Of a stretch of 64,000 nucleotides of DNA, positions 1-64,000 are shown in pieces. How positions within the stretch are numbered: the first letter of the stretch is position 1; the number at the start of each line of letters is the position of its first letter. Source of the DNA: Candidatus Kuenenia stuttgartensis. Its GTDB lineage: Bacteria > Planctomycetota > Phycisphaerae > Phycisphaerales > SM1A02. A program made the position numbers and the translations under genes. The stretch covers positions 1 to 64,000 of the forward strand of contig CAMDMA010000016.1 of NCBI GenBank assembly GCA_945902075.1, read 5' to 3'. Under the pieces are notes generated by a model. The model saw nothing but the letters and a program-made list of their open reading frames with translations. It was not told where the DNA came from and searched no databases.

Positions 1-1116
1 CTTGGCGCTGCGGGAGCAATCGCTGCGATTGGAAGCGCGCGTTACGCGCATGGTGGATTTGCAGTCGACGCCGTCGATACCGTTGGTTGCGGCGATGCGT
101 TTGTCGGTGTGTTTCTCGCGACGATTTCCGAAGGTCGTGACATCGCGCAAGCGCTCGCGCACGGAAATGCGGCGGGCGCGCTTGCCGCAATGCGCGCCGG
201 TGCCATGAGGTCGTTGCCGACGCGTGAAGAGATTGAAGTCGTCGCGATTTTGCCCGAAAAAACAAGGCTGAAACCGCGGCCGCCGGCAGAGGATGAGGGT
301 GCGCTTCCCGCACAGTGCTTCGGTTGCGGTTACCAACTTCTTGGTCGCGTCGAAGGTGACGCATGCCCCGAGTGCGGGCGCATCGTGCGAAGGGTGACGT
401 TCTCCGGTCGATGGGCGAGTGTCGCCGTACGAAGGTGCTTTGGTCGCGCGTGGAAGTGGGCCATTGGCGCTGAGGTCGCGCTGTTCTTCGGCGCAATCGG
501 TATCGCGATCGCGATGAACCGACCAAACTGGCTGACCTCCGTCCAGCGAGATTTTATTGGGTTCATCGGTCTTGGCTGCGTCGTCGTGCACGTCGTAGCC
601 GCGAGCATGACGCAAGTAGGAATGGCGCGGGGCCTCCAGAGGGTTGCGGCTGAGCGATGGGGAATCGCGCTCGCGTGCATGCGTGTCGGGGCGGTCGGTG
701 TCATCACTCTCATCATTTTCCGCATGACACCGTGGGGGTTCGTGTGGGGGTTCCCTTGGGACGAGGTTTTTCTTGGTGCGGCGTTCACGACCATCTGTGC
801 GGTGGATATGGCGTTCATCGTCCTCCTTGAGCGCACGCGGCGGTTGGCAGGGTCTACGGCGGGGTCTGTTGCCGGATATGAGGCAGGATTTGGAAAGGGA
901 TGGAGCGCACGGCGCCCCGTCGCTGCGATCGCAGGTTTGGTCGGCGCAGGGCTGGCGATGATCGCTTCGTGGATGCTCGTTTCTCAGGCATGGTTCCCTC
1001 AAGCATTTTGCATTGGTTTCGCCGTTGCCGGCGTGTTGCTCGCATGGCTCTCGCTCGTGTCGGTCGCACGGGGGATCGCGCGAGAAATTCGTATCCGTGA
1101 AGAACGGAGTCCATGA
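1..1116 (+). CDS. PfkB-family sugar kinase (C-terminal part) fused to a zinc-ribbon membrane domain; 5' end outside window
   Basis: The frame is open from the first base, so the N-terminus lies outside the window. The first ~75 visible residues match the end of PfkB/ribokinase-type kinases, which phosphorylate sugars or nucleosides: DTVGCGDAF (visible residues 26-34) is the family's anion-hole and catalytic-base motif (usually DTTGAGDAF), followed by an NAAGALA helix and a closing SLPTREEIE stretch. Where a normal PfkB protein would stop, the frame continues through a short linker into a zinc ribbon (CFGCG at ~106, CPECG at ~122) and about six hydrophobic segments. No frameshift is visible. 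The stop codon lies directly against the ATG of the next gene, which carries the same zinc-ribbon membrane architecture, so the two are probably co-transcribed. The kinase assignment is firm; the role of the membrane part is unknown. Confidence 0.8.
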   Translation, partial: LGAAGAIAAIGSARYAHGGFAVDAVDTVGCGDAFVGVFLATISEGRDIAQALAHGNAAGALAAMRAGAMRSLPTREEIEVVAILPEKTRLKPRPPAEDEGALPAQCFGCGYQLLGRVEGDACPECGRIVRRVTFSGRWASVAVRRCFGRAWKWAIGAEVALFFGAIGIAIAMNRPNWLTSVQRDFIGFIGLGCVVVHVVAASMTQVGMARGLQRVAAERWGIALACMRVGAVGVITLIIFRMTPWGFVWGFPWDEVFLGAAFTTICAVDMAFIVLLERTRRLAGSTAGSVAGYEAGFGKGWSARRPVAAIAGLVGAGLAMIASWMLVSQAWFPQAFCIGFAVAGVLLAWLSLVSVARGIAREIRIREERSP

Positions 1117-1923
1117 ATGGAAACAATGTCTGTCGATCGACTACTTCCATGCCCGCGCTGCCGCTACGACTTGCGCGGCCGAGTCGTCGGCGAGCAGTGT
1201 CCTGAATGTGGCTGGACGATCGACGCGGCAGCGCCCGCGTGGTGGGATGATGCGCTCCTCGCGCGCATGGCGTTCTGGGCTCGTGTTGCAGCGATTCCGT
1301 GCTGGGTGCTGTTGCTTGTGCCGCTCTACTTTGTGGTCGGAGTGACGAGTCGGATCAGTCCCGACGGCCTCGCGCAGACCGCAATCATCTTTTTCGTTTT
1401 GATGCCGATCCAGGTCTTGGCGCAACTCCTTGCGATGTTGGTGGTCGAGGATCGACGCTTCGGGTCGCGACGCTCGTGGCTTCTCTTCTGGGCCGCAGTC
1501 GCGCGTGCGACCGCATTTGGCCTCGCGGCGTTACTTCTCTTCGTCGTGCAATTGCTGCAGACGGACGCGCTGCTCATTCCTGCCTACATCGCGTACTTCA
1601 CGCTGCCCATCCTCGCGATCGGGGCGGACATCGTCACGGTGCGCGTTCTCGCAAGTCTTTCGAAAGAGGCGCGTCCGCTGCTCGGATCGACTCGCAGATT
1701 CGGTGCAGCGACGGCGCGCGGCGCGCTCTGGGTGGTGTATCCGCTGCTGATCGTGCCGATCATCGGGTGGTTCTTCGCGCCCATCATTTGGACGATCTCG
1801 ATGGCGGTGTGTTTTGGTGAGCTTCGGCGCTTTGCACTCGCGCTGCGCGAGGCGGCGGGGATCTATCAGCCGGTGCCTGGGGCACGTTCTGTGAGTCTTG
1901 AGGCACCGCGCGCAGAGTCTTGA
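1117..1923 (+). CDS. Zinc-ribbon multi-pass membrane protein of unknown function
   Basis: A 268-residue protein that opens with a zinc ribbon (CPRC at residues 12-15, CPECG from residue 28) and continues with roughly five to six hydrophobic helices. The same order, short zinc ribbon then membrane bundle, is seen in the C-terminal half of the gene immediately upstream, and the ATG directly follows that gene's stop codon, so the two are probably translated from one message. N-terminal ribbons of the CxxCxYxLxG...CPECG type are frequent in Phycisphaerae membrane proteins (family knowledge), but I know of no assigned function. No enzymatic motif is visible in the membrane part. Confidence 0.75.
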   Translation: METMSVDRLLPCPRCRYDLRGRVVGEQCPECGWTIDAAAPAWWDDALLARMAFWARVAAIPCWVLLLVPLYFVVGVTSRISPDGLAQTAIIFFVLMPIQVLAQLLAMLVVEDRRFGSRRSWLLFWAAVARATAFGLAALLLFVVQLLQTDALLIPAYIAYFTLPILAIGADIVTVRVLASLSKEARPLLGSTRRFGAATARGALWVVYPLLIVPIIGWFFAPIIWTISMAVCFGELRRFALALREAAGIYQPVPGARSVSLEAPRAES

Positions 1924-2098
1924 GCGGCTTTGGTTCGGATGAAGGTTTGGGTACGGTTTGTTCGCCCGCCACCCCGCACCAACGCGCCGCCGATGCCGCT
2001 ACCATCCGCGCCCTTCCGGCGGGTCCGTTCGACGCGGCAAGCCACAGCACGTCGTCGCGCCTCGCGGCCCGACCGACTGATTTCGAGTGAGTTCACCT

Positions 2099-3673
2099 AT
2101 GGCGATTCCAACCGACGCAGCAGCTCTCAAGAACCAGACCGTTCTCCCGCGCAACACGAACCAGGCCCTCGGCATCGGACACTTTGCCATCGACTTCATG
2201 TCGGGCAAGATCGGTTCGCCGGATGCGTCGGTGCTTGAGCGCACGACGATGTTTCACACAGACTCGGTGCTCTGCGGCATCAGCGCGATTGCTCTCAACA
2301 CCAACGCGCCAATCATTCTCCGTCAGGAGGCAGCTGAGTATCCAAACGCGAAGGGTGCCTCAGTCTTCGGCTCGACGCAGAAAGTTGCCGCGGAGAAGGC
2401 GATCGTCGCGAATTCGAACGCAGTGCGCGAGTGGGACTCGAACGGTACGAACTTTGGATACAACCCAAACCTCGGTCACACCGCAGGTGAGTTTGGACAC
2501 AACGACTTTTATCCGGTTGCCATCGCCGCTGCGCAGCAGGCTGGCCGCGACGGCGCATATGCGTTGCGCGGCATGATCTGCATCGACGAAATCCGCGGTC
2601 GTCTCGCGGAAGTCTTCTCGCTCAAGACCTACAAGATCGACCACGTCGTCCACGGCGCGATCGCAAGTGCCGCGGTGTACGGCGCGATGATGGGCGCGAC
2701 CGCTGAACAAATCGAGAGCGCGATCGGCATGACGGTCGCCCACTACATCCCTTGGCGCGCGATTCGCGCCGGGAAGCAACTCAGCGATTCGAAGGGCGCG
2801 TCGGCGGCGATTTCCACCGAGGTCGCGGTGCTTTCAATGATGCGCTCGATGCGCGGATTCATGGGGCCACGCGACATCTTCCGGAACCCTGAGAGCATGT
2901 TCCGCCAGTTTGAGAAGACCTCCGGTGACAGCCCGTTCGACCTCGTACTCTCACACTCGGGCAGCGACTTCGCTGTGATGGGTATGCATTTCAAACTCGG
3001 TCTCTACGAGCACCAGTCCGCTGGCGCACTGCAGGGGCTCCTCACGCTCATCCGCGAGAATCCACAGATTCTCGAGAAGCACGGCGCGATCGCGAAGATC
3101 AACATCGTTGCGTACGAGCCTGCATTCGGAATCATCGGTGATCCGGCGAAGCGCGATCCGAAGACTCGCCAATCCGCCGATCACTCCATGGTCTATATCG
3201 TGTCGACCTTGCTTCGGAAGGCGATCGAGATGGCCGAGTCGACGAAATCGACCAAGCTCGGCCACTGTGACAATTGCTATTGGAAGAACCTGATGCTCGT
3301 GCCGCACGACTATGCGCCTGATGCGATCGTCAACAAGAAGACGCGCGCGCTGATGGAGAAGTTCTCCTTCACGCACGGCGGTCCCGAGTACGACCGTCGC
3401 TACCCCGATGGCATCCCGACCTCGCTCGTGATTGAGATGACCGATGGGACGAAGTTTGACTCTGGACTTGTGATGTATCCCGCCGGACACGCGCGTAACG
3501 CGACCGCTGATCTCAAGGGTATTCTCGCGCGAAAGGCGCAGTTGCTCGGGGCACTTGCATCGGATGCAGCAAACCCGATCATCGATCGTTTCAACCGCGT
3601 TGGAGCGATGAGCACCGTTGAACTCGCAGGGCTCTACGACTTTGCTATCGCAGATCGCGGGCAGTACGAGTGA
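2099..3673 (+). CDS. MmgE/PrpD family protein (2-methylcitrate dehydratase-like)
   Basis: A 524-residue protein with the MmgE/PrpD fold signature: the segment around HAGEFGHNDFYP, a conserved KIDHVVHGAIA helix, GAMMGATAEQ, and a C-terminal region with PDGIPTSLVIEMTDG. Family members dehydrate 2-methylcitrate (propionate degradation) or related tricarboxylates, or act as cis-aconitate decarboxylases. I chose the ATG at 2099; an in-frame GTG at 2087 would add four residues. The following GNAT gene starts inside this gene's stop codon (GTGA overlap). The convergent gene at 4210-5331 encodes a B12-binding/GTPase protein of the methylmalonyl- or isobutyryl-CoA mutase system, which hints at propionate or short-chain acyl-CoA metabolism. 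The exact substrate cannot be told from sequence. Confidence 0.85.
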   Translation: MAIPTDAAALKNQTVLPRNTNQALGIGHFAIDFMSGKIGSPDASVLERTTMFHTDSVLCGISAIALNTNAPIILRQEAAEYPNAKGASVFGSTQKVAAEKAIVANSNAVREWDSNGTNFGYNPNLGHTAGEFGHNDFYPVAIAAAQQAGRDGAYALRGMICIDEIRGRLAEVFSLKTYKIDHVVHGAIASAAVYGAMMGATAEQIESAIGMTVAHYIPWRAIRAGKQLSDSKGASAAISTEVAVLSMMRSMRGFMGPRDIFRNPESMFRQFEKTSGDSPFDLVLSHSGSDFAVMGMHFKLGLYEHQSAGALQGLLTLIRENPQILEKHGAIAKINIVAYEPAFGIIGDPAKRDPKTRQSADHSMVYIVSTLLRKAIEMAESTKSTKLGHCDNCYWKNLMLVPHDYAPDAIVNKKTRALMEKFSFTHGGPEYDRRYPDGIPTSLVIEMTDGTKFDSGLVMYPAGHARNATADLKGILARKAQLLGALASDAANPIIDRFNRVGAMSTVELAGLYDFAIADRGQYE

Positions 3674-4188
3674 GCGACGTCGAAACCGAACTGGACTGTG
3701 ATGTCTGGATCTGTGACTTCGCCGACGCGGAAGATCGGTCGGCGTTTGTTCGACTGATGGCCGAGTTTGCCGCAGAGCCGGTCTCGGCGAGTCCGCAACT
3801 TGGTATCGCCCATTTCGCCGCCGTCGCGGACGACCTTGCCAATCGGGCGGGCACGCTTGTCTTGCTTGCCGCGCGCGGCGAAAGCCGTGACACCGAGGGT
3901 GTGCTCATCGCATTCGAGGGCTACTCGTCCTTCGCGCGCGCGCAGTTGTTCAACATCCACGACGTTCATGTTTCACCGGCGGGTCGTGGGTTTGGGCTCG
4001 GGACAGCGATGGTCGAGTCGCTCGCCGAGCTTGGGCGCGAACACGGATTTGCCAAGATCACGCTCGAGGTTGCTGCCTCGAACAGCGGCGCGATTCGCCT
4101 GTATCGCAAGCTCGGCTTTGCTGGTCTTGACGGAACATCAGCGGAAGTGCCAGCTGGCGTGACGTACTTCGCGACCAAAAAGTTGTAG
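3670..4188 (+). CDS. GNAT-family N-acetyltransferase
   Basis: A 172-residue protein with the GNAT acetyl-CoA fold. The central strand and acetyl-CoA-binding loop read VSPAGRGFGLGTAMVESL (the R/Q-x-x-G-x-G/A motif), and the end has the typical N-S-G-A-I-R-L-Y-R-K-L-G-F helix. It transfers an acetyl group from acetyl-CoA to an amine; the acceptor cannot be predicted. The start is GTG at 3670, overlapping the TGA of the MmgE/PrpD gene, so the two are translationally coupled. It converges on the B12/GTPase gene with a gap of 21 bp. Pairing of this enzyme with MmgE/PrpD could mean lysine acetylation control of an acyl-CoA pathway, but that is speculation. Confidence 0.85.
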   Translation: MSDVETELDCDVWICDFADAEDRSAFVRLMAEFAAEPVSASPQLGIAHFAAVADDLANRAGTLVLLAARGESRDTEGVLIAFEGYSSFARAQLFNIHDVHVSPAGRGFGLGTAMVESLAELGREHGFAKITLEVAASNSGAIRLYRKLGFAGLDGTSAEVPAGVTYFATKKL

Positions 4189-4209
4189 CGGCCGCCGATC
4201 GCGCGATGG

Positions 4210-5331
4210 TTAGGCGAAGAGACCGTCGAGCAGTTCTATAACGCCCTTGCCTTGCGTTGCGATGGTCTCGAAGATCTTGCGCCCGCTTGCGATGTCGAGC
4301 AACTCGCGCACGAGCTTCGACTCACCGGCATGGTCGGCTTTGTTCACAACAAAGAGATCGGCAATCTCCAGGATGCCGGCCTTATCCATCTGAACCGAGT
4401 CGCCCATCCCCGGCACCACGACGACTGCGGTGCGATCGACGAACGTACGAATCGCCACATCGTTCTGTCCGGCACCGACGGTCTCAACGATGAGTTTGTC
4501 ATAGCCAGCACCGCCGATCAGTTCGATGATCTCGTTCAGCGTGCGGTAGTCCTCGCCAACGATCGCGAGCGATCGGTAGAAGATGCCTTCATCCACCGCG
4601 TTGAAGTCAACCCGTAGGCGGTCTCCAAGCAGTGCTCCACCCGTGATTGGGCTCATCGGGTCGAATGCGACCACGGCGATTTTGTCGCCACGACGAACAG
4701 CCTCGCTCGCCATCGCGGCGACAAGCGTGCTCTTGCCAGCGCCAGGCGAACCGGTGATGCCGACGACCTGCGCTGGACGTCGACGCGGCGCCTGCACGGG
4801 CTTCCCGGCGTGCGCGAGCGAAATGTTGCGTGCGAGGTGCGCCGTTGCGTTGGTCGACACAGCGGGTGCGATCGGCGCATAGGCCTTCACGCTGCCGCGA
4901 ACGCTGCCGACGATCTCGTCCATGCCGGTTCCGGTGTGATAGATCCGCGCGACGCCTGCATCGAGGAGTTTCTGCACGTCGTCCTGTGGGATAATGCCAC
5001 CCACGTTCACGATCATGTCCGGTCGACCGACTTTCGCGCACTCTTCGAGAAGGCGCGGTACGAGCACCAAGTGGGAGTTTGACATCATCGAACAGGCGAT
5101 GCAGTCGGCATCCTCGTCGCGGGCGCTGATCGCGAGGCTCCGCGGCGTTTGCCAGAGTCCTGAGTAGATGACGTGGATTCCGGAATCGCGCATCACGCGC
5201 GCGATGAGCTTCACCCCGCGATCGTGGCCATCAAGACCCATCTTCCCGAGCAAAACTCGGGGGCGGTGCGGGAGATCGCTGCAGCGATCTTGCTTCTCAA
5301 TGGCGGTCGTCGGTTCGGTGGTGGCGCGCAT
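4210..5331 (-). CDS. B12-binding domain fused to MeaB/IcmF-type GTPase, no mutase domain
   Basis: A 373-residue protein in two parts. Residues ~22-160 form a cobalamin-binding domain of the acyl-CoA mutase small-subunit type, with the DxHxxG motif (DGHDRG at 34-39) that provides the cobalt-ligating His and base-off binding, and a GGIIPQDD segment. Residues ~190-373 are a G3E-type GTPase: P-loop GSPGAGKST (194-202), ETVGAGQND switch region and NKAD base-recognition motif (~330). In IcmF the same two domains are followed by the mutase substrate-binding domain; here the protein ends after the GTPase. It therefore looks like the N-terminal half of a split IcmF-like mutase, loading or protecting B12 for a separate large subunit outside this window. 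An upstream in-frame ATG at 5373 exists; 5331 is preferred because the domain alignment starts soon after it. Confidence 0.85.
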   Translation of the reverse strand: MRATTEPTTAIEKQDRCSDLPHRPRVLLGKMGLDGHDRGVKLIARVMRDSGIHVIYSGLWQTPRSLAISARDEDADCIACSMMSNSHLVLVPRLLEECAKVGRPDMIVNVGGIIPQDDVQKLLDAGVARIYHTGTGMDEIVGSVRGSVKAYAPIAPAVSTNATAHLARNISLAHAGKPVQAPRRRPAQVVGITGSPGAGKSTLVAAMASEAVRRGDKIAVVAFDPMSPITGGALLGDRLRVDFNAVDEGIFYRSLAIVGEDYRTLNEIIELIGGAGYDKLIVETVGAGQNDVAIRTFVDRTAVVVVPGMGDSVQMDKAGILEIADLFVVNKADHAGESKLVRELLDIASGRKIFETIATQGKGVIELLDGLFA

Positions 5332-5393
5332 GGTTTCGTCTCGCTGAATCGCGAGACTCCAAGCGTAGCCCAAAAGGGCGCCAATTGCCGGGC

Positions 5394-6110
5394 TTAGGCG
5401 CCGGTGGAGTCGTTGGGTGCCGCGGCCTCGGCCGACTGTTTGGCCGCGGCGGCATCACTCGCGGCTCGCTTCGTGTCACGCGATTTCGGGTCACCGATGG
5501 GCCGCGCATCGCTCGTCCATTCGCCCGGATAAAACCGCGCGGCGAGTGCAGCGACGATGTCTTCAACGCCTTTGTACTTGTAGTCGTCGAGCACGATCTT
5601 CACGCCAGGCGCGGTCTCAACCGTCGCGGTCGACTTCGCCATCCACTTCGACATGTCGATGCCGGTGATTTGCTCGGGCGGGAAACTCCCCTCCACCGCG
5701 TGGAATGTTCCGTCGTCGTCAAGGCGAAAACTCCGCCGCGTGAGCTGCCACTGCGCCCAGATAAACCACGGCACGCCAAGGACGCCGCAGCCGACGATGT
5801 AAAGCCACAACTGCACAGGGCGGTCGTAGGCGGCAGGTTCGGCGGGCTTGTCGTCCTTGAACGAGTTGAGGACTTCGTTGGCGATCTTGAACTCGCCCTT
5901 CTGCGCTTCAGTCAGAGGCGTGGTCTGCACGAGTTTTTCAAAGTCGGCCTTCACCCGCTCGGCCGCGACGTAGGCGTCGAAGTCCGCCTGTTTACGCGGA
6001 ATCTTGATTGCGTAGTCGTACCAACCCCAGATTCCAAAGACGAGGCAGAGCACTGCGTAGGCGATGTTCTGCCATGTCTGTCGGGGTTGGACCTTGGTTT
6101 CGATCGCCAT
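5394..6110 (-). CDS. Membrane protein of unknown function with two transmembrane segments
   Basis: A 238-residue protein starting at MAIETKVQP. A first hydrophobic helix (IAYAVLCLVFGIWGWYDY, ~residues 14-31) is followed by a charged, probably helical stretch (~35-95) rich in Lys, Glu and Asp, a second hydrophobic helix (LWLYIVGCGVLGVPWFIW, ~107-124), and a soluble C-terminal part that ends in an Ala/Lys/Asp-rich tail. The soluble segment after the second helix resembles a small PH-like or bPH fold by general pattern only. It lies 62 bp downstream of the B12/GTPase start on the same strand, but nothing links the functions. The open frame extends upstream to 6371, yet that part looks non-coding. 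Confidence 0.65.
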   Translation of the reverse strand: MAIETKVQPRQTWQNIAYAVLCLVFGIWGWYDYAIKIPRKQADFDAYVAAERVKADFEKLVQTTPLTEAQKGEFKIANEVLNSFKDDKPAEPAAYDRPVQLWLYIVGCGVLGVPWFIWAQWQLTRRSFRLDDDGTFHAVEGSFPPEQITGIDMSKWMAKSTATVETAPGVKIVLDDYKYKGVEDIVAALAARFYPGEWTSDARPIGDPKSRDTKRAASDAAAAKQSAEAAAPNDSTGA

Positions 6111-6364
6111 GAAGGTTCTCTGCTTGAAGTTCTCGGATGGCGGAGCTCTGAAGAGAACTTCACCATTGCATTTGTCGGCGGAATATTGGCGGAACCTTTC
6201 TGCGAATGCTCCGTTTGGAAGGACACTATAGAGGTTCTTCGACCGTCCCCTATCGTCGATGAACAACAACCGACTCACCCTTCTTTCACCGTCCCCAGCG
6301 CACGCCTGAGATCGTTTCTTTCGCAGTTCCCCTGCATGCGCTCCCGTCATTATTGAGGCATCTG

Positions 6365-8623
6365 ATGGCATTGACCGACCCCGACTGCGCTCCGTCTGGC
6401 GCGCGTTCTGAGCACTTATTCAGAGAAATTCACGGTAGTTCCTGGTGTTCGGCCTCTGCACACCAGGTCGCAGTCGTCCTGATGGCCTGCATCGCATTCC
6501 CTGGCGCCTCAGCGCTCGCGGGCGGATGCATGGGCGATATTGATGGGAGTGGCGACGTTGCCGGCAGTGATCTTGCGGCGATCCTGGGCGGTTGGGGTAC
6601 CAACGACCCAGCCGCCGATCTCAACAGCTCCGGTGCGGTGGATGGCGAGGATCTCGCGGTACTCCTCAGCGCGTGGGGGCCGTGCCCGGCCGTTGCTCCG
6701 ATTGTCGCTGAAGTCGCCTGTGTTGCAGCCGCGACAGCGCCGTGGGCGCTTCATTTCAACAGCTTTAACCTCGGTGGGACGGTGGGCGCGGCGATTGATC
6801 CTGTCCGCTTTTCGGACCTCGTGGGTACGACTGTTGACCTCGTTGTGGTCGACAACCGATCGGCAGCAGAGTGGGCCGCGAACCCCGCCCTCACCGATGT
6901 CCGCGGCGCTTCGCAGGCGTTGGTCGTTCCGGCGACTCCGGCGGCTTCCGTGGTGAGCCTGTTGATGGCCGGGGTCACGGCTGGTTCTGGCGACAGTCCC
7001 GGCCGCGGCTTCGATCTCGTCGTCGACGCAGACCGCGACGGCACGCTCTCTGCTGGCGACATCATCGACGGAGCCGGGAACGAACCGGGCTTCTGGTACG
7101 TGAAAGACCTCGCGGCAGCTGGACCCTACGCGACGACCTCGATCGCGTCGTACGACGTGAACGACGCTGATATCGCCGACACGATGGAGCTTGAGCGCAT
7201 CTATTACCCCGCATCGATCGCCGCACTCGCGCCGCGCCCGCTGGTGGTGATCTCGCACGGGAATGGCCACAACTATGCGTGGTACGACTATCTCGGTACC
7301 CACCTCGCGAGTTGGGGCTACATCGTCATGAGTCACCAGAACGACACGGTCCCTGGGATTGAAACCGCGTCGACGACGACGCTCGAGCACACGGAGAGCT
7401 TTCTCGCGCAACTCGGGCTCATCGGCGGCGGCGTGCTCAATGGCAAGGTCGATGGCGACCGCATCGTTTGGATCGGGCATTCGCGCGGCGGCGAGGGCAT
7501 CGCGCGCGGATACGACCGCCTCTTTGACGCGACGTTCACTTCGCCAAACTATCAAATCGCTGATATCCGCCTACTCATCGCTATCGCGCCCACCGATTTT
7601 CTCGGCACCACAAGCGCGAATCCGCACAGCGTGCCGTTCATGCTGCTGTACGGCTCCGCCGACGGCGACGTCTGCGGTTGCCCCGATTCTGACATCGGCG
7701 ACAGTTTCAATGTGTTCGAGCGCGCGACCGGTCTGCGGCAGTCAACCTACGTCTACGGCGCCGATCACAACGATTTCAACTGCTGCGGCATCAATGATTT
7801 CGCCGGGCCGATCGGCACTGCGATCGGAAACACCGAGGCGCAGGATGTGGCAAAAGCAGCGTCATTGGCGATGATTCGAACGGTTGTCGAAGGTGATCGT
7901 TCGACGGAGGAGTATCTCTGGCGGCAATACGAAAGTCTGAAGCCGATCTCCGTTGCATCGACGACGACGGTTGTCAACGAGTGGAAGCCAGCGCCAGCGA
8001 ACATCGTTGCGATCGATGATTTTCAAACAAATGGTGCGACCACAACCTCGAGTTCAGGAGGCAGCGTCACACTCTCGGGCGTTGCGAGTACCGCGGAATC
8101 GGCGCAAAACGACCTCAACACCGTCTTCACCTGGGCGACCACCGATCCGTTCAATGGAGCAACCCGCGCGCGTACCAGTGACGCAACCCGCGCGTCGGTC
8201 TTCAACTGGTCGGCTGCATCGCTCGTCGCATGGACGGTGCCTCCGGCGCTGCGCGATTTCACTGTTGGAAAGTTTGTATCACTGCGTGCGGCGCAGGGTA
8301 CGCGCCATCCGAACACGATTGCGTTGCTCGGTGATGTGACCTTCACGGTGGTCCTGATCGACGAGTTGGGAGTGGAAAGTGCAATACCGATTGCCGCACT
8401 TTCCGGCGGCATTGAGGAGCCGTATCAACGGACTGGCTACGGAACAGGAACCGGTTGGCAAAACGCGATGGAAGCGATCCGCATTCCAATGGGTGCGTTT
8501 CGTGCGGCAGGAAACTCGATTGACCTCACGCGGATCGCATCGTTGGTGATCCGTTTCGGAGGCAGCAACGGATCGGCCCAAGGTCGACTTGTCATTGATG
8601 ACGTGCAGATCGAGCGCGAATGA
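6365..8623 (+). CDS. Secreted alpha/beta hydrolase with N-terminal dockerin-type repeats
   Basis: A 752-residue exported protein. After a long n-region comes a signal-like helix ending ASALAGG, then two dockerin-type calcium-binding repeats (GDIDGSGDVAGSDLAAIL and LNSSGAVDGEDLAVLL, ~residues 60-105). The middle contains an alpha/beta hydrolase: VISHGNGHNY (oxyanion region), nucleophile elbow GHSRGGEG (Ser ~372) and a candidate catalytic His in YGADHNDF (~468), in a chlorophyllase/PAF-acetylhydrolase-like arrangement. The last ~180 residues, starting near VAIDDFQTNG, look like a beta-sandwich carbohydrate-binding-type domain. Dockerin repeats at the N-terminus are uncommon; the other dockerin proteins of this window have them at the C-terminus. 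An ester substrate is likely but unidentified. The ATG at 6365 is chosen over a TTG at 6353. Confidence 0.8.
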   Translation: MALTDPDCAPSGARSEHLFREIHGSSWCSASAHQVAVVLMACIAFPGASALAGGCMGDIDGSGDVAGSDLAAILGGWGTNDPAADLNSSGAVDGEDLAVLLSAWGPCPAVAPIVAEVACVAAATAPWALHFNSFNLGGTVGAAIDPVRFSDLVGTTVDLVVVDNRSAAEWAANPALTDVRGASQALVVPATPAASVVSLLMAGVTAGSGDSPGRGFDLVVDADRDGTLSAGDIIDGAGNEPGFWYVKDLAAAGPYATTSIASYDVNDADIADTMELERIYYPASIAALAPRPLVVISHGNGHNYAWYDYLGTHLASWGYIVMSHQNDTVPGIETASTTTLEHTESFLAQLGLIGGGVLNGKVDGDRIVWIGHSRGGEGIARGYDRLFDATFTSPNYQIADIRLLIAIAPTDFLGTTSANPHSVPFMLLYGSADGDVCGCPDSDIGDSFNVFERATGLRQSTYVYGADHNDFNCCGINDFAGPIGTAIGNTEAQDVAKAASLAMIRTVVEGDRSTEEYLWRQYESLKPISVASTTTVVNEWKPAPANIVAIDDFQTNGATTTSSSGGSVTLSGVASTAESAQNDLNTVFTWATTDPFNGATRARTSDATRASVFNWSAASLVAWTVPPALRDFTVGKFVSLRAAQGTRHPNTIALLGDVTFTVVLIDELGVESAIPIAALSGGIEEPYQRTGYGTGTGWQNAMEAIRIPMGAFRAAGNSIDLTRIASLVIRFGGSNGSAQGRLVIDDVQIERE

Positions 8624-8629
8624 TCGCGA

Positions 8630-8694
8630 GCACGGATCGCAAGCACGGATCGCAAGCCCGGATCGCAAGCCCGGATCGCAAGCCCGGATCGCAA
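8630..8694. repeat. Tandem repeat, 13-bp unit, five copies
   Basis: Five head-to-tail copies of a 13-bp unit, gcacggatcgcaa or gcccggatcgcaa, fill most of the gap between the dockerin hydrolase stop and the next gene. The unit length is not a multiple of three and the array lies outside the chosen coding regions. Confidence 0.95.
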
Positions 8695-8711
8695 GAAAAC
8701 GGAACCGCGCC

Positions 8712-9419
8712 ATGCAGAAAATGAGAAGCGACATGAAGACGACCGCGACCGCCATTTTGATCTCACTCGTCGCATCGATTTTCTTCGTGTCCACCGCCGA
8801 GGCGCAGGAAGTGCCTCCGCCGGCAAAGCCTCCGATGCAAGAGGAGGGGATGCCGGCGATGCCAGTCACGCCAGCGTCGGTGACGGCGGTCGTCGAGGTC
8901 ATTCCCTTCAAGCTCGAGAAGCCGTATGAGCACAACATGCGCAAAGATCGCGTGCAAGTTACGCGCGGGCATGTCGTGGTGCTTCGAGCGCCCAAGCCGT
9001 ACCTCGTCGCGCGTCAGGTTGCGGAGCCTGTGCTTCTTGTTGGTGCGCAGACAGCGGAGCGCATCAATGTTGGCGATGTATCTGGGGTACTTCTCGTGGT
9101 CGTTCCTGAGTGGAGCGAGCGGGGCGCGGATGGCGTGCTGCGCGCGGGTGAACCGCTCTCAGCCCGGATGATCTTTGCAACGCCAGAACTTCCGGAGCGC
9201 GTTGATGCAGCATGGATTTCTCGCGAACTGACGAAGGCAGACGCCGCAAACATTCCGCCGAGTATCGGTAGGACCTCGGCGGTGGTCCCCGGATTTACCG
9301 CATCTCGAGCCCTCGCGCTTGTCGATCGTGATGCGCTCAGCCGTGTGCTTGCCGACCTCGTGGAGCGGTATTCTCCCAACGAAACTGACCGCATTGCCGC
9401 TCTTCGTGCGATCGACTGA
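8712..9419 (+). CDS. Exported protein of unknown function
   Basis: A 235-residue protein with a signal peptide: MKTTATAILISLVASIFF followed by VSTAEAQE, cleavage expected after AEA. Three in-frame ATGs (8712, 8721, 8733) lie close together; the one at 8733 gives the most compact signal peptide, but 8712 is kept as the outer limit. The mature protein begins with a Pro/Met-rich stretch (~residues 30-55) and then a mixed alpha/beta region without Cys and without any motif I recognise. It is preceded by a 13-bp tandem repeat array. Not recognised as a member of a known family. Confidence 0.7.
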   Translation: MQKMRSDMKTTATAILISLVASIFFVSTAEAQEVPPPAKPPMQEEGMPAMPVTPASVTAVVEVIPFKLEKPYEHNMRKDRVQVTRGHVVVLRAPKPYLVARQVAEPVLLVGAQTAERINVGDVSGVLLVVVPEWSERGADGVLRAGEPLSARMIFATPELPERVDAAWISRELTKADAANIPPSIGRTSAVVPGFTASRALALVDRDALSRVLADLVERYSPNETDRIAALRAID

Positions 9420-9450
9420 TGAACTCGTGCGACGAAGTTACGCTGCGCGC

Positions 9451-9876
9451 ATGAAGATGCAAACTCGCGCACGAACACGCATGGTGCTCTGCCTCCTTTC
9501 GCCTCTCGCCCTCGTTGGCTGCGGCGGCACGCCGTCGGTCGTGGGCCCGGAGCGAGACACTGCAATGGTCGCAATGGCGGGGGGCCTGCAACATGTTGTA
9601 TTGGTTTCGCTCAACGACAGCGCCGACATCGCCGCGATGAAGGCGGCAAGTGACCGACTGCTACCCACCATCCCGATGGTGAAGGGCTATGTCTGCGGCA
9701 CGCCAGTGGACATCGGCCGCGCGAATGTGAGCAAGGATTACGACCTTGGGATCGTGGTGCAGTTTGCATCAATTGATGACTACAAGGCGTATCTCGAGCA
9801 CCCCGTGCATCTCCAACTTGTCACCGAGTGGCGACCCAAGTGGCGGCGTTCATACATCGTCGATTTCGGCCTCTGA
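9451..9876 (+). CDS. Lipoprotein with stress-responsive A/B barrel (Dabb) domain
   Basis: A 141-residue protein with a lipoprotein signal peptide: positively charged start (MKMQTRARTR), hydrophobic stretch and lipobox LVGC (Cys ~residue 23). The mature part is a Dabb-type ferredoxin-like barrel: HVVLVSL strand, a variable helix (ADIAAMKAASDRLL), central GTPVD strand and the characteristic DLGIVVQFASIDDYKAYLEH segment followed by PVHLQLV. Dabb domains form small dimeric barrels in plant stress proteins and many bacterial proteins; the substrate is usually unknown. The gene converges with the aminotransferase gene, and their 3' ends overlap by 27 bp. The open frame runs upstream to 9319 but the signal peptide fixes the start. 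Confidence 0.8.
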   Translation: MKMQTRARTRMVLCLLSPLALVGCGGTPSVVGPERDTAMVAMAGGLQHVVLVSLNDSADIAAMKAASDRLLPTIPMVKGYVCGTPVDIGRANVSKDYDLGIVVQFASIDDYKAYLEHPVHLQLVTEWRPKWRRSYIVDFGL

Positions 9877-11148
9877 GCCCGTTGACGCGGGTCTGCGGTC
9901 GCCGAGCGCAACAATCGTTGGCCACGCCGCTTCGATGCGGGTCAGCGCGTCGTCCAGTACCGCGCGAGTTGTCGCGAGACTAAGGCGAATGTGTCCAGCT
10001 GCGCCCGCCCCGAACCATCGTGGGCTTCCAGGAACGACACGAACCCGTGCGTAGGTCTCGATGCGCTCCGCCAACACTTCTTCGCTGAGACCTGTTCCCG
10101 ATATCTTGAAGAAGAGGACGAAGGTTCCCATCGGCGCGCATGCAAGTTCGACCCCGGGAAGCGCGCACAGCCGCCGTCGGGCGAAATCGCGTTGTGCTGC
10201 GCAGTGGGCAAGAAACGCCTGTAGCCATGGGCCGCACTGTTCGAGTGCCGCGATCGCGGCGATTTGTGAGACGGTTGAGACGCCTTCGATGGTGTGGCGA
10301 AATCCCTGTGCTTCCTGGAATTGCTCGGCATCGGTCGCGGTGGGCGCGATCACTGCGCCGATGCGAAGTCCAGCGAGCCCGAAGCCCTTTGAGAGCCCGT
10401 ACACAACCCACGCGCGGCACGCCTCCTGCGCGTGCGCGGCGAATGAGCGAAACGGACGACCATCGAGGACGACATCGGACCAGACTTCATCAGAGACCAG
10501 TATGAGTTGATACTCGCTCGCGACCGCGGCGATCGCGCTCACCTCTGCAGGTGTCCAAAGTGCTCCGACGGGATTGTGGGGACTGCATACGAAGACCGCA
10601 CGTGTTGCCGGAGTGATCGCAGCGCGAAGACCCTCCGCAGTCCAACGGCCCGCATCCGCGCGCCAAAATCGCAGCGTTGCTCCCGCGCGGCGCGCACTCT
10701 CCGCGACAAGGAAGTCCACGGGGTCTTGCACCACAACCTCATCGCCCGATTTGAGCAAATGGCGCGCAACCAGCGTGATTCCGCTCGCGGCCGAGTTGGT
10801 GGCGATGACACGCGCGGACGCAACGGTCGCGTCTTTCGTTGTTTTGAAATGGCGCGCCACCGCCGCACCAAACTCTGGAATCCCCGCGGCTGGCCCGTAC
10901 GAGAGATGCGGGGTGCGCACATAGGCCGTGATTGCATCGATGATCGGACTCGCGACGGGAAGATCAGGATCGGCCGCTGTGAGTGGAATGACATCAGCCG
11001 CAACGGTCGCCCAGCGAAGGTTGTGCGCCCGAGTGCGAAGCGCATCGAAGTCTGGCGTTCCGAGCAACGGGTTCCCGGCGGACGCGCAGGCATTCGCTTC
11101 TGCCTCTGCATCGCGACGCGGAGAGGAATGACCGTGGGTGTGATTCAT
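9850..11148 (-). CDS. PLP-dependent aminotransferase, PatB/MalY-like C-S lyase type
   Basis: A 432-residue fold-type I PLP enzyme. The Schiff-base lysine is in GLSKGFGLAG (Lys254). Upstream are the substrate-side SPHNPVG motif (~189-195) and the PLP-ring aspartate in LVSDEVWSD (~220). The sequence PDLPVASPIIDAI and LSYGPAAGIPEF near the N-terminus are typical of the MalY/PatB branch, whose members cleave C-S bonds in cystathionine or cysteine conjugates, though plain aminotransferases also occur. Length fits the family. A His-rich N-terminal tail (MNHTHGHS) is unusual but short. It is followed downstream by the convergent Dabb lipoprotein gene (27 bp overlap) and preceded by a flavin monooxygenase gene on the same strand 99 bp away. 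Confidence 0.88.
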   Translation of the reverse strand: MNHTHGHSSPRRDAEAEANACASAGNPLLGTPDFDALRTRAHNLRWATVAADVIPLTAADPDLPVASPIIDAITAYVRTPHLSYGPAAGIPEFGAAVARHFKTTKDATVASARVIATNSAASGITLVARHLLKSGDEVVVQDPVDFLVAESARRAGATLRFWRADAGRWTAEGLRAAITPATRAVFVCSPHNPVGALWTPAEVSAIAAVASEYQLILVSDEVWSDVVLDGRPFRSFAAHAQEACRAWVVYGLSKGFGLAGLRIGAVIAPTATDAEQFQEAQGFRHTIEGVSTVSQIAAIAALEQCGPWLQAFLAHCAAQRDFARRRLCALPGVELACAPMGTFVLFFKISGTGLSEEVLAERIETYARVRVVPGSPRWFGAGAAGHIRLSLATTRAVLDDALTRIEAAWPTIVALGDRRPASTGSEAEIDDV

Positions 11149-11247
11149 GGTGGTTTTCCGTCCGGATGCTCAGCGCGCCGTACGAACGCACCGTACTTCA
11201 CATCGATGTATTTCACAGGTGCGGCGTGGTGTGCGGACACAGGCGAA

Positions 11248-12366
11248 TCAAACGACGAGCGGTAACGCGGGACCGCGCGCGCCGAACGGAGCAAGAAATG
11301 CAGCGCGCAATCGTCGTCCATCCATGAAGAGCTTTTGATGATGCGGGCGACGAAGCAGCGTGTAGAGAGCGAAAGCGGCAGCGGCTTCTTCACGGCTGCC
11401 GACATCCGCAAGCAGCCCTCCGAGGATCGCGGCGTCGACGAGCGCGCCGTTGGCTCCCTGACTCGTGAATGGCAAGCAGGCGTGCGCGGCATCACCAACA
11501 AGCGCAAGATTTCCACATGCGAGACTCGCGAGCGGCGGTAGGTCGCGCGTAGGCCAAAGATGGGAGTGATTGAAGTTGGTCGAGTCGATCGCCTCGGCGA
11601 TCTCGGGTGCCCAGTTGGTAAGTTGATGACGGACGAACAGTTCGATTTTCTCCGCGAGTGTCGCAGCGCGACCGGTATCGCGCGCAGTATCGACCCCGTA
11701 CCGCACAGCATCGAATTGAACGAACCACACCACGCGCGTCGCGCTCTCCGCAAGCATGCCGACGGCGAGGCCACCGCGCTCATCATGAAATTTTTGGAAG
11801 CCGTTGCCCAGCGTTTCTGCGAGTTCAGGTGCTTCCGCAACGGAAACAATCTCGTGAATCGCGACATCGGAAAGCGTTGCCTCTGGAAAGATCAAGGATC
11901 GCGTGCGCGAGCGTGCACCGTCACACGCGAAGAAGATGTCGCCGGCGATACGCGTGCCGTCGTCGACCTTGATCGCATTGGTCGAGCCGTCCGTATTTCG
12001 TTCAAGCGTCTCGAGATTCCAGCCTTCGAGCATTCCGGTGCCGGCCGCAGCCATCCGGAGTATGCGAAGAAACCGCTCGCGGGAGATACAAACGGACGCC
12101 TCGAGCGAATGCTCCGCGAGGACTTCCCCGTTGCGGTTTCGAAGCGAGACCATCTCGATAATGCGGCCAGCCGCTCGCCAGTCGAACTCTGGAGCGATTG
12201 CATCGAGTGCCCTGAGTCCATTCGGCATAAGGATGAAACCCATTCCAGCAGACGCACCGGGCTTCCGGCGTTCGATAAGGACAGACTCCCTGCAATGGGA
12301 AGTCGACCGAAGCGCGGCCGCGACCGCACAGCCTGCAACACCTCCGCCAATGATCACGGAACGCAT
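11248..12366 (-). CDS. FAD-dependent monooxygenase, aromatic hydroxylase (PHBH-like) family
   Basis: A 372-residue flavoprotein. The N-terminus has the Rossmann dinucleotide motif GGGVAGCAVAAAL directly after the start, and the C-terminal half has the family's second FAD motif, LVGDAAHACLPFTSQGAN, where GD contacts the ribityl chain. An internal ACDGARSRTR segment corresponds to the DG motif that binds both FAD and NAD(P)H. Members hydroxylate aromatic or related compounds using O2 and NAD(P)H. The start at 12366 places the FAD motif 4 residues from Met, which is normal; the frame is open to 12474. The substrate cannot be predicted. It precedes the PatB-like gene on the same strand. Confidence 0.87.
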   Translation of the reverse strand: MRSVIIGGGVAGCAVAAALRSTSHCRESVLIERRKPGASAGMGFILMPNGLRALDAIAPEFDWRAAGRIIEMVSLRNRNGEVLAEHSLEASVCISRERFLRILRMAAAGTGMLEGWNLETLERNTDGSTNAIKVDDGTRIAGDIFFACDGARSRTRSLIFPEATLSDVAIHEIVSVAEAPELAETLGNGFQKFHDERGGLAVGMLAESATRVVWFVQFDAVRYGVDTARDTGRAATLAEKIELFVRHQLTNWAPEIAEAIDSTNFNHSHLWPTRDLPPLASLACGNLALVGDAAHACLPFTSQGANGALVDAAILGGLLADVGSREEAAAAFALYTLLRRPHHQKLFMDGRRLRAAFLAPFGARGPALPLVV

Positions 12367-12488
12367 GACGCTCTCCTCGTGAGTTGTCGCGCCAACAACG
12401 TATGGCCGCCAACTCCGATGCACTCCGTCGGCTACGCCGCGATCTCTCTCGAGAGCGTTGAAATGTGCAAACATTCGACCGAAATGTC

Positions 12489-13490
12489 TTAGTCGGCTTT
12501 GTGAGACGCCGCAGCGCGTTCGCCAGCGCGGATCGCAAGCGGAAGTCGGTTCATTGCGGGCGGGGTCGGGCAGGTCGCAAATGCTGTAAATGCGCAGGGG
12601 GGATTGGTCGCGCGGTTGAAATCAATTGTTGTCCGTCCGCCAACCGGTTTCTCGATATCAAGAAATCGTCCGCCGCCGTAGGTCTCCGTACCGTTGGTGG
12701 TATCGCCGAACACGACAAACAGCCGTCCATTCGCCCCTGGAGTCGCGACGAGTTCACACTCGATGCCGTGCACCTGGAGGCGAAGCCGTGCCGCGATCGG
12801 CTGGGTCTCGACAAAGCCCATGACGTTGGTGATCGCAACGGTTGTCTCGGCCGCGAGTGCGTCCGCAACCGTGCTTCTCAAAACCGTGCCTTCTACAACC
12901 GAACCTTCTACAACCGTGCCTTCTACAACCAAACCTTCTACAACCAAACCTTCTACAACAAGGTTCGGATCAAACGCAAACAGCTTGAGTCCGTCAAACT
13001 GGCTTCGGATGGCACTCGCGTTGTCTCGCACCCGAAGCGCCAACGCGCCGTTTCGACGCACAGCCGTGATCATCAGTGGCCCATTTCGTAGGACGCTTGG
13101 CGTCCCGCGATCATCGACAACAAGGGCGCACTCCCGATCCGCACAGGGCACACCGTCAAGAGTCACGTCGGGAACGCGTGCACGGAAACTGATGCTGTCC
13201 TCCTGCACGGTGAACGCTCCAATGCAACCCGCGCTCGCGTGGGCGTAGCGGAGTGTGCAGGCGGGGTCCGAGCCGATCGTGAACACGCCATCGGTGAGAA
13301 AGTCGAGCCCGACAAGCGTCAGCCATCCATCGTCAGCCGTGAGGAGCCGGACGCGCTGCTCGAACCACACATCGCGATCACCTTGGGTGAATCCGGCTCG
13401 TAGCGCGTTGTGCGCAGTCGGGCCACTCGGCGTGGAGGCACAGGCGAGCACGATCAACGGAAGCAGAAAAAAGAGAGGTGTAGCGGTCAT
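12489..13490 (-). CDS. DUF1684-family lipoprotein with inserted VVEG-x repeats
   Basis: A 333-residue protein with a lipoprotein signal (MTATPLFFLLPLIVLACAS, Cys ~17). The mature part resembles DUF1684: an early DDGWLTLVGLDFL segment, FTIGSDP, and a C-terminal GRLFVVFGDTTNGTETYGGGRFLDI region with NRATNPPCAFTAFATCPTPP close to the end. The middle is interrupted by a pentapeptide array (VVEGL, VVEGL, VVEGT, VVEGS, VVEGT, ~residues 178-202) encoded by 15-bp tandem DNA repeats at 12886-12960, where relatives continue directly with a short linker. The function of the family is not known; it is sometimes placed with FHA-like or carbohydrate-active folds, which I cannot confirm. Confidence 0.8.
   Translation of the reverse strand: MTATPLFFLLPLIVLACASTPSGPTAHNALRAGFTQGDRDVWFEQRVRLLTADDGWLTLVGLDFLTDGVFTIGSDPACTLRYAHASAGCIGAFTVQEDSISFRARVPDVTLDGVPCADRECALVVDDRGTPSVLRNGPLMITAVRRNGALALRVRDNASAIRSQFDGLKLFAFDPNLVVEGLVVEGLVVEGTVVEGSVVEGTVLRSTVADALAAETTVAITNVMGFVETQPIAARLRLQVHGIECELVATPGANGRLFVVFGDTTNGTETYGGGRFLDIEKPVGGRTTIDFNRATNPPCAFTAFATCPTPPAMNRLPLAIRAGERAAASHKAD
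12886..12960. repeat. In-frame tandem repeat, 15-bp unit, five copies
   Basis: Five copies of a 15-bp unit (nnnccttctacaacc on the plus strand, with variable first triplet gtg, gaa, gtg, aaa, aaa) inside the DUF1684 gene. On the coding (minus) strand each copy adds five residues of the VVEG-x type, so the frame is kept. Confidence 0.97.
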
Positions 13491-13567
13491 GTGTAGAGCC
13501 TATTTTCGCGGCAACTTGAAGCGTACCCGCCGGGACTGCGGGACCATAAACGCCCTCAGCCACGCGA

Positions 13568-13627
13568 GCCTCATCCATGAAAGCCTCACCCATGAAAGCC
13601 TCACCAATGAAAGCCTCACCAATGAAA
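13568..13627. repeat. Tandem repeat, 15-bp unit, four copies
   Basis: Four copies of gcctcaccaatgaaa or close variants (gcctcatccatgaaa, gcctcacccatgaaa) in the intergenic region, ending directly at a GC-rich hairpin. The unit length equals that of the in-frame arrays of neighbouring genes, but no gene covers it. Confidence 0.96.
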
Positions 13628-13628
13628 G

Positions 13629-13657
13629 CCCCCCGCGGAGGTGGGGTCCGCGGGGGG
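13629..13657. terminator. Perfect GC-rich hairpin, possible terminator of nrdJ
   Basis: An 11-bp perfect stem (ccccccgcgga / tccgcgggggg) with a 7-base loop. On the minus strand it lies about 670 bp after the nrdJ stop, and is followed by CTTTCATT rather than a clear T run, so an intrinsic terminator is only possible. Confidence 0.4.
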
Positions 13658-14322
13658 AGGGACGGGGCCTTCGCGTGGTTGGCCCCGTCGTGGTGGATGT
13701 GAAGGAGAGAACGATCAACAGGTCAGCGGTCTCAAGTCGGTGTCCCGAGACGCGCTTGAGGTCGCGCGACTTGGGGATTGGGCTCTGCGAACTCCTTGCG
13801 CGCCCAACCAATGCGAGAAGGATCCATCCACTCGCGCACCTTCTCGAACACAAAGTCAGCCGGTATTCCGGCAGCCTCTGCGGTCGCGCTGTCAGTCTCT
13901 CGACTCTGTCGGGTGTGTCGGAGTCCTCAGCAGACACCCGATCGAATGGTGGCACCTGAATTCGGCTTCCATTCCTTGCAATTCCAGGCCCGCGAGTGCG
14001 TCGCGGGCAACGTGGAATCATCTCTGCCACCTCCTGTGGCGTGCCACGATTCGCGCAGAGGGGAGTGCGTCCCGACTGCCAAAATTCTCCAATCCACGCA
14101 CGTTTGTGCTGCAAATCCGATGTGCGGATCGGATTTGTAGGGGCATCAGCCCGATGTTTGTTTGCTCTTGACGCGTGCAGACTCGAACGGCTCAAGCTGA
14201 GAGTGGAGAGCGGGAAAATGGCCTTTGTATCGAGTCCGCGGCATGGGTCTGCCGTTGGTTGGCGAGCGACTCATCATCGCGTCTACCAGCGCGTGCCACG
14301 GGTTGTCGAAGTTTTTGTGTGG

Positions 14323-17300
14323 TTAGCTGCACCCCATGCTGTTGCCGCAGTTGAGGCAGCGGTAGCACGTTCCATTGCGCACCGTGATCGAACCGCAGAC
14401 ATCGCATGCTGGCGCGTCGCCCATGAGTGCTGCGTTCGATGCGTCGAGTGCATTCGCGGCGACGGTTGTTGTCGTCGCTGTTCGTGCAATCCGCTCGACC
14501 GAAGCGATCGCCTCGATCGTGCGCGTTTCCGAGGTGACCGTAGCGGTCATCGCAGGCGACCCGCTCGAAGCGAGAAATCGTGGCACGACTGTTGGAGCGG
14601 CCGAGCTGGGAGTGGTCGCAGTCAAGTCGATCCGCCCTTCGCGGGTGGGGAAGTCGCGACTCGCTTCCAGGCGACTTGAATCCGTCCTCCCATTCTCGAT
14701 CATCGCTTCGCGGCGCACCGACCAGTTGGTCGATGCCTGCGTGCCGGTTCCGTTGGCACATGATGCGTCCTCCTTGCGCGTTGTTTCCGAATGTCCCGAA
14801 AGGGAATGACCGAGCGTGTTCTCCGGCTGCGCGCCGGGGCGACGTGGCGCGTTGATCTCGCGATAGCCAGGGATGAACTGCATTCCAAGCCAGCGGAAGA
14901 TGTAGTCGACGAGGCTCTTCGCGAACGGAATGTCGGCGTTGGTCGTCATTCCCATTGGCTCAAACCGCTGGTGCGCAAACTTCGTCACCAAACTCTCCAC
15001 CGGCACGCCGTACTGCAGCGCCACCGAGATGGCGGTGCCGAGCGAATCCATAAGTCCGCCGATGGTGGAGCCTTCTTTGGCCATGGTGATGAAGAGCTCG
15101 CCGGGGCGACCGTCCTCATAGAGTCCGACGATGAGGTAGCCCTCATGACCAGCGACGTTGAACTTGTGGGTGAGCGACTCGCGGGTGTCGGCGAGTCGAC
15201 GGCGCATCGGCCGCTCAATGATCCGGTCGACCACGCGATCGACCACGCGATCGACAAACCGCTCGACGACGCGCTCCACCACGATTTCACGAACGCCGTT
15301 GGCCGAATGTTCCGAAGTGCCCGCGTGGACCCCGGCCTGCACCGCTGTGTTCTCACCACTCAGAGCCATATCTGTCAAAGCTTCAGTCACCAGTGCAGAT
15401 TGCTCCTCGGCTGTGGTGATTTCAAGGTCAGCTGCAGCGGTCTTCTCGCTGTCATCCTCTTCGCTCTTGTCGCTCTTTGTCGAAAGCGGCTGGCTGAGTT
15501 TGCATCCATCGCGATACAGCGCGTTGGCCTTGAGACCAAGTTCCCAACTCAGCCGATAGCAGGCACCGATGTCGGCAACCGATGCATCAGATGGCAGGTT
15601 GATGGTCTTTGAGATGGCCCCCGTAATGAATGGCTGCGATGCCGCCATCATCCGGATGTGTCCCTCAGGCTTGATGAACCGCGTGCTCAGTGGGCCACAA
15701 CGATTCGCGCAGTCAAACACCGCAAGGTGCTCGTCCTTGAGATGTGGTGCGCCCTCGATCGTTTGAGTTCCGCAGATGGTGCGATTGATGACCTCAATCT
15801 GCTTCTTCGTGAGCCCAAGCGCACGTAGGCCATTGAAGGACATATCGCCCTTCGCAGCGTCAACATCGACGCCAGCAGTCGCAAGCACATCAATCGGCAT
15901 CGACCATGCCGAGAAGGCGAAAGCGATTTCGAAGACGGTCGGAAGACCGTTCTCCACCGCGACGAGTTGCTCGTGGGTGTAGCCCTTGGCGAGAAGGAAT
16001 TCGCGGAAGGAGATTGATGGGCCAGAGGTTGGGGTTCCGTCCGCATTTGGCACCGCGACATCAAGTCCGAGCGTGCCCATCACGTAGGTCACCATGTCAT
16101 CGGCTTGCTCGGCGGTGTAGCCGAGCGCTCGAATCGCCGGACGGAGCGACTGGTTGGCAATCTTGAAGTACCCGCCGCCAGCAAGCTTCTTGAACTTCAC
16201 GAGCGCAAAGTCGGGCTCGACACCGGTCGTGTCGCAATCCATGAGAAGCCCGATGGTTCCGGTTGGCGCGATGACCGTGGTCTGCGCGTTGCGGAAGCCG
16301 AACTTCTCGCCGAAGCTGAGCGCGTCGTCCCAACAGACGACCGAGCGATCAAGAAGATCATGCGCGTTCGTGAGGTTGATGCGGCCGCCATGCACGATCG
16401 AGTGATCAATCGGGACCGGGCGAATCCGGAGCGCCTCGTACTCATCGTTTGAGCGGGACATGCCCATCGCTGCGCGTCGGTGATTGCGCACAACACGGAG
16501 CATGTTGTCGCGGTTCGCGGCGTAGCCGGCAAACGGACCATGCTCCGCAGCGAGTAGCGAACTCTGCGCGTACGACCGACCGGTGAGGATCGATGTGAGC
16601 ATGCCGCACACAGCGCGCCCCTCCTCGCTGTCGTAAGGAATGCCAGCCTGCATGAGCATCGCGCCAAGGTTCGCATAGCCAAGGCCAAGTGTGCGGTACT
16701 GCCACGAGAGGTCGGCAATCTCCTTCGAAGGAAAGGCCGCCATGAGCACAGAAATTTCAAGCACGATCGTCCACAGACTGATCGCATGCTCGTAGCCTTC
16801 GATATCGAACCGTCGGGCCTGCGAGTCATAGAACTTCATCAAGTTGATCGACGCGAGATTGCAGGCCGTGTTGTCGAGGAACATGTACTCGGAGCACGGA
16901 TTACTCGCGTTGATGCGACCGCCAACCGGGCAGGTATGCCACGCGTTGATGGTGGTGTCGTACTGCACACCCGGATCGGCGCAGCGCCATGCCGCAAAGT
17001 TGATCTCTTCCCAGAGATCCTTTGCCTTCACGGTCTTTGCCACCTTACCGTCCGTGCGGCGGATGAGGTTCCATTCCGAGTCGGCATCGAGGGCGTCAAA
17101 GAACGAGTCAGGGATACGAACCGAGTTGTTCGAGTTTTGGCCGCTGACGGTGTAGTACGCCTCGCCGTTGAAGTCGTAGTCAAGCTTCAGGTTGAACTTC
17201 TCGGCAAGCTTCTTTTGCTCAGCACTGAGGACCTTCATGCCCTCAACGAGCGCGGCAACCTTGATCTCTTCGCGCGCCTTCCAGTTCACGAATCCTTGGA

Positions 17301-18120
17301 TGTCCGGGTGGTCAAGGTCAAGGCAGACCATCTTTGCCGCGCGTCGCGTGGTTCCGCCCGACTTGATCGCGCCAGCTGCGCGGTCGCCGATCTTGAGGAA
17401 GCTCATGAGGCCAGAACTCTTCCCTCCGCCGGAAAGTGGCTCATCCTCGCCGCGGCACTGGGAGAAGTTCGTCCCTGTGCCCGAGCCGTACTTGAAGAGG
17501 CGCGCCTCGCGTGTCCAAAGATCCATGATGCCACCCTCGCCGACAAGGTCATCCTTGACGGCTTGGATGAAGCACGCGTGTGGCTGTGGATGGGAGTACG
17601 CATCGGTTGCGAGCTTGGTCGCGCCGGTGCGGTGGTCGGCAATCCAGTGACCCTGAGCCGGGCCAGAGATACCGTATGCCCAGTTGAGACCAGTGTTGAA
17701 CCACTGTGGGCTGTTCGGCGCCGCCATTTGCGTGAGCAACATGAAGGCGAGTTCGTCGTAGAACGCCTCGGCATCGCGCTTCGTCGAGAAGTAGCCATAC
17801 TTCTCGCCCCAGTGCGTCCAGCAGCCTGCAAGGCGGTGCACCACTTGGCGCACGGAGCGCTCAGGGCCGAGCACGGGCTTGCCAGCATCGTCAATCATCG
17901 CCGAACCGTCGGCAGCAAATTGCGGCACGCCGGCCTTTCGGAAATACTTGCTTACGACGATGTCCGTCGCAAGTTGGCTCCAGGAAGCGGGGATTTCCGC
18001 GTCCTTCATTTCGAAAACGGTGGAGCCGTCAGAATTGCCGATACGACTTGAACGCTTGGACCACTCGAGGGTGTCATAGACGTTCTGGCCGGACTTTGTG
18101 AAGCGTCGCGAGATCTTCAT
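14323..18120 (-). CDS. nrdJ: Vitamin B12-dependent (class II) ribonucleoside-diphosphate reductase
   Basis: A 1265-residue class II reductase that makes deoxynucleotides by adenosylcobalamin radical chemistry. Visible are the N-terminal active-site Cys in HACFIQ (Cys183), the glycine-rich KYGSGTGTNF segment, the NPCSE motif (407-411) with the radical-site Cys and Glu, and PTGTIGLLMDCDTTG in the second half. After the core (~residue 900) comes a long linker containing a short repeat of the ERVVERFVDRVVDRVVDR type, a GRPGELFITMAKEG domain typical of large NrdJ proteins, a poorly conserved Ser/Thr/Ala-rich stretch, and a C-terminal zinc cluster (CDVCG, CYRCLNCG), which in this family re-reduces the active-site disulfide. 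The start at 18120 matches the family start. dcd lies 117 bp upstream on the same strand, consistent with shared control of dNTP synthesis. Confidence 0.95.
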   Translation of the reverse strand: MKISRRFTKSGQNVYDTLEWSKRSSRIGNSDGSTVFEMKDAEIPASWSQLATDIVVSKYFRKAGVPQFAADGSAMIDDAGKPVLGPERSVRQVVHRLAGCWTHWGEKYGYFSTKRDAEAFYDELAFMLLTQMAAPNSPQWFNTGLNWAYGISGPAQGHWIADHRTGATKLATDAYSHPQPHACFIQAVKDDLVGEGGIMDLWTREARLFKYGSGTGTNFSQCRGEDEPLSGGGKSSGLMSFLKIGDRAAGAIKSGGTTRRAAKMVCLDLDHPDIQGFVNWKAREEIKVAALVEGMKVLSAEQKKLAEKFNLKLDYDFNGEAYYTVSGQNSNNSVRIPDSFFDALDADSEWNLIRRTDGKVAKTVKAKDLWEEINFAAWRCADPGVQYDTTINAWHTCPVGGRINASNPCSEYMFLDNTACNLASINLMKFYDSQARRFDIEGYEHAISLWTIVLEISVLMAAFPSKEIADLSWQYRTLGLGYANLGAMLMQAGIPYDSEEGRAVCGMLTSILTGRSYAQSSLLAAEHGPFAGYAANRDNMLRVVRNHRRAAMGMSRSNDEYEALRIRPVPIDHSIVHGGRINLTNAHDLLDRSVVCWDDALSFGEKFGFRNAQTTVIAPTGTIGLLMDCDTTGVEPDFALVKFKKLAGGGYFKIANQSLRPAIRALGYTAEQADDMVTYVMGTLGLDVAVPNADGTPTSGPSISFREFLLAKGYTHEQLVAVENGLPTVFEIAFAFSAWSMPIDVLATAGVDVDAAKGDMSFNGLRALGLTKKQIEVINRTICGTQTIEGAPHLKDEHLAVFDCANRCGPLSTRFIKPEGHIRMMAASQPFITGAISKTINLPSDASVADIGACYRLSWELGLKANALYRDGCKLSQPLSTKSDKSEEDDSEKTAAADLEITTAEEQSALVTEALTDMALSGENTAVQAGVHAGTSEHSANGVREIVVERVVERFVDRVVDRVVDRIIERPMRRRLADTRESLTHKFNVAGHEGYLIVGLYEDGRPGELFITMAKEGSTIGGLMDSLGTAISVALQYGVPVESLVTKFAHQRFEPMGMTTNADIPFAKSLVDYIFRWLGMQFIPGYREINAPRRPGAQPENTLGHSLSGHSETTRKEDASCANGTGTQASTNWSVRREAMIENGRTDSSRLEASRDFPTREGRIDLTATTPSSAAPTVVPRFLASSGSPAMTATVTSETRTIEAIASVERIARTATTTTVAANALDASNAALMGDAPACDVCGSITVRNGTCYRCLNCGNSMGCS

Positions 18121-18237
18121 TGTCGTGTACTTCCTGCGCGATCGATCGAGCTGAGGGTTGTCGGAGTGAATTCGAGGAGAAACAAGTGTGTTTTTGGGGG
18201 CGGCGAGAGTGCGCGGTCGTTTGATTCGATCGTGCGG

Positions 18238-18861
18238 TTACGCCGTTGAAGTGAGAGCAGGCGTGCGCGGTGATCCCTGCGTTGCCGTGATGCCGTCGAC
18301 CATCGGGAGCGTGAGTCCAGTTTGATCCTGGTACTTACCCTTCTTGTCGGCGTAGCTTGTCGCGCAGATGCGGTCTGCCTTCAAAAAGATCATCTGAGCG
18401 ATGCCTTCGTTCGCGTAGATCTTCGCGGGGAGTGGCGTGGTATTCGAAATCTCAATCGTCACCTTGCCGCGCCACTCTGGCTCAAGTGGGGTGACGTTGA
18501 CGATGATTCCGCAGCGCGCGTACGTTGATTTGCCCACGCAGATCGCGAGGATGTCGCGGGGAATGTGGATCGTTTCAACGGTCTCCGCAAGAGCGAAGGA
18601 GTTCGGCGGGATGACGATGTGGTCGCGACCGGTTTCGGCGGTGTCGATCGTCAGAAACAGATCATTGGTGAAGTTCTTCGGGTCCACGATCGCGGTCCCC
18701 CCGGACGTCGCGTTGGTGAAGACCTTGAACTTGGTTCCGACGCGGACGTCGTAGCCGTAACTGGACACACCAAAGCTCACAGCGCCAGGACGCTTCTCAT
18801 TGGAAGCGAACGGCTCGATGTGAACCAACTCGCGAATTTGCGTGTCACTCAACACTGGCAT
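18238..18861 (-). CDS. dcd: dCTP deaminase
   Basis: A 207-residue protein starting [12 protein letters not shown], close to the usual 190 residues. It deaminates dCTP to dUTP for thymidylate synthesis. Visible landmarks are SYGYDVRVG near residue 35, the catalytic region [20 protein letters not shown] with the conserved Arg and Glu, and the end motif [14 protein letters not shown] followed by [12 protein letters not shown]. The frame is open 20 residues further upstream to 18921 but the family begins here. It lies directly upstream of nrdJ on the same strand, so reductase and dUTP supply are probably one unit. A bifunctional dCTP deaminase/dUTPase cannot be excluded from sequence alone. Confidence 0.93.
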
Positions 18862-19649
18862 CGAAACACACCGATCGCGAACCCCACCGGTCCGCACGGT
18901 CCCCGCATTGCGCACCACCATGCGCGCAATCCAGAGCGTTCAATTTCAGGTCGCCATCCAGTCGACCTGTCGCCACACATTTACTCGGCTGCTTCTCAGC
19001 TCATTGGCCTGAACGAGGCTTGCTGCTGTCCTTGCTGCTGTCGTGCGGTTTCACCCGCCGAATCTCCGTCGTCCTACCTCCAACAGGAGGTTCGATCGGA
19101 GGATTCCGAACCTCGCGACAGGCATTCATGCGCGGCGGGATTTAGCCGGGCAGTCACGCCGGGCAGCCACGCCGGGCAACCGAACCAAAACCCGGCAATT
19201 CTCCGCAAGTCACCGCACTTCATCACACTTCACATCACTTCACCACACTTCATCACGAGGACAGCCACCAACGGCGGAGAACAAGCCGTCCGAGAACCTA
19301 CTCACTAAGGAGAAACAAAATCGAAGCAACCTCCAAACACAGTCAGGGGTGCTTCGTCGTCGATCCTACCCCAACCTGTTGGGGTAGCAAGAGAGAAAGC
19401 CCACAAGCAGTAGTTCTTTTCGTACTTTTTTGATTTTTAGGCGGAACCACGAAATGCCGCCATCGGACCCCGAGAGGTTACCCCCGTTTTGCAAACGACA
19501 GAAGTCCTCCTCGCTGTGGTGGAAAACCTGTTGCACCGCGCCACCCACCGTCGGCTAAGTGCGTCGAGACGCGAACAAAACCCAACCAATTCGCCGCCGA
19601 AGCGCTTGTCCGGTCGAGCAAAGCGCCCCGCAGCCGTAGGATCGTCATC
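18862..19649. other. 788-bp divergent intergenic region between dcd and the UvrD-like helicase
   Basis: No convincing gene. It contains a three-copy 13-bp repeat (gccgggcagycac, about 19146-19182), a CACTTCATCA-type low-complexity stretch (about 19208-19256), a 9-bp hairpin at 19366-19387, and an A/T-rich stretch (ttcgtacttttttgattttt, about 19417-19438) that is unusual in this GC-rich window. An open frame at 19043-19387 ends inside the hairpin and has no recognisable domain. Promoters for both divergent genes should lie here. Confidence 0.6.
19366..19387. terminator. Short hairpin upstream of the helicase gene, role unclear
   Basis: Stem ctaccccaa / ttggggtag with loop cctg. No T run follows directly on the plus strand; T-rich sequence begins ~25 bases later. 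It could be a leader hairpin or a weak terminator. Confidence 0.35.
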
Positions 19650-21971
19650 GTGCCAGATCGACCCGAAGCAACCACCGTCCACGTCCCACATTCGAGCCTC
19701 GCCGCCATCGGCGACGAGCGCGGACTCTTCCGCGACCTGACTCCCGCGCAACGCGAGGCCGCATCACATGGCGGTGGGCCAGCGCTTGTTCTTGCCGGCC
19801 CGGGCTCCGGAAAGACGCGCGTGATTACGCGTCGTATCGCAGCACTCATCGCCGATGGCGTGCCACCGTGGAAGATTCTCGCACTGACCTTTACCAACAA
19901 GGCCGCGGGCGAGATGCGTGAGCGTGTTTCGCAGTTGGTCGCACGCGACGACGGCTCACGCACTGGACTTGTCGTATCAACGTTTCACTCGCATTGCTGC
20001 GCGATTTTGCGTCGCTTCGGTGATCGCGTCGGTCTGCAAGCAGGTTTTTCAATTTATGACGCGGGCGACCAGAAGGACGCGATCAAAGCGGCAATTGACG
20101 AGGCCGGACTGTCGAGTACGCAGTGGACGCCCGCGAGCGTGCTTGCTGAGATTTCTGACGCAAAGAACCGCCTTCGCGATGGCGCCGCGTATCTCGCGGA
20201 GGCCAACGACTTTTGGACACGATCTGTCGCGAAGGCCTATGCCGCATACGAGACGGTGCTGACACGATCGAACGCGGTGGATTTCGACGACCTTCTTCTC
20301 AAGGTTGCGCTTCTTCTCCGTCGCGATGACGAGGTGCGCGGCATGCTCCAACTCCGCCACCAGTGGGTACTCGTCGACGAGTATCAGGACACGAACCACG
20401 CACAATTCGTCATCGCGCACGCACTCGCGGAGCGTTCGCGGAATCTCTTCGTCGTCGGTGATCCTGACCAGTCGATTTACGGCTGGCGCGGCGCGGATAT
20501 CTCAAACATCCTTGACTTTGAAGAGCAGTTTCCCGGCGCGAAAGTGATTCCGCTCGGGGAAAACTTTCGATCAACCGCGCACATCGTCGGTGCAGCCGCT
20601 GGGCTGATCTCACACAACCGTCGCCGCAAGCACAAGGAACTCACCACCGCGCTCGGCGATGGGCTTCCGGTTCGGCTTCTCAAGGTAAACGACGAACACG
20701 AGGAAGCCGATCAGGTTGCTGGCTTTCTTGAGCTTCGCGCGCGGGAGGGCGTGCCGTGGCGCTCGATGGCGGTGCTGTACCGCATGAACGCGTTGTCACG
20801 CGTGATCGAAGACGCGTTGCGGCGAAAGATGATTCCATCAACGATTGCGCGCGGCACCGCGTTTTACGACCGGAAGGAAATCAAGGACGCGATCGCGTAC
20901 CTCCGAGTTTGCGCGAATCCGCGCGATGAAGTGTCGCTTCGACGAATTGTGAATGTGCCCGCCCGTGGGATCGGCGATGCGACGGTGCGCAAGATCGAGG
21001 CACATGCGATCGCGCATGGATTGCCACTGATCGCCGCATTCGCGCAGGCAGGAAACGCTGGCGTGATCGGCGGAAAGAGTGCGAAAGCGGTTGACGCCTT
21101 CGTACTGATGATCCGCGACTTCGCTCAGTCACTCGAAGAAAAACTACCCGGAGATCTCGCGTCCTTTGTGAGCGAGGTTCTTGAGACGAGCGGGCTCGAT
21201 CGACTCGATGACCACTCCACCGGCGACGAGCGCGAGCGGGTTGCGAATCTCGAAGAACTTGTGTCCGCTGCCGCGCAATACAGGCTTCCCGATGATGACC
21301 CCGCGGGTGATCCGGCGCTGGCGGTTCCCGCCGATGCGGAGTATCCGGGTGAGGCACCGCTGCCGGCGCAGCCACTCCTAGGCGATGCGTTACGGCTCTG
21401 GCTTGAGAGCGTGTCGCTCGTCGCCGATGCCGATGCAGTCGACCCGGAGCAGGGGAGCGTGACGCTGATGACACTGCACGCGGCGAAGGGGCTTGAGTTC
21501 GACACAGTGGCTGTGATTGGTGTCGAAAACGGCATTCTTCCGCACAGTCGCGCGAGTTCAGGTGAGGACGCGATCGAGGAGGAGCGCCGACTGCTCTTCG
21601 TCGGGATGACGCGTGCCGAACGCGCGCTTCTCGTGAGTTCTGCGGCGGTGCGCACGGTGCGAGGTATGCGGCAGGCGTCCATCGAGAGCGAGTTCATTCG
21701 AGAGATTCCTGCAACACATGTTGCGCGAACCGATCTCACAGAGCGTTATGCCGGCGGCCGCGTCGAGTACGACGATCCAGAGGCATTTTCCGATGTGGAC
21801 GTGGGTGAGTTGTTCCCGATAGGCACGATGGTGCGACATCCAGTGTTCGGCGTTGGAAAGATCGAGTACCTCGCACGCGGCTTCGGCGGGACGCGCGCAC
21901 GCATTGCGTTTCGCTCGGTCGGTCTTAAGACTCTCATCGTCGAGCACGCGAAACTGAGCCGCGTGACGTGA
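19650..21971 (+). CDS. UvrD/PcrA-type superfamily 1 DNA helicase
   Basis: A 773-residue 3'-5' DNA helicase used in repair and in clearing recombination intermediates. The helicase motifs appear in order: Q-motif region LTPAQREAA, motif I AGPGSGKTRVIT (~residues 49-60), motif Ia TFTNKAAGEMRER, motif II VDEYQDTN, motif III GDPDQSIYGWRGA, motif IV LGENFRST, motif V LMTLHAAKGLEF and motif VI FVGMTRAERAL. The C-terminus ends in a GTMVRHPVFGVGKIEYL segment, the RNA-polymerase-binding Tudor-like domain found in PcrA/UvrD. The start is GTG at 19650, giving a 28-residue lead before the Q-motif; length is normal for the family. Confidence 0.93.
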   Translation: MPDRPEATTVHVPHSSLAAIGDERGLFRDLTPAQREAASHGGGPALVLAGPGSGKTRVITRRIAALIADGVPPWKILALTFTNKAAGEMRERVSQLVARDDGSRTGLVVSTFHSHCCAILRRFGDRVGLQAGFSIYDAGDQKDAIKAAIDEAGLSSTQWTPASVLAEISDAKNRLRDGAAYLAEANDFWTRSVAKAYAAYETVLTRSNAVDFDDLLLKVALLLRRDDEVRGMLQLRHQWVLVDEYQDTNHAQFVIAHALAERSRNLFVVGDPDQSIYGWRGADISNILDFEEQFPGAKVIPLGENFRSTAHIVGAAAGLISHNRRRKHKELTTALGDGLPVRLLKVNDEHEEADQVAGFLELRAREGVPWRSMAVLYRMNALSRVIEDALRRKMIPSTIARGTAFYDRKEIKDAIAYLRVCANPRDEVSLRRIVNVPARGIGDATVRKIEAHAIAHGLPLIAAFAQAGNAGVIGGKSAKAVDAFVLMIRDFAQSLEEKLPGDLASFVSEVLETSGLDRLDDHSTGDERERVANLEELVSAAAQYRLPDDDPAGDPALAVPADAEYPGEAPLPAQPLLGDALRLWLESVSLVADADAVDPEQGSVTLMTLHAAKGLEFDTVAVIGVENGILPHSRASSGEDAIEEERRLLFVGMTRAERALLVSSAAVRTVRGMRQASIESEFIREIPATHVARTDLTERYAGGRVEYDDPEAFSDVDVGELFPIGTMVRHPVFGVGKIEYLARGFGGTRARIAFRSVGLKTLIVEHAKLSRVT

Positions 21972-22009
21972 AAAGTCGTGTGTTGCGAACGTCAATCTCA
22001 CTATCCGCC

Positions 22010-23416
22010 TCAAGCCGCGGCGCGGATCGAGGCTGCATTTGCCAACGCATCAAAGGCAGCGGCCTTATACAGCTCCGTGAGTGACGGATAGTTGAAACAG
22101 GTTTCCAACAGATGTTGGATGCCGTGGCCGCTCGTGATGGCAAGCTGCCCGTAGTGAACGAGTTCGGTTGCATCTTCGCCGACCACCGAAACTCCAATCA
22201 ACACGCGGGTGCGTCGATCGAAGATCGCTTTCAGTAGCCCGCGATCATCGCCGAGCATGCGGCCGCGGGCGTTGTCGCGATAGTGCGCGAGTCCGACGAG
22301 AATCTCGCGACCACCGTTGCGCGCGTCTTCTTCGGTCAGACCAACGGAGCCAATGGCGGGGATGGTGTAAATCCCCATGGGAACGGTGTCCGCGAGTTTG
22401 GTGAGAAACGGCACTCCGAACATGTGACATGCCGCGACGCGACCTTGCTCCATACTTGTCGAGGCAAGTGCCGGGAATCCGATGACGTCGCCCGCCGCGA
22501 AGACGCTCGCGCACGATGTGCGGTAGTGGCTGTCGACTTTGATATTGCCGCGTTCGTCCGCGCTGACCCCAATATTTTCGAGGCCAATGCCGCGTGTGTT
22601 CCCGTTCCGTCCGAGCGACCAAAGTACGCAATCGGATTCGAGAACCTCGCCGTCTGAGAGTACGGTTCGCGCTCGCCCGTCCGCCGTACCCTCAACACTC
22701 AATGCACTGCGGCCGAAGAGGAGTTGAATGCCAACGTCCTCCATGCCGCGCGCGAGAACGCCGCGGATGTCCTCGTCGAGAAAGCGCATGAGCGTGTTGC
22801 GTGGCTCGATGAGCGTGACCGCGACGCCAAGCTCGGCAAAAATGCTCGCGTATTCGCTACCGATGACGCCAGCTCCAACAATGACGAGGGAGCGCGGCAT
22901 GGTCTCGAGTTCAAGAATTCCGTCGGCATCGACGATCGCGGGATGCGAGAAATCGACTTGTTTGGCACGCGCCGGCGATGAACCGGTCGCGATGATTGTG
23001 AATTCGGTGGTGAGGAGTTGCGACGATCCATCCGCGCCAACAACGCGCACGGTGTGCTCGTCGAGGATCTCTCCGCGCCCGCGGATGATTTCGACGCCAG
23101 CTGCTTCGAGCCCACCTTCGATGCGGTCGTGCTCTTCCATTTGAACGAGCGTGCGCCGCGCCATGAAGCGTTGCATGGACAGTCCCTGCGGAACCGCCGT
23201 CTCGCAGCCAGGAATCGGTCGTCGACGCATCGCGCTCGCCACCAACGCCGTTTCACGGAGGGCTTTCGAGGCGACCGTGCCGGTGTTCACCATCGCGCCA
23301 CCCGGGCGCGGTGCCATCTCAACGATCGTTACGCGGCGCCCAAATCTTGCCGCCACCAACGCCGCCTTCTCGCCGGCAGGCCCCGAGCCGATGGAAATGA
23401 GGTCGTAGAGCCGCAC
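22010..23416 (-). CDS. sthA: Soluble pyridine nucleotide transhydrogenase (SthA-like flavoprotein)
   Basis: A 468-residue FAD/NAD(P) disulfide-oxidoreductase-family protein. It begins LYDLISIGSGPAGEKAA (FAD motif), has a second Rossmann motif VIVGAGVIGSEYASIF near residue 170-185, FAAGDVIGFP near 310 and a C-terminal dimerisation domain. In place of the redox CxxxxC it has GGAMVNTGTVASKALRE, the pattern of SthA, which shuttles hydride between NADPH and NAD+ without a disulfide. The frame is open to a GTG at 23560, but an apparent terminator at 23505-23535 lies inside that extension; the GTG at 23416 gives the family length (464-470). The upstream neighbour on the same strand is prolyl oligopeptidase. 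Confidence 0.88.
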   Translation of the reverse strand: MRLYDLISIGSGPAGEKAALVAARFGRRVTIVEMAPRPGGAMVNTGTVASKALRETALVASAMRRRPIPGCETAVPQGLSMQRFMARRTLVQMEEHDRIEGGLEAAGVEIIRGRGEILDEHTVRVVGADGSSQLLTTEFTIIATGSSPARAKQVDFSHPAIVDADGILELETMPRSLVIVGAGVIGSEYASIFAELGVAVTLIEPRNTLMRFLDEDIRGVLARGMEDVGIQLLFGRSALSVEGTADGRARTVLSDGEVLESDCVLWSLGRNGNTRGIGLENIGVSADERGNIKVDSHYRTSCASVFAAGDVIGFPALASTSMEQGRVAACHMFGVPFLTKLADTVPMGIYTIPAIGSVGLTEEDARNGGREILVGLAHYRDNARGRMLGDDRGLLKAIFDRRTRVLIGVSVVGEDATELVHYGQLAITSGHGIQHLLETCFNYPSLTELYKAAAFDALANAASIRAAA

Positions 23417-23504
23417 CCGTGAGCCATCGGCACGCTTCAAACTCGACTTCAACGCTTCTCGGGCGAAGTCGCGCGACGGCGCGATCGGCCTTGAAGGTGC
23501 GCAA

Positions 23505-23535
23505 AAAGCGCGAATCCCGCCGTGAAAGGCGGGAT
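23505..23535 (-). terminator. Intrinsic terminator after the prolyl oligopeptidase gene
   Basis: Perfect 8-bp stem (atcccgcc / ggcgggat, 23514-23535) with a 6-base loop. Reading on the minus strand the stem is followed after six bases by TTTTT (23505-23509). It begins 27 bp past the oligopeptidase stop and argues that the transhydrogenase starts downstream of it, at 23416. Confidence 0.65.
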
Positions 23536-23561
23536 CCGCAGCGCTCAGAGAAGGATTCACG

Positions 23562-25664
23562 CTACTTGCAGCATCCAGTCTGCCACATCACAAACGACCA
23601 CTGGTCGACCTCGTCGCGGATGCGGAGTGCGAGCGGCTTCCCCTGGCCATGGCCCGCGTCGCGGTCGACCCAGAGCATGATTGGATCCTTGGCGACATCA
23701 TTGGCAGCAGCAGCTTGAACGCGTGCCACGAATTTCCGTGCGTGCAGAGGATGTACGCGCGAATCATTTTCACCGGCGGTCACAAGCAGGGCCGGATACT
23801 TCGTTCCCTTCCGTACGTTGTGGTAGGGGGAGTACGCCGCGAGCGTCTTGAACTGCGCGGGATCCTCGGAAGAGCCGTACTCGGGAACCCAGTAGCGGGC
23901 GATCAGGAAGTCTTGAAAGCGAATCATGTCGAGGAGTGGGACGGCGACAATCGCGGCTGCGAAAAGATCGGGGCGTTGCGTGCTCGCGACGCCGGTGAGA
24001 AGTCCGCCGTTCGATCCGCCTTCGATGGCCAACCGAGTGCTGGAGGTGTAACCGTTGGCGATCAGCCATTCCGCGCAAGCGTAGAAATCGTCAAAGACGT
24101 TCTGCTTGTTGGCCTGCATTCCTGCACGGTGCCAATCCTCGCCGTACTCGCCACCACCGCGAAGATTCGCGACGACATACACCCCGCCGGCATCAAGCCA
24201 CGGCACAATCGTCGGATTGAACGCGGGCGTGAGCGAAACATTGAAGCCGCCGTAGCCGTAAAGCAGCGCTGGATTGTTGCCATCGAGCAACATGTCCTTG
24301 CGGCGGACAATGAACATGGGGACGTCGGTTCCATCCTTTGATCGGGCGCGCTTTTGTTCGACGGTATAGCCGGAGAGATCGCCGGGAATCACCGTTTTCG
24401 CCCACTCCGTGAGCGTTGGTGCCGTGAGGTCAAGCGCGAAGATTGTCCGCGGCGCGTCGTAACTTGTGTAGCCGATGAAGGCTTCGGTGCGGCGGTGATC
24501 GGTGGAGATCGAAGCGGTGCCGAGTCCGGGCAGCGCGATGTCTCCGATCAGGGTTCCATCAATCTCAAAGCGCTCGAAGCGCGTGCAAACATCCTTCGAC
24601 CACGTTGCGACGAACAGACCCTTCGCAAGCGAAACGCCTTCGAGCACCATGTCTCTGCGTTCAGGAATGATCGTCTTCCAATTCGTACGCGCGGGATTGC
24701 GGAGATCAATCGCGACGAGGCTACCCTTTGGTGTGCCGAAGGAAGTCGTGATGTACAGCGTGTCGCCGATGGTGTCGATTGGCTCGAAGCGTCCGTCGAG
24801 ACCTTCCGCGAGAATGATCTTGCGAAGCTCGCCGGTTTTCTTCCATCCATCAAGTTCGACCGCCCACAGATCGTTGGCCTGCCAGCCCTTTGAGAGCGAG
24901 CCGATGAGCCACTTTCCATCGGAGGTGGGTCCTGCGCTTGGGATCTCGCTCGGATTCGTCTGTTGAAGTAGGACGCGATCAAAGCGTGGCGATGTCCCCA
25001 CGACGTGGTAGCGCGTCTCGCGCGAGTAAGGGTCCTTCACATCGCGCAGGCCGGAGTAGAAAAAGCTTTTTCCATCAGGCATCCAGCCAGAGAGCTGCAC
25101 CTTGCCCACGATTTCGTCTGCGAGCCAGGTACCGAGCTCGAGGTCGTAGATGTGGAGTTCGCTCATCTCGCTGCCCTGTTGGGACAGGCCGAACGCCATC
25201 AGATTTCCCCGCTCATTCGGCGTCCACCAGTCCAGGCTGGTGAGTCCCTTTGAGTCGAGGGTGTTGACATCGAGGATTACTTTCGCGGGGCTATCGAGTG
25301 CGGAGCGAAACATCACAACGCCCTGGTTCTGCGTGCCGCTGCGCTCGGAGTAGTAGTAACCGAGGTCGGTGGCACGGGGCGCGCCGATGGAGCCGAGCGT
25401 CATCCACGGTTCCATCGCCTTCGCAAGCGCTGCACGACATGGAAGCTGCTCAAGCGTCGCTCGCGTGTAGTCGTTCTGTGCAGTGGTCCATTCGGCGACC
25501 TCGGCGGAATCCTTCTCGAGCGGCTCAAGCCATCGAAAATCGTCGACGATTTCCACGCCATGAACGACATCTTTGACCGGTTCAGTCTTGGTCGCGGGAG
25601 GCGTGAGAGCGGGCGGATTTATGGATGTAAACAAAGCGGCTGCGAGCGAAATCAAGTTGTACAT
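23562..25664 (-). CDS. Prolyl oligopeptidase (peptidase S9A), exported
   Basis: A 700-residue serine peptidase cutting short peptides after proline. An N-terminal signal-like stretch (MYNLISLAAALFTSI) precedes the seven-bladed propeller region that starts VVHGVEIVDDFRWLE. The C-terminal alpha/beta hydrolase domain holds the catalytic triad: Ser in GGSNGG (~551), Asp in ENDSRVHP (~640) and His in DAGHGQG (~670). Length matches the family (about 700). The chosen ATG at 25664 has a GGAG ribosome-binding site eight bases upstream; the frame stays open to 25766, but that part is low-complexity (VFPRLVFPHVFPRV). Periplasmic location is inferred from the signal. Confidence 0.92.
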   Translation of the reverse strand: MYNLISLAAALFTSINPPALTPPATKTEPVKDVVHGVEIVDDFRWLEPLEKDSAEVAEWTTAQNDYTRATLEQLPCRAALAKAMEPWMTLGSIGAPRATDLGYYYSERSGTQNQGVVMFRSALDSPAKVILDVNTLDSKGLTSLDWWTPNERGNLMAFGLSQQGSEMSELHIYDLELGTWLADEIVGKVQLSGWMPDGKSFFYSGLRDVKDPYSRETRYHVVGTSPRFDRVLLQQTNPSEIPSAGPTSDGKWLIGSLSKGWQANDLWAVELDGWKKTGELRKIILAEGLDGRFEPIDTIGDTLYITTSFGTPKGSLVAIDLRNPARTNWKTIIPERRDMVLEGVSLAKGLFVATWSKDVCTRFERFEIDGTLIGDIALPGLGTASISTDHRRTEAFIGYTSYDAPRTIFALDLTAPTLTEWAKTVIPGDLSGYTVEQKRARSKDGTDVPMFIVRRKDMLLDGNNPALLYGYGGFNVSLTPAFNPTIVPWLDAGGVYVVANLRGGGEYGEDWHRAGMQANKQNVFDDFYACAEWLIANGYTSSTRLAIEGGSNGGLLTGVASTQRPDLFAAAIVAVPLLDMIRFQDFLIARYWVPEYGSSEDPAQFKTLAAYSPYHNVRKGTKYPALLVTAGENDSRVHPLHARKFVARVQAAAANDVAKDPIMLWVDRDAGHGQGKPLALRIRDEVDQWSFVMWQTGCCK

Positions 25665-25786
25665 GGAAGCTCCGTTGGAACTTCGCATGGTACGAAATGT
25701 TGTCGAAACGCGAGGAAAGACGTGTGGAAAGACAAGGCGTGGAAACACGCAGGTCGCGAAAGCCAATTGAGCTAGACAACGACCGG

Positions 25787-26620
25787 TTAGCCAACGATGT
25801 CGGGCAACTCAAACAGACCCTGTGTCAAGTTCACGGGCCCCGAGGCGGTGACGAGGACATCGGCCTCGTAGTGGACGCTCATCGAACCATCTGCAGTCAT
25901 CACCGGCCACTCGCGGCCATTCGAGCGGGTTTCTGAACTCGAAACTGCAATCATTGGCTCGACCGCAACAAGAAGTCCGGGCTTGATCAACTTCCAAGCT
26001 TCGGGCCATTCGCCGGGGTACGAAGGGACGACATTCGAAACGAAGGGCGGTGCATGCAATTCCGTGCCGTACCCGTGGCCTCCGAGGCCGCGCACGAGGC
26101 AGAAACGGCATTCTCCCTCAACGTAACCCTGCACTGCCTTCGCGAAGTCGATGAGCGGCCGACCAGGTTGAAGTGCGGCAACACCTCGTCGCAGCGACTC
26201 GACTCCGCACTTCATCAGTGCTTCGCCGATGGGATCACGCTCTTTGATCGCGTAGGTCCATGCTGCATCCCCGATCCAACCTTTGTGGCGCACACCGATA
26301 TCTACAGAGAGAAGATCTCCGCGCCGCAGCGGTGACGCGCGCATGTCGTGTGTGCCGTGAACAACGCATTGGTTTACCGACAGGCACGCGTGCGACGGAA
26401 ACGGCGGATGGCCACGGATGCGGTAGCCGACGAAGCAACTTGGCGCATCAAGCTCGGCAAGCGTCCGGCCAACGAACGCATCGACATCGGCGAGCGTGAG
26501 TCCTTCGCGCAGGTAATCGACGAGCCGCTCGTGGGTCTTGACGACGCACGCTGCGGCGCGGGTCGCGCCTTCGATGTCCGCGGATGACGTAACGAGCATG
26601 GGGCGCGGACTGTAGCCCAT
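25787..26620 (-). CDS. map: Type I methionine aminopeptidase
   Basis: A 277-residue metalloprotease that removes N-terminal Met from new proteins. The metal ligands are visible in the usual order: Asp in DIGVRHKGWIGDAAWTY (both Asp), His in GLGGHGYGTELHAPP, Glu in AVEPMIAV, and Glu in MSVHYEADVLVT. NQCVVHGTHD holds the conserved substrate-side His. Length fits type I enzymes. Start ATG at 26620; an ATG at 26599 is a possible alternative. It lies on the minus strand between prolyl oligopeptidase (downstream) and the repetitive Asn/Gly protein (upstream), with a terminator separating it from the latter, so it probably has its own promoter in a very short space or depends on read-through. Confidence 0.92.
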   Translation of the reverse strand: MGYSPRPMLVTSSADIEGATRAAACVVKTHERLVDYLREGLTLADVDAFVGRTLAELDAPSCFVGYRIRGHPPFPSHACLSVNQCVVHGTHDMRASPLRRGDLLSVDIGVRHKGWIGDAAWTYAIKERDPIGEALMKCGVESLRRGVAALQPGRPLIDFAKAVQGYVEGECRFCLVRGLGGHGYGTELHAPPFVSNVVPSYPGEWPEAWKLIKPGLLVAVEPMIAVSSSETRSNGREWPVMTADGSMSVHYEADVLVTASGPVNLTQGLFELPDIVG

Positions 26621-26628
26621 CCAACTCT

Positions 26629-26663
26629 AAAAAAGACGCTGCGCCGGAAACCTCCGGCGCAGC
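26629..26663 (-). terminator. Intrinsic terminator of the repetitive protein gene
   Basis: An 11-bp perfect stem (gctgcgccgga / tccggcgcagc, 26638-26663) with loop aacc. On the minus strand the stem is followed by GTC and six T residues (26629-26634). It ends 22 bp after the stop codon of the gene at 26685-27557 and confirms that this gene is read on the minus strand. Confidence 0.9.
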
Positions 26664-26684
26664 ATCGCGTGGTGGATGGCAGAT

Positions 26685-27557
26685 TTAGGCGACCGAGCGG
26701 ACCTTCATGGTCGGCGTGCAGGTACCTGTCGTTTCGTTCGAGCCACAGCAGCCGAAGCCGGAGTTGCTGAAGTTCGAAGTCGTGAAGTTGGGCGACGAGG
26801 TCGTTTGGGTGTTGCCCGCGGAAGGTGTCTCGGTTCCCGAGGTGTGCGTGGTTCCGGTGTTCGGCGTCCAGGCGTTGCCGCCGTTAAAACCGTTGAAACC
26901 GTTGAAGCCGGGGAACGAGTTCCACGGCGTGTTGTTTGAGCCCGTGTTCCAACCAGTGTTGTTCCAGCCCGTGTTGTTCCAGCCGTTGTTCGCTGTGAAG
27001 TTCGGCGTCCAACCGTTGAAGCCGTTGAAACCGTTGAAACCGTTGAAGCCGTTGAAGCCGGGGAACGAGTTCCACGGCGTGTTGTTTGAGCCCGTGTTCC
27101 AGCCCGTGTTGTTCCAACCGTTGTTCGCTGTGAAGTTCGGCGTCCAACCGTTGCCGCCGTTAAAGCCGTTGAAACCGTTGAAACCGTTGAAACCGGGGAA
27201 CGAGTTCCACGGCGTGTTGTTTGAGCCCGTGTTCCAACCAGTGTTGTTCCAGCCAGTGTTGTTCCAGCCGTTGTTCGCTGTGAAGTTCGGCGTCCAACCG
27301 TTGAAACCGTTGAAGCCGTTGAAACCGTTGAAGCCGGGGAACGAGTTCCACGGCGTGTTGTTTGAGCCGTTGGTCCAACCGGTGGTGCCGCCTTGGTACC
27401 CCGGAGTCCATCCGAACGGAGTCGGGCGGTTCCACGCGGTGTTCCAGCCAGACGAATTGGTGAAGCCGTTACCACCGCAGCAGTCGCTGCTTTCCGTACC
27501 GGGGCAGTTGTTGCAGGTTGTGAACGGCGACCAAGCTGAGAACGTCGGGTGGTACAT
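26685..27557 (-). CDS. Low-complexity Asn/Gly/Trp/Phe tandem-repeat protein
   Basis: A 290-residue protein made of tandem repeats. The N-terminus (MYHPTFSAWSPFTTCNNCPG) carries Cys pairs, including CNNC and DCCGG; there is no signal peptide. From about residue 64 to 220 follow four copies (45-50 residues each) of a unit that begins GSNNTPWNSFPGFNGFNGFN, continues WTPNFTANNGWNN and ends with TGWN steps. The C-terminus is Thr/Ser-rich and has a second Cys cluster (GFGCCGSN, TGTC). The minus-strand assignment rests on the terminator at 26629-26663 and on the Cys clusters; the opposite strand also stays open because the repeats contain no stops. I do not recognise a family. Composition resembles structural or adhesive repeat proteins, but that is only an analogy. 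Confidence 0.75.
   Translation of the reverse strand: MYHPTFSAWSPFTTCNNCPGTESSDCCGGNGFTNSSGWNTAWNRPTPFGWTPGYQGGTTGWTNGSNNTPWNSFPGFNGFNGFNGFNGWTPNFTANNGWNNTGWNNTGWNTGSNNTPWNSFPGFNGFNGFNGFNGGNGWTPNFTANNGWNNTGWNTGSNNTPWNSFPGFNGFNGFNGFNGFNGWTPNFTANNGWNNTGWNNTGWNTGSNNTPWNSFPGFNGFNGFNGGNAWTPNTGTTHTSGTETPSAGNTQTTSSPNFTTSNFSNSGFGCCGSNETTGTCTPTMKVRSVA
26886..27368. repeat. Large tandem repeat, 135-150 bp units, four copies with internal 9-bp steps
   Basis: Copies are marked by the conserved ccacggcgtgttgtttgagc block at 27348, 27207, 27072 and 26922 (spacings 141, 135 and 150 bp). The differences between copies are whole numbers of codons and reflect changing numbers of the internal 9-bp Phe-Asn-Gly step and 15-bp Asn-Asn-Thr-Gly-Trp step. 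Confidence 0.95.
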
Positions 27558-27747
27558 GAGGGATTTCGCTCCGTAGATCGTGTGGATTTCCAACCGACGC
27601 GCGTGGACCATCCGCGACGCGCCTGGCGTGAAGCACGGGATCGGATTCGTCGAGCGCGGACTTGTGCGGTGTTGGCGCGAAATACAGAAATGTTCGATTC
27701 GCGACGAGCGCGCTGCGCAAATATTGCGCGAATCCACGAGCGGGTGG

Positions 27748-29034
27748 TCAGTCGAGCGAGCGGACGACGAGTTCTTCAGCCACAAGTTCCCCAGCCACAA
27801 GTTCCCCAGCCACAAGCTTTCCACCGACGAGCGTCGCGCTCGGAGCAACGCTTCCCCACTCGTAGGCGAGGGCGCGTTCGTCGCATGTTGGGAGAATTGC
27901 GAGATCGGCGCGCTTCCCAACCTCAATCGATCCCGCGTGCCGTTGGATCTCAAGTGCGCAGGCAGCGTTCCAGGTTGCCGCAGTGATGGCTTCCGCATGA
28001 TCGAATCGATAGAACCGCGCAGCAAGCGCGATCGCAAGCGGCATGGAGGTCATCGGGCTTGACCCTGGATTCGAGTTCGTTGCGATCGCGACCGCGCCGC
28101 CTTGATCGACGAGCGCACGACCATCTGCAAAGCGCAGATCAAGCGAGAGCCCACAGCCGGGAAGCAGCACTGCAATCGACGGGCTGCGTGCCACGATTTC
28201 AAGGGCATCCTTTGATGTGGCTTCGAGGTGATCGACCGTGCGCGCGCCGAGTTCGATCGCATCCGCGAGGAAGCCGAGCTCGTTGAACTGGTCGACATGT
28301 GCGCGCAGCGGGCAGCCAAGGGCACGGGCGGCGTGAAAGAGTTGCCGCGCGCGGGTGCGACTCCACGCACCCTTCTCGCAATACACATCGCAAGGAATCG
28401 CGCCGAATGCGCGCACCACGGACGGCAGCATCTCTTGTTCGACAAGATCGCAATACACGTGTTCGTCGCCGTCGATTGCATGTGCGCCGAGAAACGTCGC
28501 TTGCACGATGCCAGGATCGTTCGCTGCGACCGCAGTGATGGCGCACAGCATGCGGAGCTCCGCATCGAGCGCGAGGCCGTAGCCGGACTTCACTTCGACG
28601 TGTGCCGTTCCGGTGGCACGCATGAGCGCAAGGCGCGCGCGAAGATTGCTCGCGAGCGTCTCGACCGTCGCATCGCGGACCGCACGAACGGTCGACATGA
28701 TGCCGCCACCCGCCGCGAGGATGTCAAGATACGGCGTGCCGGCGAGTCGCATTGCCATCTCGCCGTAGCGTTCGCCCGCGGAGCACGCGTGCGTGTGGCA
28801 ATCGATAAACGCCGGAAGAACGACGCGGCCGCTGAGGTTGACCACGCGGTCGGTTGGTCGACGGGGAGATTTTCCGGAAGTGTCGAGCGCAGAGATCATT
28901 CCGCGATCGATCACAATCTCGCCATCAGCGAGAATGCCGAGTTCGCGCATCGCCGCGCCGCGCCTCGGGCCGTCACCAGTGGCGGCGGAGGCGAGCGTCA
29001 GAATGCGTCCGTTTGTGAGGATCAGTCGGGACAT
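27748..29034 (-). CDS. hutI: Imidazolonepropionase (histidine degradation)
   Basis: A 428-residue amidohydrolase that opens the imidazolone ring to formiminoglutamate. It starts MSRLILTNGRIL with the family's N-terminal beta domain, then has the metal-binding DCHTHACSAGERYGEM motif, the HVEVKSGYGL segment, RAHVDQF, VDHLEA and the end motif IATNSNPGSSP, all typical of HutI. Length matches (about 400-420). The last ~20 residues are an extension of the type LVAGELVAGELVAEELVV, encoded by 15-bp repeats, not usual in the family. Other hut genes are not in this window. The gene diverges from the SixA-like phosphatase gene, with 89 bp between the start codons. Confidence 0.93.
   Translation of the reverse strand: MSRLILTNGRILTLASAATGDGPRRGAAMRELGILADGEIVIDRGMISALDTSGKSPRRPTDRVVNLSGRVVLPAFIDCHTHACSAGERYGEMAMRLAGTPYLDILAAGGGIMSTVRAVRDATVETLASNLRARLALMRATGTAHVEVKSGYGLALDAELRMLCAITAVAANDPGIVQATFLGAHAIDGDEHVYCDLVEQEMLPSVVRAFGAIPCDVYCEKGAWSRTRARQLFHAARALGCPLRAHVDQFNELGFLADAIELGARTVDHLEATSKDALEIVARSPSIAVLLPGCGLSLDLRFADGRALVDQGGAVAIATNSNPGSSPMTSMPLAIALAARFYRFDHAEAITAATWNAACALEIQRHAGSIEVGKRADLAILPTCDERALAYEWGSVAPSATLVGGKLVAGELVAGELVAEELVVRSLD
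27766..27825. repeat. In-frame tandem repeat at the hutI 3' end, 15-bp unit, about four copies
   Basis: Copies of cacaagttccccagc (two exact at 27781 and 27796, two degenerate at 27766 and 27811) encode the LVAGE-type pentapeptide extension at the C-terminus of imidazolonepropionase. Confidence 0.9.
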
Positions 29035-29123
29035 CGCTTGCGGATTGTCGCATGAACGGTGAAACGCGTTACGGTGCGCACGGTCATCGCTTCGCGGGCT
29101 GCATTTTCGAGGGAGTATTTTCG

Positions 29124-29822
29124 ATGGACCTGATTCTCGTCCGCCACGCGCGTGCTTTCGATCGCGACGCGTCGGCCTGGCCGGATGACTCGCGCCGACC
29201 ACTCACCGCAGAGGGGCGGGAAGAGTTTGTTCGGCTCGCAAAGCGGCTTCGGCGCATCTATCCAACGGTGGATCTGCTTGAATCAAGTTCGTATACCCGC
29301 GCCTGGCAAACAGCACAGCTCCTCGCCGAGCACGCCGGATGGCCAAAGCCGTCGCGGCTTGAGCGGCTTGAGGGAAACAACGCAAGCGGCTCCGCGAACG
29401 GCGCTTCGGCTGAGGCGGTCCAGTTGGAATCGCTCCTTCGCACCGTCCGTGCCCTTCGTGGAATCGGCGCGGTGGCGTGGGTCGGACATGAGCCGCTTCT
29501 CTCGCGCTTCGCCTCGCAGCTCCTCGCAGGTTCGCCAGGCGCCGTACGTATTGCTTTCAAGAAAGGCGCTGCGATCGCGCTCCGGCTTCCAGAAACTCAC
29601 AATCACGATGAGCACGATGAGCACGATGAGCACGATGAGCACGATGAGCACGATGAGCACGATGAGCACGATGCCGAACGAGCTCGGGCGGGCAGAGGTC
29701 ATGAACCCCCGATGAACGCAGCGCACAACGCAGCCTCCACGCTCCGCGCAGACTTGCTCTGGATGGCAACCCCCGCCATGGCCCGCGCGAAGCGGGGGGG
29801 CAAGCGCGGCGGCAGGAAATAG
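29124..29822 (+). CDS. SixA-like phosphohistidine phosphatase with His-Asp-Glu repeat tail
   Basis: A 232-residue histidine-phosphatase-superfamily protein. Catalytic features: LVRHARAF (RH motif, residues ~5-9), SSSYTRAWQTAQ (Arg of the phosphate pocket) and VGHEPLLSR (second His). The closest match is SixA, which removes phosphate from phosphohistidine in HPt domains; normal SixA is about 160 residues. Here the core ends near residue 160 and is followed by seven copies of His-Asp-Glu, then a short Arg/Ala-rich tail whose last codons lie in a 21-bp repeat array. The acidic His-rich stretch could bind metal ions, which is inference. ATG 29124 is used; the frame opens further up at 29052. Confidence 0.85.
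   Translation: MDLILVRHARAFDRDASAWPDDSRRPLTAEGREEFVRLAKRLRRIYPTVDLLESSSYTRAWQTAQLLAEHAGWPKPSRLERLEGNNASGSANGASAEAVQLESLLRTVRALRGIGAVAWVGHEPLLSRFASQLLAGSPGAVRIAFKKGAAIALRLPETHNHDEHDEHDEHDEHDEHDEHDEHDAERARAGRGHEPPMNAAHNAASTLRADLLWMATPAMARAKRGGKRGGRK
29604..29666. repeat. In-frame tandem repeat, 9-bp unit, seven copies
   Basis: Seven exact copies of cacgatgag, coding for His-Asp-Glu, plus a partial eighth copy. Confidence 0.98.
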
Positions 29823-29908
29823 AAGCGCGGCGGCAGGAAATAGAAGCGCGGCGGCAGGAAATAGAAGCGCTGCGGCAGGAGATAAACGCGCGGCGGCAGG
29901 AAACGGCC
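29804..29908. repeat. Tandem repeat, 21-bp unit, five copies, spanning a stop codon
   Basis: Five copies of gcgcggcggcaggaaatagaa or variants start inside the last codons of the SixA-like gene and run past its TAG into the convergent gap before the STAS gene. Copies two and three carry the same stop codon in the same frame. Confidence 0.97.
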
Positions 29909-29923
29909 GCGCTGCGCTTTCGT

Positions 29924-30304
29924 TCACTTCAACAACAGTGCGTCAAGCTCGCGTTGGTCCTTCGCGAAGGAATAGAGCTTGTCGATCTTCATCATGGCAA
30001 ACAGCGCAAGAAGTTCCTTTGGCGTTCCGTAGAGGACGGACTTCGCGCCGGAGGCGGCGGCTTTGTGTCGCAGTGCGATGCAGATTCCAAGGCCCATCGA
30101 TGACATGAAAGTGACCGACTGCAGGTCGATGATGAAGTGCTTCATCGACTTTCCGGCTTCACGAATGTAGGGTTCAACCTCTTGGCTGATGATCGGCGAC
30201 TCGCGCTGGCCAACTTGAGGGCCGACGAACTTCACATAGAGCAGCGTCGGTTGGAGGTTGATGTCGACGAGTGTGGTCTTCTTTGTGGGAGGCAATGCGC
30301 TCAT
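29924..30304 (-). CDS. STAS-domain protein (anti-anti-sigma factor-like)
   Basis: A 126-residue single STAS domain, as in SpoIIAA/RsbV, which bind and titrate anti-sigma kinases. The conserved phosphorylation loop is recognisable as DLQSVTFMSSMGLG (residues ~65-78), where a Ser after the Met is the candidate phosphosite; a final ALFAMMKIDKLYSF helix is also typical. It lies 12 bp after the stop of the ChaN-like lipoprotein gene on the same strand, so the two are probably one operon. No cognate anti-sigma kinase gene is in the window. The ATG at 30304 is preferred over a GTG at 30313. Confidence 0.85.
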   Translation of the reverse strand: MSALPPTKKTTLVDINLQPTLLYVKFVGPQVGQRESPIISQEVEPYIREAGKSMKHFIIDLQSVTFMSSMGLGICIALRHKAAASGAKSVLYGTPKELLALFAMMKIDKLYSFAKDQRELDALLLK

Positions 30305-30316
30305 GGGGAGCACAGT

Positions 30317-31432
30317 CTAACGCGTGGGCGGAGCCGCTGAATTGGCCGGTTTTTCGGTGGTCGTATCCGGCTTCGCGGGAGCGGAGTCGACTTCCGGCTT
30401 CTTTCGCTCGACCGGGAATCCGTAGATCACCACATCGGCCGCGTTGCGATCCTCGTCCCGAAGACGTTGGCTCGACGCGTCGATCACGGTGACGGTCAAC
30501 ACCTTCGCCATCGGCTTCCGCGCCTCGAATTGCAGTACTGTTCCGCCGTCGCGCTCGATATGAAAGCAGCCTGCACAGAGCACGACCTTCGGTGCTCCTC
30601 GTTCGAGAGCATTCGCGGCGGATGTTCCCATGGTGCCATCCCAGGTGGACTGCGAGAGAAAGATCGTATCGAGGCGCGTACGCGCGTCCTCGGAGAATGC
30701 GCCATCGCTCTCGAAGTCACTGTCAGACGACATGATCTCCCGGAATCGCGACTGGTACGCGGCCCAGCGTTCATTCCAATCTCCAGTCACAAGTGGCAAC
30801 CGCTCGGTGACCGGAAGGTCGTACAACGCGCGATCACTCGATGCATTCGCGGCGAGGGCGTCGTGGCCTTCTTCTCGTGCGCGGCGCACGAACTCGCGTG
30901 GCGCGTTCGCAGCAACGACCGGCGAACCCGTTTCCCGTGCAGCATCGATCATGGGCTGAAAAAATGGAACCCAAGTGTCCTTGCCTGCCCAGTTTCGACT
31001 CTCGGTCGCGTCGATGAATGCATCGGCCGTGATTTCGCCGCGCAGATATTGGTCGACCATCAACTGCTCGTCGCGCTCGAGATGTTCAAGTGCGAGCGCG
31101 GTGCCCGGGTAACCCGCATTGAGGTCTTCGAAGATCGCGAGTTGGACGGCGTGCGCAGTCGGGTCGTCGTGCCGCTCCCCAATAAACACAGCATCGGCCC
31201 ACGATGCGCTCGCCATCACATCCGCCCAGCCGAGGCTTCGGCCGGTTGAACCTTCAAACATCGACAGCGCTCGCGGCGCGTTGCCCTCGTTCGGCAGAAT
31301 CGCGCCCGATGGTTCGGTGAGTGCGGGATCGCCTGCAAAATAGCGGGTGCAGGATGGCATCATCGCGAGCGTCGCAAGAACCATCGGCAGAAGCGCGGAC
31401 GTGGACGAGTGGCGGCGGGGACGGGCGGTCAT
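30317..31432 (-). CDS. ChaN-like haem-binding lipoprotein
   Basis: A 371-residue protein with a lipoprotein signal peptide (MTARPRRHSSTSALLPMVLA then lipobox ending in SC, Cys ~28). The mature part contains the ChaN/DUF399 signature: VFIGERHDDPTAHAVQ (~residues 81-96), LALEHLERDEQLMVDQYL, and a late AGCFHIERDGG segment with a conserved His. ChaN of Campylobacter binds a pair of haem groups and is thought to take part in iron uptake; the role here is inferred from that. The C-terminal 25 residues are Lys/Pro/Thr-rich. It is upstream of and probably co-transcribed with the STAS gene, and diverges from the zinc carboxypeptidase gene. Confidence 0.8.
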   Translation of the reverse strand: MTARPRRHSSTSALLPMVLATLAMMPSCTRYFAGDPALTEPSGAILPNEGNAPRALSMFEGSTGRSLGWADVMASASWADAVFIGERHDDPTAHAVQLAIFEDLNAGYPGTALALEHLERDEQLMVDQYLRGEITADAFIDATESRNWAGKDTWVPFFQPMIDAARETGSPVVAANAPREFVRRAREEGHDALAANASSDRALYDLPVTERLPLVTGDWNERWAAYQSRFREIMSSDSDFESDGAFSEDARTRLDTIFLSQSTWDGTMGTSAANALERGAPKVVLCAGCFHIERDGGTVLQFEARKPMAKVLTVTVIDASSQRLRDEDRNAADVVIYGFPVERKKPEVDSAPAKPDTTTEKPANSAAPPTR

Positions 31433-31533
31433 GAGTCTGCGCGAGTGTACCCGGGCGGGTCGACCTTGAAGAACTTCTTCGAAGGTCACGGACAACACTT
31501 GCGACGGTTCGCTTGACGCGCCAAACTGAGGCC

Positions 31534-33852
31534 ATGCCACTCTTCCGGAGTACCCGATTCTTTGTACGCGCCGGTCGTCTCATTGAACGCGCGTGCAAGT
31601 TGGCGGCGATCACCGCATCGCTGGCGCTCGCGCCGTTGGCTCCGGCAAACGTGCCTGCATGCGTCGATATCGATGCGCCCGTTTTTCATGATGGCCGCGC
31701 GGTGGTTCGCGCGATGATTCGCTCGGCGCGTGACTTGCGCACGCTCTTCGTGCTCTCGAAGGATGTACTCAGTCATCGCCTCGACTACGGGCCCGCAGAT
31801 TTCATCCTCGATTCGAGTGCACTCGAGGCGCTTGTTGCAAGCGGTATTCCTCACGAGATTCTCGTCGGCGACCTTGGCCCGTTACTCCGCGCTGATTTCG
31901 CATCGCGCACGGCGCGCACAGAAGGTGGCGTTGCAGCCGGAGATTTCTTCGCCGCATTTCGGACGCTTGATGAAATCAACGCCCAACTCGATGCGTACGC
32001 CGCACAGCGACCGGACCTGGTGACCCCATTTACGATTGGCACCTCGCTTGAGGGTCGTCCGATTCGCGGCATTCGGATCACCAAGGCGTCCTCCGGTAGC
32101 CCGGGTGTTCTTTTCAATGCCACGCAGCACGCGCGCGAGTGGGGCGCGACGACCACGGCGCTGTACATCGCAGATCGACTCATCGCGGGCGAGGGTGTCG
32201 ATGCGCGCGTGACAGCGTTGCTCGCGCGCGCATGGGTCGATGTGATTCCCGTGGTCAACCCTGATGGCTACGTTTATACATGGACCACGAATCGGCTTTG
32301 GCGAAAGAATCGTCGGAACAATGGCGACGGAAGTTTCGGTGTCGATCTGAATCGCAACTGGTCGTTTCAGTGGGGAACGGGCGGATCAAGCGCGGTTGGG
32401 AGTGATGAGACATTCCGTGGTCCCGCGCCGTTCACCGAGCCTGAAAGCGCAGCGATGCGCGATTACTTCATCGCCAACACGACGCTCGCGGGTCACATCG
32501 ATTTTCACGCCTACAGCCAACTTGTGCTTTCGCCTTGGGGCTACACCACGACGCCGCCGACGAACAACGCAACGTTCCAGGCGCTTGGTCAGGAGATGCG
32601 CGAAGCAATTTTTCGCACCAACGGCGTGGGGTACACCGTCGGGCCGATCGCATCGACGCTTTACATCGCGAGCGGAAGTTCGGTCGACCATGCGTTTGGG
32701 CAGCACGGAGTTCCGAGTTTCACGATCGAGGTACGCGATACCGGCTCGTACGGTTTCGTGATGCCCGCGGGTGAGATCATTCCGAATGCGAGCGAGAACT
32801 ATGCAGCTGCGCTCGAACTCGCTGATGCGACGGTCGACGGTGCGGTGGTTCGCATTCCTGGCGGCGCTCCAACATCCATTGATTTCGGTACACCGGTGTC
32901 GGTTGAGGCGGAAGTGTCAGCAATTCGCGGAACACTTCTCTCTGGCGGCGTGACGCTGCACGCGCGTGTAGGGGGATCGGGTCGATTTACGCAAACTGTG
33001 ATGAGCGAAGCGACGCTCGGGCAATTCGTCGCGCCGCTCGTGAATGCTCCATGCGGCGCGACGATTGAGTGGTACATCACGGCGGCCACGACGGTTGGTG
33101 TGGGTCGCTTTCCGCGCGCGGCAGGCACCTTCCTTCGCACCAAAGTGATCGATGTGCGGTTGACCTTTGTCGATACGTTCGAGACGAACAATGGATGGAC
33201 TGTCGGTGCGACCAGTGACAATGCTGCCGCCGGACAGTGGACGCGCGTAGACCCTGTCGGCACGATCGCGCAGCCGGAGAGCGATTCGCTCGACGCAGGA
33301 ACGCTCTGCTTTGTCACTGGACAAGGGGTGATCGGTGGGGCGGCCGGTGCGTCCGATGTGGACGCTGGCGTGACGACGCTCCTCTCACCGATTCTTGATG
33401 CGCGCGACGCAGACACGATGGTCGTTTATCGCCGCTGGTACTCGAACAATCTTGGCGGCGCACCAAACACGGATTCGATGCCGATTTCGATTTCGTCGGA
33501 TGGTGGACTGACATGGACGATCCTCGAGGATGTTGTTGAAAATGCAGGGGTATGGGTCGAGCGCCGTTTTCGAGTCGCCGACTTTGTTGCGCCCAGCGCA
33601 ACCGTGCAGCTTCGTTTTCAGGCGCGCGATCTCGCGACTGGTTCGCTCGTCGAGGCCGGCGTCGATTTCGTCCGTCTCGAAACTGCGGCGTGTCCGAAAA
33701 ATCCATCCGATATCAACGGTGACGGTCGTGTGGATGCAGCGGATCTCTCCGAGCTCCTCAACGCTTGGGGCGCTGCAGGCGCGACCGATGTCGATGGGAG
33801 CGGAACGACCGATGCCGCCGATCTCTCCGTCGTCCTCAGCAATTGGGGTTGA
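31534..33852 (+). CDS. Secreted M14 zinc carboxypeptidase with C-terminal dockerin repeats
   Basis: A 772-residue exported protein. After a signal-like N-terminus (SLALAPLAPANVPA) and a propeptide-like stretch, the M14 domain (~residues 150-430) shows the zinc ligands His and Glu in QHAREW (~197), His in HIDFHAYSQL (~323), substrate-binding NRNWSFQWG and the catalytic Glu in FTIEVRDTG (~398). Next are two beta-sandwich-like regions, and the last ~45 residues hold two dockerin-type calcium repeats (INGDGRVDAADLSELLNAWG and DVDGSGTTDAADLSVVLSNWG less its last residue). It should degrade peptides from the C-terminus outside the cell. ATG at 31534 is used; a TTG lies at 31513. Confidence 0.9.
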   Translation: MPLFRSTRFFVRAGRLIERACKLAAITASLALAPLAPANVPACVDIDAPVFHDGRAVVRAMIRSARDLRTLFVLSKDVLSHRLDYGPADFILDSSALEALVASGIPHEILVGDLGPLLRADFASRTARTEGGVAAGDFFAAFRTLDEINAQLDAYAAQRPDLVTPFTIGTSLEGRPIRGIRITKASSGSPGVLFNATQHAREWGATTTALYIADRLIAGEGVDARVTALLARAWVDVIPVVNPDGYVYTWTTNRLWRKNRRNNGDGSFGVDLNRNWSFQWGTGGSSAVGSDETFRGPAPFTEPESAAMRDYFIANTTLAGHIDFHAYSQLVLSPWGYTTTPPTNNATFQALGQEMREAIFRTNGVGYTVGPIASTLYIASGSSVDHAFGQHGVPSFTIEVRDTGSYGFVMPAGEIIPNASENYAAALELADATVDGAVVRIPGGAPTSIDFGTPVSVEAEVSAIRGTLLSGGVTLHARVGGSGRFTQTVMSEATLGQFVAPLVNAPCGATIEWYITAATTVGVGRFPRAAGTFLRTKVIDVRLTFVDTFETNNGWTVGATSDNAAAGQWTRVDPVGTIAQPESDSLDAGTLCFVTGQGVIGGAAGASDVDAGVTTLLSPILDARDADTMVVYRRWYSNNLGGAPNTDSMPISISSDGGLTWTILEDVVENAGVWVERRFRVADFVAPSATVQLRFQARDLATGSLVEAGVDFVRLETAACPKNPSDINGDGRVDAADLSELLNAWGAAGATDVDGSGTTDAADLSVVLSNWG

Positions 33853-33919
33853 GGTGGAATGGTGCGGGTTGTTCGGATGAGAGGAATCGCGCGGTTTCGC
33901 GCGGCTTCTCGATACATCG

Positions 33920-35647
33920 ATGGAAACATTGATAAGGTCGCGGTTGTCGCGGCGCGTCGCCATGGCATGCTTCGGCTGCTCCATGCGTCGAAGTCTGACC
34001 TACATCCTCGCCCTTGCAGAGCTTATCGCCTGCATGCTCGCATCGCGTGCGTTCTCCCAGTCCTGTGCGCTTTACGCAACAGACTTTGGCGCATTCAGCG
34101 GCCCGCCGGATTTGTTGGACGGGGAGTTTCGAGTGCTGTGGTGCCCGTCGGGAGCCTCTATCACAAGCTCCAACTTTTGTCCGACGGGGAACGCGTTCAA
34201 ACTCGACTCTTCGAGCGATGATCCTGTGATTCTTGTCACGACGGGTTCGTCAGGCTGCACTGCTATCGAGATCACGTTGACTTACGCGCAATACGCGGCC
34301 TCAGGAACAGTGGTGCGCTATGGCACAACGAACGCGACCACGATCAGTTGCGCCGCGTCGACGCCCAACACGCTCGGCGCACTTGTGACGACTGGCGGCG
34401 TGTGCACGACTTTTTCCGCGACCATTCCACTTGCGGGAATGAAGGGCGTGTTCATTCGCTTTGATCATGGATCGAATAGCAACGCGCTGACGATCGACGA
34501 TTGCACGATTCGGCGCGTTGGTTGTTGTGCCTCAGGCGGGCACCCATGCTGTGAGACGGGCGCGGCTGGTTGCGCCGACGCCGCGATCGCGAATTGTGTG
34601 TGCGCGACCGATCCGTTTTGCTGCAGCAACGAATGGGACGCGCAGTGCATCGCGGAGGTCACCGAGTTTGGCTGCGGATCCTGCGATGGCGGTGCCGCGT
34701 GTCTTGATGGACTTTCCATTGGATTTGGCACGCTCTACTCAGGCGGAAGCATTTGCTCGAAGTTTCCTGAAATCTTCGAACGCTGCGAAGGCGTTGCGCC
34801 GTTTCTGACCTCGAGCCTCGGATGCGCGACGAGTAGTGATATGGCACTACGATTTTCGCAGGGATATCCCTATTCCGCTGCGATTACGCGCTGTGTGGAT
34901 TTTGCGGAGCGAACGTCGCCGGCACTCGCCTTTCGCTATTCAAAAACGACAGGAACACTCGGCCCAAAAATTGATGTCTCACTCGATGGAGCATCGTGGA
35001 CGACGGCGTGGAGCGCGCCAATCTCATTTCCGGGCGACTGCGCCCCAGTGCTCCTCGATCTCGCGTCGATCGCCGGAGAACCCGCGGTGTGGTTCCGCTT
35101 CACGAGTGGATCAAGCGTCTCAAATCTTGCGACATTCGACGATATCGAACTCGTCGAAATTGACAGCACCCCGCACGACTGTTGCACGATCGGCACGCCG
35201 GGTTGTCAGGACAAGGAAACCAGTGCCTGCGTCTGCGCGCTCGATGCCTATTGCTGCGAAACAGAATGGGATGAACTTTGTACAGCGATCGCCACGGTGT
35301 ACTGCAACGCGGCGTGCCCGAACATCCCGGTGTGCGGATCATCCACGGCGGGAAGTTGCTTTGTGGCACGAAACACGCCTGCCTGCGCCGACGCAACGTG
35401 CTGCCGCGCAGTTTGTGATCTTGATGCCTACTGCTGCGAAACCGAGTGGGATGCGGCCTGCGCGGCTCAAGCGATCGCACTCTGCACGACTTCGGGCGAT
35501 GTTGATGGTGACGGCGTGGTGGGCGCGGTCGACCTCGCGATCGTGCTCAACACATGGGGGCAGTCGGGCGTGGCTGCGGATGTCGATGGGAGTGGCTCAG
35601 TGGACGCTGGCGATCTCGCAGCCGTTTTGTCGAATTGGTCGACATGA
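33920..35647 (+). CDS. Secreted Cys-rich protein with CC-x3-WD-x2-C repeats and dockerin repeats
   Basis: A 575-residue exported protein with a signal peptide (ILALAELIACMLASRAFS, cleavage before QS). The start is uncertain: ATG at 33920, 33962 or 33983; the last gives the most normal signal length. The body has two beta-rich halves, each ended by Cys-rich blocks. Three similar blocks read DPFCCSNEWDAQC, DAYCCETEWDELC and DAYCCETEWDAAC, each preceded by a short Cys-containing lead (CCETG, CCTIG, ATCCRAVC). These look like small disulfide-rich units. The C-terminus has two dockerin-type repeats (VDGDGVVGAVDLAIVLNTWG and VDGSGSVDAGDLAAVLSNWS). No catalytic motif is seen. The gene follows the carboxypeptidase gene by 67 bp on the same strand. 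Confidence 0.75.
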   Translation: METLIRSRLSRRVAMACFGCSMRRSLTYILALAELIACMLASRAFSQSCALYATDFGAFSGPPDLLDGEFRVLWCPSGASITSSNFCPTGNAFKLDSSSDDPVILVTTGSSGCTAIEITLTYAQYAASGTVVRYGTTNATTISCAASTPNTLGALVTTGGVCTTFSATIPLAGMKGVFIRFDHGSNSNALTIDDCTIRRVGCCASGGHPCCETGAAGCADAAIANCVCATDPFCCSNEWDAQCIAEVTEFGCGSCDGGAACLDGLSIGFGTLYSGGSICSKFPEIFERCEGVAPFLTSSLGCATSSDMALRFSQGYPYSAAITRCVDFAERTSPALAFRYSKTTGTLGPKIDVSLDGASWTTAWSAPISFPGDCAPVLLDLASIAGEPAVWFRFTSGSSVSNLATFDDIELVEIDSTPHDCCTIGTPGCQDKETSACVCALDAYCCETEWDELCTAIATVYCNAACPNIPVCGSSTAGSCFVARNTPACADATCCRAVCDLDAYCCETEWDAACAAQAIALCTTSGDVDGDGVVGAVDLAIVLNTWGQSGVAADVDGSGSVDAGDLAAVLSNWST

Positions 35648-35658
35648 GCGCGTTGCGA

Positions 35659-36642
35659 TCAGGATTCGCGCGCCACGACGCGATTCGCCAACTCGAGGAG
35701 GAGTTCGCGCGAATGTGCGCGACGCGTTTGTGGCAGTCCGCGCTTTGCGTCCTCTACGATTGCGACTGCACGCGCGCGAGCCGCATCAATCGAGCCAGAG
35801 CGCGTCAGTACCCGGCGCAGTGCCGGTCCATCTTTCGCATCGATCGCCTCAAGCGCAGCCAGACGATCCGCGCCCTGGTTGTGGGCGATGTGCAGGATCA
35901 TCGGTAGCGTGAGTTTTCCTTTCTCGAGGTCTCTTCCGATCGATTTGCCGACGGTCGCTTCGTCGCCAAGAAGGTCGAGTAAGTCGTCTTGAATCTGGAA
36001 GGCGACGCCGAGATTCTCGCCAAACGCGCGCATCGCCGCGATTTCCGCAGCAGTCGCGCCCGCAAGTTTCGTTCCGAGCTCGCACGCCGCGCCAACGAGT
36101 ACGGCAGTCTTGCGGCGCACAATCTCGAAATAGGTGTTCTCATCGAGGGAGAGGTCATGTCGCCGCGAGAGTTGCACCAATTCGCCTTCGCAGAGCGTGT
36201 TGGTGACCTCCCCTAGTCGGAGGTTGAGCGCAGGGTCACCCGCACGCGAACAGAGGTGAAACGCATTCGAGATCAGATAGTCGCCGAGCATGACGGCCGT
36301 TTCATTCCCGCGAAGAAAGTTCACCGTCTCTCCGCGCCGTCGTACTTCTGCATCATCGAGCACATCGTCGTGTACGAGCGTCGCCATGTGGATCATCTCG
36401 ACCGTTCCGGCAACGATGTCATGCTCCGGCCGCAGCGATTCGCCGTCCGCCGTGAACGCGAGTCCGGAGACAAGCACCAGCGTCGGGCGCAGCATCTTTC
36501 CGCGGTAGCGCTCGACATGACGGCAGAGTTCGTTGACCGCCGGAAACGCACTCGTCAATTGGGTATCGAAGAGTGTTTCGACACGCGAGAGCCCAGCTGC
36601 GATGTCGGCGGCGAGGGCGTTGTCTGGAAATGCTGCGCTCAT
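35659..36642 (-). CDS. Polyprenyl (trans-isoprenyl) diphosphate synthase
   Basis: A 327-residue isoprenoid chain-elongation enzyme that condenses isopentenyl diphosphate with allylic diphosphates. The first Asp-rich motif is LVHDDVLDDAEVRRG-like (DDVLDD, ~residues 90-95), followed by GNETAVMLGDYL; the second is FQIQDDLLDLLGD (~215-227). The KMLRPTLVLVSG segment near residue 48 is the isopentenyl-binding region. The product length cannot be read reliably, but it fits a medium- to long-chain synthase such as octaprenyl or heptaprenyl type for quinone side chains. The start at 36642 is 43 bp from the methyltransferase stop; that gene lies upstream on the same strand. The dockerin gene converges on it with 11 bp between stops. 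Confidence 0.92.
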   Translation of the reverse strand: MSAAFPDNALAADIAAGLSRVETLFDTQLTSAFPAVNELCRHVERYRGKMLRPTLVLVSGLAFTADGESLRPEHDIVAGTVEMIHMATLVHDDVLDDAEVRRRGETVNFLRGNETAVMLGDYLISNAFHLCSRAGDPALNLRLGEVTNTLCEGELVQLSRRHDLSLDENTYFEIVRRKTAVLVGAACELGTKLAGATAAEIAAMRAFGENLGVAFQIQDDLLDLLGDEATVGKSIGRDLEKGKLTLPMILHIAHNQGADRLAALEAIDAKDGPALRRVLTRSGSIDAARARAVAIVEDAKRGLPQTRRAHSRELLLELANRVVARES

Positions 36643-36685
36643 GGACAACCCTTCGCGCGTTGCCACGGTGCAGAGTCGCACATGT

Positions 36686-37639
36686 TCATTTCTTCGCAGC
36701 CTTCGCGCGCGGCTTGCGCTTCTCCGCCACCAGGTACGCGATCCAACCGGCGCATGCTTCGCCGCGCGTCGAGGGCTTGAAAATGCCGTTGCCGCCGTTT
36801 GACTTGCTGTCGGTGCCTTCCCAATACACAGTGGTTTGGGCAAAGCCCGCCTCGCGCAACGCGTCCTGAATCTCCGGGAGGCTCCACAGTCGCCAGCGGT
36901 AGGTGAAGGCGCGCTTCATCTCGCTGCCATCTGGAAAGCGGAAGTGAATGTGATTGACCACATCTCCAGAGATCGGGTTATAGACATTCTGATCCCACAC
37001 ATAGGTGAAGCCGTCGAGGCTTCGTTCTTCTTCCACCTCGCTATGAGATTCGCTTCCGCCGTAGGCATCACAGATAAAGAGCCCGTCGTCCGCAAGCGAT
37101 TCGAACACCCGGCGGAAGTAGCGCACGAGCATCGCGCGCTCCTTGAAGATGAAGTAGCTGAAGTTCATCGCGACGATGGTTTCAACCTTTGGCGTTTCGA
37201 CCTCAAGCACATTGGCCTCAAGCACGGTGATGCGTGAGGAGATCGACGCGGGCAGATGCGCGCGATGACGATGCTCGCCCCAAAGGATCACCGAGCGGTC
37301 GAGGTCGACGCCGATCGCGTGGTTGGTCGGGCGTCGTCGAGCCCACTCAGTACATGCCTTCGCGGTTCCGCAAAAATCTTCTCGGAGCGTTGTGGCGAGT
37401 CGGCCACGCTTTGACTTCCACGCCTTGTCGATAAAGTCGCATTCGGCGACGACTTCTTGCACAGCGAGTTCATAGAGTTCGTGCTTATCGCTGTTTGCAG
37501 CCGTGCGCCAAACGCCAGCGCGCTTTGCACGCGCGGCTTTGGGCTTTGCGCCTGCGCCTTTTGTTGTTGAGTTGGCAGAGGCTGCGCTGCGACTTTTCGT
37601 GGTCTTCGCGCGTGACGTGGAGTTCGGAGTTCGTGCCAT
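36686..37639 (-). CDS. Class I SAM-dependent methyltransferase with lysine-rich tails
   Basis: A 317-residue protein. The first ~45 residues are Lys/Ala/Ser-rich (AKTTKSRSAASANSTTKGAG), like the tail of a histone H1, and the end KRKPRAKAAKK is also basic. The core has class I methyltransferase motifs: EDFCGTAKACTEWA (motif I, SAM binding), IGVDLDRSVILWG (motif II Asp), VAMNFSYFIFKER (motif IV region) and DGLFICDAYGG. Basic tails suggest binding to DNA or RNA, but the substrate is unknown. It precedes the polyprenyl synthase by 43 bp; a quinone methyltransferase is not indicated, since the fold details do not match UbiE in the parts I can read. Confidence 0.75.
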   Translation of the reverse strand: MARTPNSTSRAKTTKSRSAASANSTTKGAGAKPKAARAKRAGVWRTAANSDKHELYELAVQEVVAECDFIDKAWKSKRGRLATTLREDFCGTAKACTEWARRRPTNHAIGVDLDRSVILWGEHRHRAHLPASISSRITVLEANVLEVETPKVETIVAMNFSYFIFKERAMLVRYFRRVFESLADDGLFICDAYGGSESHSEVEEERSLDGFTYVWDQNVYNPISGDVVNHIHFRFPDGSEMKRAFTYRWRLWSLPEIQDALREAGFAQTTVYWEGTDSKSNGGNGIFKPSTRGEACAGWIAYLVAEKRKPRAKAAKK

Positions 37640-37656
37640 AGGGAGTGCGAAAGATA

Positions 37657-37681
37657 CCGCCCGGCGTGTCAGGCCGGGCGG
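37657..37681 (-). terminator. Hairpin after the thioredoxin-fold gene, probable terminator
   Basis: A perfect 9-bp stem (ccgcccggc / gccgggcgg) with a 7-base loop, 48 bp after the stop of the upstream minus-strand gene and 18 bp before the methyltransferase start. The following minus-strand sequence TATCTTTC is only weakly T-rich. Confidence 0.5.
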
Positions 37682-37728
37682 TTGTGTAGTTGAGTCGGGG
37701 AGTTCTCTGCGCGAGGCGAGTCAGAACG

Positions 37729-39000
37729 TCAGCGCCTAGACCTTGACCAGCGATTGCCGGTCGCGCCTGCGCCGCCACCTGACGCGGTCACGAGCGCGCG
37801 GTTTGCTGCAACGAGTCTGCTCACGACATCGGCGTTCAGGCTACTTGGGTGACCCTGCCAACGGACGATGCCGTCCGAAGAGATCACCGCAACGTGAGGA
37901 ATCCCGCGGATTCCAAAGACATTCTTCATGCGCGCCTGCGAATCAAGCCCGACCGAATAGGCGAAATCGCTCTTGTTCAGGCGGTACTTCAGCACACCTT
38001 CATCGAAGTCGCGCGAACTCTCATCGGTGATGCCCATGCAGGCAATGTCATTCGGATAGGCCTTCGCAATTTCGTTCATATGCGGAATCGCCGCGCGGCA
38101 GGGGTTACACCAGGTTGCCCAGAAGTCAACCACCGCGAGCTTGCCACGTGTGTTCGGTTCTGCATTCCACCACTTTTGTACGGCGAGGTCTGGCGCAGGC
38201 TTTCCGCGAAGATCGGTCGCACTTCCGACCGCATCGGTGAAAGTGGGAAACACGACATCGCTACTCGTCGCGACCTTGCCCTCGTCGCGCGCCTTCGCAG
38301 CGATCGATGGGTCATAGGTTTCCGCCGCGAGTTCTTTGGCGGTGGCTGTGATTCCGATGGGGCTTAGTCCCGCGTAGCGCACATTGCCCTGACGATCGAC
38401 GATGTAGGCGATTGGCCGGCGGAACGCGCCAAGCTCGTCGCAGAACGCGCCGGACGCATCGAGGAGAATCGGCGCATCAAGCTTGCGCTTCTCGATCGCG
38501 GCTCTCGCCTTTTTGGAATCTTCGTTGTCAAGTTCTTCGGGCGTGTGCACCGCGATGAGCGAGATGTCCTCGGCGGGCAGGCCCGCGTTGGCGATGGCCG
38601 TCCTCGCCTCCTCAACAGCAACAAGTCCAGCGACATTTTTCGTGGTGAAAGTCTGGATCACGATGACCTTCCCGCGAAGATCCGTCGCAGCCTTTACTTT
38701 CATGTTCAAGAGCTCTGCATCCTCCGGAAACGCGGGCATTGCAAATCCGATGGCTGCATCGCTCGCAGCTTTGTCGTCGCGGTCGAGTTTGGCAAACCAC
38801 CGCGCGCGTTCGCGAGCAGCCGCTTTCTCCGCCGCTTTTTGAGCCGGCGTGCTGGCAGGCCGGCTCGCGGGACCATTTGTCGGTCCACTTGCGGGTTTGG
38901 GCGCGTTCTGCGGTGCCGAAGCGGCCAGAAGTCCTCCGATCACGAGGCAAGTGGCGAAGGAGAGCGCGACGTGGATGCGGCGGTGGTGGGTGTTTTTCAT
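37729..39000 (-). CDS. Exported protein with two thioredoxin-like domains
   Basis: A 423-residue protein with a signal peptide (VALSFATCLVIGGLLAASA) and a low-complexity Pro/Ala/Ser linker (~residues 28-60) before a Lys/Ala-rich helix. Two thioredoxin-fold domains follow. The first (~100-240) has the DLRGKVIVIQTFTT strand where a CxxC would be expected, but carries FTTKNVAG, so it lacks the redox pair. The second (~265-410) has VVDFWATWCNPCRAAIPHMNEI with a normal WCxPC motif, in the TlpA/ResA style, and a cis-Pro at GIRGIPHVAVIS. It probably reduces disulfides outside the cytoplasm; the first domain may be regulatory or structural. The substrate is not evident. Confidence 0.82.
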   Translation of the reverse strand: MKNTHHRRIHVALSFATCLVIGGLLAASAPQNAPKPASGPTNGPASRPASTPAQKAAEKAAARERARWFAKLDRDDKAASDAAIGFAMPAFPEDAELLNMKVKAATDLRGKVIVIQTFTTKNVAGLVAVEEARTAIANAGLPAEDISLIAVHTPEELDNEDSKKARAAIEKRKLDAPILLDASGAFCDELGAFRRPIAYIVDRQGNVRYAGLSPIGITATAKELAAETYDPSIAAKARDEGKVATSSDVVFPTFTDAVGSATDLRGKPAPDLAVQKWWNAEPNTRGKLAVVDFWATWCNPCRAAIPHMNEIAKAYPNDIACMGITDESSRDFDEGVLKYRLNKSDFAYSVGLDSQARMKNVFGIRGIPHVAVISSDGIVRWQGHPSSLNADVVSRLVAANRALVTASGGGAGATGNRWSRSRR

Positions 39001-39072
39001 GAGAGTGCTCCGGGAGAAGTGTACTGGTGCTGCGTCGTGCGCCCTCCGCGGAAGACGGCTGCACGCGCGGAT

Positions 39073-39921
39073 TCACCGCCAGACGGTCATGGCTGCATTG
39101 TCGATCAGCCGGGTGGCGCCGAGCCGCGCTGCGATGAGAGCACGCGTTGGAAGTTCGAAGCCGCCAACCGGCCGCAACGTGCGCGCATCACGAATGACCG
39201 CGTACTCCGTCTCGAGTCCGTGTGCGTCGAGCGTTTCGCGCATGAGGCGCTCGGCAGTCGCGACCCGTTGGGCTGAATGCGCAATCTGGAGCGCGCGGGC
39301 AAGCGCCAACGCGGCATCGCGCTCGTCCGCTTTGAGGTAGCGGTTCCGGCTCGACATCGCGAGGCCGTCGCGTTCGCGAATGGTTGGGCAGGCAACCACG
39401 CGAAGTCCCGCAAAGCGGGCAGGGTCGGTGGCGACCATGTCTTCGATAAGACGCAGTTGCTGGTAGTCCTTCTCGCCGAAGTAGGCGGCAGAGGCGCCAA
39501 CAAGGTCAAAAAGTCGCCCGACGACCAGCGCGACCCCGGCAAGATGGCCCGGGCGGCAGCTGTCCTCAAGTCCCGGTTGCGTTGCCACCTCTGGGAGCGC
39601 GAGACTTGCGGCCACCGCGCGGGACGCGTCCAGGCCCTCCGGGTAGATCGCCTCCACTGCCGGGACAAACACGCCCGCGACGCCGAGAGGCTCAAGAAGC
39701 GCGCAATCGGCGTCGAGCGTTCGGGGATATCGGCCATAATCCTCGTTTGGTCCGAACTGCGTCGGATTCACAAAGATGCTGACGATGACCGGCCGACCGG
39801 CCTCCGCCGCACGCTTGACAAGCGACGCGTGCCCCTCATGAAGAGCACCCATCGTTGGCACAAATCCGCAGGCATGAAAGGCGGGGGAGGCGAGTTCGGA
39901 CGGGTCTTCGATGAGTCGCAT
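39073..39921 (-). CDS. panC: Pantothenate synthetase
   Basis: A 282-residue enzyme that joins pantoate and beta-alanine using ATP. Motifs are complete: FVPTMGALHEGHASL (HIGH-like ATP motif), SIFVNPTQFGPNEDYGRYPRT without the last residues being in doubt, the pantoate region RPGHLAGVALVVGRLFDLV, FGEKDYQQ, and the KMSKS-equivalent GLAMSSRNRYL. Length matches PanC (about 280). Start ATG at 39921. It diverges from the iscS gene with 168 bp between starts, and is followed by the double thioredoxin gene. panB and panD are not in this window. Confidence 0.96.
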   Translation of the reverse strand: MRLIEDPSELASPAFHACGFVPTMGALHEGHASLVKRAAEAGRPVIVSIFVNPTQFGPNEDYGRYPRTLDADCALLEPLGVAGVFVPAVEAIYPEGLDASRAVAASLALPEVATQPGLEDSCRPGHLAGVALVVGRLFDLVGASAAYFGEKDYQQLRLIEDMVATDPARFAGLRVVACPTIRERDGLAMSSRNRYLKADERDAALALARALQIAHSAQRVATAERLMRETLDAHGLETEYAVIRDARTLRPVGGFELPTRALIAARLGATRLIDNAAMTVWR

Positions 39922-40076
39922 AGTTTGAGCGGTCGCGAGAAGTTGCGAATCTCGATTCTAACGATCACTGCGTCTGTTCTCTCCGGTGCGGCGAAGCCGT
40001 ATGATGAGACTCAGTCGCAACAAGAGCAGCCTCGACCACGTGCGGTCTGGGCTGCGCGACGAATCACACCCAAATC

Positions 40077-40081
40077 AGGAG
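40077..40081 (+). promoter_or_regulatory. Ribosome-binding site of iscS
   Basis: AGGAG eight bases upstream of the ATG at 40090. The frame is open much further upstream (to 39277), so this site helps decide the start. Confidence 0.8.
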
Positions 40082-40089
40082 TCATTGCG

Positions 40090-41334
40090 ATGGCAGTCAA
40101 ACTGCCCATCTACTTGGACAACGCCGCAACAACCCGCACCGATCCCCGGGTCGTCGAGGCCATGCTTCCCTACTTCACCGAGAAATTCGGGAACTCCGCG
40201 AGCCGCAACCACAAGTTCGGCTGGGAGGCAGAGGATGGCATCGATCTCGCGCGCGAGCAAGCGGCGGCGCTCATCGGAGCATCGCCGAAGGAAATCGTCT
40301 GGACGAGCGGCTCAACTGAGTCGAACAACCTAGCGATCAAGGGTGCCGCGCGTATGTACGCGAAGCACCCCGAAGGCACCACAGGCGTCTGCCGCGGTCA
40401 CATCATCACCGCGTTGCATGAGCACAAAGCTGTTCTCGATCCCTGCAAGCGCCTGCAGAACGAGGGCTTCGAAGTGACGTTCCTCGAGCCGCCGGCCGAT
40501 GGCGTGATCACCCGCGAGATGGTCGCCGCCGTGATGCGCGACGACACGATCCTGGTGTCGCTCATGTGGGGAAACAACGAGATCGGCACCATCAATGAAG
40601 TGCCCGAAATCGGTGCGCTGTGCCATGAGCGCGGCGTGATCTTTCACACCGACGCGACGCAGTGGGTTGGAAAGATGCCGACCGACGTCGAACGCGACCA
40701 CATCGATCTGATGTCATGGTCGGGGCACAAGATGTACGCGCCAAAGGGTGTCGGCGCGTTGTATGTGCGTCGTCGCAATCCGCGCGTGCGCCTCGAGGCG
40801 ATTCAGGATGGCGGCGGTCACGAGCGCGGTATGCGCTCCGGCACGCTCAACGTCACCGGAATTGTCGGATTCGGAAAAGCGTGCGAACTCGCGATGCATG
40901 AGATGGATTCCGAGCGCGAGCGGCTGCTCACTCTGCGCCGCAAGTTCGAGCGTGAACTTTCCGAACGCCTTGAGGTCGTCCAAGTCAACGGCCATGCCGA
41001 ACGCCGCCTCCCGCACATCGCGAACATCTCGTTCGGCTTTGTCGAGGGCGAATCGCTCCTCATGGGTATCAAGGAAATCGCCTGCTCGTCTGGCTCGGCG
41101 TGTACAAGCGCAAGCCTCGAGCCGAGCTATGTCCTCAAGAGCCTCGGTGTTGGCGACGAACTTGCGCACTCCTCGCTCCGACTCTCGCTTGGCCGTTGGT
41201 CGACCGAGGAGGAAGTCGACTACGCGATTCAGGCAATCGTAAAGGCCGTCAACCACCTCCGCACGATGAGCCCGCTTTGGGACCTTCACAAAGAAGGCAT
41301 CGACGTCAGCAAGATCGAATGGCAGACGCACTGA
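40090..41334 (+). CDS. iscS: Cysteine desulfurase, IscS type
   Basis: A 414-residue PLP enzyme that takes sulfur from cysteine for Fe-S cluster assembly. Visible motifs: YLDNAATTRTDPRV at the start, TSGSTESNN (PLP phosphate), HTDATQWVGK, the Schiff-base lysine in MSWSGHKMYAPKG (~222) and the mobile-loop active-site Cys in CSSGSACTSASLEPSYVL. The order iscS-iscU-iscA is conserved in this window with gaps of 78 and 62 bp and ends in a terminator. No IscR-like regulator is present upstream; the 168 bp between panC and iscS are the likely promoter region. The longer open frame upstream of 40090 is antisense to panC and is not coding. Confidence 0.96.
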   Translation: MAVKLPIYLDNAATTRTDPRVVEAMLPYFTEKFGNSASRNHKFGWEAEDGIDLAREQAAALIGASPKEIVWTSGSTESNNLAIKGAARMYAKHPEGTTGVCRGHIITALHEHKAVLDPCKRLQNEGFEVTFLEPPADGVITREMVAAVMRDDTILVSLMWGNNEIGTINEVPEIGALCHERGVIFHTDATQWVGKMPTDVERDHIDLMSWSGHKMYAPKGVGALYVRRRNPRVRLEAIQDGGGHERGMRSGTLNVTGIVGFGKACELAMHEMDSERERLLTLRRKFERELSERLEVVQVNGHAERRLPHIANISFGFVEGESLLMGIKEIACSSGSACTSASLEPSYVLKSLGVGDELAHSSLRLSLGRWSTEEEVDYAIQAIVKAVNHLRTMSPLWDLHKEGIDVSKIEWQTH

Positions 41335-41412
41335 CTTCGCGCCGCGAGGTCATCGTCCAAACACAACCGCAAATCTCGCGCTGCATCCAGCGCCTATGAA
41401 GGAAGCCACACC

Positions 41413-41847
41413 ATGGCCTACAGCGACAAGGTCATCGACCATTATCAGAATCCCCGCAACGTCGGCAGCTTTGGTACTTCGAAAGAAGTCGCCCAGCGCA
41501 AAGACGTTGGCGTCGGCATCGTCGGCGCACCCGAGTGTGGCGACGTTATGCAACTTCAGCTCCGCATCAACGAGCAGGGCGTCATCGAAGACGCCAAGTT
41601 CAAGTGCTTCGGCTGCGGCTCGGCCATCGCAAGTTCTTCACTCGCAACCGAGTGGATCAAAGGCAAGTCGGTCGATGAGGCGCTCACGATCAAGAACACT
41701 CAAATCGTCGAGGAGTTGAGCCTGCCGCCAGTCAAAATCCACTGCTCCGTTCTTGCGGAGGACTCGATTCGCAGCGCGATCGCCGACTACAAAAAGAAGA
41801 ATGGTCTTGGCGCCGAGCAGGTGGCCGAGGCCGCAGCGCACCACTGA
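41413..41847 (+). CDS. iscU: Iron-sulfur cluster assembly scaffold, IscU type
   Basis: A 144-residue scaffold on which Fe-S clusters are built. Three cluster cysteines are in place: Cys in GAPECGD (~residue 42), CFGCGSAIASSS (~67) and KIHCSVLAEDSI (~111), along with VIDHYQNPRNVGSF at the start and the LPPVKIHCS chaperone-binding-like segment (LPPVK is the HscA recognition motif). A strong AAGGAAG ribosome-binding site lies just upstream. It follows iscS by 78 bp. The C-terminus carries a short extension GLGAEQVAEAAAHH. No hscA/hscB genes are present in the window, although the LPPVK motif is intact. Confidence 0.96.
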   Translation: MAYSDKVIDHYQNPRNVGSFGTSKEVAQRKDVGVGIVGAPECGDVMQLQLRINEQGVIEDAKFKCFGCGSAIASSSLATEWIKGKSVDEALTIKNTQIVEELSLPPVKIHCSVLAEDSIRSAIADYKKKNGLGAEQVAEAAAHH

Positions 41848-41909
41848 TTCGAACACACACCGTTCCAAGTCGAGGCCAAGAGCGCTCGATCCACGAAAGG
41901 ATTTTCACC

Positions 41910-42341
41910 ATGCCAGTTAAAGTTACCGAAACAGCAGCACGCCGCATCGACCAGATCATCGCCGAGCATGGCTTTGAGGCTTCGACCATGAAGCTCCGCG
42001 TGGGCGTGAAGGGCGGCGGATGCTCAGGATTCAATTACACGCTTGATCTCACCGAAGTCCAGAAGGACTCGGACGAGGCGTGGCATTTCACCTACAGCCG
42101 TATTCCCACCGTCTCGACGGCGGAGCTCGGCAATGACGCATCGCAGTCGGGTGGCGGAACGGCGACCGCGACTGCGACCGACGGGACCTTCACCGTCACC
42201 GTCGTATGTGATCCAAAGAGCTACCTCTACCTGAACGGCACGGAAATCGACTACAAGGACGAAATCATGGGCTCGGGATTTGTGTTCAACAATCCGAACT
42301 CGACTTCGACCTGCGGCTGCGGATCGAGTTTCAGCGCCTAA
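41910..42341 (+). CDS. IscA/ErpA-type Fe-S carrier with a ~25-30 residue insertion
   Basis: A 143-residue A-type carrier; typical members have 105-115 residues. Cluster cysteines are conserved: GGGCSGF (~residue 38) and CGCGSSF (~137-139). Residues from AWHFTYSRIPTVSTAEL to about GTFTVTVVCDPKS carry an extra segment (~60-92) rich in Ser, Gly, Thr and Ala (NDASQSGGGTATATATDG) between the strand after KDSDE and the DPKSYLYLNGTEIDY region, where relatives have a short turn. An additional Cys (VVCDPKS) lies next to it. Otherwise the protein follows the family. It is the last gene of the isc operon, preceded by an AAAGGA site. Product assignment is certain; the insertion needs comparison. Confidence 0.92.
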   Translation: MPVKVTETAARRIDQIIAEHGFEASTMKLRVGVKGGGCSGFNYTLDLTEVQKDSDEAWHFTYSRIPTVSTAELGNDASQSGGGTATATATDGTFTVTVVCDPKSYLYLNGTEIDYKDEIMGSGFVFNNPNSTSTCGCGSSFSA

Positions 42342-42395
42342 ATGCCACGGTCTGTTCGAGTCACGCGCGAGCTTTCGCGCGGCGATCGGAGAGCG

Positions 42396-42435
42396 CAAAA
42401 ATCACGAAGGACGCCCTCGGGCGTCCTTCGCTTTT
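42396..42435. terminator. Bidirectional intrinsic terminator after the isc operon
   Basis: A perfect stem cgaaggacgcc / ggcgtccttcg (42405-42430) with loop ctcg. Plus strand: followed by CTTTT (42431-42435). Minus strand: followed by TGATTTTTGC, using the A run at 42397-42401. It serves the isc operon and the convergent small gene at 42499. Confidence 0.92.
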
Positions 42436-42498
42436 ACCAGTGTCATCGTCAAAGACCTCAGTCGATGCACTGTGGTCATGGGATCTCATGTCACCCGT

Positions 42499-43014
42499 TT
42501 ACGCGATGCGCGCTCGGACATTGCCATCAAGTTCAGCAAGTTCGATGAGCGCTTGCGAGGCCAGCGAGACAATCCACGCTGGCTCCGCAGCGCAGAGAAT
42601 CAGCAGCAGGTCCTCAATAGACTCGCGGCTTGCCCGCGTATCAAGGATCCGGTGCTGAACCAGGCATGCGCTGACCACCATCCCGAAGGCAAAGAGTCCC
42701 GCACGGCGCTTGGCCGGATCGGCTTGTTCCGGCCCGAGATCGCGCTTCGCCCGCTGCTTCATGGCCCTAAGTAATTCGAGCCCACTTTTCGTTGTGAGAT
42801 GATGTTGCGCATCCCCAAACCCCGAGAGCGGGGACTCGCTCGCGGTCATGGCGTCGTCGATGACGGTTGCCGCAAGCGCTGGATTTGAAAGGTGCGCGCA
42901 AAGATCCGAGATCGGGTCACTTCCGACGCGGTGCGCTGCAGCGAGCAACCTCCACATGTTGGAGGCCACATGCGACCCGTCAAGATCATCATTTGCGTGT
43001 GACTGCTCATTCAT
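42499..43014 (-). CDS. Small protein following a sigma factor, unknown function
   Basis: A 171-residue protein that I do not recognise. It is predicted mostly helical, with two short hydrophobic patches (AGLFAFGMVVSACLV and LLLILCAAEPAWIVSLA), but no clear signal peptide. Its ATG overlaps the stop of the sigma factor gene at 43011-43598 by 4 bp, so the two are translationally coupled. The same arrangement, sigma factor followed by a ~150-170 residue helical protein starting Met-Asn, occurs again at 46075-47487. Lacking a zinc-finger motif and a transmembrane helix, it is not a typical anti-sigma factor, though that role would fit the position. Confidence 0.75.
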   Translation of the reverse strand: MNEQSHANDDLDGSHVASNMWRLLAAAHRVGSDPISDLCAHLSNPALAATVIDDAMTASESPLSGFGDAQHHLTTKSGLELLRAMKQRAKRDLGPEQADPAKRRAGLFAFGMVVSACLVQHRILDTRASRESIEDLLLILCAAEPAWIVSLASQALIELAELDGNVRARIA

Positions 43015-43598
43015 GGCCGGAGTGCCTCCATGAGACGAAGAATCTCGCCCTCAATCTCTGCTTCTGGAATGCCATCTCGATCAAGCAGATCGAAAAATGC
43101 CTGCCGTAGTTTCCCAGCAGCCGTCCGAACCATCGTGGCCGCTTCCTTGGTCGACACTCCAAATTCTTCGATCAACGTCGCATAGGGAACGCCGTGGAGG
43201 TAATGCCGCTCGAGAATCTCCCAGTGCGCGCGTTGACCGCGGCGATCGCACGAGGCCCGCGCCCGCTCAAGCGCGCGTCGAACGAGCGAAAGCCCCCATT
43301 CGCGCTCGAACTGTCGTTGCGCAGCCTCGCGCTCGTCCGCAGGCTCCGAATCAAGTGCTTGCGGTGAACGCTGCATCTGGCGTACGACTTCGCGCAGGTA
43401 GAACAGGAATCCATTCATCAGCCAACGCCGCAGCGGGAGTTCCGAGTCAAGCCAGCGCTCAAAGAAGTCGGTTGAGGACACGCGATCGGCGAAGAATCCT
43501 TGCGTAAGTTCATGGGGCTCGCCTGCGGAGCGGTAGCTCGACCCGCGGAGAGAGCGATTGAAGGTACGCCGGACGCACCGCAGGAAGCGGCTCGTCAT
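43011..43598 (-). CDS. Planctomycete-type sigma-70/ECF-like sigma factor (copy A)
   Basis: A 195-residue protein with the two DNA-binding regions of a compact sigma factor. Region 2 is recognisable as GEPHELTQGFFADRV and LPLRRWLMNGFLFYLREVVR, the pattern of a planctomycete ECF group (DLTQEFFARL...RGRFRSFL in relatives). Region 4 is a helix-turn-helix: LHGVPYATLIEEFGVSTKEAATMVRTAAGKLR. A paralogue lies at 46750-47487 and aligns along the whole length, with identical LPLRRWL-NGFLF core. That copy has 46 more residues at its N-terminus; here the reading frame upstream of the ATG at 43598 stays open for 22 codons without a start codon, so the N-terminus may be truncated. Confidence 0.82.
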   Translation of the reverse strand: MTSRFLRCVRRTFNRSLRGSSYRSAGEPHELTQGFFADRVSSTDFFERWLDSELPLRRWLMNGFLFYLREVVRQMQRSPQALDSEPADEREAAQRQFEREWGLSLVRRALERARASCDRRGQRAHWEILERHYLHGVPYATLIEEFGVSTKEAATMVRTAAGKLRQAFFDLLDRDGIPEAEIEGEILRLMEALRP

Positions 43599-43748
43599 CG
43601 TTGTACGCAGGAAATCTTTCCAGTTTCTGAGATTCCTCGCGCCGCGAGGCGATGGACTGCTTCCTCAGAACTTGAGCCGTGTCTGGTTGCCAAGTGGATG
43701 GCGGCGGCTTGAAAAACCATACTTGCTTCACCCTGATGCAAGTTCTTT

Positions 43749-43753
43749 GAGGA
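43749..43753 (+). promoter_or_regulatory. Ribosome-binding site of the first lipoprotein gene
   Basis: GAGGA eight bases upstream of the ATG at 43761. Confidence 0.7.
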
Positions 43754-43760
43754 TAGAAAC

Positions 43761-44099
43761 ATGCGTAACAAGTACATGCGGGCAGCGCTTCCGGCCCTCG
43801 CGTGCGCCACATTGGCGTTCGTGTTTGGTGGATGCAATCCCCGCTCGAACCACACTGGTTTCGAGCATCAAAATCTCAATCTTGAGGACTCGCAGGTCGA
43901 CTGGATTCCCCACACCTACTTTCGTGGTGTGAACAGCGAGTCGTTCACGGCGTACCGCGCCCCAAGCGTCACGGAGACCAACGACATTGCGGTCACGCAG
44001 AACCCAACGCCGCTGACGGCCAATCACATCCATGGCCCTACAAACACGATCGGCCTCGGCCAGTCGTATTCGCCCGTCGCCAGCCAACCGAAGTATTGA
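43761..44099 (+). CDS. Small lipoprotein of unknown function
   Basis: A 112-residue protein with a clear lipoprotein signal: MRNKYMRAALPALACATLA then lipobox GGC (Cys ~25). The mature part is short (~85 residues), polar, rich in Asn, Thr, Ser and Pro, and probably little structured; it contains no Cys after the lipid anchor. No family is recognised. It is divergent from sigma factor copy A (162 bp apart) and is followed after 31 bp by the FlgO-like lipoprotein gene, so the two lipoproteins probably form one unit. A pair of small lipoproteins with FlgO recalls FlgO/FlgP/FlgT of Vibrio, but this protein does not resemble FlgP in the parts I can compare. Confidence 0.75.
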   Translation: MRNKYMRAALPALACATLAFVFGGCNPRSNHTGFEHQNLNLEDSQVDWIPHTYFRGVNSESFTAYRAPSVTETNDIAVTQNPTPLTANHIHGPTNTIGLGQSYSPVASQPKY

Positions 44100-44130
44100 T
44101 CGCCTGCTCATGACGCAGGAAAGGTTCCAT

Positions 44131-44853
44131 ATGCTTAAGAATCTCACATGCGCGACCATCGTTGCCGCGTCGATTGCTGCCCTCGGATCGTCTGTTGGCT
44201 GCACCAATTCCAGGAATGTGGTTGTGCTCGACGGCTGCACCCAGCAGACCTGTGTTGATGCTGATTACATCGAGACGTCATATAAGGCCATGAAGTATCT
44301 CATCGGCAATGTCCGAGGGAACATCATGGGTGACGATGCGTTCGACCAATCTCGACCAGTGATTTGGGCGACCACAGTCGACCTGAATAACTACGGGAAA
44401 ACATCGAACTTCGGTCGTCTCATGGGTGAGTCGCTTGCGATCGCCATGCAGAATCACCGCAAAAACAAGTTGATTCAGATGACGCTCCGTCAGGGCAATG
44501 TTCCGATCACCGCAGATGGCGAGTTCCTGCTGACCCGTGATGCGAAGGATCTTGCGACGAAGTTCAATGCAGGTGCCGCGCTCGTCTCGACCTACAGCGT
44601 GACGATCGATCGCGTCTACATTCAGTGTGCGCTCATCAACGTGGACCAGAACGCGGTTGTGGGTGCGGTGCAATTCGATATGCCGCTAGGCCCACGTACC
44701 GAGGCCCTCATCAAGGGCATCACCTTTCCGTCCGAGGCGGGTCGCCGTGAAGCTGTTGCAGCCAACTGCGCGAGGTGCTGCACTGGAGGTCGCGCTTCAC
44801 GAGGCGCGGGCAACCGATCGACTGGTGCATCCGGGGATCGCGCGAGTGTTTGA
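44131..44853 (+). CDS. FlgO-like lipoprotein, 3' end replaced at a junction
   Basis: A 240-residue frame with a lipoprotein signal (MLKNLTCATIVAASIAALGS, lipobox SVGC, Cys ~24) and an AGGAAAGG ribosome-binding site. Residues ~45-190 match the FlgO domain, known from outer-membrane flagellar-ring proteins of Vibrio: SYKAMKYLIGNVRGN, VIWATTVDLNNYGKTSNFGR, DGEFLLTRDAKDLATKF and AGAALVSTYSVTIDRVYI. After about residue 200 (near 44730) the frame runs through DNA that, in another frame, encodes the N-lobe of the kinase gene, and the translation turns Arg/Gly/Ala/Cys-rich. This suggests that the original C-terminus was lost by a deletion that joined the two genes. Confidence 0.75.
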   Translation: MLKNLTCATIVAASIAALGSSVGCTNSRNVVVLDGCTQQTCVDADYIETSYKAMKYLIGNVRGNIMGDDAFDQSRPVIWATTVDLNNYGKTSNFGRLMGESLAIAMQNHRKNKLIQMTLRQGNVPITADGEFLLTRDAKDLATKFNAGAALVSTYSVTIDRVYIQCALINVDQNAVVGAVQFDMPLGPRTEALIKGITFPSEAGRREAVAANCARCCTGGRASRGAGNRSTGASGDRASV

Positions 44854-45934
44854 TGCGGGCGTTGCACTGCAGGGCCATGCGTTTGTCGCCTTCGAGTACA
44901 TCGATGGTCTGACCCTCGAGGAGTGGCGAAAGCAGCACCGACCGTCGTTCGAGCGGCGGCTTGCGGTACTTGGGGACATCTGCGCTGCGGTGCAATACGC
45001 GCACGACCGCGGCATCATTCATCGGGATCTGAAGCCAGCGAATGTCCTCGTCGGAGAGGGCACATCGGCCAAGCCGCGCGGGGTGGTCATCGACTTTGGT
45101 GTTGCAGCCCTCACGGTCGATGATGTCACGACCGCCGATGGGCTGCATGTGGGAGATCGGGTTGGCATTCTTGAGACCATGGCGCCCGAGCAACTCACGC
45201 TCGGTGCGGCATCGGACGCCCGGAGCGATCTCTACTCACTCGGAGTGATCCTGTATTGGCTCGTGACCGGTCGTCCACCCTTTTTTCGATCAAGTGATGA
45301 AGCTCACCGTTTGGTCCAGATTGCGCGACAGATCCGCGAGGAGCCGCCGCCCGTTGTTCGCAGAGCGGCACTCGATGCGATTCGGCTCTCGAACTCGCAG
45401 CTCGCCGACCTCAATGCGGTCATTGCCAAGGTCTTGGCAAAGAATCCAGAGGAGCGCTATCGATCGGTGGCCGACTTCGCGGATGAGGTCGCTCGGCTTC
45501 GTGAGGGAACGCCGACGAACGCAACGGCTCCGAAGGTTCGATACCGCATGCGACGTTTCGTCCATCGATACCGCGCGGTCACGATTGCGGCAACCGTGAT
45601 TGGAATGATGCTCTCAGCCGCGACAGCGGTTTCGCTTGAATTCGCATGGGCGGAGCGTGCGGCACGGCTTGAGGAGTCGGCCGCAAAGGTCGCGCGGGAC
45701 GACGCGATTGACGTACTTCGGAAGGCCCTGCGCGCGATCGTGAATGATGTTCGCGCCGTCGGAAACCCACCGGAGTTGATGAAGCACTGGCCACAGGTCA
45801 TTGAGGCATTTGGTCGAGCGTACGGTCCGAATGACCCTCTCGTCGCGGCGGGATTTGAGCCGATTGGGCAAGGAGAAGCTGAGGAGGCAATCCGGCAACT
45901 CGTGGATCACGGAGCCGCGTCATCGACGTTGTAG
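44747..45934 (+). CDS. Ser/Thr protein kinase lacking its glycine loop; probably a truncated gene
   Basis: A 395-residue frame starting at GTG 44747, inside the FlgO-like gene. The kinase core is present from strand beta-3 on: VAVK (its Val is the GTG, so Lys is residue 2), alpha-C HEARATDRLVHPGIARVFD, catalytic HRDLKPANVLV (~residues 89-99), VIDFGVA, MAPEQ and the RSDLYSLGVILYWLVTG helix. The glycine-rich loop that precedes VAVK is missing: a stop in this frame lies about 57 bp upstream. A transmembrane helix (AVTIAATVIGMMLSAATAVS, ~285-304) and a coiled stretch follow, as in planctomycete receptor-like kinases, but the usual TPR tail is cut short. Activity is doubtful without the loop. Confidence 0.7.
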   Translation: MKLLQPTARGAALEVALHEARATDRLVHPGIARVFDAGVALQGHAFVAFEYIDGLTLEEWRKQHRPSFERRLAVLGDICAAVQYAHDRGIIHRDLKPANVLVGEGTSAKPRGVVIDFGVAALTVDDVTTADGLHVGDRVGILETMAPEQLTLGAASDARSDLYSLGVILYWLVTGRPPFFRSSDEAHRLVQIARQIREEPPPVVRRAALDAIRLSNSQLADLNAVIAKVLAKNPEERYRSVADFADEVARLREGTPTNATAPKVRYRMRRFVHRYRAVTIAATVIGMMLSAATAVSLEFAWAERAARLEESAAKVARDDAIDVLRKALRAIVNDVRAVGNPPELMKHWPQVIEAFGRAYGPNDPLVAAGFEPIGQGEAEEAIRQLVDHGAASSTL

Positions 45935-46074
45935 CGTCATCCAGAGACTGAAGTGTCATCCAACGCGCCAGTTCGAATCCTGGGCGGTGGACAACGACAT
46001 CGCATCAGTTGGTCGTGGGCTCGATCGTTTGAGAATCGTGCATCGCGTCTATCCGTGCGTACAGCCGCCGAGGC

Positions 46075-46533
46075 TTATGCGCTCGCGCGGAGAGGCATGC
46101 GCATCGCCGCGTGGAGCAGCCGTGCCCAATCAGAAGGCACACCAGAGGCAGCTGCGGCGAGTCGGGCATCGGCTTCGGCCGCTGTGTGCGAGACCAAAAG
46201 CCTGCGTCGATACACGATCGAACTCGCCTCCAGCAGTGCGAGCGAAACAGCAGCGAGTTCGCGTTCCGCGCTCGTTCCGTCAAGCCGCATCGTCTCGCAC
46301 GCGAGCCGTGCGAGCAGGAAATCCTCGTCGCATGCTTGACCTTCGAAAAACAGTGCGGCCGGATCTCCAACATCCGCAAGTGGCCCGTTTTCGATTGCCT
46401 CGCGCGACGGAAGAAGACCATCCCGCCGACGCGCACGATCGACCACGCGCGTAAGCAGCGGGTCGGTCTCTTCGCCGAGTGCGGCGAGAAGGCGGTGACA
46501 ATCGTTGTTGTTGTTGTTCGTGAAGTCGTTCAT
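46075..46533 (-). CDS. Small helical protein following sigma factor copy B, unknown function
   Basis: A 152-residue protein, mostly helical and rich in Ala, Leu, Arg and Glu, without a signal peptide or membrane helix. It begins MNDFTNNNNNDC, where the Asn run is coded by an AAC microsatellite. It lies 216 bp downstream of sigma factor copy B on the same strand, matching the order of copy A and the gene at 42499-43014, although the two small proteins are not obviously alike in sequence. No family recognised. A role in controlling the sigma factor is suggested by position only. Confidence 0.65.
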   Translation of the reverse strand: MNDFTNNNNNDCHRLLAALGEETDPLLTRVVDRARRRDGLLPSREAIENGPLADVGDPAALFFEGQACDEDFLLARLACETMRLDGTSAERELAAVSLALLEASSIVYRRRLLVSHTAAEADARLAAAASGVPSDWARLLHAAMRMPLRASA

Positions 46534-46749
46534 TCGCGTGGCTCATTTAAAACACATGAGCCGATCCCAATTCCCTTCAATCCCTCTGCGTCGCGCTCAA
46601 GCATCGGCCTGAGCGCGTTGTCTGTTTCCCTTCAGATCACCAGGATGTGCTTACAACTCTGCCTCATCGTTCACTTGTCTTGCTCACCACCCGGCTTTGA
46701 TCATCGTCGTGATCGCGATGTTCTCGGCGCGGCGGTTTGATTTTCTGCG

Positions 46750-47487
46750 TTAGCCCGGTTTCAGCGCACGCATCAGTCGTGCAACTTCATCGTCGAGTTC
46801 TTCCTCGGTCGCGCCGTCTTTCAGGAGCAGGTCCACCACGGCTTGGCGAAACCGGATCGATGCCGTTCGCACCATGCTCGCGGCCTGACCGCCTGTGACG
46901 TTGAATTCGTCCGAAAGCGCGGCATACGAAATGCCCTTCACAAAGTGACGCTCAAACATTTGCCAGTGCGCGTCGAAACCCTCCGTTGCGCATCGATCCT
47001 TTGCCGAGCTTGCCGCACTTCGCACCATCGACGCAGCCCAAAGTCGGTCGAACTCTTCCACGGCCGTCGCTGTCTGAGAAGTCGGCTCATCCGCGACGAC
47101 TGTTGGCATCGACTCGACGCGATCCGCTTTGCGGCGCCGCACTTGTTCCTGAAGGAAGAAGAGGAACCCATTGATCAGCCAACGGCGCAGGGGAAGGTTG
47201 CTCTCGATCCAGCGCTCGAAGTAGCCCACTTGGGCGAGCCTCGACGCGAAGAACCCAGACACAAGGTCACTCGGCGTCCCGAGCGAGCGGAAGCTCGAGC
47301 CGGCAACGTAGTTTCCGAGGGGTTCTGCGTAGGTCTGCATGACGTAGGCGTTGATTTTCGGGAGGCCCGCTGCACCCTGCGCCAACTGCGCGACGAGCCA
47401 GCCCCGCTGGGTGGCGGGAAAGGAGTCGCGCTTTTGCGGCGAGGTTGTTCGCTCCGGTGTGTCGTTCATTTTCCGCACATCGCTCAT
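46750..47487 (-). CDS. Planctomycete-type sigma-70/ECF-like sigma factor (copy B)
   Basis: A 245-residue sigma factor, paralogous to copy A at 43011-43598. Region 2: GTPSDLVSGFFASRL and ERWIESNLPLRRWLINGFLF; region 4: KGISYAALSDEFNVTGGQAA followed by SMVRTASIRFRQAV. The additional N-terminus (MSDVRKMNDTPERTTSPQKR) is charged. Alternative start codon at 47469 (MNDTPER). It is followed after 216 bp by a small helical protein. No anti-sigma zinc-finger protein is adjacent; in planctomycetes such sigma factors are often next to Ser/Thr kinases (family knowledge), and a kinase gene lies just downstream here on the opposite strand. Confidence 0.85.
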   Translation of the reverse strand: MSDVRKMNDTPERTTSPQKRDSFPATQRGWLVAQLAQGAAGLPKINAYVMQTYAEPLGNYVAGSSFRSLGTPSDLVSGFFASRLAQVGYFERWIESNLPLRRWLINGFLFFLQEQVRRRKADRVESMPTVVADEPTSQTATAVEEFDRLWAASMVRSAASSAKDRCATEGFDAHWQMFERHFVKGISYAALSDEFNVTGGQAASMVRTASIRFRQAVVDLLLKDGATEEELDDEVARLMRALKPG

Positions 47488-47632
47488 GGAGGATCCGATC
47501 GTTCAAGCGTCTTGGACGCCGTTCGCTATCGGCACGCGACTGGTACGACGTCGCGCCCTCCTGCGGAGAAGAGTCAAACCTCCTAGAAATCTTGCGCAGG
47601 AAAGGTCGACTTTGAAGGGGTTTAGGTGCGAC

Positions 47633-49627
47633 TCATGCGAGGAGGTGAAGCCCAATACCGGCATCTCGGACGAGCGCCTCGGCCGAAACCGGCCCACCCA
47701 CCGCAAGCCGCATCCATCGATCAGGCGTGAGGCACCCCAGCGACGTGATCCGCTTGGTTTCGACCGCAAGGTCCTTACCGCGCATATAGGACCTGATTTG
47801 GTGACTCATCATGTGCCCGAGCGTGTAATCGGGGAGGTAGAGCGGGTGCGCGATCATGTGCTGATAGGCCGCGAGGATCCGATAGGGGTCCTTCCCGAAG
47901 TCGCGCTCGTAGTAGCGGGTCCACAGGTCGTCAGCAATCCGAAGCACCTCGTCGCGGAGTTGCGCGGCGGTTGCTGATGGGTTTGCGTAGAGCCAGCGCC
48001 AAGCCCGAAGTTCGAGGAGCGATGGTCCCGCGATCTGGCACGCGGAGAGCATCGTCATCACCGAGTCAGCCGCGAACTGCCGCTCCGCCGCCGCCGCGTC
48101 CTCCATGCCAAGCACACGCTTCGCGAGGGCCTGGTAGAGAAACGCAAACGCTTCCGTGCAGGCGGTGTTGGGCACGCCGCGCAGGGCAGGGCGGGAAACG
48201 AAGTAGGTCGAGCAGAGCTGCTCAAGGTTGTGGCCGAGCTCGTGCATCGCGGTGTCGAAGCCGTCCCAGCCGAGTTCGGCATCAAGACTTGAGGTCCTCA
48301 GCCACGCTCCGTAGCCCTCAAGTTGCGGGCGCATCGCGTGGCCAGCGCCCTTGCAGATTTCGACCGTCACGCGAGTTCCGAGGAAGTCAGCGTCCTTCGC
48401 CTCGAATCCCAGTTCGCGCAGCACCGTTGGAAGCTTGGCCTCGAGCTCCTTTGCGTTGGCGAATCGTGCTTTGACCGCCGCGTTCATCTCCGTCGCCGGC
48501 TTCGCCTCGATCACATCTTCGAAGTAGATATCGAAGGGCTCCAATGTACGGCCGAGCTTCTTTGCCATGAATGCAGCGAGGTCGCGGCGAACCGGCGACT
48601 CAAGCAGTGCGATCATCAACTGCTCGACTTCCGTTTCGGGCATTTCGCGCTCGAGGGCGAACTTGCGCGCGATCGCCGAAGGTTCGTCTGGAAACAGTGG
48701 GTCGAACTCTCGTGCCATGTGGAAGTTGGCAATCCAGTGTTCATAGCGAGCAAGACCGAGCGTTTCGCCTGGCGCACCGCCAGCGATGGTGTTGCGCTCC
48801 GGGTCCCAGTCGCGCTTCTCCTCGCCAGACATCACGCGCGCAGGGATCGAGCCGTCGATGTGCCGCGCCATCACCCAGGAAAGTGCGCGTTGTTTTGCAA
48901 TTCCGTCGGCATCGCCGTAGCCCGCCTTGATTTCTTCGCGTACGAGCCAGTGCGCGATCAACTTTCGGTCGGCCTCGAACCAACGCTTGCCGTTCGCATC
49001 GACCATCCCGCCGACGGGAACGTGGAAGTGACTGACAAAGCTCCCCGACTCGAACGACACCTTGCGCGCGCGGTCGGCGAGCCCGGAAGGAATACGCGGT
49101 CCAAAGTTCTGGGCAACGCGTGCGGCCGCCCAGTCTGAGTCGCTCCAATTGGGTCCTTCCTTGAGCATCGTGGAGAGCGTGGGCTTCGGGAAGTTCAGCA
49201 GCGCGAGGTGAGCGATCTTCTGCTTGTAGAGTTGCTCAGAGAGATCGGGCGACGGGTCGAATTGGGCAAGGATATCGTCGACGCCGGGAAACTCGTCGCC
49301 GCGGAGGTCGTGGTGCCGACGCAGGGTTCGCCGCATTTCGTAGAGGTGGCCGTCGATTTGCTCGAGGGCCTTCTCAAGCCGTGCGAGGAGTCGCGTGCGC
49401 TCAGAATGGTCGGTGACCAAGTGCTTGACACAAAAGGCCTCAAACGCGGCAATATCGCCGTCCGCCGCACTCCAACGCGAGGCAACGCGCGCAACACCAG
49501 CCTCGATTGCTGCGCGGTGCGGTTCACCGTGCAGCGTGATCAGCACCGCAATCGCGCGCGGCGACGCCTCGCCGGAAAGGGCTTCACGGGATACGGTCGA
49601 GGTCGGTTCGGTCGTCAATACGCTCAT
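47633..49627 (-). CDS. Zinc metallopeptidase with HELGH motif (M3-like)
   Basis: A 664-residue, mainly helical protein without a signal peptide. The zinc site is DTAMHELGHNLEQL (HExGH, ~residue 463), with a candidate third ligand Glu in NTACTEAFAFLYQAL about 30 residues on. The overall layout (long helical N-terminal half, active site in the last third) resembles M3-family oligopeptidases such as oligoendopeptidase F or thimet oligopeptidase, which cut short peptides in the cytoplasm, but sequence outside the active site does not let me name a subgroup. Start ATG at 49627. It diverges from the BamE-like lipoprotein gene with 60 bp between starts. Confidence 0.78.
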   Translation of the reverse strand: MSVLTTEPTSTVSREALSGEASPRAIAVLITLHGEPHRAAIEAGVARVASRWSAADGDIAAFEAFCVKHLVTDHSERTRLLARLEKALEQIDGHLYEMRRTLRRHHDLRGDEFPGVDDILAQFDPSPDLSEQLYKQKIAHLALLNFPKPTLSTMLKEGPNWSDSDWAAARVAQNFGPRIPSGLADRARKVSFESGSFVSHFHVPVGGMVDANGKRWFEADRKLIAHWLVREEIKAGYGDADGIAKQRALSWVMARHIDGSIPARVMSGEEKRDWDPERNTIAGGAPGETLGLARYEHWIANFHMAREFDPLFPDEPSAIARKFALEREMPETEVEQLMIALLESPVRRDLAAFMAKKLGRTLEPFDIYFEDVIEAKPATEMNAAVKARFANAKELEAKLPTVLRELGFEAKDADFLGTRVTVEICKGAGHAMRPQLEGYGAWLRTSSLDAELGWDGFDTAMHELGHNLEQLCSTYFVSRPALRGVPNTACTEAFAFLYQALAKRVLGMEDAAAAERQFAADSVMTMLSACQIAGPSLLELRAWRWLYANPSATAAQLRDEVLRIADDLWTRYYERDFGKDPYRILAAYQHMIAHPLYLPDYTLGHMMSHQIRSYMRGKDLAVETKRITSLGCLTPDRWMRLAVGGPVSAEALVRDAGIGLHLLA

Positions 49628-49687
49628 TGTTGCAGCGTATGCGCCCGACGACTTGAGCGCGCGCCCATCAGCGGTGACAATCGCGAG

Positions 49688-50116
49688 GTGCCTCGACCAT
49701 CCCGCCGCGCGTCCGAACCTCTTTACCGCACCATCTTCACGCTCGTGATGACGCTGTGTGCCGTGCTACCGCTGCTCACCTCGTGCGCCTCTGAGCAGGT
49801 TGTTGATCGCTTCGACCGCGTCGAGCTCGGTATGGGGAAGGACGATGTCGTCTCGATGCTCGGTCCGCCGAGTTCGAGCTGGCCACTCACCGAAAAACTC
49901 GACGGGGTCACGGGTGAACGCTTGCAGTGGGGCGATGGGCTTTCAAGCCTCGCTTCAAGCGCAGCATTTCGTGGCGACCCCGAGCGCGCGTATTCGGTTG
50001 TGTTCGGCGCGGACGGTAAGGTGATTTCGAAAGCCGTGCCCACGTGGGTCGAGCAACAAGCCGCGGAGGACGCGGAGCGGCGCGCGAATCGCTTGGAGCG
50101 ACAGTCACTCGAGTAA
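49688..50116 (+). CDS. Lipoprotein with BamE/SmpA-like domain
   Basis: A 142-residue protein. A hydrophobic stretch (FTLVMTLCAVLPLLTSC) ends in a lipobox-like LTSC, so it is probably an outer-membrane or periplasmic lipoprotein. The mature part starts VVDRFDRVELGMGKDDVVSMLGPPSSSW, the motif of BamE/SmpA-OmlA domains (G-M-x-x-x-x-V-x-x-x-L-G-x-P), here only ~60 residues. The start is unclear: GTG at 49688 gives a positively charged n-region (MPRPSRRASEPLYR), ATG at 49748 leaves almost none, so 49688 is preferred. It could help outer-membrane protein assembly or simply share the fold. Confidence 0.6.
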   Translation: MPRPSRRASEPLYRTIFTLVMTLCAVLPLLTSCASEQVVDRFDRVELGMGKDDVVSMLGPPSSSWPLTEKLDGVTGERLQWGDGLSSLASSAAFRGDPERAYSVVFGADGKVISKAVPTWVEQQAAEDAERRANRLERQSLE

Positions 50117-50153
50117 CGCTCAAGCACACAAGCAAACTCGAAGCAAAATAGCT

Positions 50154-50963
50154 TCAGCGTGCGGAAAGCCAAGCCATCGACTTCGCCCACGTCTCATACG
50201 CCGCCGGCGAAAGATGCAGCGCGTCAGGCATGACATTCTTTGCGATCGAACCGTCCGGCGACACAAATGCGTCCCCTATCGCATGGATGGCAAGCGCCGG
50301 CTGTGCGCTCGTTCGACCCGCTGCGACGATCCGCGCGTTTTCCGAAGCGACCCACGCGCGCATTGCTTGATTGATCTGCAGAATATCGCCGCGCATCGCG
50401 TTGAATTTCTCGCCGCGGGGAAAGGTCTCGATCACATGGATCGTCGCCTCTGGGCATTGCGCGGCGAGCAGCGTGATGACAGCCTTCATGCCCGCGAGCG
50501 TTTCGTCAGCGTTGCTCGTGCCGTGGCCAAGGTTGTTCGTTCCGATGAGGAGTACGACATGCTCCGGTGCGAGCCGCGTGAGCGGGGCTTGCGCGAGGCG
50601 ATAGAGCACATTCTCGGTGCGATCGCCAGAGTTGCCGAGATTCACGGCGCCCATCGGCGCGATGTACCGATCCCACGCAGCCTTGCCCGGGTCTTCCCAC
50701 GCCTGCGTGATGGAGTCGCCAACGAAAACGACCTTCACAGGCGTCGACTCCTTCGCGCGCCGAATGCACTCGGCCTCCCGCTTGATTGCCCACTCGTCGG
50801 TGCGAGCCGCGGGGACGACCGAACTCGGCCGAGTCGAATCCTGTGTTGAGACAGCGCACGCGCCGCTGGCAACGATGGCGATGACAGCGAGAACAAGCAC
50901 CGTGAAGGCATTCGAAAATAGCGGCGAGGACAGGGGCGCGGAGAAGTGCGAAGCAGTCTGCAT
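50154..50963 (-). CDS. Exported SGNH/GDSL hydrolase
   Basis: A 269-residue protein with a signal sequence (FTVLVLAVIAIVASGACAVS; the Cys may be a lipid-anchor site). The catalytic blocks of SGNH hydrolases are present: block I VVFVGDSITQAW (Ser nucleophile, ~residue 84), block II GNSGDRTENVLYRL (Gly), block III LLIGTNNLGHGT (Asn) and block V MPDALHLSPAAYETWA (Asp/His). The pattern resembles the PAF-acetylhydrolase beta/gamma-like or rhamnogalacturonan acetylesterase-like esterases that remove acetyl groups from polysaccharides, but the substrate is not certain. Downstream on the minus strand it converges with the BamE-like gene (37 bp gap); upstream lies a terminator and the dockerin protease. 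Confidence 0.87.
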   Translation of the reverse strand: MQTASHFSAPLSSPLFSNAFTVLVLAVIAIVASGACAVSTQDSTRPSSVVPAARTDEWAIKREAECIRRAKESTPVKVVFVGDSITQAWEDPGKAAWDRYIAPMGAVNLGNSGDRTENVLYRLAQAPLTRLAPEHVVLLIGTNNLGHGTSNADETLAGMKAVITLLAAQCPEATIHVIETFPRGEKFNAMRGDILQINQAMRAWVASENARIVAAGRTSAQPALAIHAIGDAFVSPDGSIAKNVMPDALHLSPAAYETWAKSMAWLSAR

Positions 50964-50974
50964 ACGCGCAGTCT

Positions 50975-51013
50975 AAAAAGACCCGCGCCCGCGTGGGCTG
51001 CACGCGGGCGCGG
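50975..51013 (-). terminator. Intrinsic terminator of the dockerin protease gene
   Basis: A 13-bp perfect stem (ccgcgcccgcgtg / cacgcgggcgcgg, 50983-51013) with loop ggctg. On the minus strand it is followed by GTCTTTTT (T run 50975-50979). It starts 25 bp after the protease stop. Confidence 0.9.
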
Positions 51014-51038
51014 TAAGAGAATCGTGTCGATCGGTCGC

Positions 51039-53429
51039 TTACGGGCAGCCGCCCCACGCACCGAGGACGGTCGCGAGATCCGCTGCATCAACGGTGCCGT
51101 TGCCGTCGAGGTCCGCAGTGCAACCTGAGCAGGTTCCCCACGCGCCGAGAACGGTCGCGAGGTCGGAGGCGTCGACGGTTCCGCTTCCGTCAAGATCTGA
51201 TGGGCACGGCACCGCATCGGGCTCGCACGAGATCGCGAGCGTTCCCGTGCCGCCGCTGTTGGCCTTGCTTCCAACGCGAACGTAGTAGAGGGTGCCTGCG
51301 GTGACTTCCATGAACAAGCGGCTTGTCGTGGTGGGTGAGCAGAAGAAGTCGTCGTCGCTACAGGCGAGCACAGCACTTGCCGCGGTTGGGCAGTTCACGC
51401 CGCTATAGACCACGATGCGCGAGTCAAAGTTTGCCGAGCCGCAGGTCGAGATGGTGACAAGTCCGGTGCAGGCCGCTTCGTAGCGGAACCACACGTCGTT
51501 GTAGCAGTTGACGCCTCCGCCATCGGTGCAACTTGCAGCCACGCTCGGGGTGCTATCTCCCGCTGAGACAGTCGAGAACGCGAACGAACCGTTGCCGACA
51601 CTCTGTGGCGAGATGCACTCGTCGTTGGCCGGCGGCGGTGCGGAGATGGTGTAGGAGAAGGTGTAGTTGTTACGGGTATCAGCACCGAGGAAGACACGCA
51701 TGTAGATCGTGTTTGAGGCGGTGGTGTTGGAGTAGGTGAACACTTCGTTGTTGGTATTCGCAAGTCGCTGGAGGACAGCTGCGCCACCACACGCGGAGTA
51801 GAGCTCGACATCCACGTCGCCGTTGGCGTGCGTGAAGGTCATATTCATGCTCATGCTTGCGCCAGCTGGCAACGGAAGCGCGTACCAGTCTTCGTCGAGA
51901 CGTTTGACAGCCATGTTGGAGTAGCTCGTACCGGCATTCGCCGTGATGGCAGCCGCGCAGGTGTCGTTCGGTTCCATGTTGTCGTCGGCACCCGCCGCGA
52001 GCAGCGTGCCGAAGCCACCAGTGGTCACCGCGACGTCCCAACGGCCGTAGCCGTCGTCGGCCTGCGGCGACGCGCAGAGACTTGACCCACAGGTCAGCAC
52101 ACCATAGAGCTTCTTATCCGAGTTGCGATAGATCGCGCTACCCGACGATCCACCTTCGGTCACACCGGTCGTCGTCACGCCGTACTGAGTTGCAGTGTTC
52201 CACGAGAGGCTCGACCAATTGCTCGTCGGGTTACCGCAGTTGAAGGAGTTGGCGTTCTTCGTGCCAAAGGAGATGCGCTGATAGCTGCCGTCTGGGTGAT
52301 GCAGTCCGGTCGATGCTGTGTTGGTTGGCTGCGTCGTGCCGATCCAACCAACCCAAAAGGTCGTCGCTGGGAGTGTCGGGCGAATCATGAGCAGCGTGCA
52401 GTCGCTCGCGAGTTGCGTGCCGGAAAGATCGCTGCCAGTGATATTCGTGCCCGCAGCGGCGGTCGCCGACGCTGAGCAGGTATTTCGGCGATAGAAGAAG
52501 TTGAACTGGCAAGAGTTTGCGACGGTCGCGGTCGAAATGCAGTGGTTTGCGGTCGCCACATACGGAGTTTCATCCGCCGCGGTGGTCGCGATCATCTGAC
52601 CGGAGCAGAGGCTGCCCGCAAAGATGAGGCGTACGGTTGCGTTCGACTCGTTAGTCCAGGTGGGGAAGCAGATGGGGTCGAGGTGGCAGGTTCCGACGGC
52701 GACGCCGCCCTCGCCTTCCTCACCAAACTTCCAGATTTGACGGTAGCCGTGGTAGTAGTCGACGGCAGCGAAGGGAAGAGCGGCGACCTTCGTGCCTGTC
52801 GGAACAAACCACTCGATCATCGCTTCATTGGTGGGCATCGCCAAGCTCCAGGCCTCGCCTGTGCCGAACTCGCCCACGCCTTCGATCGGACCAATCACAG
52901 AGTCTTCCCATCCCGGTGACGAGAGACGCACTTCTTGGCCTTCCGGGACGTCGAGACCGATGAGGTGAAGTCGCGCTGTCGTCGCATTGGGGCTTGCGAG
53001 CACCACGCGCCAGACATGACCGCCTTCGACGGGAATCCACTCGCCATCCGCGATGTCGAGGGCAACCGAAACGGGAACAGCAAACCGAAGCGGCTTGCGA
53101 TCCTCGGTTTGGCGGGTGACATCGTCTTCCATGAGGTAGAAGTCGTTGTCTTGAAGAGCGAGTTCAAACATGGGCGCCGGAATGGCATCAAAGCCATGGA
53201 TCGCCGACAACGGTTGTAGAGCCTGCTGTGCCGCCCATGGCTTCCCGTAGAGTCCGTGGCCATCGGCTTCACGCACCGCTTGAACATTGCCCATGGTGAC
53301 GGCACCCCCTGGTGCGGGCGTTGATGGCGCAGGCTTGGACTTGCCGCCAGCGTTCGAGGCGTGAATCGCGCTGCTCGAGAGCAGTACGAACGTTGTGGCG
53401 AGGGTTGTCGCGACCGTCATGTGACGCAT
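51039..53429 (-). CDS. Secreted trypsin-like protease (lysyl endopeptidase-like) with dockerin repeats
   Basis: A 796-residue exported protein. Signal peptide MRHMTVATTLATTFVLLSSS. The protease domain (~residues 250-480) has the triad of the lysyl-endopeptidase branch of the trypsin family: His in TANHCIS (~296), Asp in ASDCTLLM (~344) and Ser in TEGGSSGSAIY (~429), with paired Cys around them. A pre-peptidase C-terminal-type domain follows (MEPNDTCAAA to about ISAPPP, ~485-600), then a second beta-sandwich with conserved NDVWFRYEA. The last ~45 residues hold two dockerin repeats (DLDGSGTVDASDLATVLGAW and DLDGNGTVDAADLATVLGAW). An N-terminal propeptide of ~230 residues is likely. It should act outside the cell. 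Confidence 0.85.
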   Translation of the reverse strand: MRHMTVATTLATTFVLLSSSAIHASNAGGKSKPAPSTPAPGGAVTMGNVQAVREADGHGLYGKPWAAQQALQPLSAIHGFDAIPAPMFELALQDNDFYLMEDDVTRQTEDRKPLRFAVPVSVALDIADGEWIPVEGGHVWRVVLASPNATTARLHLIGLDVPEGQEVRLSSPGWEDSVIGPIEGVGEFGTGEAWSLAMPTNEAMIEWFVPTGTKVAALPFAAVDYYHGYRQIWKFGEEGEGGVAVGTCHLDPICFPTWTNESNATVRLIFAGSLCSGQMIATTAADETPYVATANHCISTATVANSCQFNFFYRRNTCSASATAAAGTNITGSDLSGTQLASDCTLLMIRPTLPATTFWVGWIGTTQPTNTASTGLHHPDGSYQRISFGTKNANSFNCGNPTSNWSSLSWNTATQYGVTTTGVTEGGSSGSAIYRNSDKKLYGVLTCGSSLCASPQADDGYGRWDVAVTTGGFGTLLAAGADDNMEPNDTCAAAITANAGTSYSNMAVKRLDEDWYALPLPAGASMSMNMTFTHANGDVDVELYSACGGAAVLQRLANTNNEVFTYSNTTASNTIYMRVFLGADTRNNYTFSYTISAPPPANDECISPQSVGNGSFAFSTVSAGDSTPSVAASCTDGGGVNCYNDVWFRYEAACTGLVTISTCGSANFDSRIVVYSGVNCPTAASAVLACSDDDFFCSPTTTSRLFMEVTAGTLYYVRVGSKANSGGTGTLAISCEPDAVPCPSDLDGSGTVDASDLATVLGAWGTCSGCTADLDGNGTVDAADLATVLGAWGGCP

Positions 53430-53720
53430 TCAAATTCTCCTGAGGCCTTCCTCGACTGATCGGGGCTGATCAGTCAGAGGGAGCGTTGGCTGTGATCCCC
53501 GTTCGACGGGGAGAAGGGATATGCCTCCGGGGGGAGGGGATAGCGGTGTTCCGCTGGCAGGCGCGCTCTTCGAGGACGCCCTCCGGCAGAAACCTACAAC
53601 CATTCGCCCCAGACGCAAGGCGGTTCCGAAAAACACGCGACCCCGACGAAGGTCGGGGTCGCGTGATTTTGAATGAGACTTGGTTCTGCGGACGCAACCT
53701 GCGCCGATAGGCACGGAGGC
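53430..53720. other. 291-bp gap between the dockerin protease and atpD
   Basis: It contains the atpD terminator (53629-53665) and a stretch of GC-rich inverted sequence (about 53480-53540). No gene is visible. The promoter of the protease gene must lie here, downstream (on the minus strand) of the atpD terminator. Confidence 0.6.
53629..53665 (-). terminator. Intrinsic terminator of atpD
   Basis: A 14-bp perfect stem (cacgcgaccccgac / gtcggggtcgcgtg, 53634-53665) with loop gaag. Minus strand: followed by TTTTT (53629-53633). It lies 55 bp past the atpD stop; plus-strand reading gives ATTTT, so it may act both ways. Confidence 0.9.
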
Positions 53721-55804
<2,084 letters not shown>

Positions 55805-55917
55805 GAACTGCGCGGAATATACCCGGCGAGGTGTTGTTGTCTCGCAGACTGAGCAACTTTGTCGTGAGGTCGAGCAGAACAGCCGCAAGAGTTGCGCGAA
55901 CGAGCGCAACTGTGCTG

Positions 55918-56817
55918 TTATCTCTCCGCGTCGCTTTCAACATCACCAGTCTCAACATCACCCGTCTCGAAATCACTCAGCGCATCCACCGATCGGTCGA
56001 GACCTCCCACTGTCACATCTTCTTGAAGGCGCGACCAGTCCTCCGCGCTTTCGGCGGCAGAGGCGATGCGCAAGGTTGCATCGCGGGCAAGCGCAACGGT
56101 CGCGCGATCTTCCACGGGTAGTTTCGGCAGCACCTCTGAGAGCCGGGTGACGAGTTCGTCGTATCGCGCGGTCTCGCCAAGTTCGGTGCGACGCGCGCGA
56201 TCGGCAAACGCCGTGCGCCTTGCCGCGTCAAGGATCACGCTCGTCGCGTAGAGCGCTTGTCGATCATCCGCGCTGAGCGACGCAAGGATGGTCGAACGCG
56301 ACGAGGGTGCGTCGATCGAGAGTTCACGCGCGGGGTCGGTGCTGCGTTCGCCGCGCACGAATTCGCCGACTCCAGCGGGGGCGAGCGAATCAGCGCGGTT
56401 GCGCGATTGCCACAGAAACAGTGCACCAACAGCCACGGCTGTAATCGCCGCTGCAGCCGCGATACGCGGAGTCCATCTGCGCCGCGACTCGGTACCAATC
56501 GAAGCAAGTACGCGCTCTTGCATGGCAGAGATATCGATTTCGGAGGAGTCGATCGACGCCGCGGCGTCCGAAAGATCAGCGTCAAAATCGGCGCGCAACG
56601 ACAGATCAAGTTGCTCCGCGCGCTCAACAAGGTGACGGCACTTGCCGCACTCGAGGAGATGGGCATCGACGCGAAAACGCTCGCTGCGCGCGAGTTCGTC
56701 GTCGAGATACGCGGAGAGTGCTGCTTTGATTTCGGCGCAAGGCACGCGGTTCGCGCGCGGGTCGTCACGATCATTCGCGCAGGATTCTTCAGGGAATTCG
56801 TCACGGGAAACATTCAT
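55918..56817 (-). CDS. Anti-sigma factor with zinc-finger (ZAS) domain
   Basis: A 299-residue membrane protein. The cytoplasmic N-terminus has a ZAS zinc-binding motif: Cys in VPCAEIKAALSAYLDDEL and HxxxCxxC in DAHLLECGKCRHLVERA (~residues 50-63), the type that holds an ECF sigma factor inactive. One transmembrane helix follows (IAAAAAITAVAVGALFLW, ~130-147), and a mainly helical extracytoplasmic part. The C-terminal end is a repeat (DFETGDVETGDVESD) coded by 15-bp units. It starts 10 bp after the stop of the ECF sigma gene on the same strand, so the pair is a classic sigma/anti-sigma operon. The signal that releases the sigma factor is unknown. Confidence 0.88.
   Translation of the reverse strand: MNVSRDEFPEESCANDRDDPRANRVPCAEIKAALSAYLDDELARSERFRVDAHLLECGKCRHLVERAEQLDLSLRADFDADLSDAAASIDSSEIDISAMQERVLASIGTESRRRWTPRIAAAAAITAVAVGALFLWQSRNRADSLAPAGVGEFVRGERSTDPARELSIDAPSSRSTILASLSADDRQALYATSVILDAARRTAFADRARRTELGETARYDELVTRLSEVLPKLPVEDRATVALARDATLRIASAAESAEDWSRLQEDVTVGGLDRSVDALSDFETGDVETGDVESDAER
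55936..55980. repeat. In-frame 15-bp repeat at the 3' end of the anti-sigma gene
   Basis: Copies of caacatcaccagtct and caacatcacccgtct followed by a degenerate third copy, encoding the ETGDV-type end of the protein. Confidence 0.85.
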
Positions 56818-56827
56818 AGTCAGTACC

Positions 56828-57472
56828 TCAGCGGGAAGCGTCGCGAAGACGGTTGATGTTGAAATCACTTGGGCGAGATTCTTGCGAGCCGGGTCCTTCA
56901 TCAAGTTCGCCAAGCAGTGCGAGCCGCGCGCGATTCAAGCGGCTCATCACGGTGCCGATCGGAACACCAAGGTGGTTCGCGATCGCTTCATAGGAAAGGC
57001 CTTCGTTCACGCGCAGCATGATCATCGCGCGTTTCTCTGGATCGAGTCGTTCGAGCGCGGACGCAATGCGCGAGACATCTTCGCGGCGTTCGGTCGCGGC
57101 TCCTGGAACCTCCGCACGTACATCGCGTGCGCTTCCCGATTCGTCGATGATTGTCCAAGTGCGCTTTTTGCGACGGATCGCGCTAATTGAAAGGTTGGTC
57201 ACGGTCGATCGCATCCAACTCGAAATTGCAGGCTCACCCGCATCCGGGGGCGAACGCCACAGGCGTACAAACGCCTCTTGAACGAGTTCCTCCGCACGAT
57301 GTCGGTCGTGACAGATGCCAAACGAGAGCCGAATGAGTCCGGGGGTGAGTCGCTCGATCCAATGCTTGAGAACACGCTCAGTGATCGGAGGTGCAGCACC
57401 GCGAGTGACAGCGTTCGAACTCGTGAGTTCGAGCGCTGTGCGGTCATGAGGTTGGCGCGACGGGTCGTTCAT
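56828..57472 (-). CDS. ECF sigma factor (RpoE-like)
   Basis: A 214-residue extracytoplasmic-function sigma factor. Region 2: LSFGICHDRHRAEELVQEAFVRLWR (-10 recognition); region 4 helix-turn-helix: EGLSYEAIANHLGVPIGTVMSRLNRARLAL (-35 recognition). It is followed 10 bp later by its probable anti-sigma factor gene. The N-terminus (MNDPSRQPHDRTALELTS) precedes region 2 by about 45 residues. The ATG lies in a three-copy 11-bp repeat that also creates upstream mini-frames (see separate entry). Likely autoregulated, but no promoter motif was found. Confidence 0.92.
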   Translation of the reverse strand: MNDPSRQPHDRTALELTSSNAVTRGAAPPITERVLKHWIERLTPGLIRLSFGICHDRHRAEELVQEAFVRLWRSPPDAGEPAISSWMRSTVTNLSISAIRRKKRTWTIIDESGSARDVRAEVPGAATERREDVSRIASALERLDPEKRAMIMLRVNEGLSYEAIANHLGVPIGTVMSRLNRARLALLGELDEGPGSQESRPSDFNINRLRDASR

Positions 57473-57508
57473 GTGTCGTTCATGTGTCGTTCATGTGTCG
57501 TTGCTCAT
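57467..57508 (-). repeat. 11-bp tandem repeat spanning the ECF sigma start codon, with overlapping mini-ORFs
   Basis: Three copies of gttcatgtgtc (57467-57499). On the minus strand each copy contains ATGA, so the sequence holds a chain of short frames: 57508-57491 (Met-Ser-Asn-Asp-Thr-stop), 57494-57480 and 57483-57469 (Met-Asn-Asp-Thr-stop), each stop overlapping the next ATG, the last one overlapping the sigma factor's ATG at 57472. No clear Shine-Dalgarno sequence is seen in front. Confidence 0.85.
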
Positions 57509-57599
57509 TGCGCGGTGCGCGTGTCACGCCCGCCGAGAGGGAAAGGCCAGCGACGGACGAGGCTTCCACGCCCTCGATTCCCGCAATTCGTTCCGTTCC

Positions 57600-58811
57600 T
57601 CAATTCCGCTGCGCCCCGAACAGTGCGGCGTCTTCGGCGGTCGCGAATCCACGCTCGTCGAGTTTCGGGTCGAGGTCGAGGCGTTGTGGAACTTCAAGCG
57701 TGCCTGGGAAAGGCGCTCCCTCCGGCCCGAGGAGGCCAAGTGCGAGGGGGAGTTCGCGGCTCCACCAGAGATTCTGCCCGAGAATCACTCCCTTCGGCTC
57801 CGCGCCCGCGGCCACGAAGCCGAGCCGTCGCAGGACTCCGGGGTTCCAAGCGATGATGTTTTCTCGGAAGCTAAGCGACGCCGCTGCGTGGCCAGTCGGT
57901 GGCACTGCGATGCGGTAGACCTCCTCGTGTGGGTCGCGGACGGTGCAGTTTCGTACGCTCGAGTCTGCACAACTTCCAATGTCGAGGAACCGTTTGGCGC
58001 CGCTGCAACGGCTCCCGGTCACCGTGAGAAATCGCACCAGCGGACTCAGCGTGGGCGGCGTCGCTGGCTGGGCATTCTTCGCGTTCGGTGCATCGGGCGC
58101 AGCACTGGTTCCGACGCGTGCGACGGCGACCGTTCCGATGGAGAGCGCGGAGTCGATCGGGCCGATCCACTGGACACTCTCCACAAGCGCGCTCGCAACG
58201 TGGCCTTCAAATGCGATGCCGCATTTCATAGGCTTGTCGGGTGCTGCGGAGACTTGCACATCGCGAATCGAAACGCTTTCACAGTTTTCAACGTGAATGC
58301 CGCTCCCGACGCAATTCTCAATCCGACTGCGTCGAATTCCGAGGTCCGCAACTTCGCGGGCGATGATGCCACTCTCTTCGGCAAGTCCACGCACCCCGAT
58401 CACGAGGAAATCAGAGATGGCGATGTCGCGACTTCCGAGTGGCGTTGTCGACTCGAGCAGAATTCCTGCACGCCGCGGATTGCGTGTCACAATGCGCTCG
58501 ATGTGGATGTGGCTGCAATCGGTGAGCTTGATTGCTTCGCGCTCCGCCGCGATTTCTGCGAGAACGCGCGGGCCTGACGAGCGGATCACAATCGGTAGAA
58601 GCGGGGAGCCTGACACGCCAGTGAACGCGGCCGCGCGGTGGACGCCCGGTTGAAGGACAATCACATCGCCAGCGACAAGTTTCGGGCCAAGTAGCGCCCA
58701 ATCTTGTCCAGGCTCAACGGTGTAGGTGGCGGCGCTGCCCGCGCGCGTGAGGGACGCGAGAGCGAGCGTGGCGGCGACAACACGAAGGGCGGCGGCGTGG
58801 GCCAAGCGCAT
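57600..58811 (-). CDS. Exported right-handed beta-helix protein
   Basis: A 403-residue protein with a signal peptide (LRVVAATLALASLTRAGSAA). The start of the mature part, YTVEPGQDWALLGPKLVAGDVIVLQPG, is the typical opening of parallel beta-helix proteins of the pectate-lyase/chondroitinase-B type, and the middle consists of rungs with IHIERIV, IRRSRIENC, VSIRDVQV and similar repeats. A linker rich in Ala, Pro and Asn (TSAAPDAPNAKNAQPATPP) interrupts it. Such proteins bind or cleave polysaccharides, but no specific catalytic residues could be identified. It is 26 bp downstream of the manA stop on the same strand, so both may be co-transcribed. Confidence 0.75.
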   Translation of the reverse strand: MRLAHAAALRVVAATLALASLTRAGSAATYTVEPGQDWALLGPKLVAGDVIVLQPGVHRAAAFTGVSGSPLLPIVIRSSGPRVLAEIAAEREAIKLTDCSHIHIERIVTRNPRRAGILLESTTPLGSRDIAISDFLVIGVRGLAEESGIIAREVADLGIRRSRIENCVGSGIHVENCESVSIRDVQVSAAPDKPMKCGIAFEGHVASALVESVQWIGPIDSALSIGTVAVARVGTSAAPDAPNAKNAQPATPPTLSPLVRFLTVTGSRCSGAKRFLDIGSCADSSVRNCTVRDPHEEVYRIAVPPTGHAAASLSFRENIIAWNPGVLRRLGFVAAGAEPKGVILGQNLWWSRELPLALGLLGPEGAPFPGTLEVPQRLDLDPKLDERGFATAEDAALFGAQRN

Positions 58812-58837
58812 CTTCGTATTGTTGCAGCGAAACAGCG

Positions 58838-59854
58838 TCAAGTCGCGCGGTCGAGTGGGCTTGCGCAGAAGGTTCGCAAGATCGCGGTTCCTGGCGCGAG
58901 CTCGACGGAGCCCGGCTCAACAGCTGCCGGTCGCAGTACTGTGGTGCCACACCCAGCGACGAGGGTTCCAGATCCCGCCGCTCCAGAATCGGTGCGCCAA
59001 CGCGCTTCTCCCGCGAGCGTCATCCACACTTCGGGGATACCCGTCGGTGCAAGCGGAATCGAACTTGCGTGATGCGCATCGATCCACTCGATTGTGAAGA
59101 ACGCGGAGCGGCAGAGTCGGCGCGTCGAAAGGCCAGCAGCGTCGATGGTCGGTGCTTCGGCGAAGCGGACGAATCCCTTTGTACCGTCGCGTTGACTTGC
59201 GCCAAACTTCATGCATGCGCGCGCCGCGTCGAGGTCTAGCGTCCGGCTCGGATCGTTGCGATTCCAATCCCACACTCGGAAAGTGGTGTCGCTTGGCGTT
59301 TGCACTTCGGCAGCAAGAATTCCGCCGCCGAGTGCGTGGCAGGTGCCGCTTGGGAGATAGACGCAATCGCCCCGCGAAACCTCAAAACTTTCGATGTGTT
59401 CGAGGACGCGCCCGGAGGCGAGCGCTGCGTAGAACTCTTCCGCTGTGATCGACTCGCGGATTCCGCGATAGACGCGGGCGCCGGGGGTTGCCTCGACCAC
59501 GATCCAGGCCTCGGTCTTGAGGTGCGCTTCGGGATGGAGGCGCACATATGCAGCATCCGGATGTACCTGAAGCGAGAGGTTGTCTGCTGCGTCGAGAAAC
59601 TTGACGAGTAACGGAAACGCGCCGTCTGGAGCAGGGGTGGCGATCCCGAGGAGGTCCTCGCGATGCGTCTCGCGAAGTTCGCGCATCGTGCGTCCGGCAT
59701 AAGGGCCACCGACGACACGCGACTGGCCATCAGCGATGGATTCCGGGAGATCAGCGACTTCCCAGGTTTCGCCAACAGGTTGGCCTGAGATCGTCGGCTT
59801 ACCGTAGTTGCGAAGGCGCGCCGCTCCCCAAGAGCGCGCCTTCGCAATCGGCAT
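58838..59854 (-). CDS. manA: Mannose-6-phosphate isomerase, type I
   Basis: A 338-residue cupin enzyme that interconverts mannose 6-phosphate and fructose 6-phosphate. Zinc ligands are visible: Gln and His in LSLQVHPDAAYVR, Glu in HLKTEAWIV and His in SGTCHALGGG. The sequence WGAARLRNYGKP and ETWEVADLPE at the N-terminus follow the Bacillus-type ManA pattern (about 315-340 residues). Start ATG at 59854; an open frame extends to 59875. It supplies mannose for exopolysaccharide or glycosylation, or takes up mannose into glycolysis. It is directly upstream of the beta-helix gene. Confidence 0.88.
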   Translation of the reverse strand: MPIAKARSWGAARLRNYGKPTISGQPVGETWEVADLPESIADGQSRVVGGPYAGRTMRELRETHREDLLGIATPAPDGAFPLLVKFLDAADNLSLQVHPDAAYVRLHPEAHLKTEAWIVVEATPGARVYRGIRESITAEEFYAALASGRVLEHIESFEVSRGDCVYLPSGTCHALGGGILAAEVQTPSDTTFRVWDWNRNDPSRTLDLDAARACMKFGASQRDGTKGFVRFAEAPTIDAAGLSTRRLCRSAFFTIEWIDAHHASSIPLAPTGIPEVWMTLAGEARWRTDSGAAGSGTLVAGCGTTVLRPAAVEPGSVELAPGTAILRTFCASPLDRAT

Positions 59855-59911
59855 GAAACAGAGTGGGGGAAGCAAGTCAGCGCTCTCGTTTTGGCTTCGA
59901 TCTCGCTGTGA

Positions 59912-60385
59912 CTAGATCGCCATTCCGGTGATCTTCGCCTCGAACACCAACTTCCCGTTCACGATGCCCTGCGTTCGAGAGATAAATCGCCGCGGGGTCG
60001 CTTCGATTTCTTCGACGAGGATCAAGAAGGTGTCGCCTGGCACGACTTGGCCACGAAAGCTCGTTTCATCGCAGCGGAGAAAGCCGAGAAATCCAAGCGC
60101 GGGAAAGCGCGTTCGGAAGAGCCAGCTGGCGCACTGCGCGGTGGACTCAATCATGAGCACACCCGGGTAAAGGGGCCTGCCTTTGATGTGATGTTCGCAC
60201 CAGAACTCATCGGAGCGAACATGCTTTGCGCCGACACACTTTCGCATGTCGTCGCTCACCCAAACGATGCGGTCGCACTGGCGCATCGGCCCAGTTTGGG
60301 GGAGATAGATGTCGAGCCCAGAGCTATCGCAAATGGTTTGCGACAGGTCGATGGTCGACAGGTCGATGAGGGGAGCACTTGCCAC
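59912..60385 (-). CDS. Hot-dog fold protein, FabZ-like 3-hydroxyacyl-[ACP] dehydratase
   Basis: A 157-residue hot-dog protein. The core motif EHHIKGRPLYPGVLMIESTAQ corresponds to the FabZ sequence with catalytic His and downstream Glu in the PGVLMIE helix. FabZ proteins dehydrate 3-hydroxyacyl-ACP in fatty acid synthesis; members of this subfamily also act in secondary lipid pathways. The N-terminus (LIDLSTIDLSQ) is coded by a two-copy 15-bp repeat (about 60342-60371). The gene is 14 bp downstream of the histone-like gene on the same strand. Other fab genes are not in this window, so its exact pathway is open. Confidence 0.82.
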   Translation of the reverse strand: MASAPLIDLSTIDLSQTICDSSGLDIYLPQTGPMRQCDRIVWVSDDMRKCVGAKHVRSDEFWCEHHIKGRPLYPGVLMIESTAQCASWLFRTRFPALGFLGFLRCDETSFRGQVVPGDTFLILVEEIEATPRRFISRTQGIVNGKLVFEAKITGMAI

Positions 60386-60399
60386 AGCATCGGGCGGGC

Positions 60400-60585
60400 T
60401 TAGGCCTCGCCTTCCTCCGTGCCGCGCATCTCGAGGACCTTGCCACGAATCTGCTGGGCGATGTCCTTGATGTCCTGCATGGACTTGCGGACGCGCGTGC
60501 CGGCCGCTTTGTTGCCACCGACGGCCTTCTTCATGTCGTCCTCGACTTCACGGACCTTGGCGCAGAGTTGTTCGTAGAGATCCAT
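60400..60585 (-). CDS. Histone H1-like protein (Hc1 family)
   Basis: A 61-residue protein, MDLYEQLCAKVREVEDDMKK then AVGGNKAAGTRVRKSMQDIK, ending IRGKVLEMRG. It matches the short Hc1-like proteins of planctomycetes and chlamydiae: one helix, a GNKAAGTRVRK turn and a second helix, which together bind DNA and compact the chromosome. Here the total charge is lower than in chlamydial Hc1 and there is no Lys-rich tail. Start ATG at 60585. Gene order on the minus strand: Hc1-like, then FabZ-like. Confidence 0.85.
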   Translation of the reverse strand: MDLYEQLCAKVREVEDDMKKAVGGNKAAGTRVRKSMQDIKDIAQQIRGKVLEMRGTEEGEA

Positions 60586-60647
60586 CGTCGTCTCCGGTTA
60601 GGGGTGGTGCTGGCCCGGGCACCTGCCGAGGGCCGCGATAACGTCCG

Positions 60648-61226
60648 CTAAGGTAGCGTCAAAGGGGCTTGAAGTGTCTTGACGACACCGAGAACCGCTC
60701 TGAATTGCGGATGGGCGGCGTCGCCGAGGATTTCGTAGGCGGCACCAAGCACTCCAGAGGGCACGGCTCCGGCGCGCTCCATGCGGCGAAATGCGGGGGA
60801 AATCTGATCAACTCGGCCGGCTGAGATCGCGTCGGTCAAGAGGTAGGGTTGTCGGCCGGCGGCGAGAAGGTCGAGCACGGTTTGTTGGACGCAGACATGC
60901 GCTTCGACTCCGCAGACAAGGACATCGTCGCATCGTCGTGCAGCAAGCATTGCCTCGACTTCTGGGGTGTGCGCGCTGAAACGGGTCTTCTCGACCACCT
61001 GCGCGTGGGCGCCCGCTGCAATCCGAATCGGAGCAGCGCTGTGCCCGAGGCCTTTGACATATTGCTCGGTGACGATTGCGGGAAGGCCAAGCACCTTCGC
61101 AAGTTCAAGGGCTGCAGCGCAGTTTGCGACTACGCGCTCACCATCGAAAATGGTCGGGAGCAATTTTTCTTGCACATCGATGACGAGGAGCGCGGTGCGT
61201 TCGAGGGTGAGGCGTGGGATTGGCAT
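60648..61226 (-). CDS. Isochorismatase-family hydrolase
   Basis: A 192-residue cysteine hydrolase. The triad is visible: Asp in TALLVIDVQEKLL (~residue 17), Lys in VVEKTRFSA (~81) and Cys in CGVEAHVCVQQT (~116). The sequence TEQYVKGLGHSA is typical of the YcaC/isochorismatase-like branch, whose members hydrolyse nicotinamide, ureidoacrylate or isochorismate. The substrate cannot be told. It is 25 bp downstream of purB on the same strand, so they probably share a message. The ATG at 61226 is used; the frame stays open to 61412 inside purB. Confidence 0.87.
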   Translation of the reverse strand: MPIPRLTLERTALLVIDVQEKLLPTIFDGERVVANCAAALELAKVLGLPAIVTEQYVKGLGHSAAPIRIAAGAHAQVVEKTRFSAHTPEVEAMLAARRCDDVLVCGVEAHVCVQQTVLDLLAAGRQPYLLTDAISAGRVDQISPAFRRMERAGAVPSGVLGAAYEILGDAAHPQFRAVLGVVKTLQAPLTLP

Positions 61227-61251
61227 GTCGGTTGCTTTCGTGCGCCGCGTA

Positions 61252-62700
61252 TCACACGCGGAGTTCGGCTGTCGCGGAGAGCGTCGCGCGGTAACGCGCG
61301 CGGATCGGTTCGACGACGGACACGATGAAGCGATCGGTTTGCTCCGGCGCGCGGCCGACGAAACTCGCCGGATCGAGTGCGCCGTCGAGGTCCACTTTCG
61401 CGAAGAACGCATCGCTCTTCAAGCGCGCCATGAGGTCGTTTGCGCGGCCAAAGCGCTTGACTTCTTCGGCGGCCGCCATTGAGTGCACGCGAATCACCTC
61501 GTGCGCTTCTTGTCGATCGGCCCCCGCGCGCGTCGCAGCAAGCATGATGTTTTCGCTCGCCATAAACGGCAATTCCATCGCGAGATTCGCGGTCACCGTC
61601 GCCTCCCAGACAACGAGGCCTTCGCCAACATTCGAAAGTATGTCGAGCGCACCATCGAGGGCGAGAAACGCCTCAGGGAGTACGAGTCTGCGATTCGACG
61701 AGTCATCGAGCGTGCGCTCAAGCCACTGAGTCGCGTGTGTTTGAAGCGGATCGTTGACGAGACCCATCACAAACCGAGACAGGCCACACGCGCGTTCGCA
61801 GCGCATCGGATTGCGTTTGTATGCCATCGCCGACGAGCCGATTTGATCCTTCTCGAAGGGCTCTTCGATTTCCTTGCGATTAGCGAGCAGACGGATATCC
61901 GTCGCGCACTTGTGCACCGCGGACGCGGCGATCGCAAGCGCAGAGACGATCTGCGCGTCGACAATACGTGGATAGGTTTGCCCACAGACCGCGAGCATGC
62001 GATCCTTCGGCCAAGCGAGTTTTTCCGCGAATTTCGCCTCAAGGGCGTCGACCTTCGCCGGATCGCCGTCGAGGAGTCCGAGGTACGACGCCTGCGTTCC
62101 GGTCGCTCCGCGCAGTCCACGAAGGCGGAGCACTTGCGCGGCGAATTCAACTTGCTCTAGCGCGATGGCAAAGTCTTGCGCCCACAGCGTGGCGCGTTTA
62201 CCGACGGTGGTTGGTTGCGCGGGTTGGAAGTGGGTGAAGCCGAGGGTGGGAAGCGCACGGTACATCGATGCGAATGTGCCGAGGCGATCGACGACGCGGG
62301 CGAGTTTTGCGGCGATGAGCGCGAGTGCGTCGCGAAGGACGAGGATGTCGGCGTTGCAGACGATGTCCTGGCTTGTCGCGCCGAAGTGAATGATCGCGCG
62401 CGCCTCAGGTGCTGCGTCGCCGAGGGTGTGGACGTGTGCCATCACATCGTGTCGAAGTCGCGATTCATGGGCCGCAGCGGCGGCAAAGTCGATGTCGTCG
62501 AGATGCGCGCGAATCGCGTCCACTTGCGCGCGCGTCACGGGCATGCCGAGTTCGTGCTGGCTTTCAGCGAGCGCGAGCCAGATGCGTCGCCAAGTGGAGA
62601 ACTTGCGTTGCTCGCTCCAGAGCGCGCGCATTTCGCGGCTCGCGTTGCGAGATTCAAGCGGAGAGCGGTAGCCGGAGTGTGGGGAGGTATCGCGACTCAA
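61252..62700 (-). CDS. purB: Adenylosuccinate lyase
   Basis: A 482-residue fumarase/aspartase-superfamily enzyme that acts twice in purine synthesis, releasing fumarate from SAICAR and from adenylosuccinate. The signature GSSAMAYKRNP (~residue 288-298) with the catalytic Ser is clear; other landmarks are HDVMAHVHTLGD, HFGATSQDI, and THFQPAQPTTVGKRA. Length matches PurB of the longer type (about 475). Its start overlaps the stop of plsY by 4 bp (62697-62700), so plsY-purB-isochorismatase look like one operon read on the minus strand. Confidence 0.94.
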   Translation of the reverse strand: MSRDTSPHSGYRSPLESRNASREMRALWSEQRKFSTWRRIWLALAESQHELGMPVTRAQVDAIRAHLDDIDFAAAAAHESRLRHDVMAHVHTLGDAAPEARAIIHFGATSQDIVCNADILVLRDALALIAAKLARVVDRLGTFASMYRALPTLGFTHFQPAQPTTVGKRATLWAQDFAIALEQVEFAAQVLRLRGLRGATGTQASYLGLLDGDPAKVDALEAKFAEKLAWPKDRMLAVCGQTYPRIVDAQIVSALAIAASAVHKCATDIRLLANRKEIEEPFEKDQIGSSAMAYKRNPMRCERACGLSRFVMGLVNDPLQTHATQWLERTLDDSSNRRLVLPEAFLALDGALDILSNVGEGLVVWEATVTANLAMELPFMASENIMLAATRAGADRQEAHEVIRVHSMAAAEEVKRFGRANDLMARLKSDAFFAKVDLDGALDPASFVGRAPEQTDRFIVSVVEPIRARYRATLSATAELRV

Positions 62701-63452
62701 GTGCGTTTCTCAGTAGGAGCAGATGTCTGCGTTTGGGCTGGTTTTTCAGCAGGTTTTTTCTGTCCGACCTTCGGTTCCGCACCCGACCTGATGCGGGCGA
62801 TGTTTGCGCGATGTTTGAACACGACGAAGGCAGCGATGAGTCCACTCGCGATGAGAAATGGCACCGCCGCCCGCACGCCTTCGAGACCGTTTGCTGTGAG
62901 AGCGGAGACGATCACGGAGCACGGTACTGAGACCGCTGCGACCATCGACGCGAGGCTCACCATGCGAAAGAGCGCGAGGACCACCACCCAAATCGTGAGC
63001 GCAAGAAGCGCTGGAATTGTGAGGATCGGCCACATCGCAGCGAGCGCACCAAAGCCCGCTGCCACGCCTTTCCCGCCCTTGAATCGGATCCACGGCGAGA
63101 GCGTGTGTCCGACGATCGCTGCAGCGGCGACCGCGAGCCAACACCACGCGGTTTGCGGAGAAAAACTTCCTGGCGTCGCGCCGAGCGTGTTGAGCAAGAG
63201 CCCCGCGCCGAGCACGGGAATCGCGCCTTTCATGGCGTCGATTAGAAAACACGCGAAGCCCCACCCGCGACCAAGCGTGCGACCGAGATTGGTCGCGCCG
63301 TAGCTGCGGCTGCCGACCGAGCCGAGATCGACTCCGCGCGAGCGGGCAAGAAGGTGCGCGGTAGGAAAGCTGCCGACGAGATAGGCGCCGATCGGGAGCA
63401 CCGCCCAAAGAAACGGCGTCGGATCGTTGGTGGAAACGGTCGGCAGGGTCAT
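62697..63452 (-). CDS. plsY: Acyl-phosphate glycerol-3-phosphate acyltransferase
   Basis: A 251-residue multi-pass membrane enzyme for the first acyl transfer in phospholipid synthesis. The three PlsY motifs are present: GSFPTAHLLARSRGVDL, GSRSYGATNLGRTLGR (substrate loop) and HTLSPWIRFKGGKGVAAGFG (catalytic His and the KGGKG phosphate loop). Length is longer than usual (about 200) because of a ~45-residue Lys/Pro/Thr-rich C-terminal tail. The ATG at 63452 starts the membrane part; the frame is open to 63500. The stop overlaps the purB start. Confidence 0.93.
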   Translation of the reverse strand: MTLPTVSTNDPTPFLWAVLPIGAYLVGSFPTAHLLARSRGVDLGSVGSRSYGATNLGRTLGRGWGFACFLIDAMKGAIPVLGAGLLLNTLGATPGSFSPQTAWCWLAVAAAAIVGHTLSPWIRFKGGKGVAAGFGALAAMWPILTIPALLALTIWVVVLALFRMVSLASMVAAVSVPCSVIVSALTANGLEGVRAAVPFLIASGLIAAFVVFKHRANIARIRSGAEPKVGQKKPAEKPAQTQTSAPTEKRT

Positions 63453-63500
63453 GGAGCGCGATGATACGGAAACGAGCGCTTCTGCGAACGAGTGCCGCAA

Positions 63501-63767
63501 TCACTCGCCTTGCCAAAGCGGTGTGCCGTACTTTGCGAGATGCCAACGGCCGGTTGTTCGCCGAATCATGGTTGCGAGCGCGAGCAGAATGGTTGGCGAA
63601 AGCGGGGCGGCGAGCTCGATGCGATCGGCAAACATTTGAACCTCAGGCGCGGCGACTCCGTGGTGCTCCGCTGTTTCGAGTGCCGACGCGCGCACCACAT
63701 CTGCGACGGTCGCCGAGGCGAGCGAAGTTGGGTAGGCGGCGTGAATCGTGAGGCGATGGACTTCCAT
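63501..63767 (-). CDS. Small protein of unknown function upstream of plsY
   Basis: An 88-residue protein starting MEVHRLTIHAAYPTSLASAT. It is short, mixed alpha/beta, and contains PTILLALATMIRRTTGRWHL near the end. No signal peptide, no Cys, no known domain. It lies 48 bp upstream of plsY on the same strand and may be part of that operon. Coding probability rests on length, codon-use similarity by eye and position only. An in-frame TTG lies at 63797. Confidence 0.55.
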   Translation of the reverse strand: MEVHRLTIHAAYPTSLASATVADVVRASALETAEHHGVAAPEVQMFADRIELAAPLSPTILLALATMIRRTTGRWHLAKYGTPLWQGE

Positions 63768-63791
63768 GTTGGGAATGAACTCGACACGCAC

Positions 63792-63839
63792 GCGCAACGG
63801 AAACCTCGCGCAACGGAAACTTCGCGCAACGGAAACTTC
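63792..63839. repeat. Tandem repeat, 16-bp unit, three copies
   Basis: Three copies of gcgcaacggaaacttc (the first with one mismatch) between two minus-strand genes. The unit length is not a multiple of three. Confidence 0.95.
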
Positions 63840-63842
63840 GCG

Positions 63843-64000
63843 TTATCCTCGGTCAAACAGCAAAATCGTCGCCGTGATCAACTGCACGAGCGCAGCGCCA
63901 ACGCCCCAACGCACAAAGCTCTCGAAGTCGGAGAGATTCAGAAATGCGATCGCGGCGAGCATGATGGCGAGGAGTTGAACTCCCATCGCGGCCAGTCGAA
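63843..64000 (-). CDS. Small membrane protein (5' end outside window)
   Basis: The minus-strand frame is open from the window edge to a TAA at 63843. The visible 51 residues hold two hydrophobic stretches (MGVQLLAIMLAAIAFLNL and FVRWGVGAALVQLITATILL) separated by a short polar loop and ending in FDRG. It looks like the end of a multi-pass membrane protein. Nothing else can be said. Confidence 0.6.
   Translation of the reverse strand, partial: RLAAMGVQLLAIMLAAIAFLNLSDFESFVRWGVGAALVQLITATILLFDRG

Follow-up and report, generated by a model that had tools for sequence, protein, structure and literature searches.

Two paralogous sigma factor genes, each followed by a gene for a small protein, lie close together in the DNA analysed here (a stretch of 64,000 nucleotides, referred to below as the window). 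The initial annotation of this locus raised the question of whether the small proteins control the sigma factors, and if so by what kind of mechanism. We addressed it by comparing the locus with related genomes, by profile searches and by structure prediction.

The sigma factor genes and their surroundings

The gene sigB (46750-47487, minus strand), recognised from its orthologues, its predicted fold and the family profile, encodes an ECF-type sigma factor of 245 amino acids. Its partner gene smallB (46075-46533, minus strand), which encodes a protein of 152 amino acids related to a third type of small protein (type C, see below), lies 216 bp behind it, and this minus-strand spacer (46534-46749) varies in length among orthologues. 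The second pair consists of sigA (43011-43598, minus strand; 195 amino acids), a paralogue of sigB identified by its sequence and a weak TIGR02937 match, and smallA (42499-43014, minus strand; 171 amino acids), assigned by its AF2 fold and its position behind sigA; these two genes overlap by 4 bp. Between the pairs lies a plus-strand cluster composed of a gene for a small lipoprotein (43761-44099; 112 amino acids, lipobox FGGC, recognised by sequence), divergent from sigA, a FlgO-family lipoprotein gene (44131-44853; PF17680, E 5e-22, 78.6 bits against a gathering cut-off of 22.6) and the remnant of a Ser/Thr kinase gene (44738-45934; Pkinase, E 1e-28, the match beginning at profile position 43). 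Both sigma genes, both small genes and the cluster between them lie exactly where the initial annotation had placed them. A third sigma-small pair is present in the same genome at C1:95259-96517.

The paralogy of the two sigma factors, which was proposed from a shared LPLRRWL-NGFLF core, is borne out by a pairwise alignment (46% identity over 184 amino acids). The genome contains 13 sigma paralogues at E <= 1e-5, not two. sigA matches TIGR02937 weakly, over a span from region 2 to region 4 (E 7e-4; 19.3 bits against a cut-off of 42.9), as do other members of the sigma family; for sigB nothing in Pfam or NCBIfam reaches E <= 1. Such a curated cut-off sets a limit of detection and does not define an ECF sigma factor. 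The best PDB match of the sigma-family profile was SigL of M. tuberculosis (E 0.003), collinear over profile positions 26-206.

For structure prediction the sigB-smallB pair was modelled as one chain, the stop codons between the genes being read through as serine purely as a modelling device (P0008). The resulting AF2 model (pTM 0.61) has a disordered linker and gives no interface readout, so that it speaks neither for nor against a complex. Its sigma part (residues 7-205) matched AlgU, sigmaE, SigK and SigL region 4 with VIA Z of about 7-8.6; the AlgU alignment (residues 7-203) had a Z of 8.6, and residues 132-204 aligned to region 4 of sigmaE with a Z of 8.1 (rmsd 2.0, 69/69). In a Foldseek search the top 12 matches were all ECF sigma factors, each at E > 0.1, and fold comparison found the two-domain sigma2 plus sigma4 architecture in the model. 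We class sigA and sigB as ECF sigma factors because of the weak TIGR02937 matches, the SigL profile match and the AF2 fold taken together.

The sigA-smallA pair occurs in three other genomes of the genus (G003, G005 and G011), which were aligned with the locus at the DNA level. At its 5' end sigA falls short of the orthologues by about 290-300 bp, and the protein is without about the first 30 of their conserved residues; the orthologues in G005 and G011 carry FPSTNRGWIGEQL. A second deletion, of about 1 kb with its junction near 44740, has removed the end of the FlgO gene, the whole gene of a further lipoprotein (X) and the N-terminal part of the kinase, glycine-rich loop included, while a third has taken about 245 codons from the C-terminal part of the kinase. 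The native part of FlgO consequently ends near 44740 and the remainder is an out-of-frame tail, different from that of the orthologues in all three genomes, where the small lipoprotein also aligns at the DNA level. The two lipoproteins of the initial annotation are thus present, but FlgO has lost its end and another lipoprotein gene is missing in comparison with the relatives. Likewise, a Ser/Thr kinase does lie between the pairs, but its open reading frame is a remnant in which VAVK, HRDLKPAN and one hydrophobic segment are left, and of the glycine-rich and catalytic loops that mark a functional Hanks-type kinase it has lost the former. The kinase orthologues (684-725 amino acids) have a hydrophobic segment after the catalytic domain and then a long C-terminal region, which suggests that they are membrane sensor kinases. 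Since sigA, FlgO and the kinase are all truncated relative to the three genomes, this genome probably contains an A module in decay, or else a misassembled one. The sigB-smallB pair is intact and conserved.

Elsewhere in the window, the open reading frame at 26685-28037 contains many FNGFNGFNG / NNTGWNNTGWN tandem repeats, a SixA-like one at 29052-29822 has a long (DEH)n repeat, and another at 12489-13490 includes a VVEGLVVEGTVVEG repeat stretch.

Small proteins encoded behind ECF sigma factors

Searches of Pfam and NCBIfam matched neither smallA nor smallB to anything at E <= 1, and the two proteins show no similarity to each other, either pairwise or in a direct profile comparison. The small protein of type C, which follows the same kind of sigma factor in other genera, connects them: hhalign joins A to C at 2e-9 and B to C at 2e-6. 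On these profile alignments the three types are one family, linked through C, and the view that smallA and smallB are unrelated to each other was rejected. The conserved core of the family reads LKxxxK ... Y ... IAAAL ... H ... ISSQ.

HMM searches, which the initial annotation had recommended, matched the family to no known enzyme or anti-sigma model in Pfam or NCBIfam. Its remark that the small proteins lack an anti-sigma zinc motif and a membrane helix holds for the family at large: HxxxCxxC occurs in 0/88 members, and no 19-residue Kyte-Doolittle window exceeds 2.0 in any of the 88 (9 exceed 1.6). Neither a sequence model nor the HxxxCxxC motif of Class I (ASD/ZAS) anti-sigma factors was found. 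The supposed helical nature was confirmed for smallA, whose AF2 model (pLDDT 88.2, pTM 0.78) is all-helical with about eight helices. This fold has no significant match in the PDB (best Foldseek E 0.8); VIA Z did not exceed 5.7, the matches being designed and helical-repeat proteins, which is no more than helical bundles usually give, and a sequence search of the PDB with the family gave nothing below E 0.08.

Of 301 genomes in the order, 101 contain the family (E <= 1e-3) according to a profile built from the small proteins alone. The immediate upstream gene on the same strand is a sigma factor gene in 88 of the 90 loci examined, with a 4-bp overlap in 53 of those loci. Of the two exceptions, the one in G032 (L066) proved to be sigma-linked after all when a deeper profile was used, and the other, in G048, consists of several small-like genes in succession with no sigma factor. 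In the converse test, loci were chosen in named genomes (some of them the same as in the small-profile set) on two short sigma motifs alone, and a small gene was found directly behind the sigma gene in 54/54. Given both counts, the adjacency is far from chance.

Within the genus, sigB-smallB is present in 12 of 16 genomes, including this one. In a search of 343 genomes across the phylum, 24 had the family at E <= 1e-4, and these include several families outside the class. A lack of conservation beside such sigma factors in relatives, or an identity with known enzymes, had been named as what would speak against a role in sigma control; the adjacency counts and the gene fusions described below demonstrate conservation, and no known enzyme was matched.

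Several family members have unusual surroundings or architectures. A distant small-like branch matches mainly over the C-terminal half and has no sigma factor beside it; its proteins (L313 in G048:C67, and L307-L312) are 180-266 amino acids long, and four of them are encoded in a row in G048. One family member (L176 / L318, G036:C268) runs on into about 190 residues that resemble, by eye, a CYTH (triphosphatase) domain, an extension without a Pfam match. At another locus (L194 / L319, G367:C161) a small-family gene that follows a sigma gene is separated by about 50 bp from a second small-family gene facing it.

Kinase neighbours, fusions and correlated divergence

It was suggested in the initial annotation that planctomycete sigma factors of this kind are often linked to kinase genes, and the counts agree. 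In 160 Mb from 41 genomes of the order there are about 524 kinases, one per 305 kb, so that about 1.3 would be expected in 50 flanks of 8 kb; 17 loci had one (within 4 kb), an enrichment of about 13-fold. The kinase gene is directly adjacent in 14 of the 17, mostly on the opposite strand, as in the window. In L135, L144, L165, L214 and L224 a kinase gene is what follows the pair or fusion on the same strand. For the majority of pairs, the nearest 4 kb contain no kinase. The association is therefore real but not obligatory, and the kinase was rejected as a constant third component. The nearby Ser/Thr kinase that characterises ECF43-like sigma factors is accordingly present here, as a remnant, and in 17/50 loci, not at most pairs.

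In four genomes (G412, G662, G647 and G671; family f32) sigma factor, linker and small protein form one open frame, and the fusion gene of G662 runs at its end into an overlapping kinase ORF. The same family includes 26 related sigma factors without a small protein nearby, and a kinase, recognised by the HRDLKPxN motif in the fetched flank, is encoded downstream on the same strand of 18 of them. On the sigma tree, the small partner was gained or lost in only 4 changes. Distances among sigma factors and among small proteins are correlated (r 0.68; permuted maximum 0.13), part of which is explained by shared species history.

For most of the sigma paralogues in this genome no small protein adjoins, a count limited by five of them that end near a contig edge: on contigs C70, C11, C4, C2 and C22 of this assembly (G000) a sigma paralogue lies within 260 bp of the contig start, as if the sequence behind these genes were repeated or hard to assemble.

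The DAED-like motif contains at least two acidic residues in 87 of 100 linked sigma factors, so that a neutral replacement, an ECF43-like trait, was not found as a rule. sigA has EPHE at this position (two acidic residues), sigB has TPSD (one), and the sigB orthologues have T/S-x-x-D. No convincing shared promoter motif that would point to autoregulation was found upstream of the pairs: the top four-mer counts hardly differed from the maxima of shuffled sequences, and the less frequent outliers come from 6 loci each.

A putative soluble anti-sigma family

We favour, with moderate confidence, the reading that the ECF sigma factor forms a co-inherited two-gene module with a regulator of its own, a soluble, all-helical protein of the cytoplasm, and that in this module the small protein is most likely a soluble anti-sigma factor. 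It would probably be the private on/off control of its sigma factor and represent a new family of such controls. The small protein would bind its cognate sigma factor and hold it inactive, and where the genes overlap it would be made right after the sigma factor. A signal would then free the latter. In a good part of the loci this signal would probably come from the neighbouring membrane Ser/Thr kinase, phosphorylating either the small protein or the sigma factor.

A regulatory role is supported by the adjacency counts obtained from both directions, the 53 overlaps, the four fusions, the correlated distances and the few changes on the tree; a gene adjacent to, and co-inherited with, that of a sigma factor is one part of what a functional definition of anti-sigma factors calls for. 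The confident all-helical fold of a soluble protein without a zinc motif also suits this reading. Because 87/100 linked sigma factors keep the acidic motif, they are probably competent for RNA polymerase without phosphorylation and so would need an inhibitor; the small protein, which is soluble, encoded with the sigma factor and has diverged in parallel with it, would be the natural choice. We count against this reading that the greater part of the sigma paralogues of this genome are without an adjoining small protein, the distant branch without a sigma factor, the majority of pairs without a kinase within 4 kb, and the single acidic residue in the DAED-like motif of sigB.

Gene order and fusion fit a co-activator or chaperone equally well, as do the overlap and the correlated divergence. 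The small protein may thus be a positive partner (co-activator, chaperone or stabiliser) that the sigma factor needs for binding RNA polymerase or the promoter, permanently assembled in the fusions; the single acidic residue of sigB might be compensated by such a partner. We regard this as unlikely, since related sigma factors work without the small protein and have a kinase in the same downstream position, and most linked sigma factors retain the acidic motif. Moreover, dedicated partners encoded behind ECF sigma factors are usually inhibitors. Still less probable, in our estimation, is that the sigma factors are activated through phosphorylation by the neighbouring kinase, as in ECF43/EcfP, the small protein being an adaptor that joins the two. 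The enrichment of kinases near the pairs, the five loci with a kinase next on the same strand, the related sigma factors with a kinase directly behind and the Thr/Ser of TPSD in sigB would all suit such an adaptor. EcfP, however, has STTA in place of DAED and requires phosphorylation (PMC8999054), unlike the great majority of linked sigma factors with their acidic residues; in addition, a kinase is missing within 4 kb of most pairs, and the kinase in the window is without its glycine loop although sigB-smallB is intact. That the small protein is functionally unrelated and merely co-transcribed with the sigma factor is very improbable: a small-like branch without sigma factors does exist, and one member (L176) continues into the CYTH-like stretch, but the adjacency of 54/54 and 88/90, the four fusions and the correlated divergence all stand against it.

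The putative anti-sigma family resembles the soluble anti-sigma factors of other ECF sigma factors (NepR, RshA/RseA, CfrX and the candidate groups in PMC8999054), which are likewise small, cytoplasmic and encoded one-to-one beside the sigma gene. It differs from them in having no Pfam or NCBIfam anti-sigma match, no zinc motif, about eight helices and no significant PDB match. The tables of the 2022 review (PMC8999054) show no ECF group of planctomycetes whose partner is soluble and helical, and the primary ECF classification may mention the family. ECF59, ECF61, ECF62 and ECF217 of planctomycetes are listed in the review as kinase-linked. With these groups and with EcfP/PknT (ECF43) our sigma factors share the kinase behind the gene in the f32 relatives and the enrichment of kinases near the pairs; in contrast to them, it is the small protein that takes the place behind the sigma gene here, and the acidic motif has usually been retained. 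The single-chain form in four genomes recalls ECF sigma factors with C-terminal regulatory extensions (ECF41, ECF42, ECF56 and CorE), whereas the small domain is usually a separate protein and its stand-alone form matches no known family.

More tentatively, we propose a wider picture, which we consider possible rather than probable. Throughout the Planctomycetota, the small proteins would make up a new family of soluble anti-sigma factors that has its own fold; the family would duplicate together with the sigma factor, in some cases be fused to it, and relay signals from membrane Ser/Thr kinases to sigma factors. The kinase wiring, in this picture as in the reading favoured above, finds support in the 17 loci against about 1.3 expected, the 14 directly adjacent genes and the fusion gene overlapped by a kinase gene in G662, and there is a precedent for a kinase acting on an anti-sigma factor in PknB of M. 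tuberculosis (PMC8999054). The link between sigma factor and kinase is testable, as the same sigma lineage occurs with a kinase behind it, a small protein behind it, or both. Many planctomycete ECF sigma factors have no recognised regulator, and the small-protein family would supply a candidate switch for many of them.
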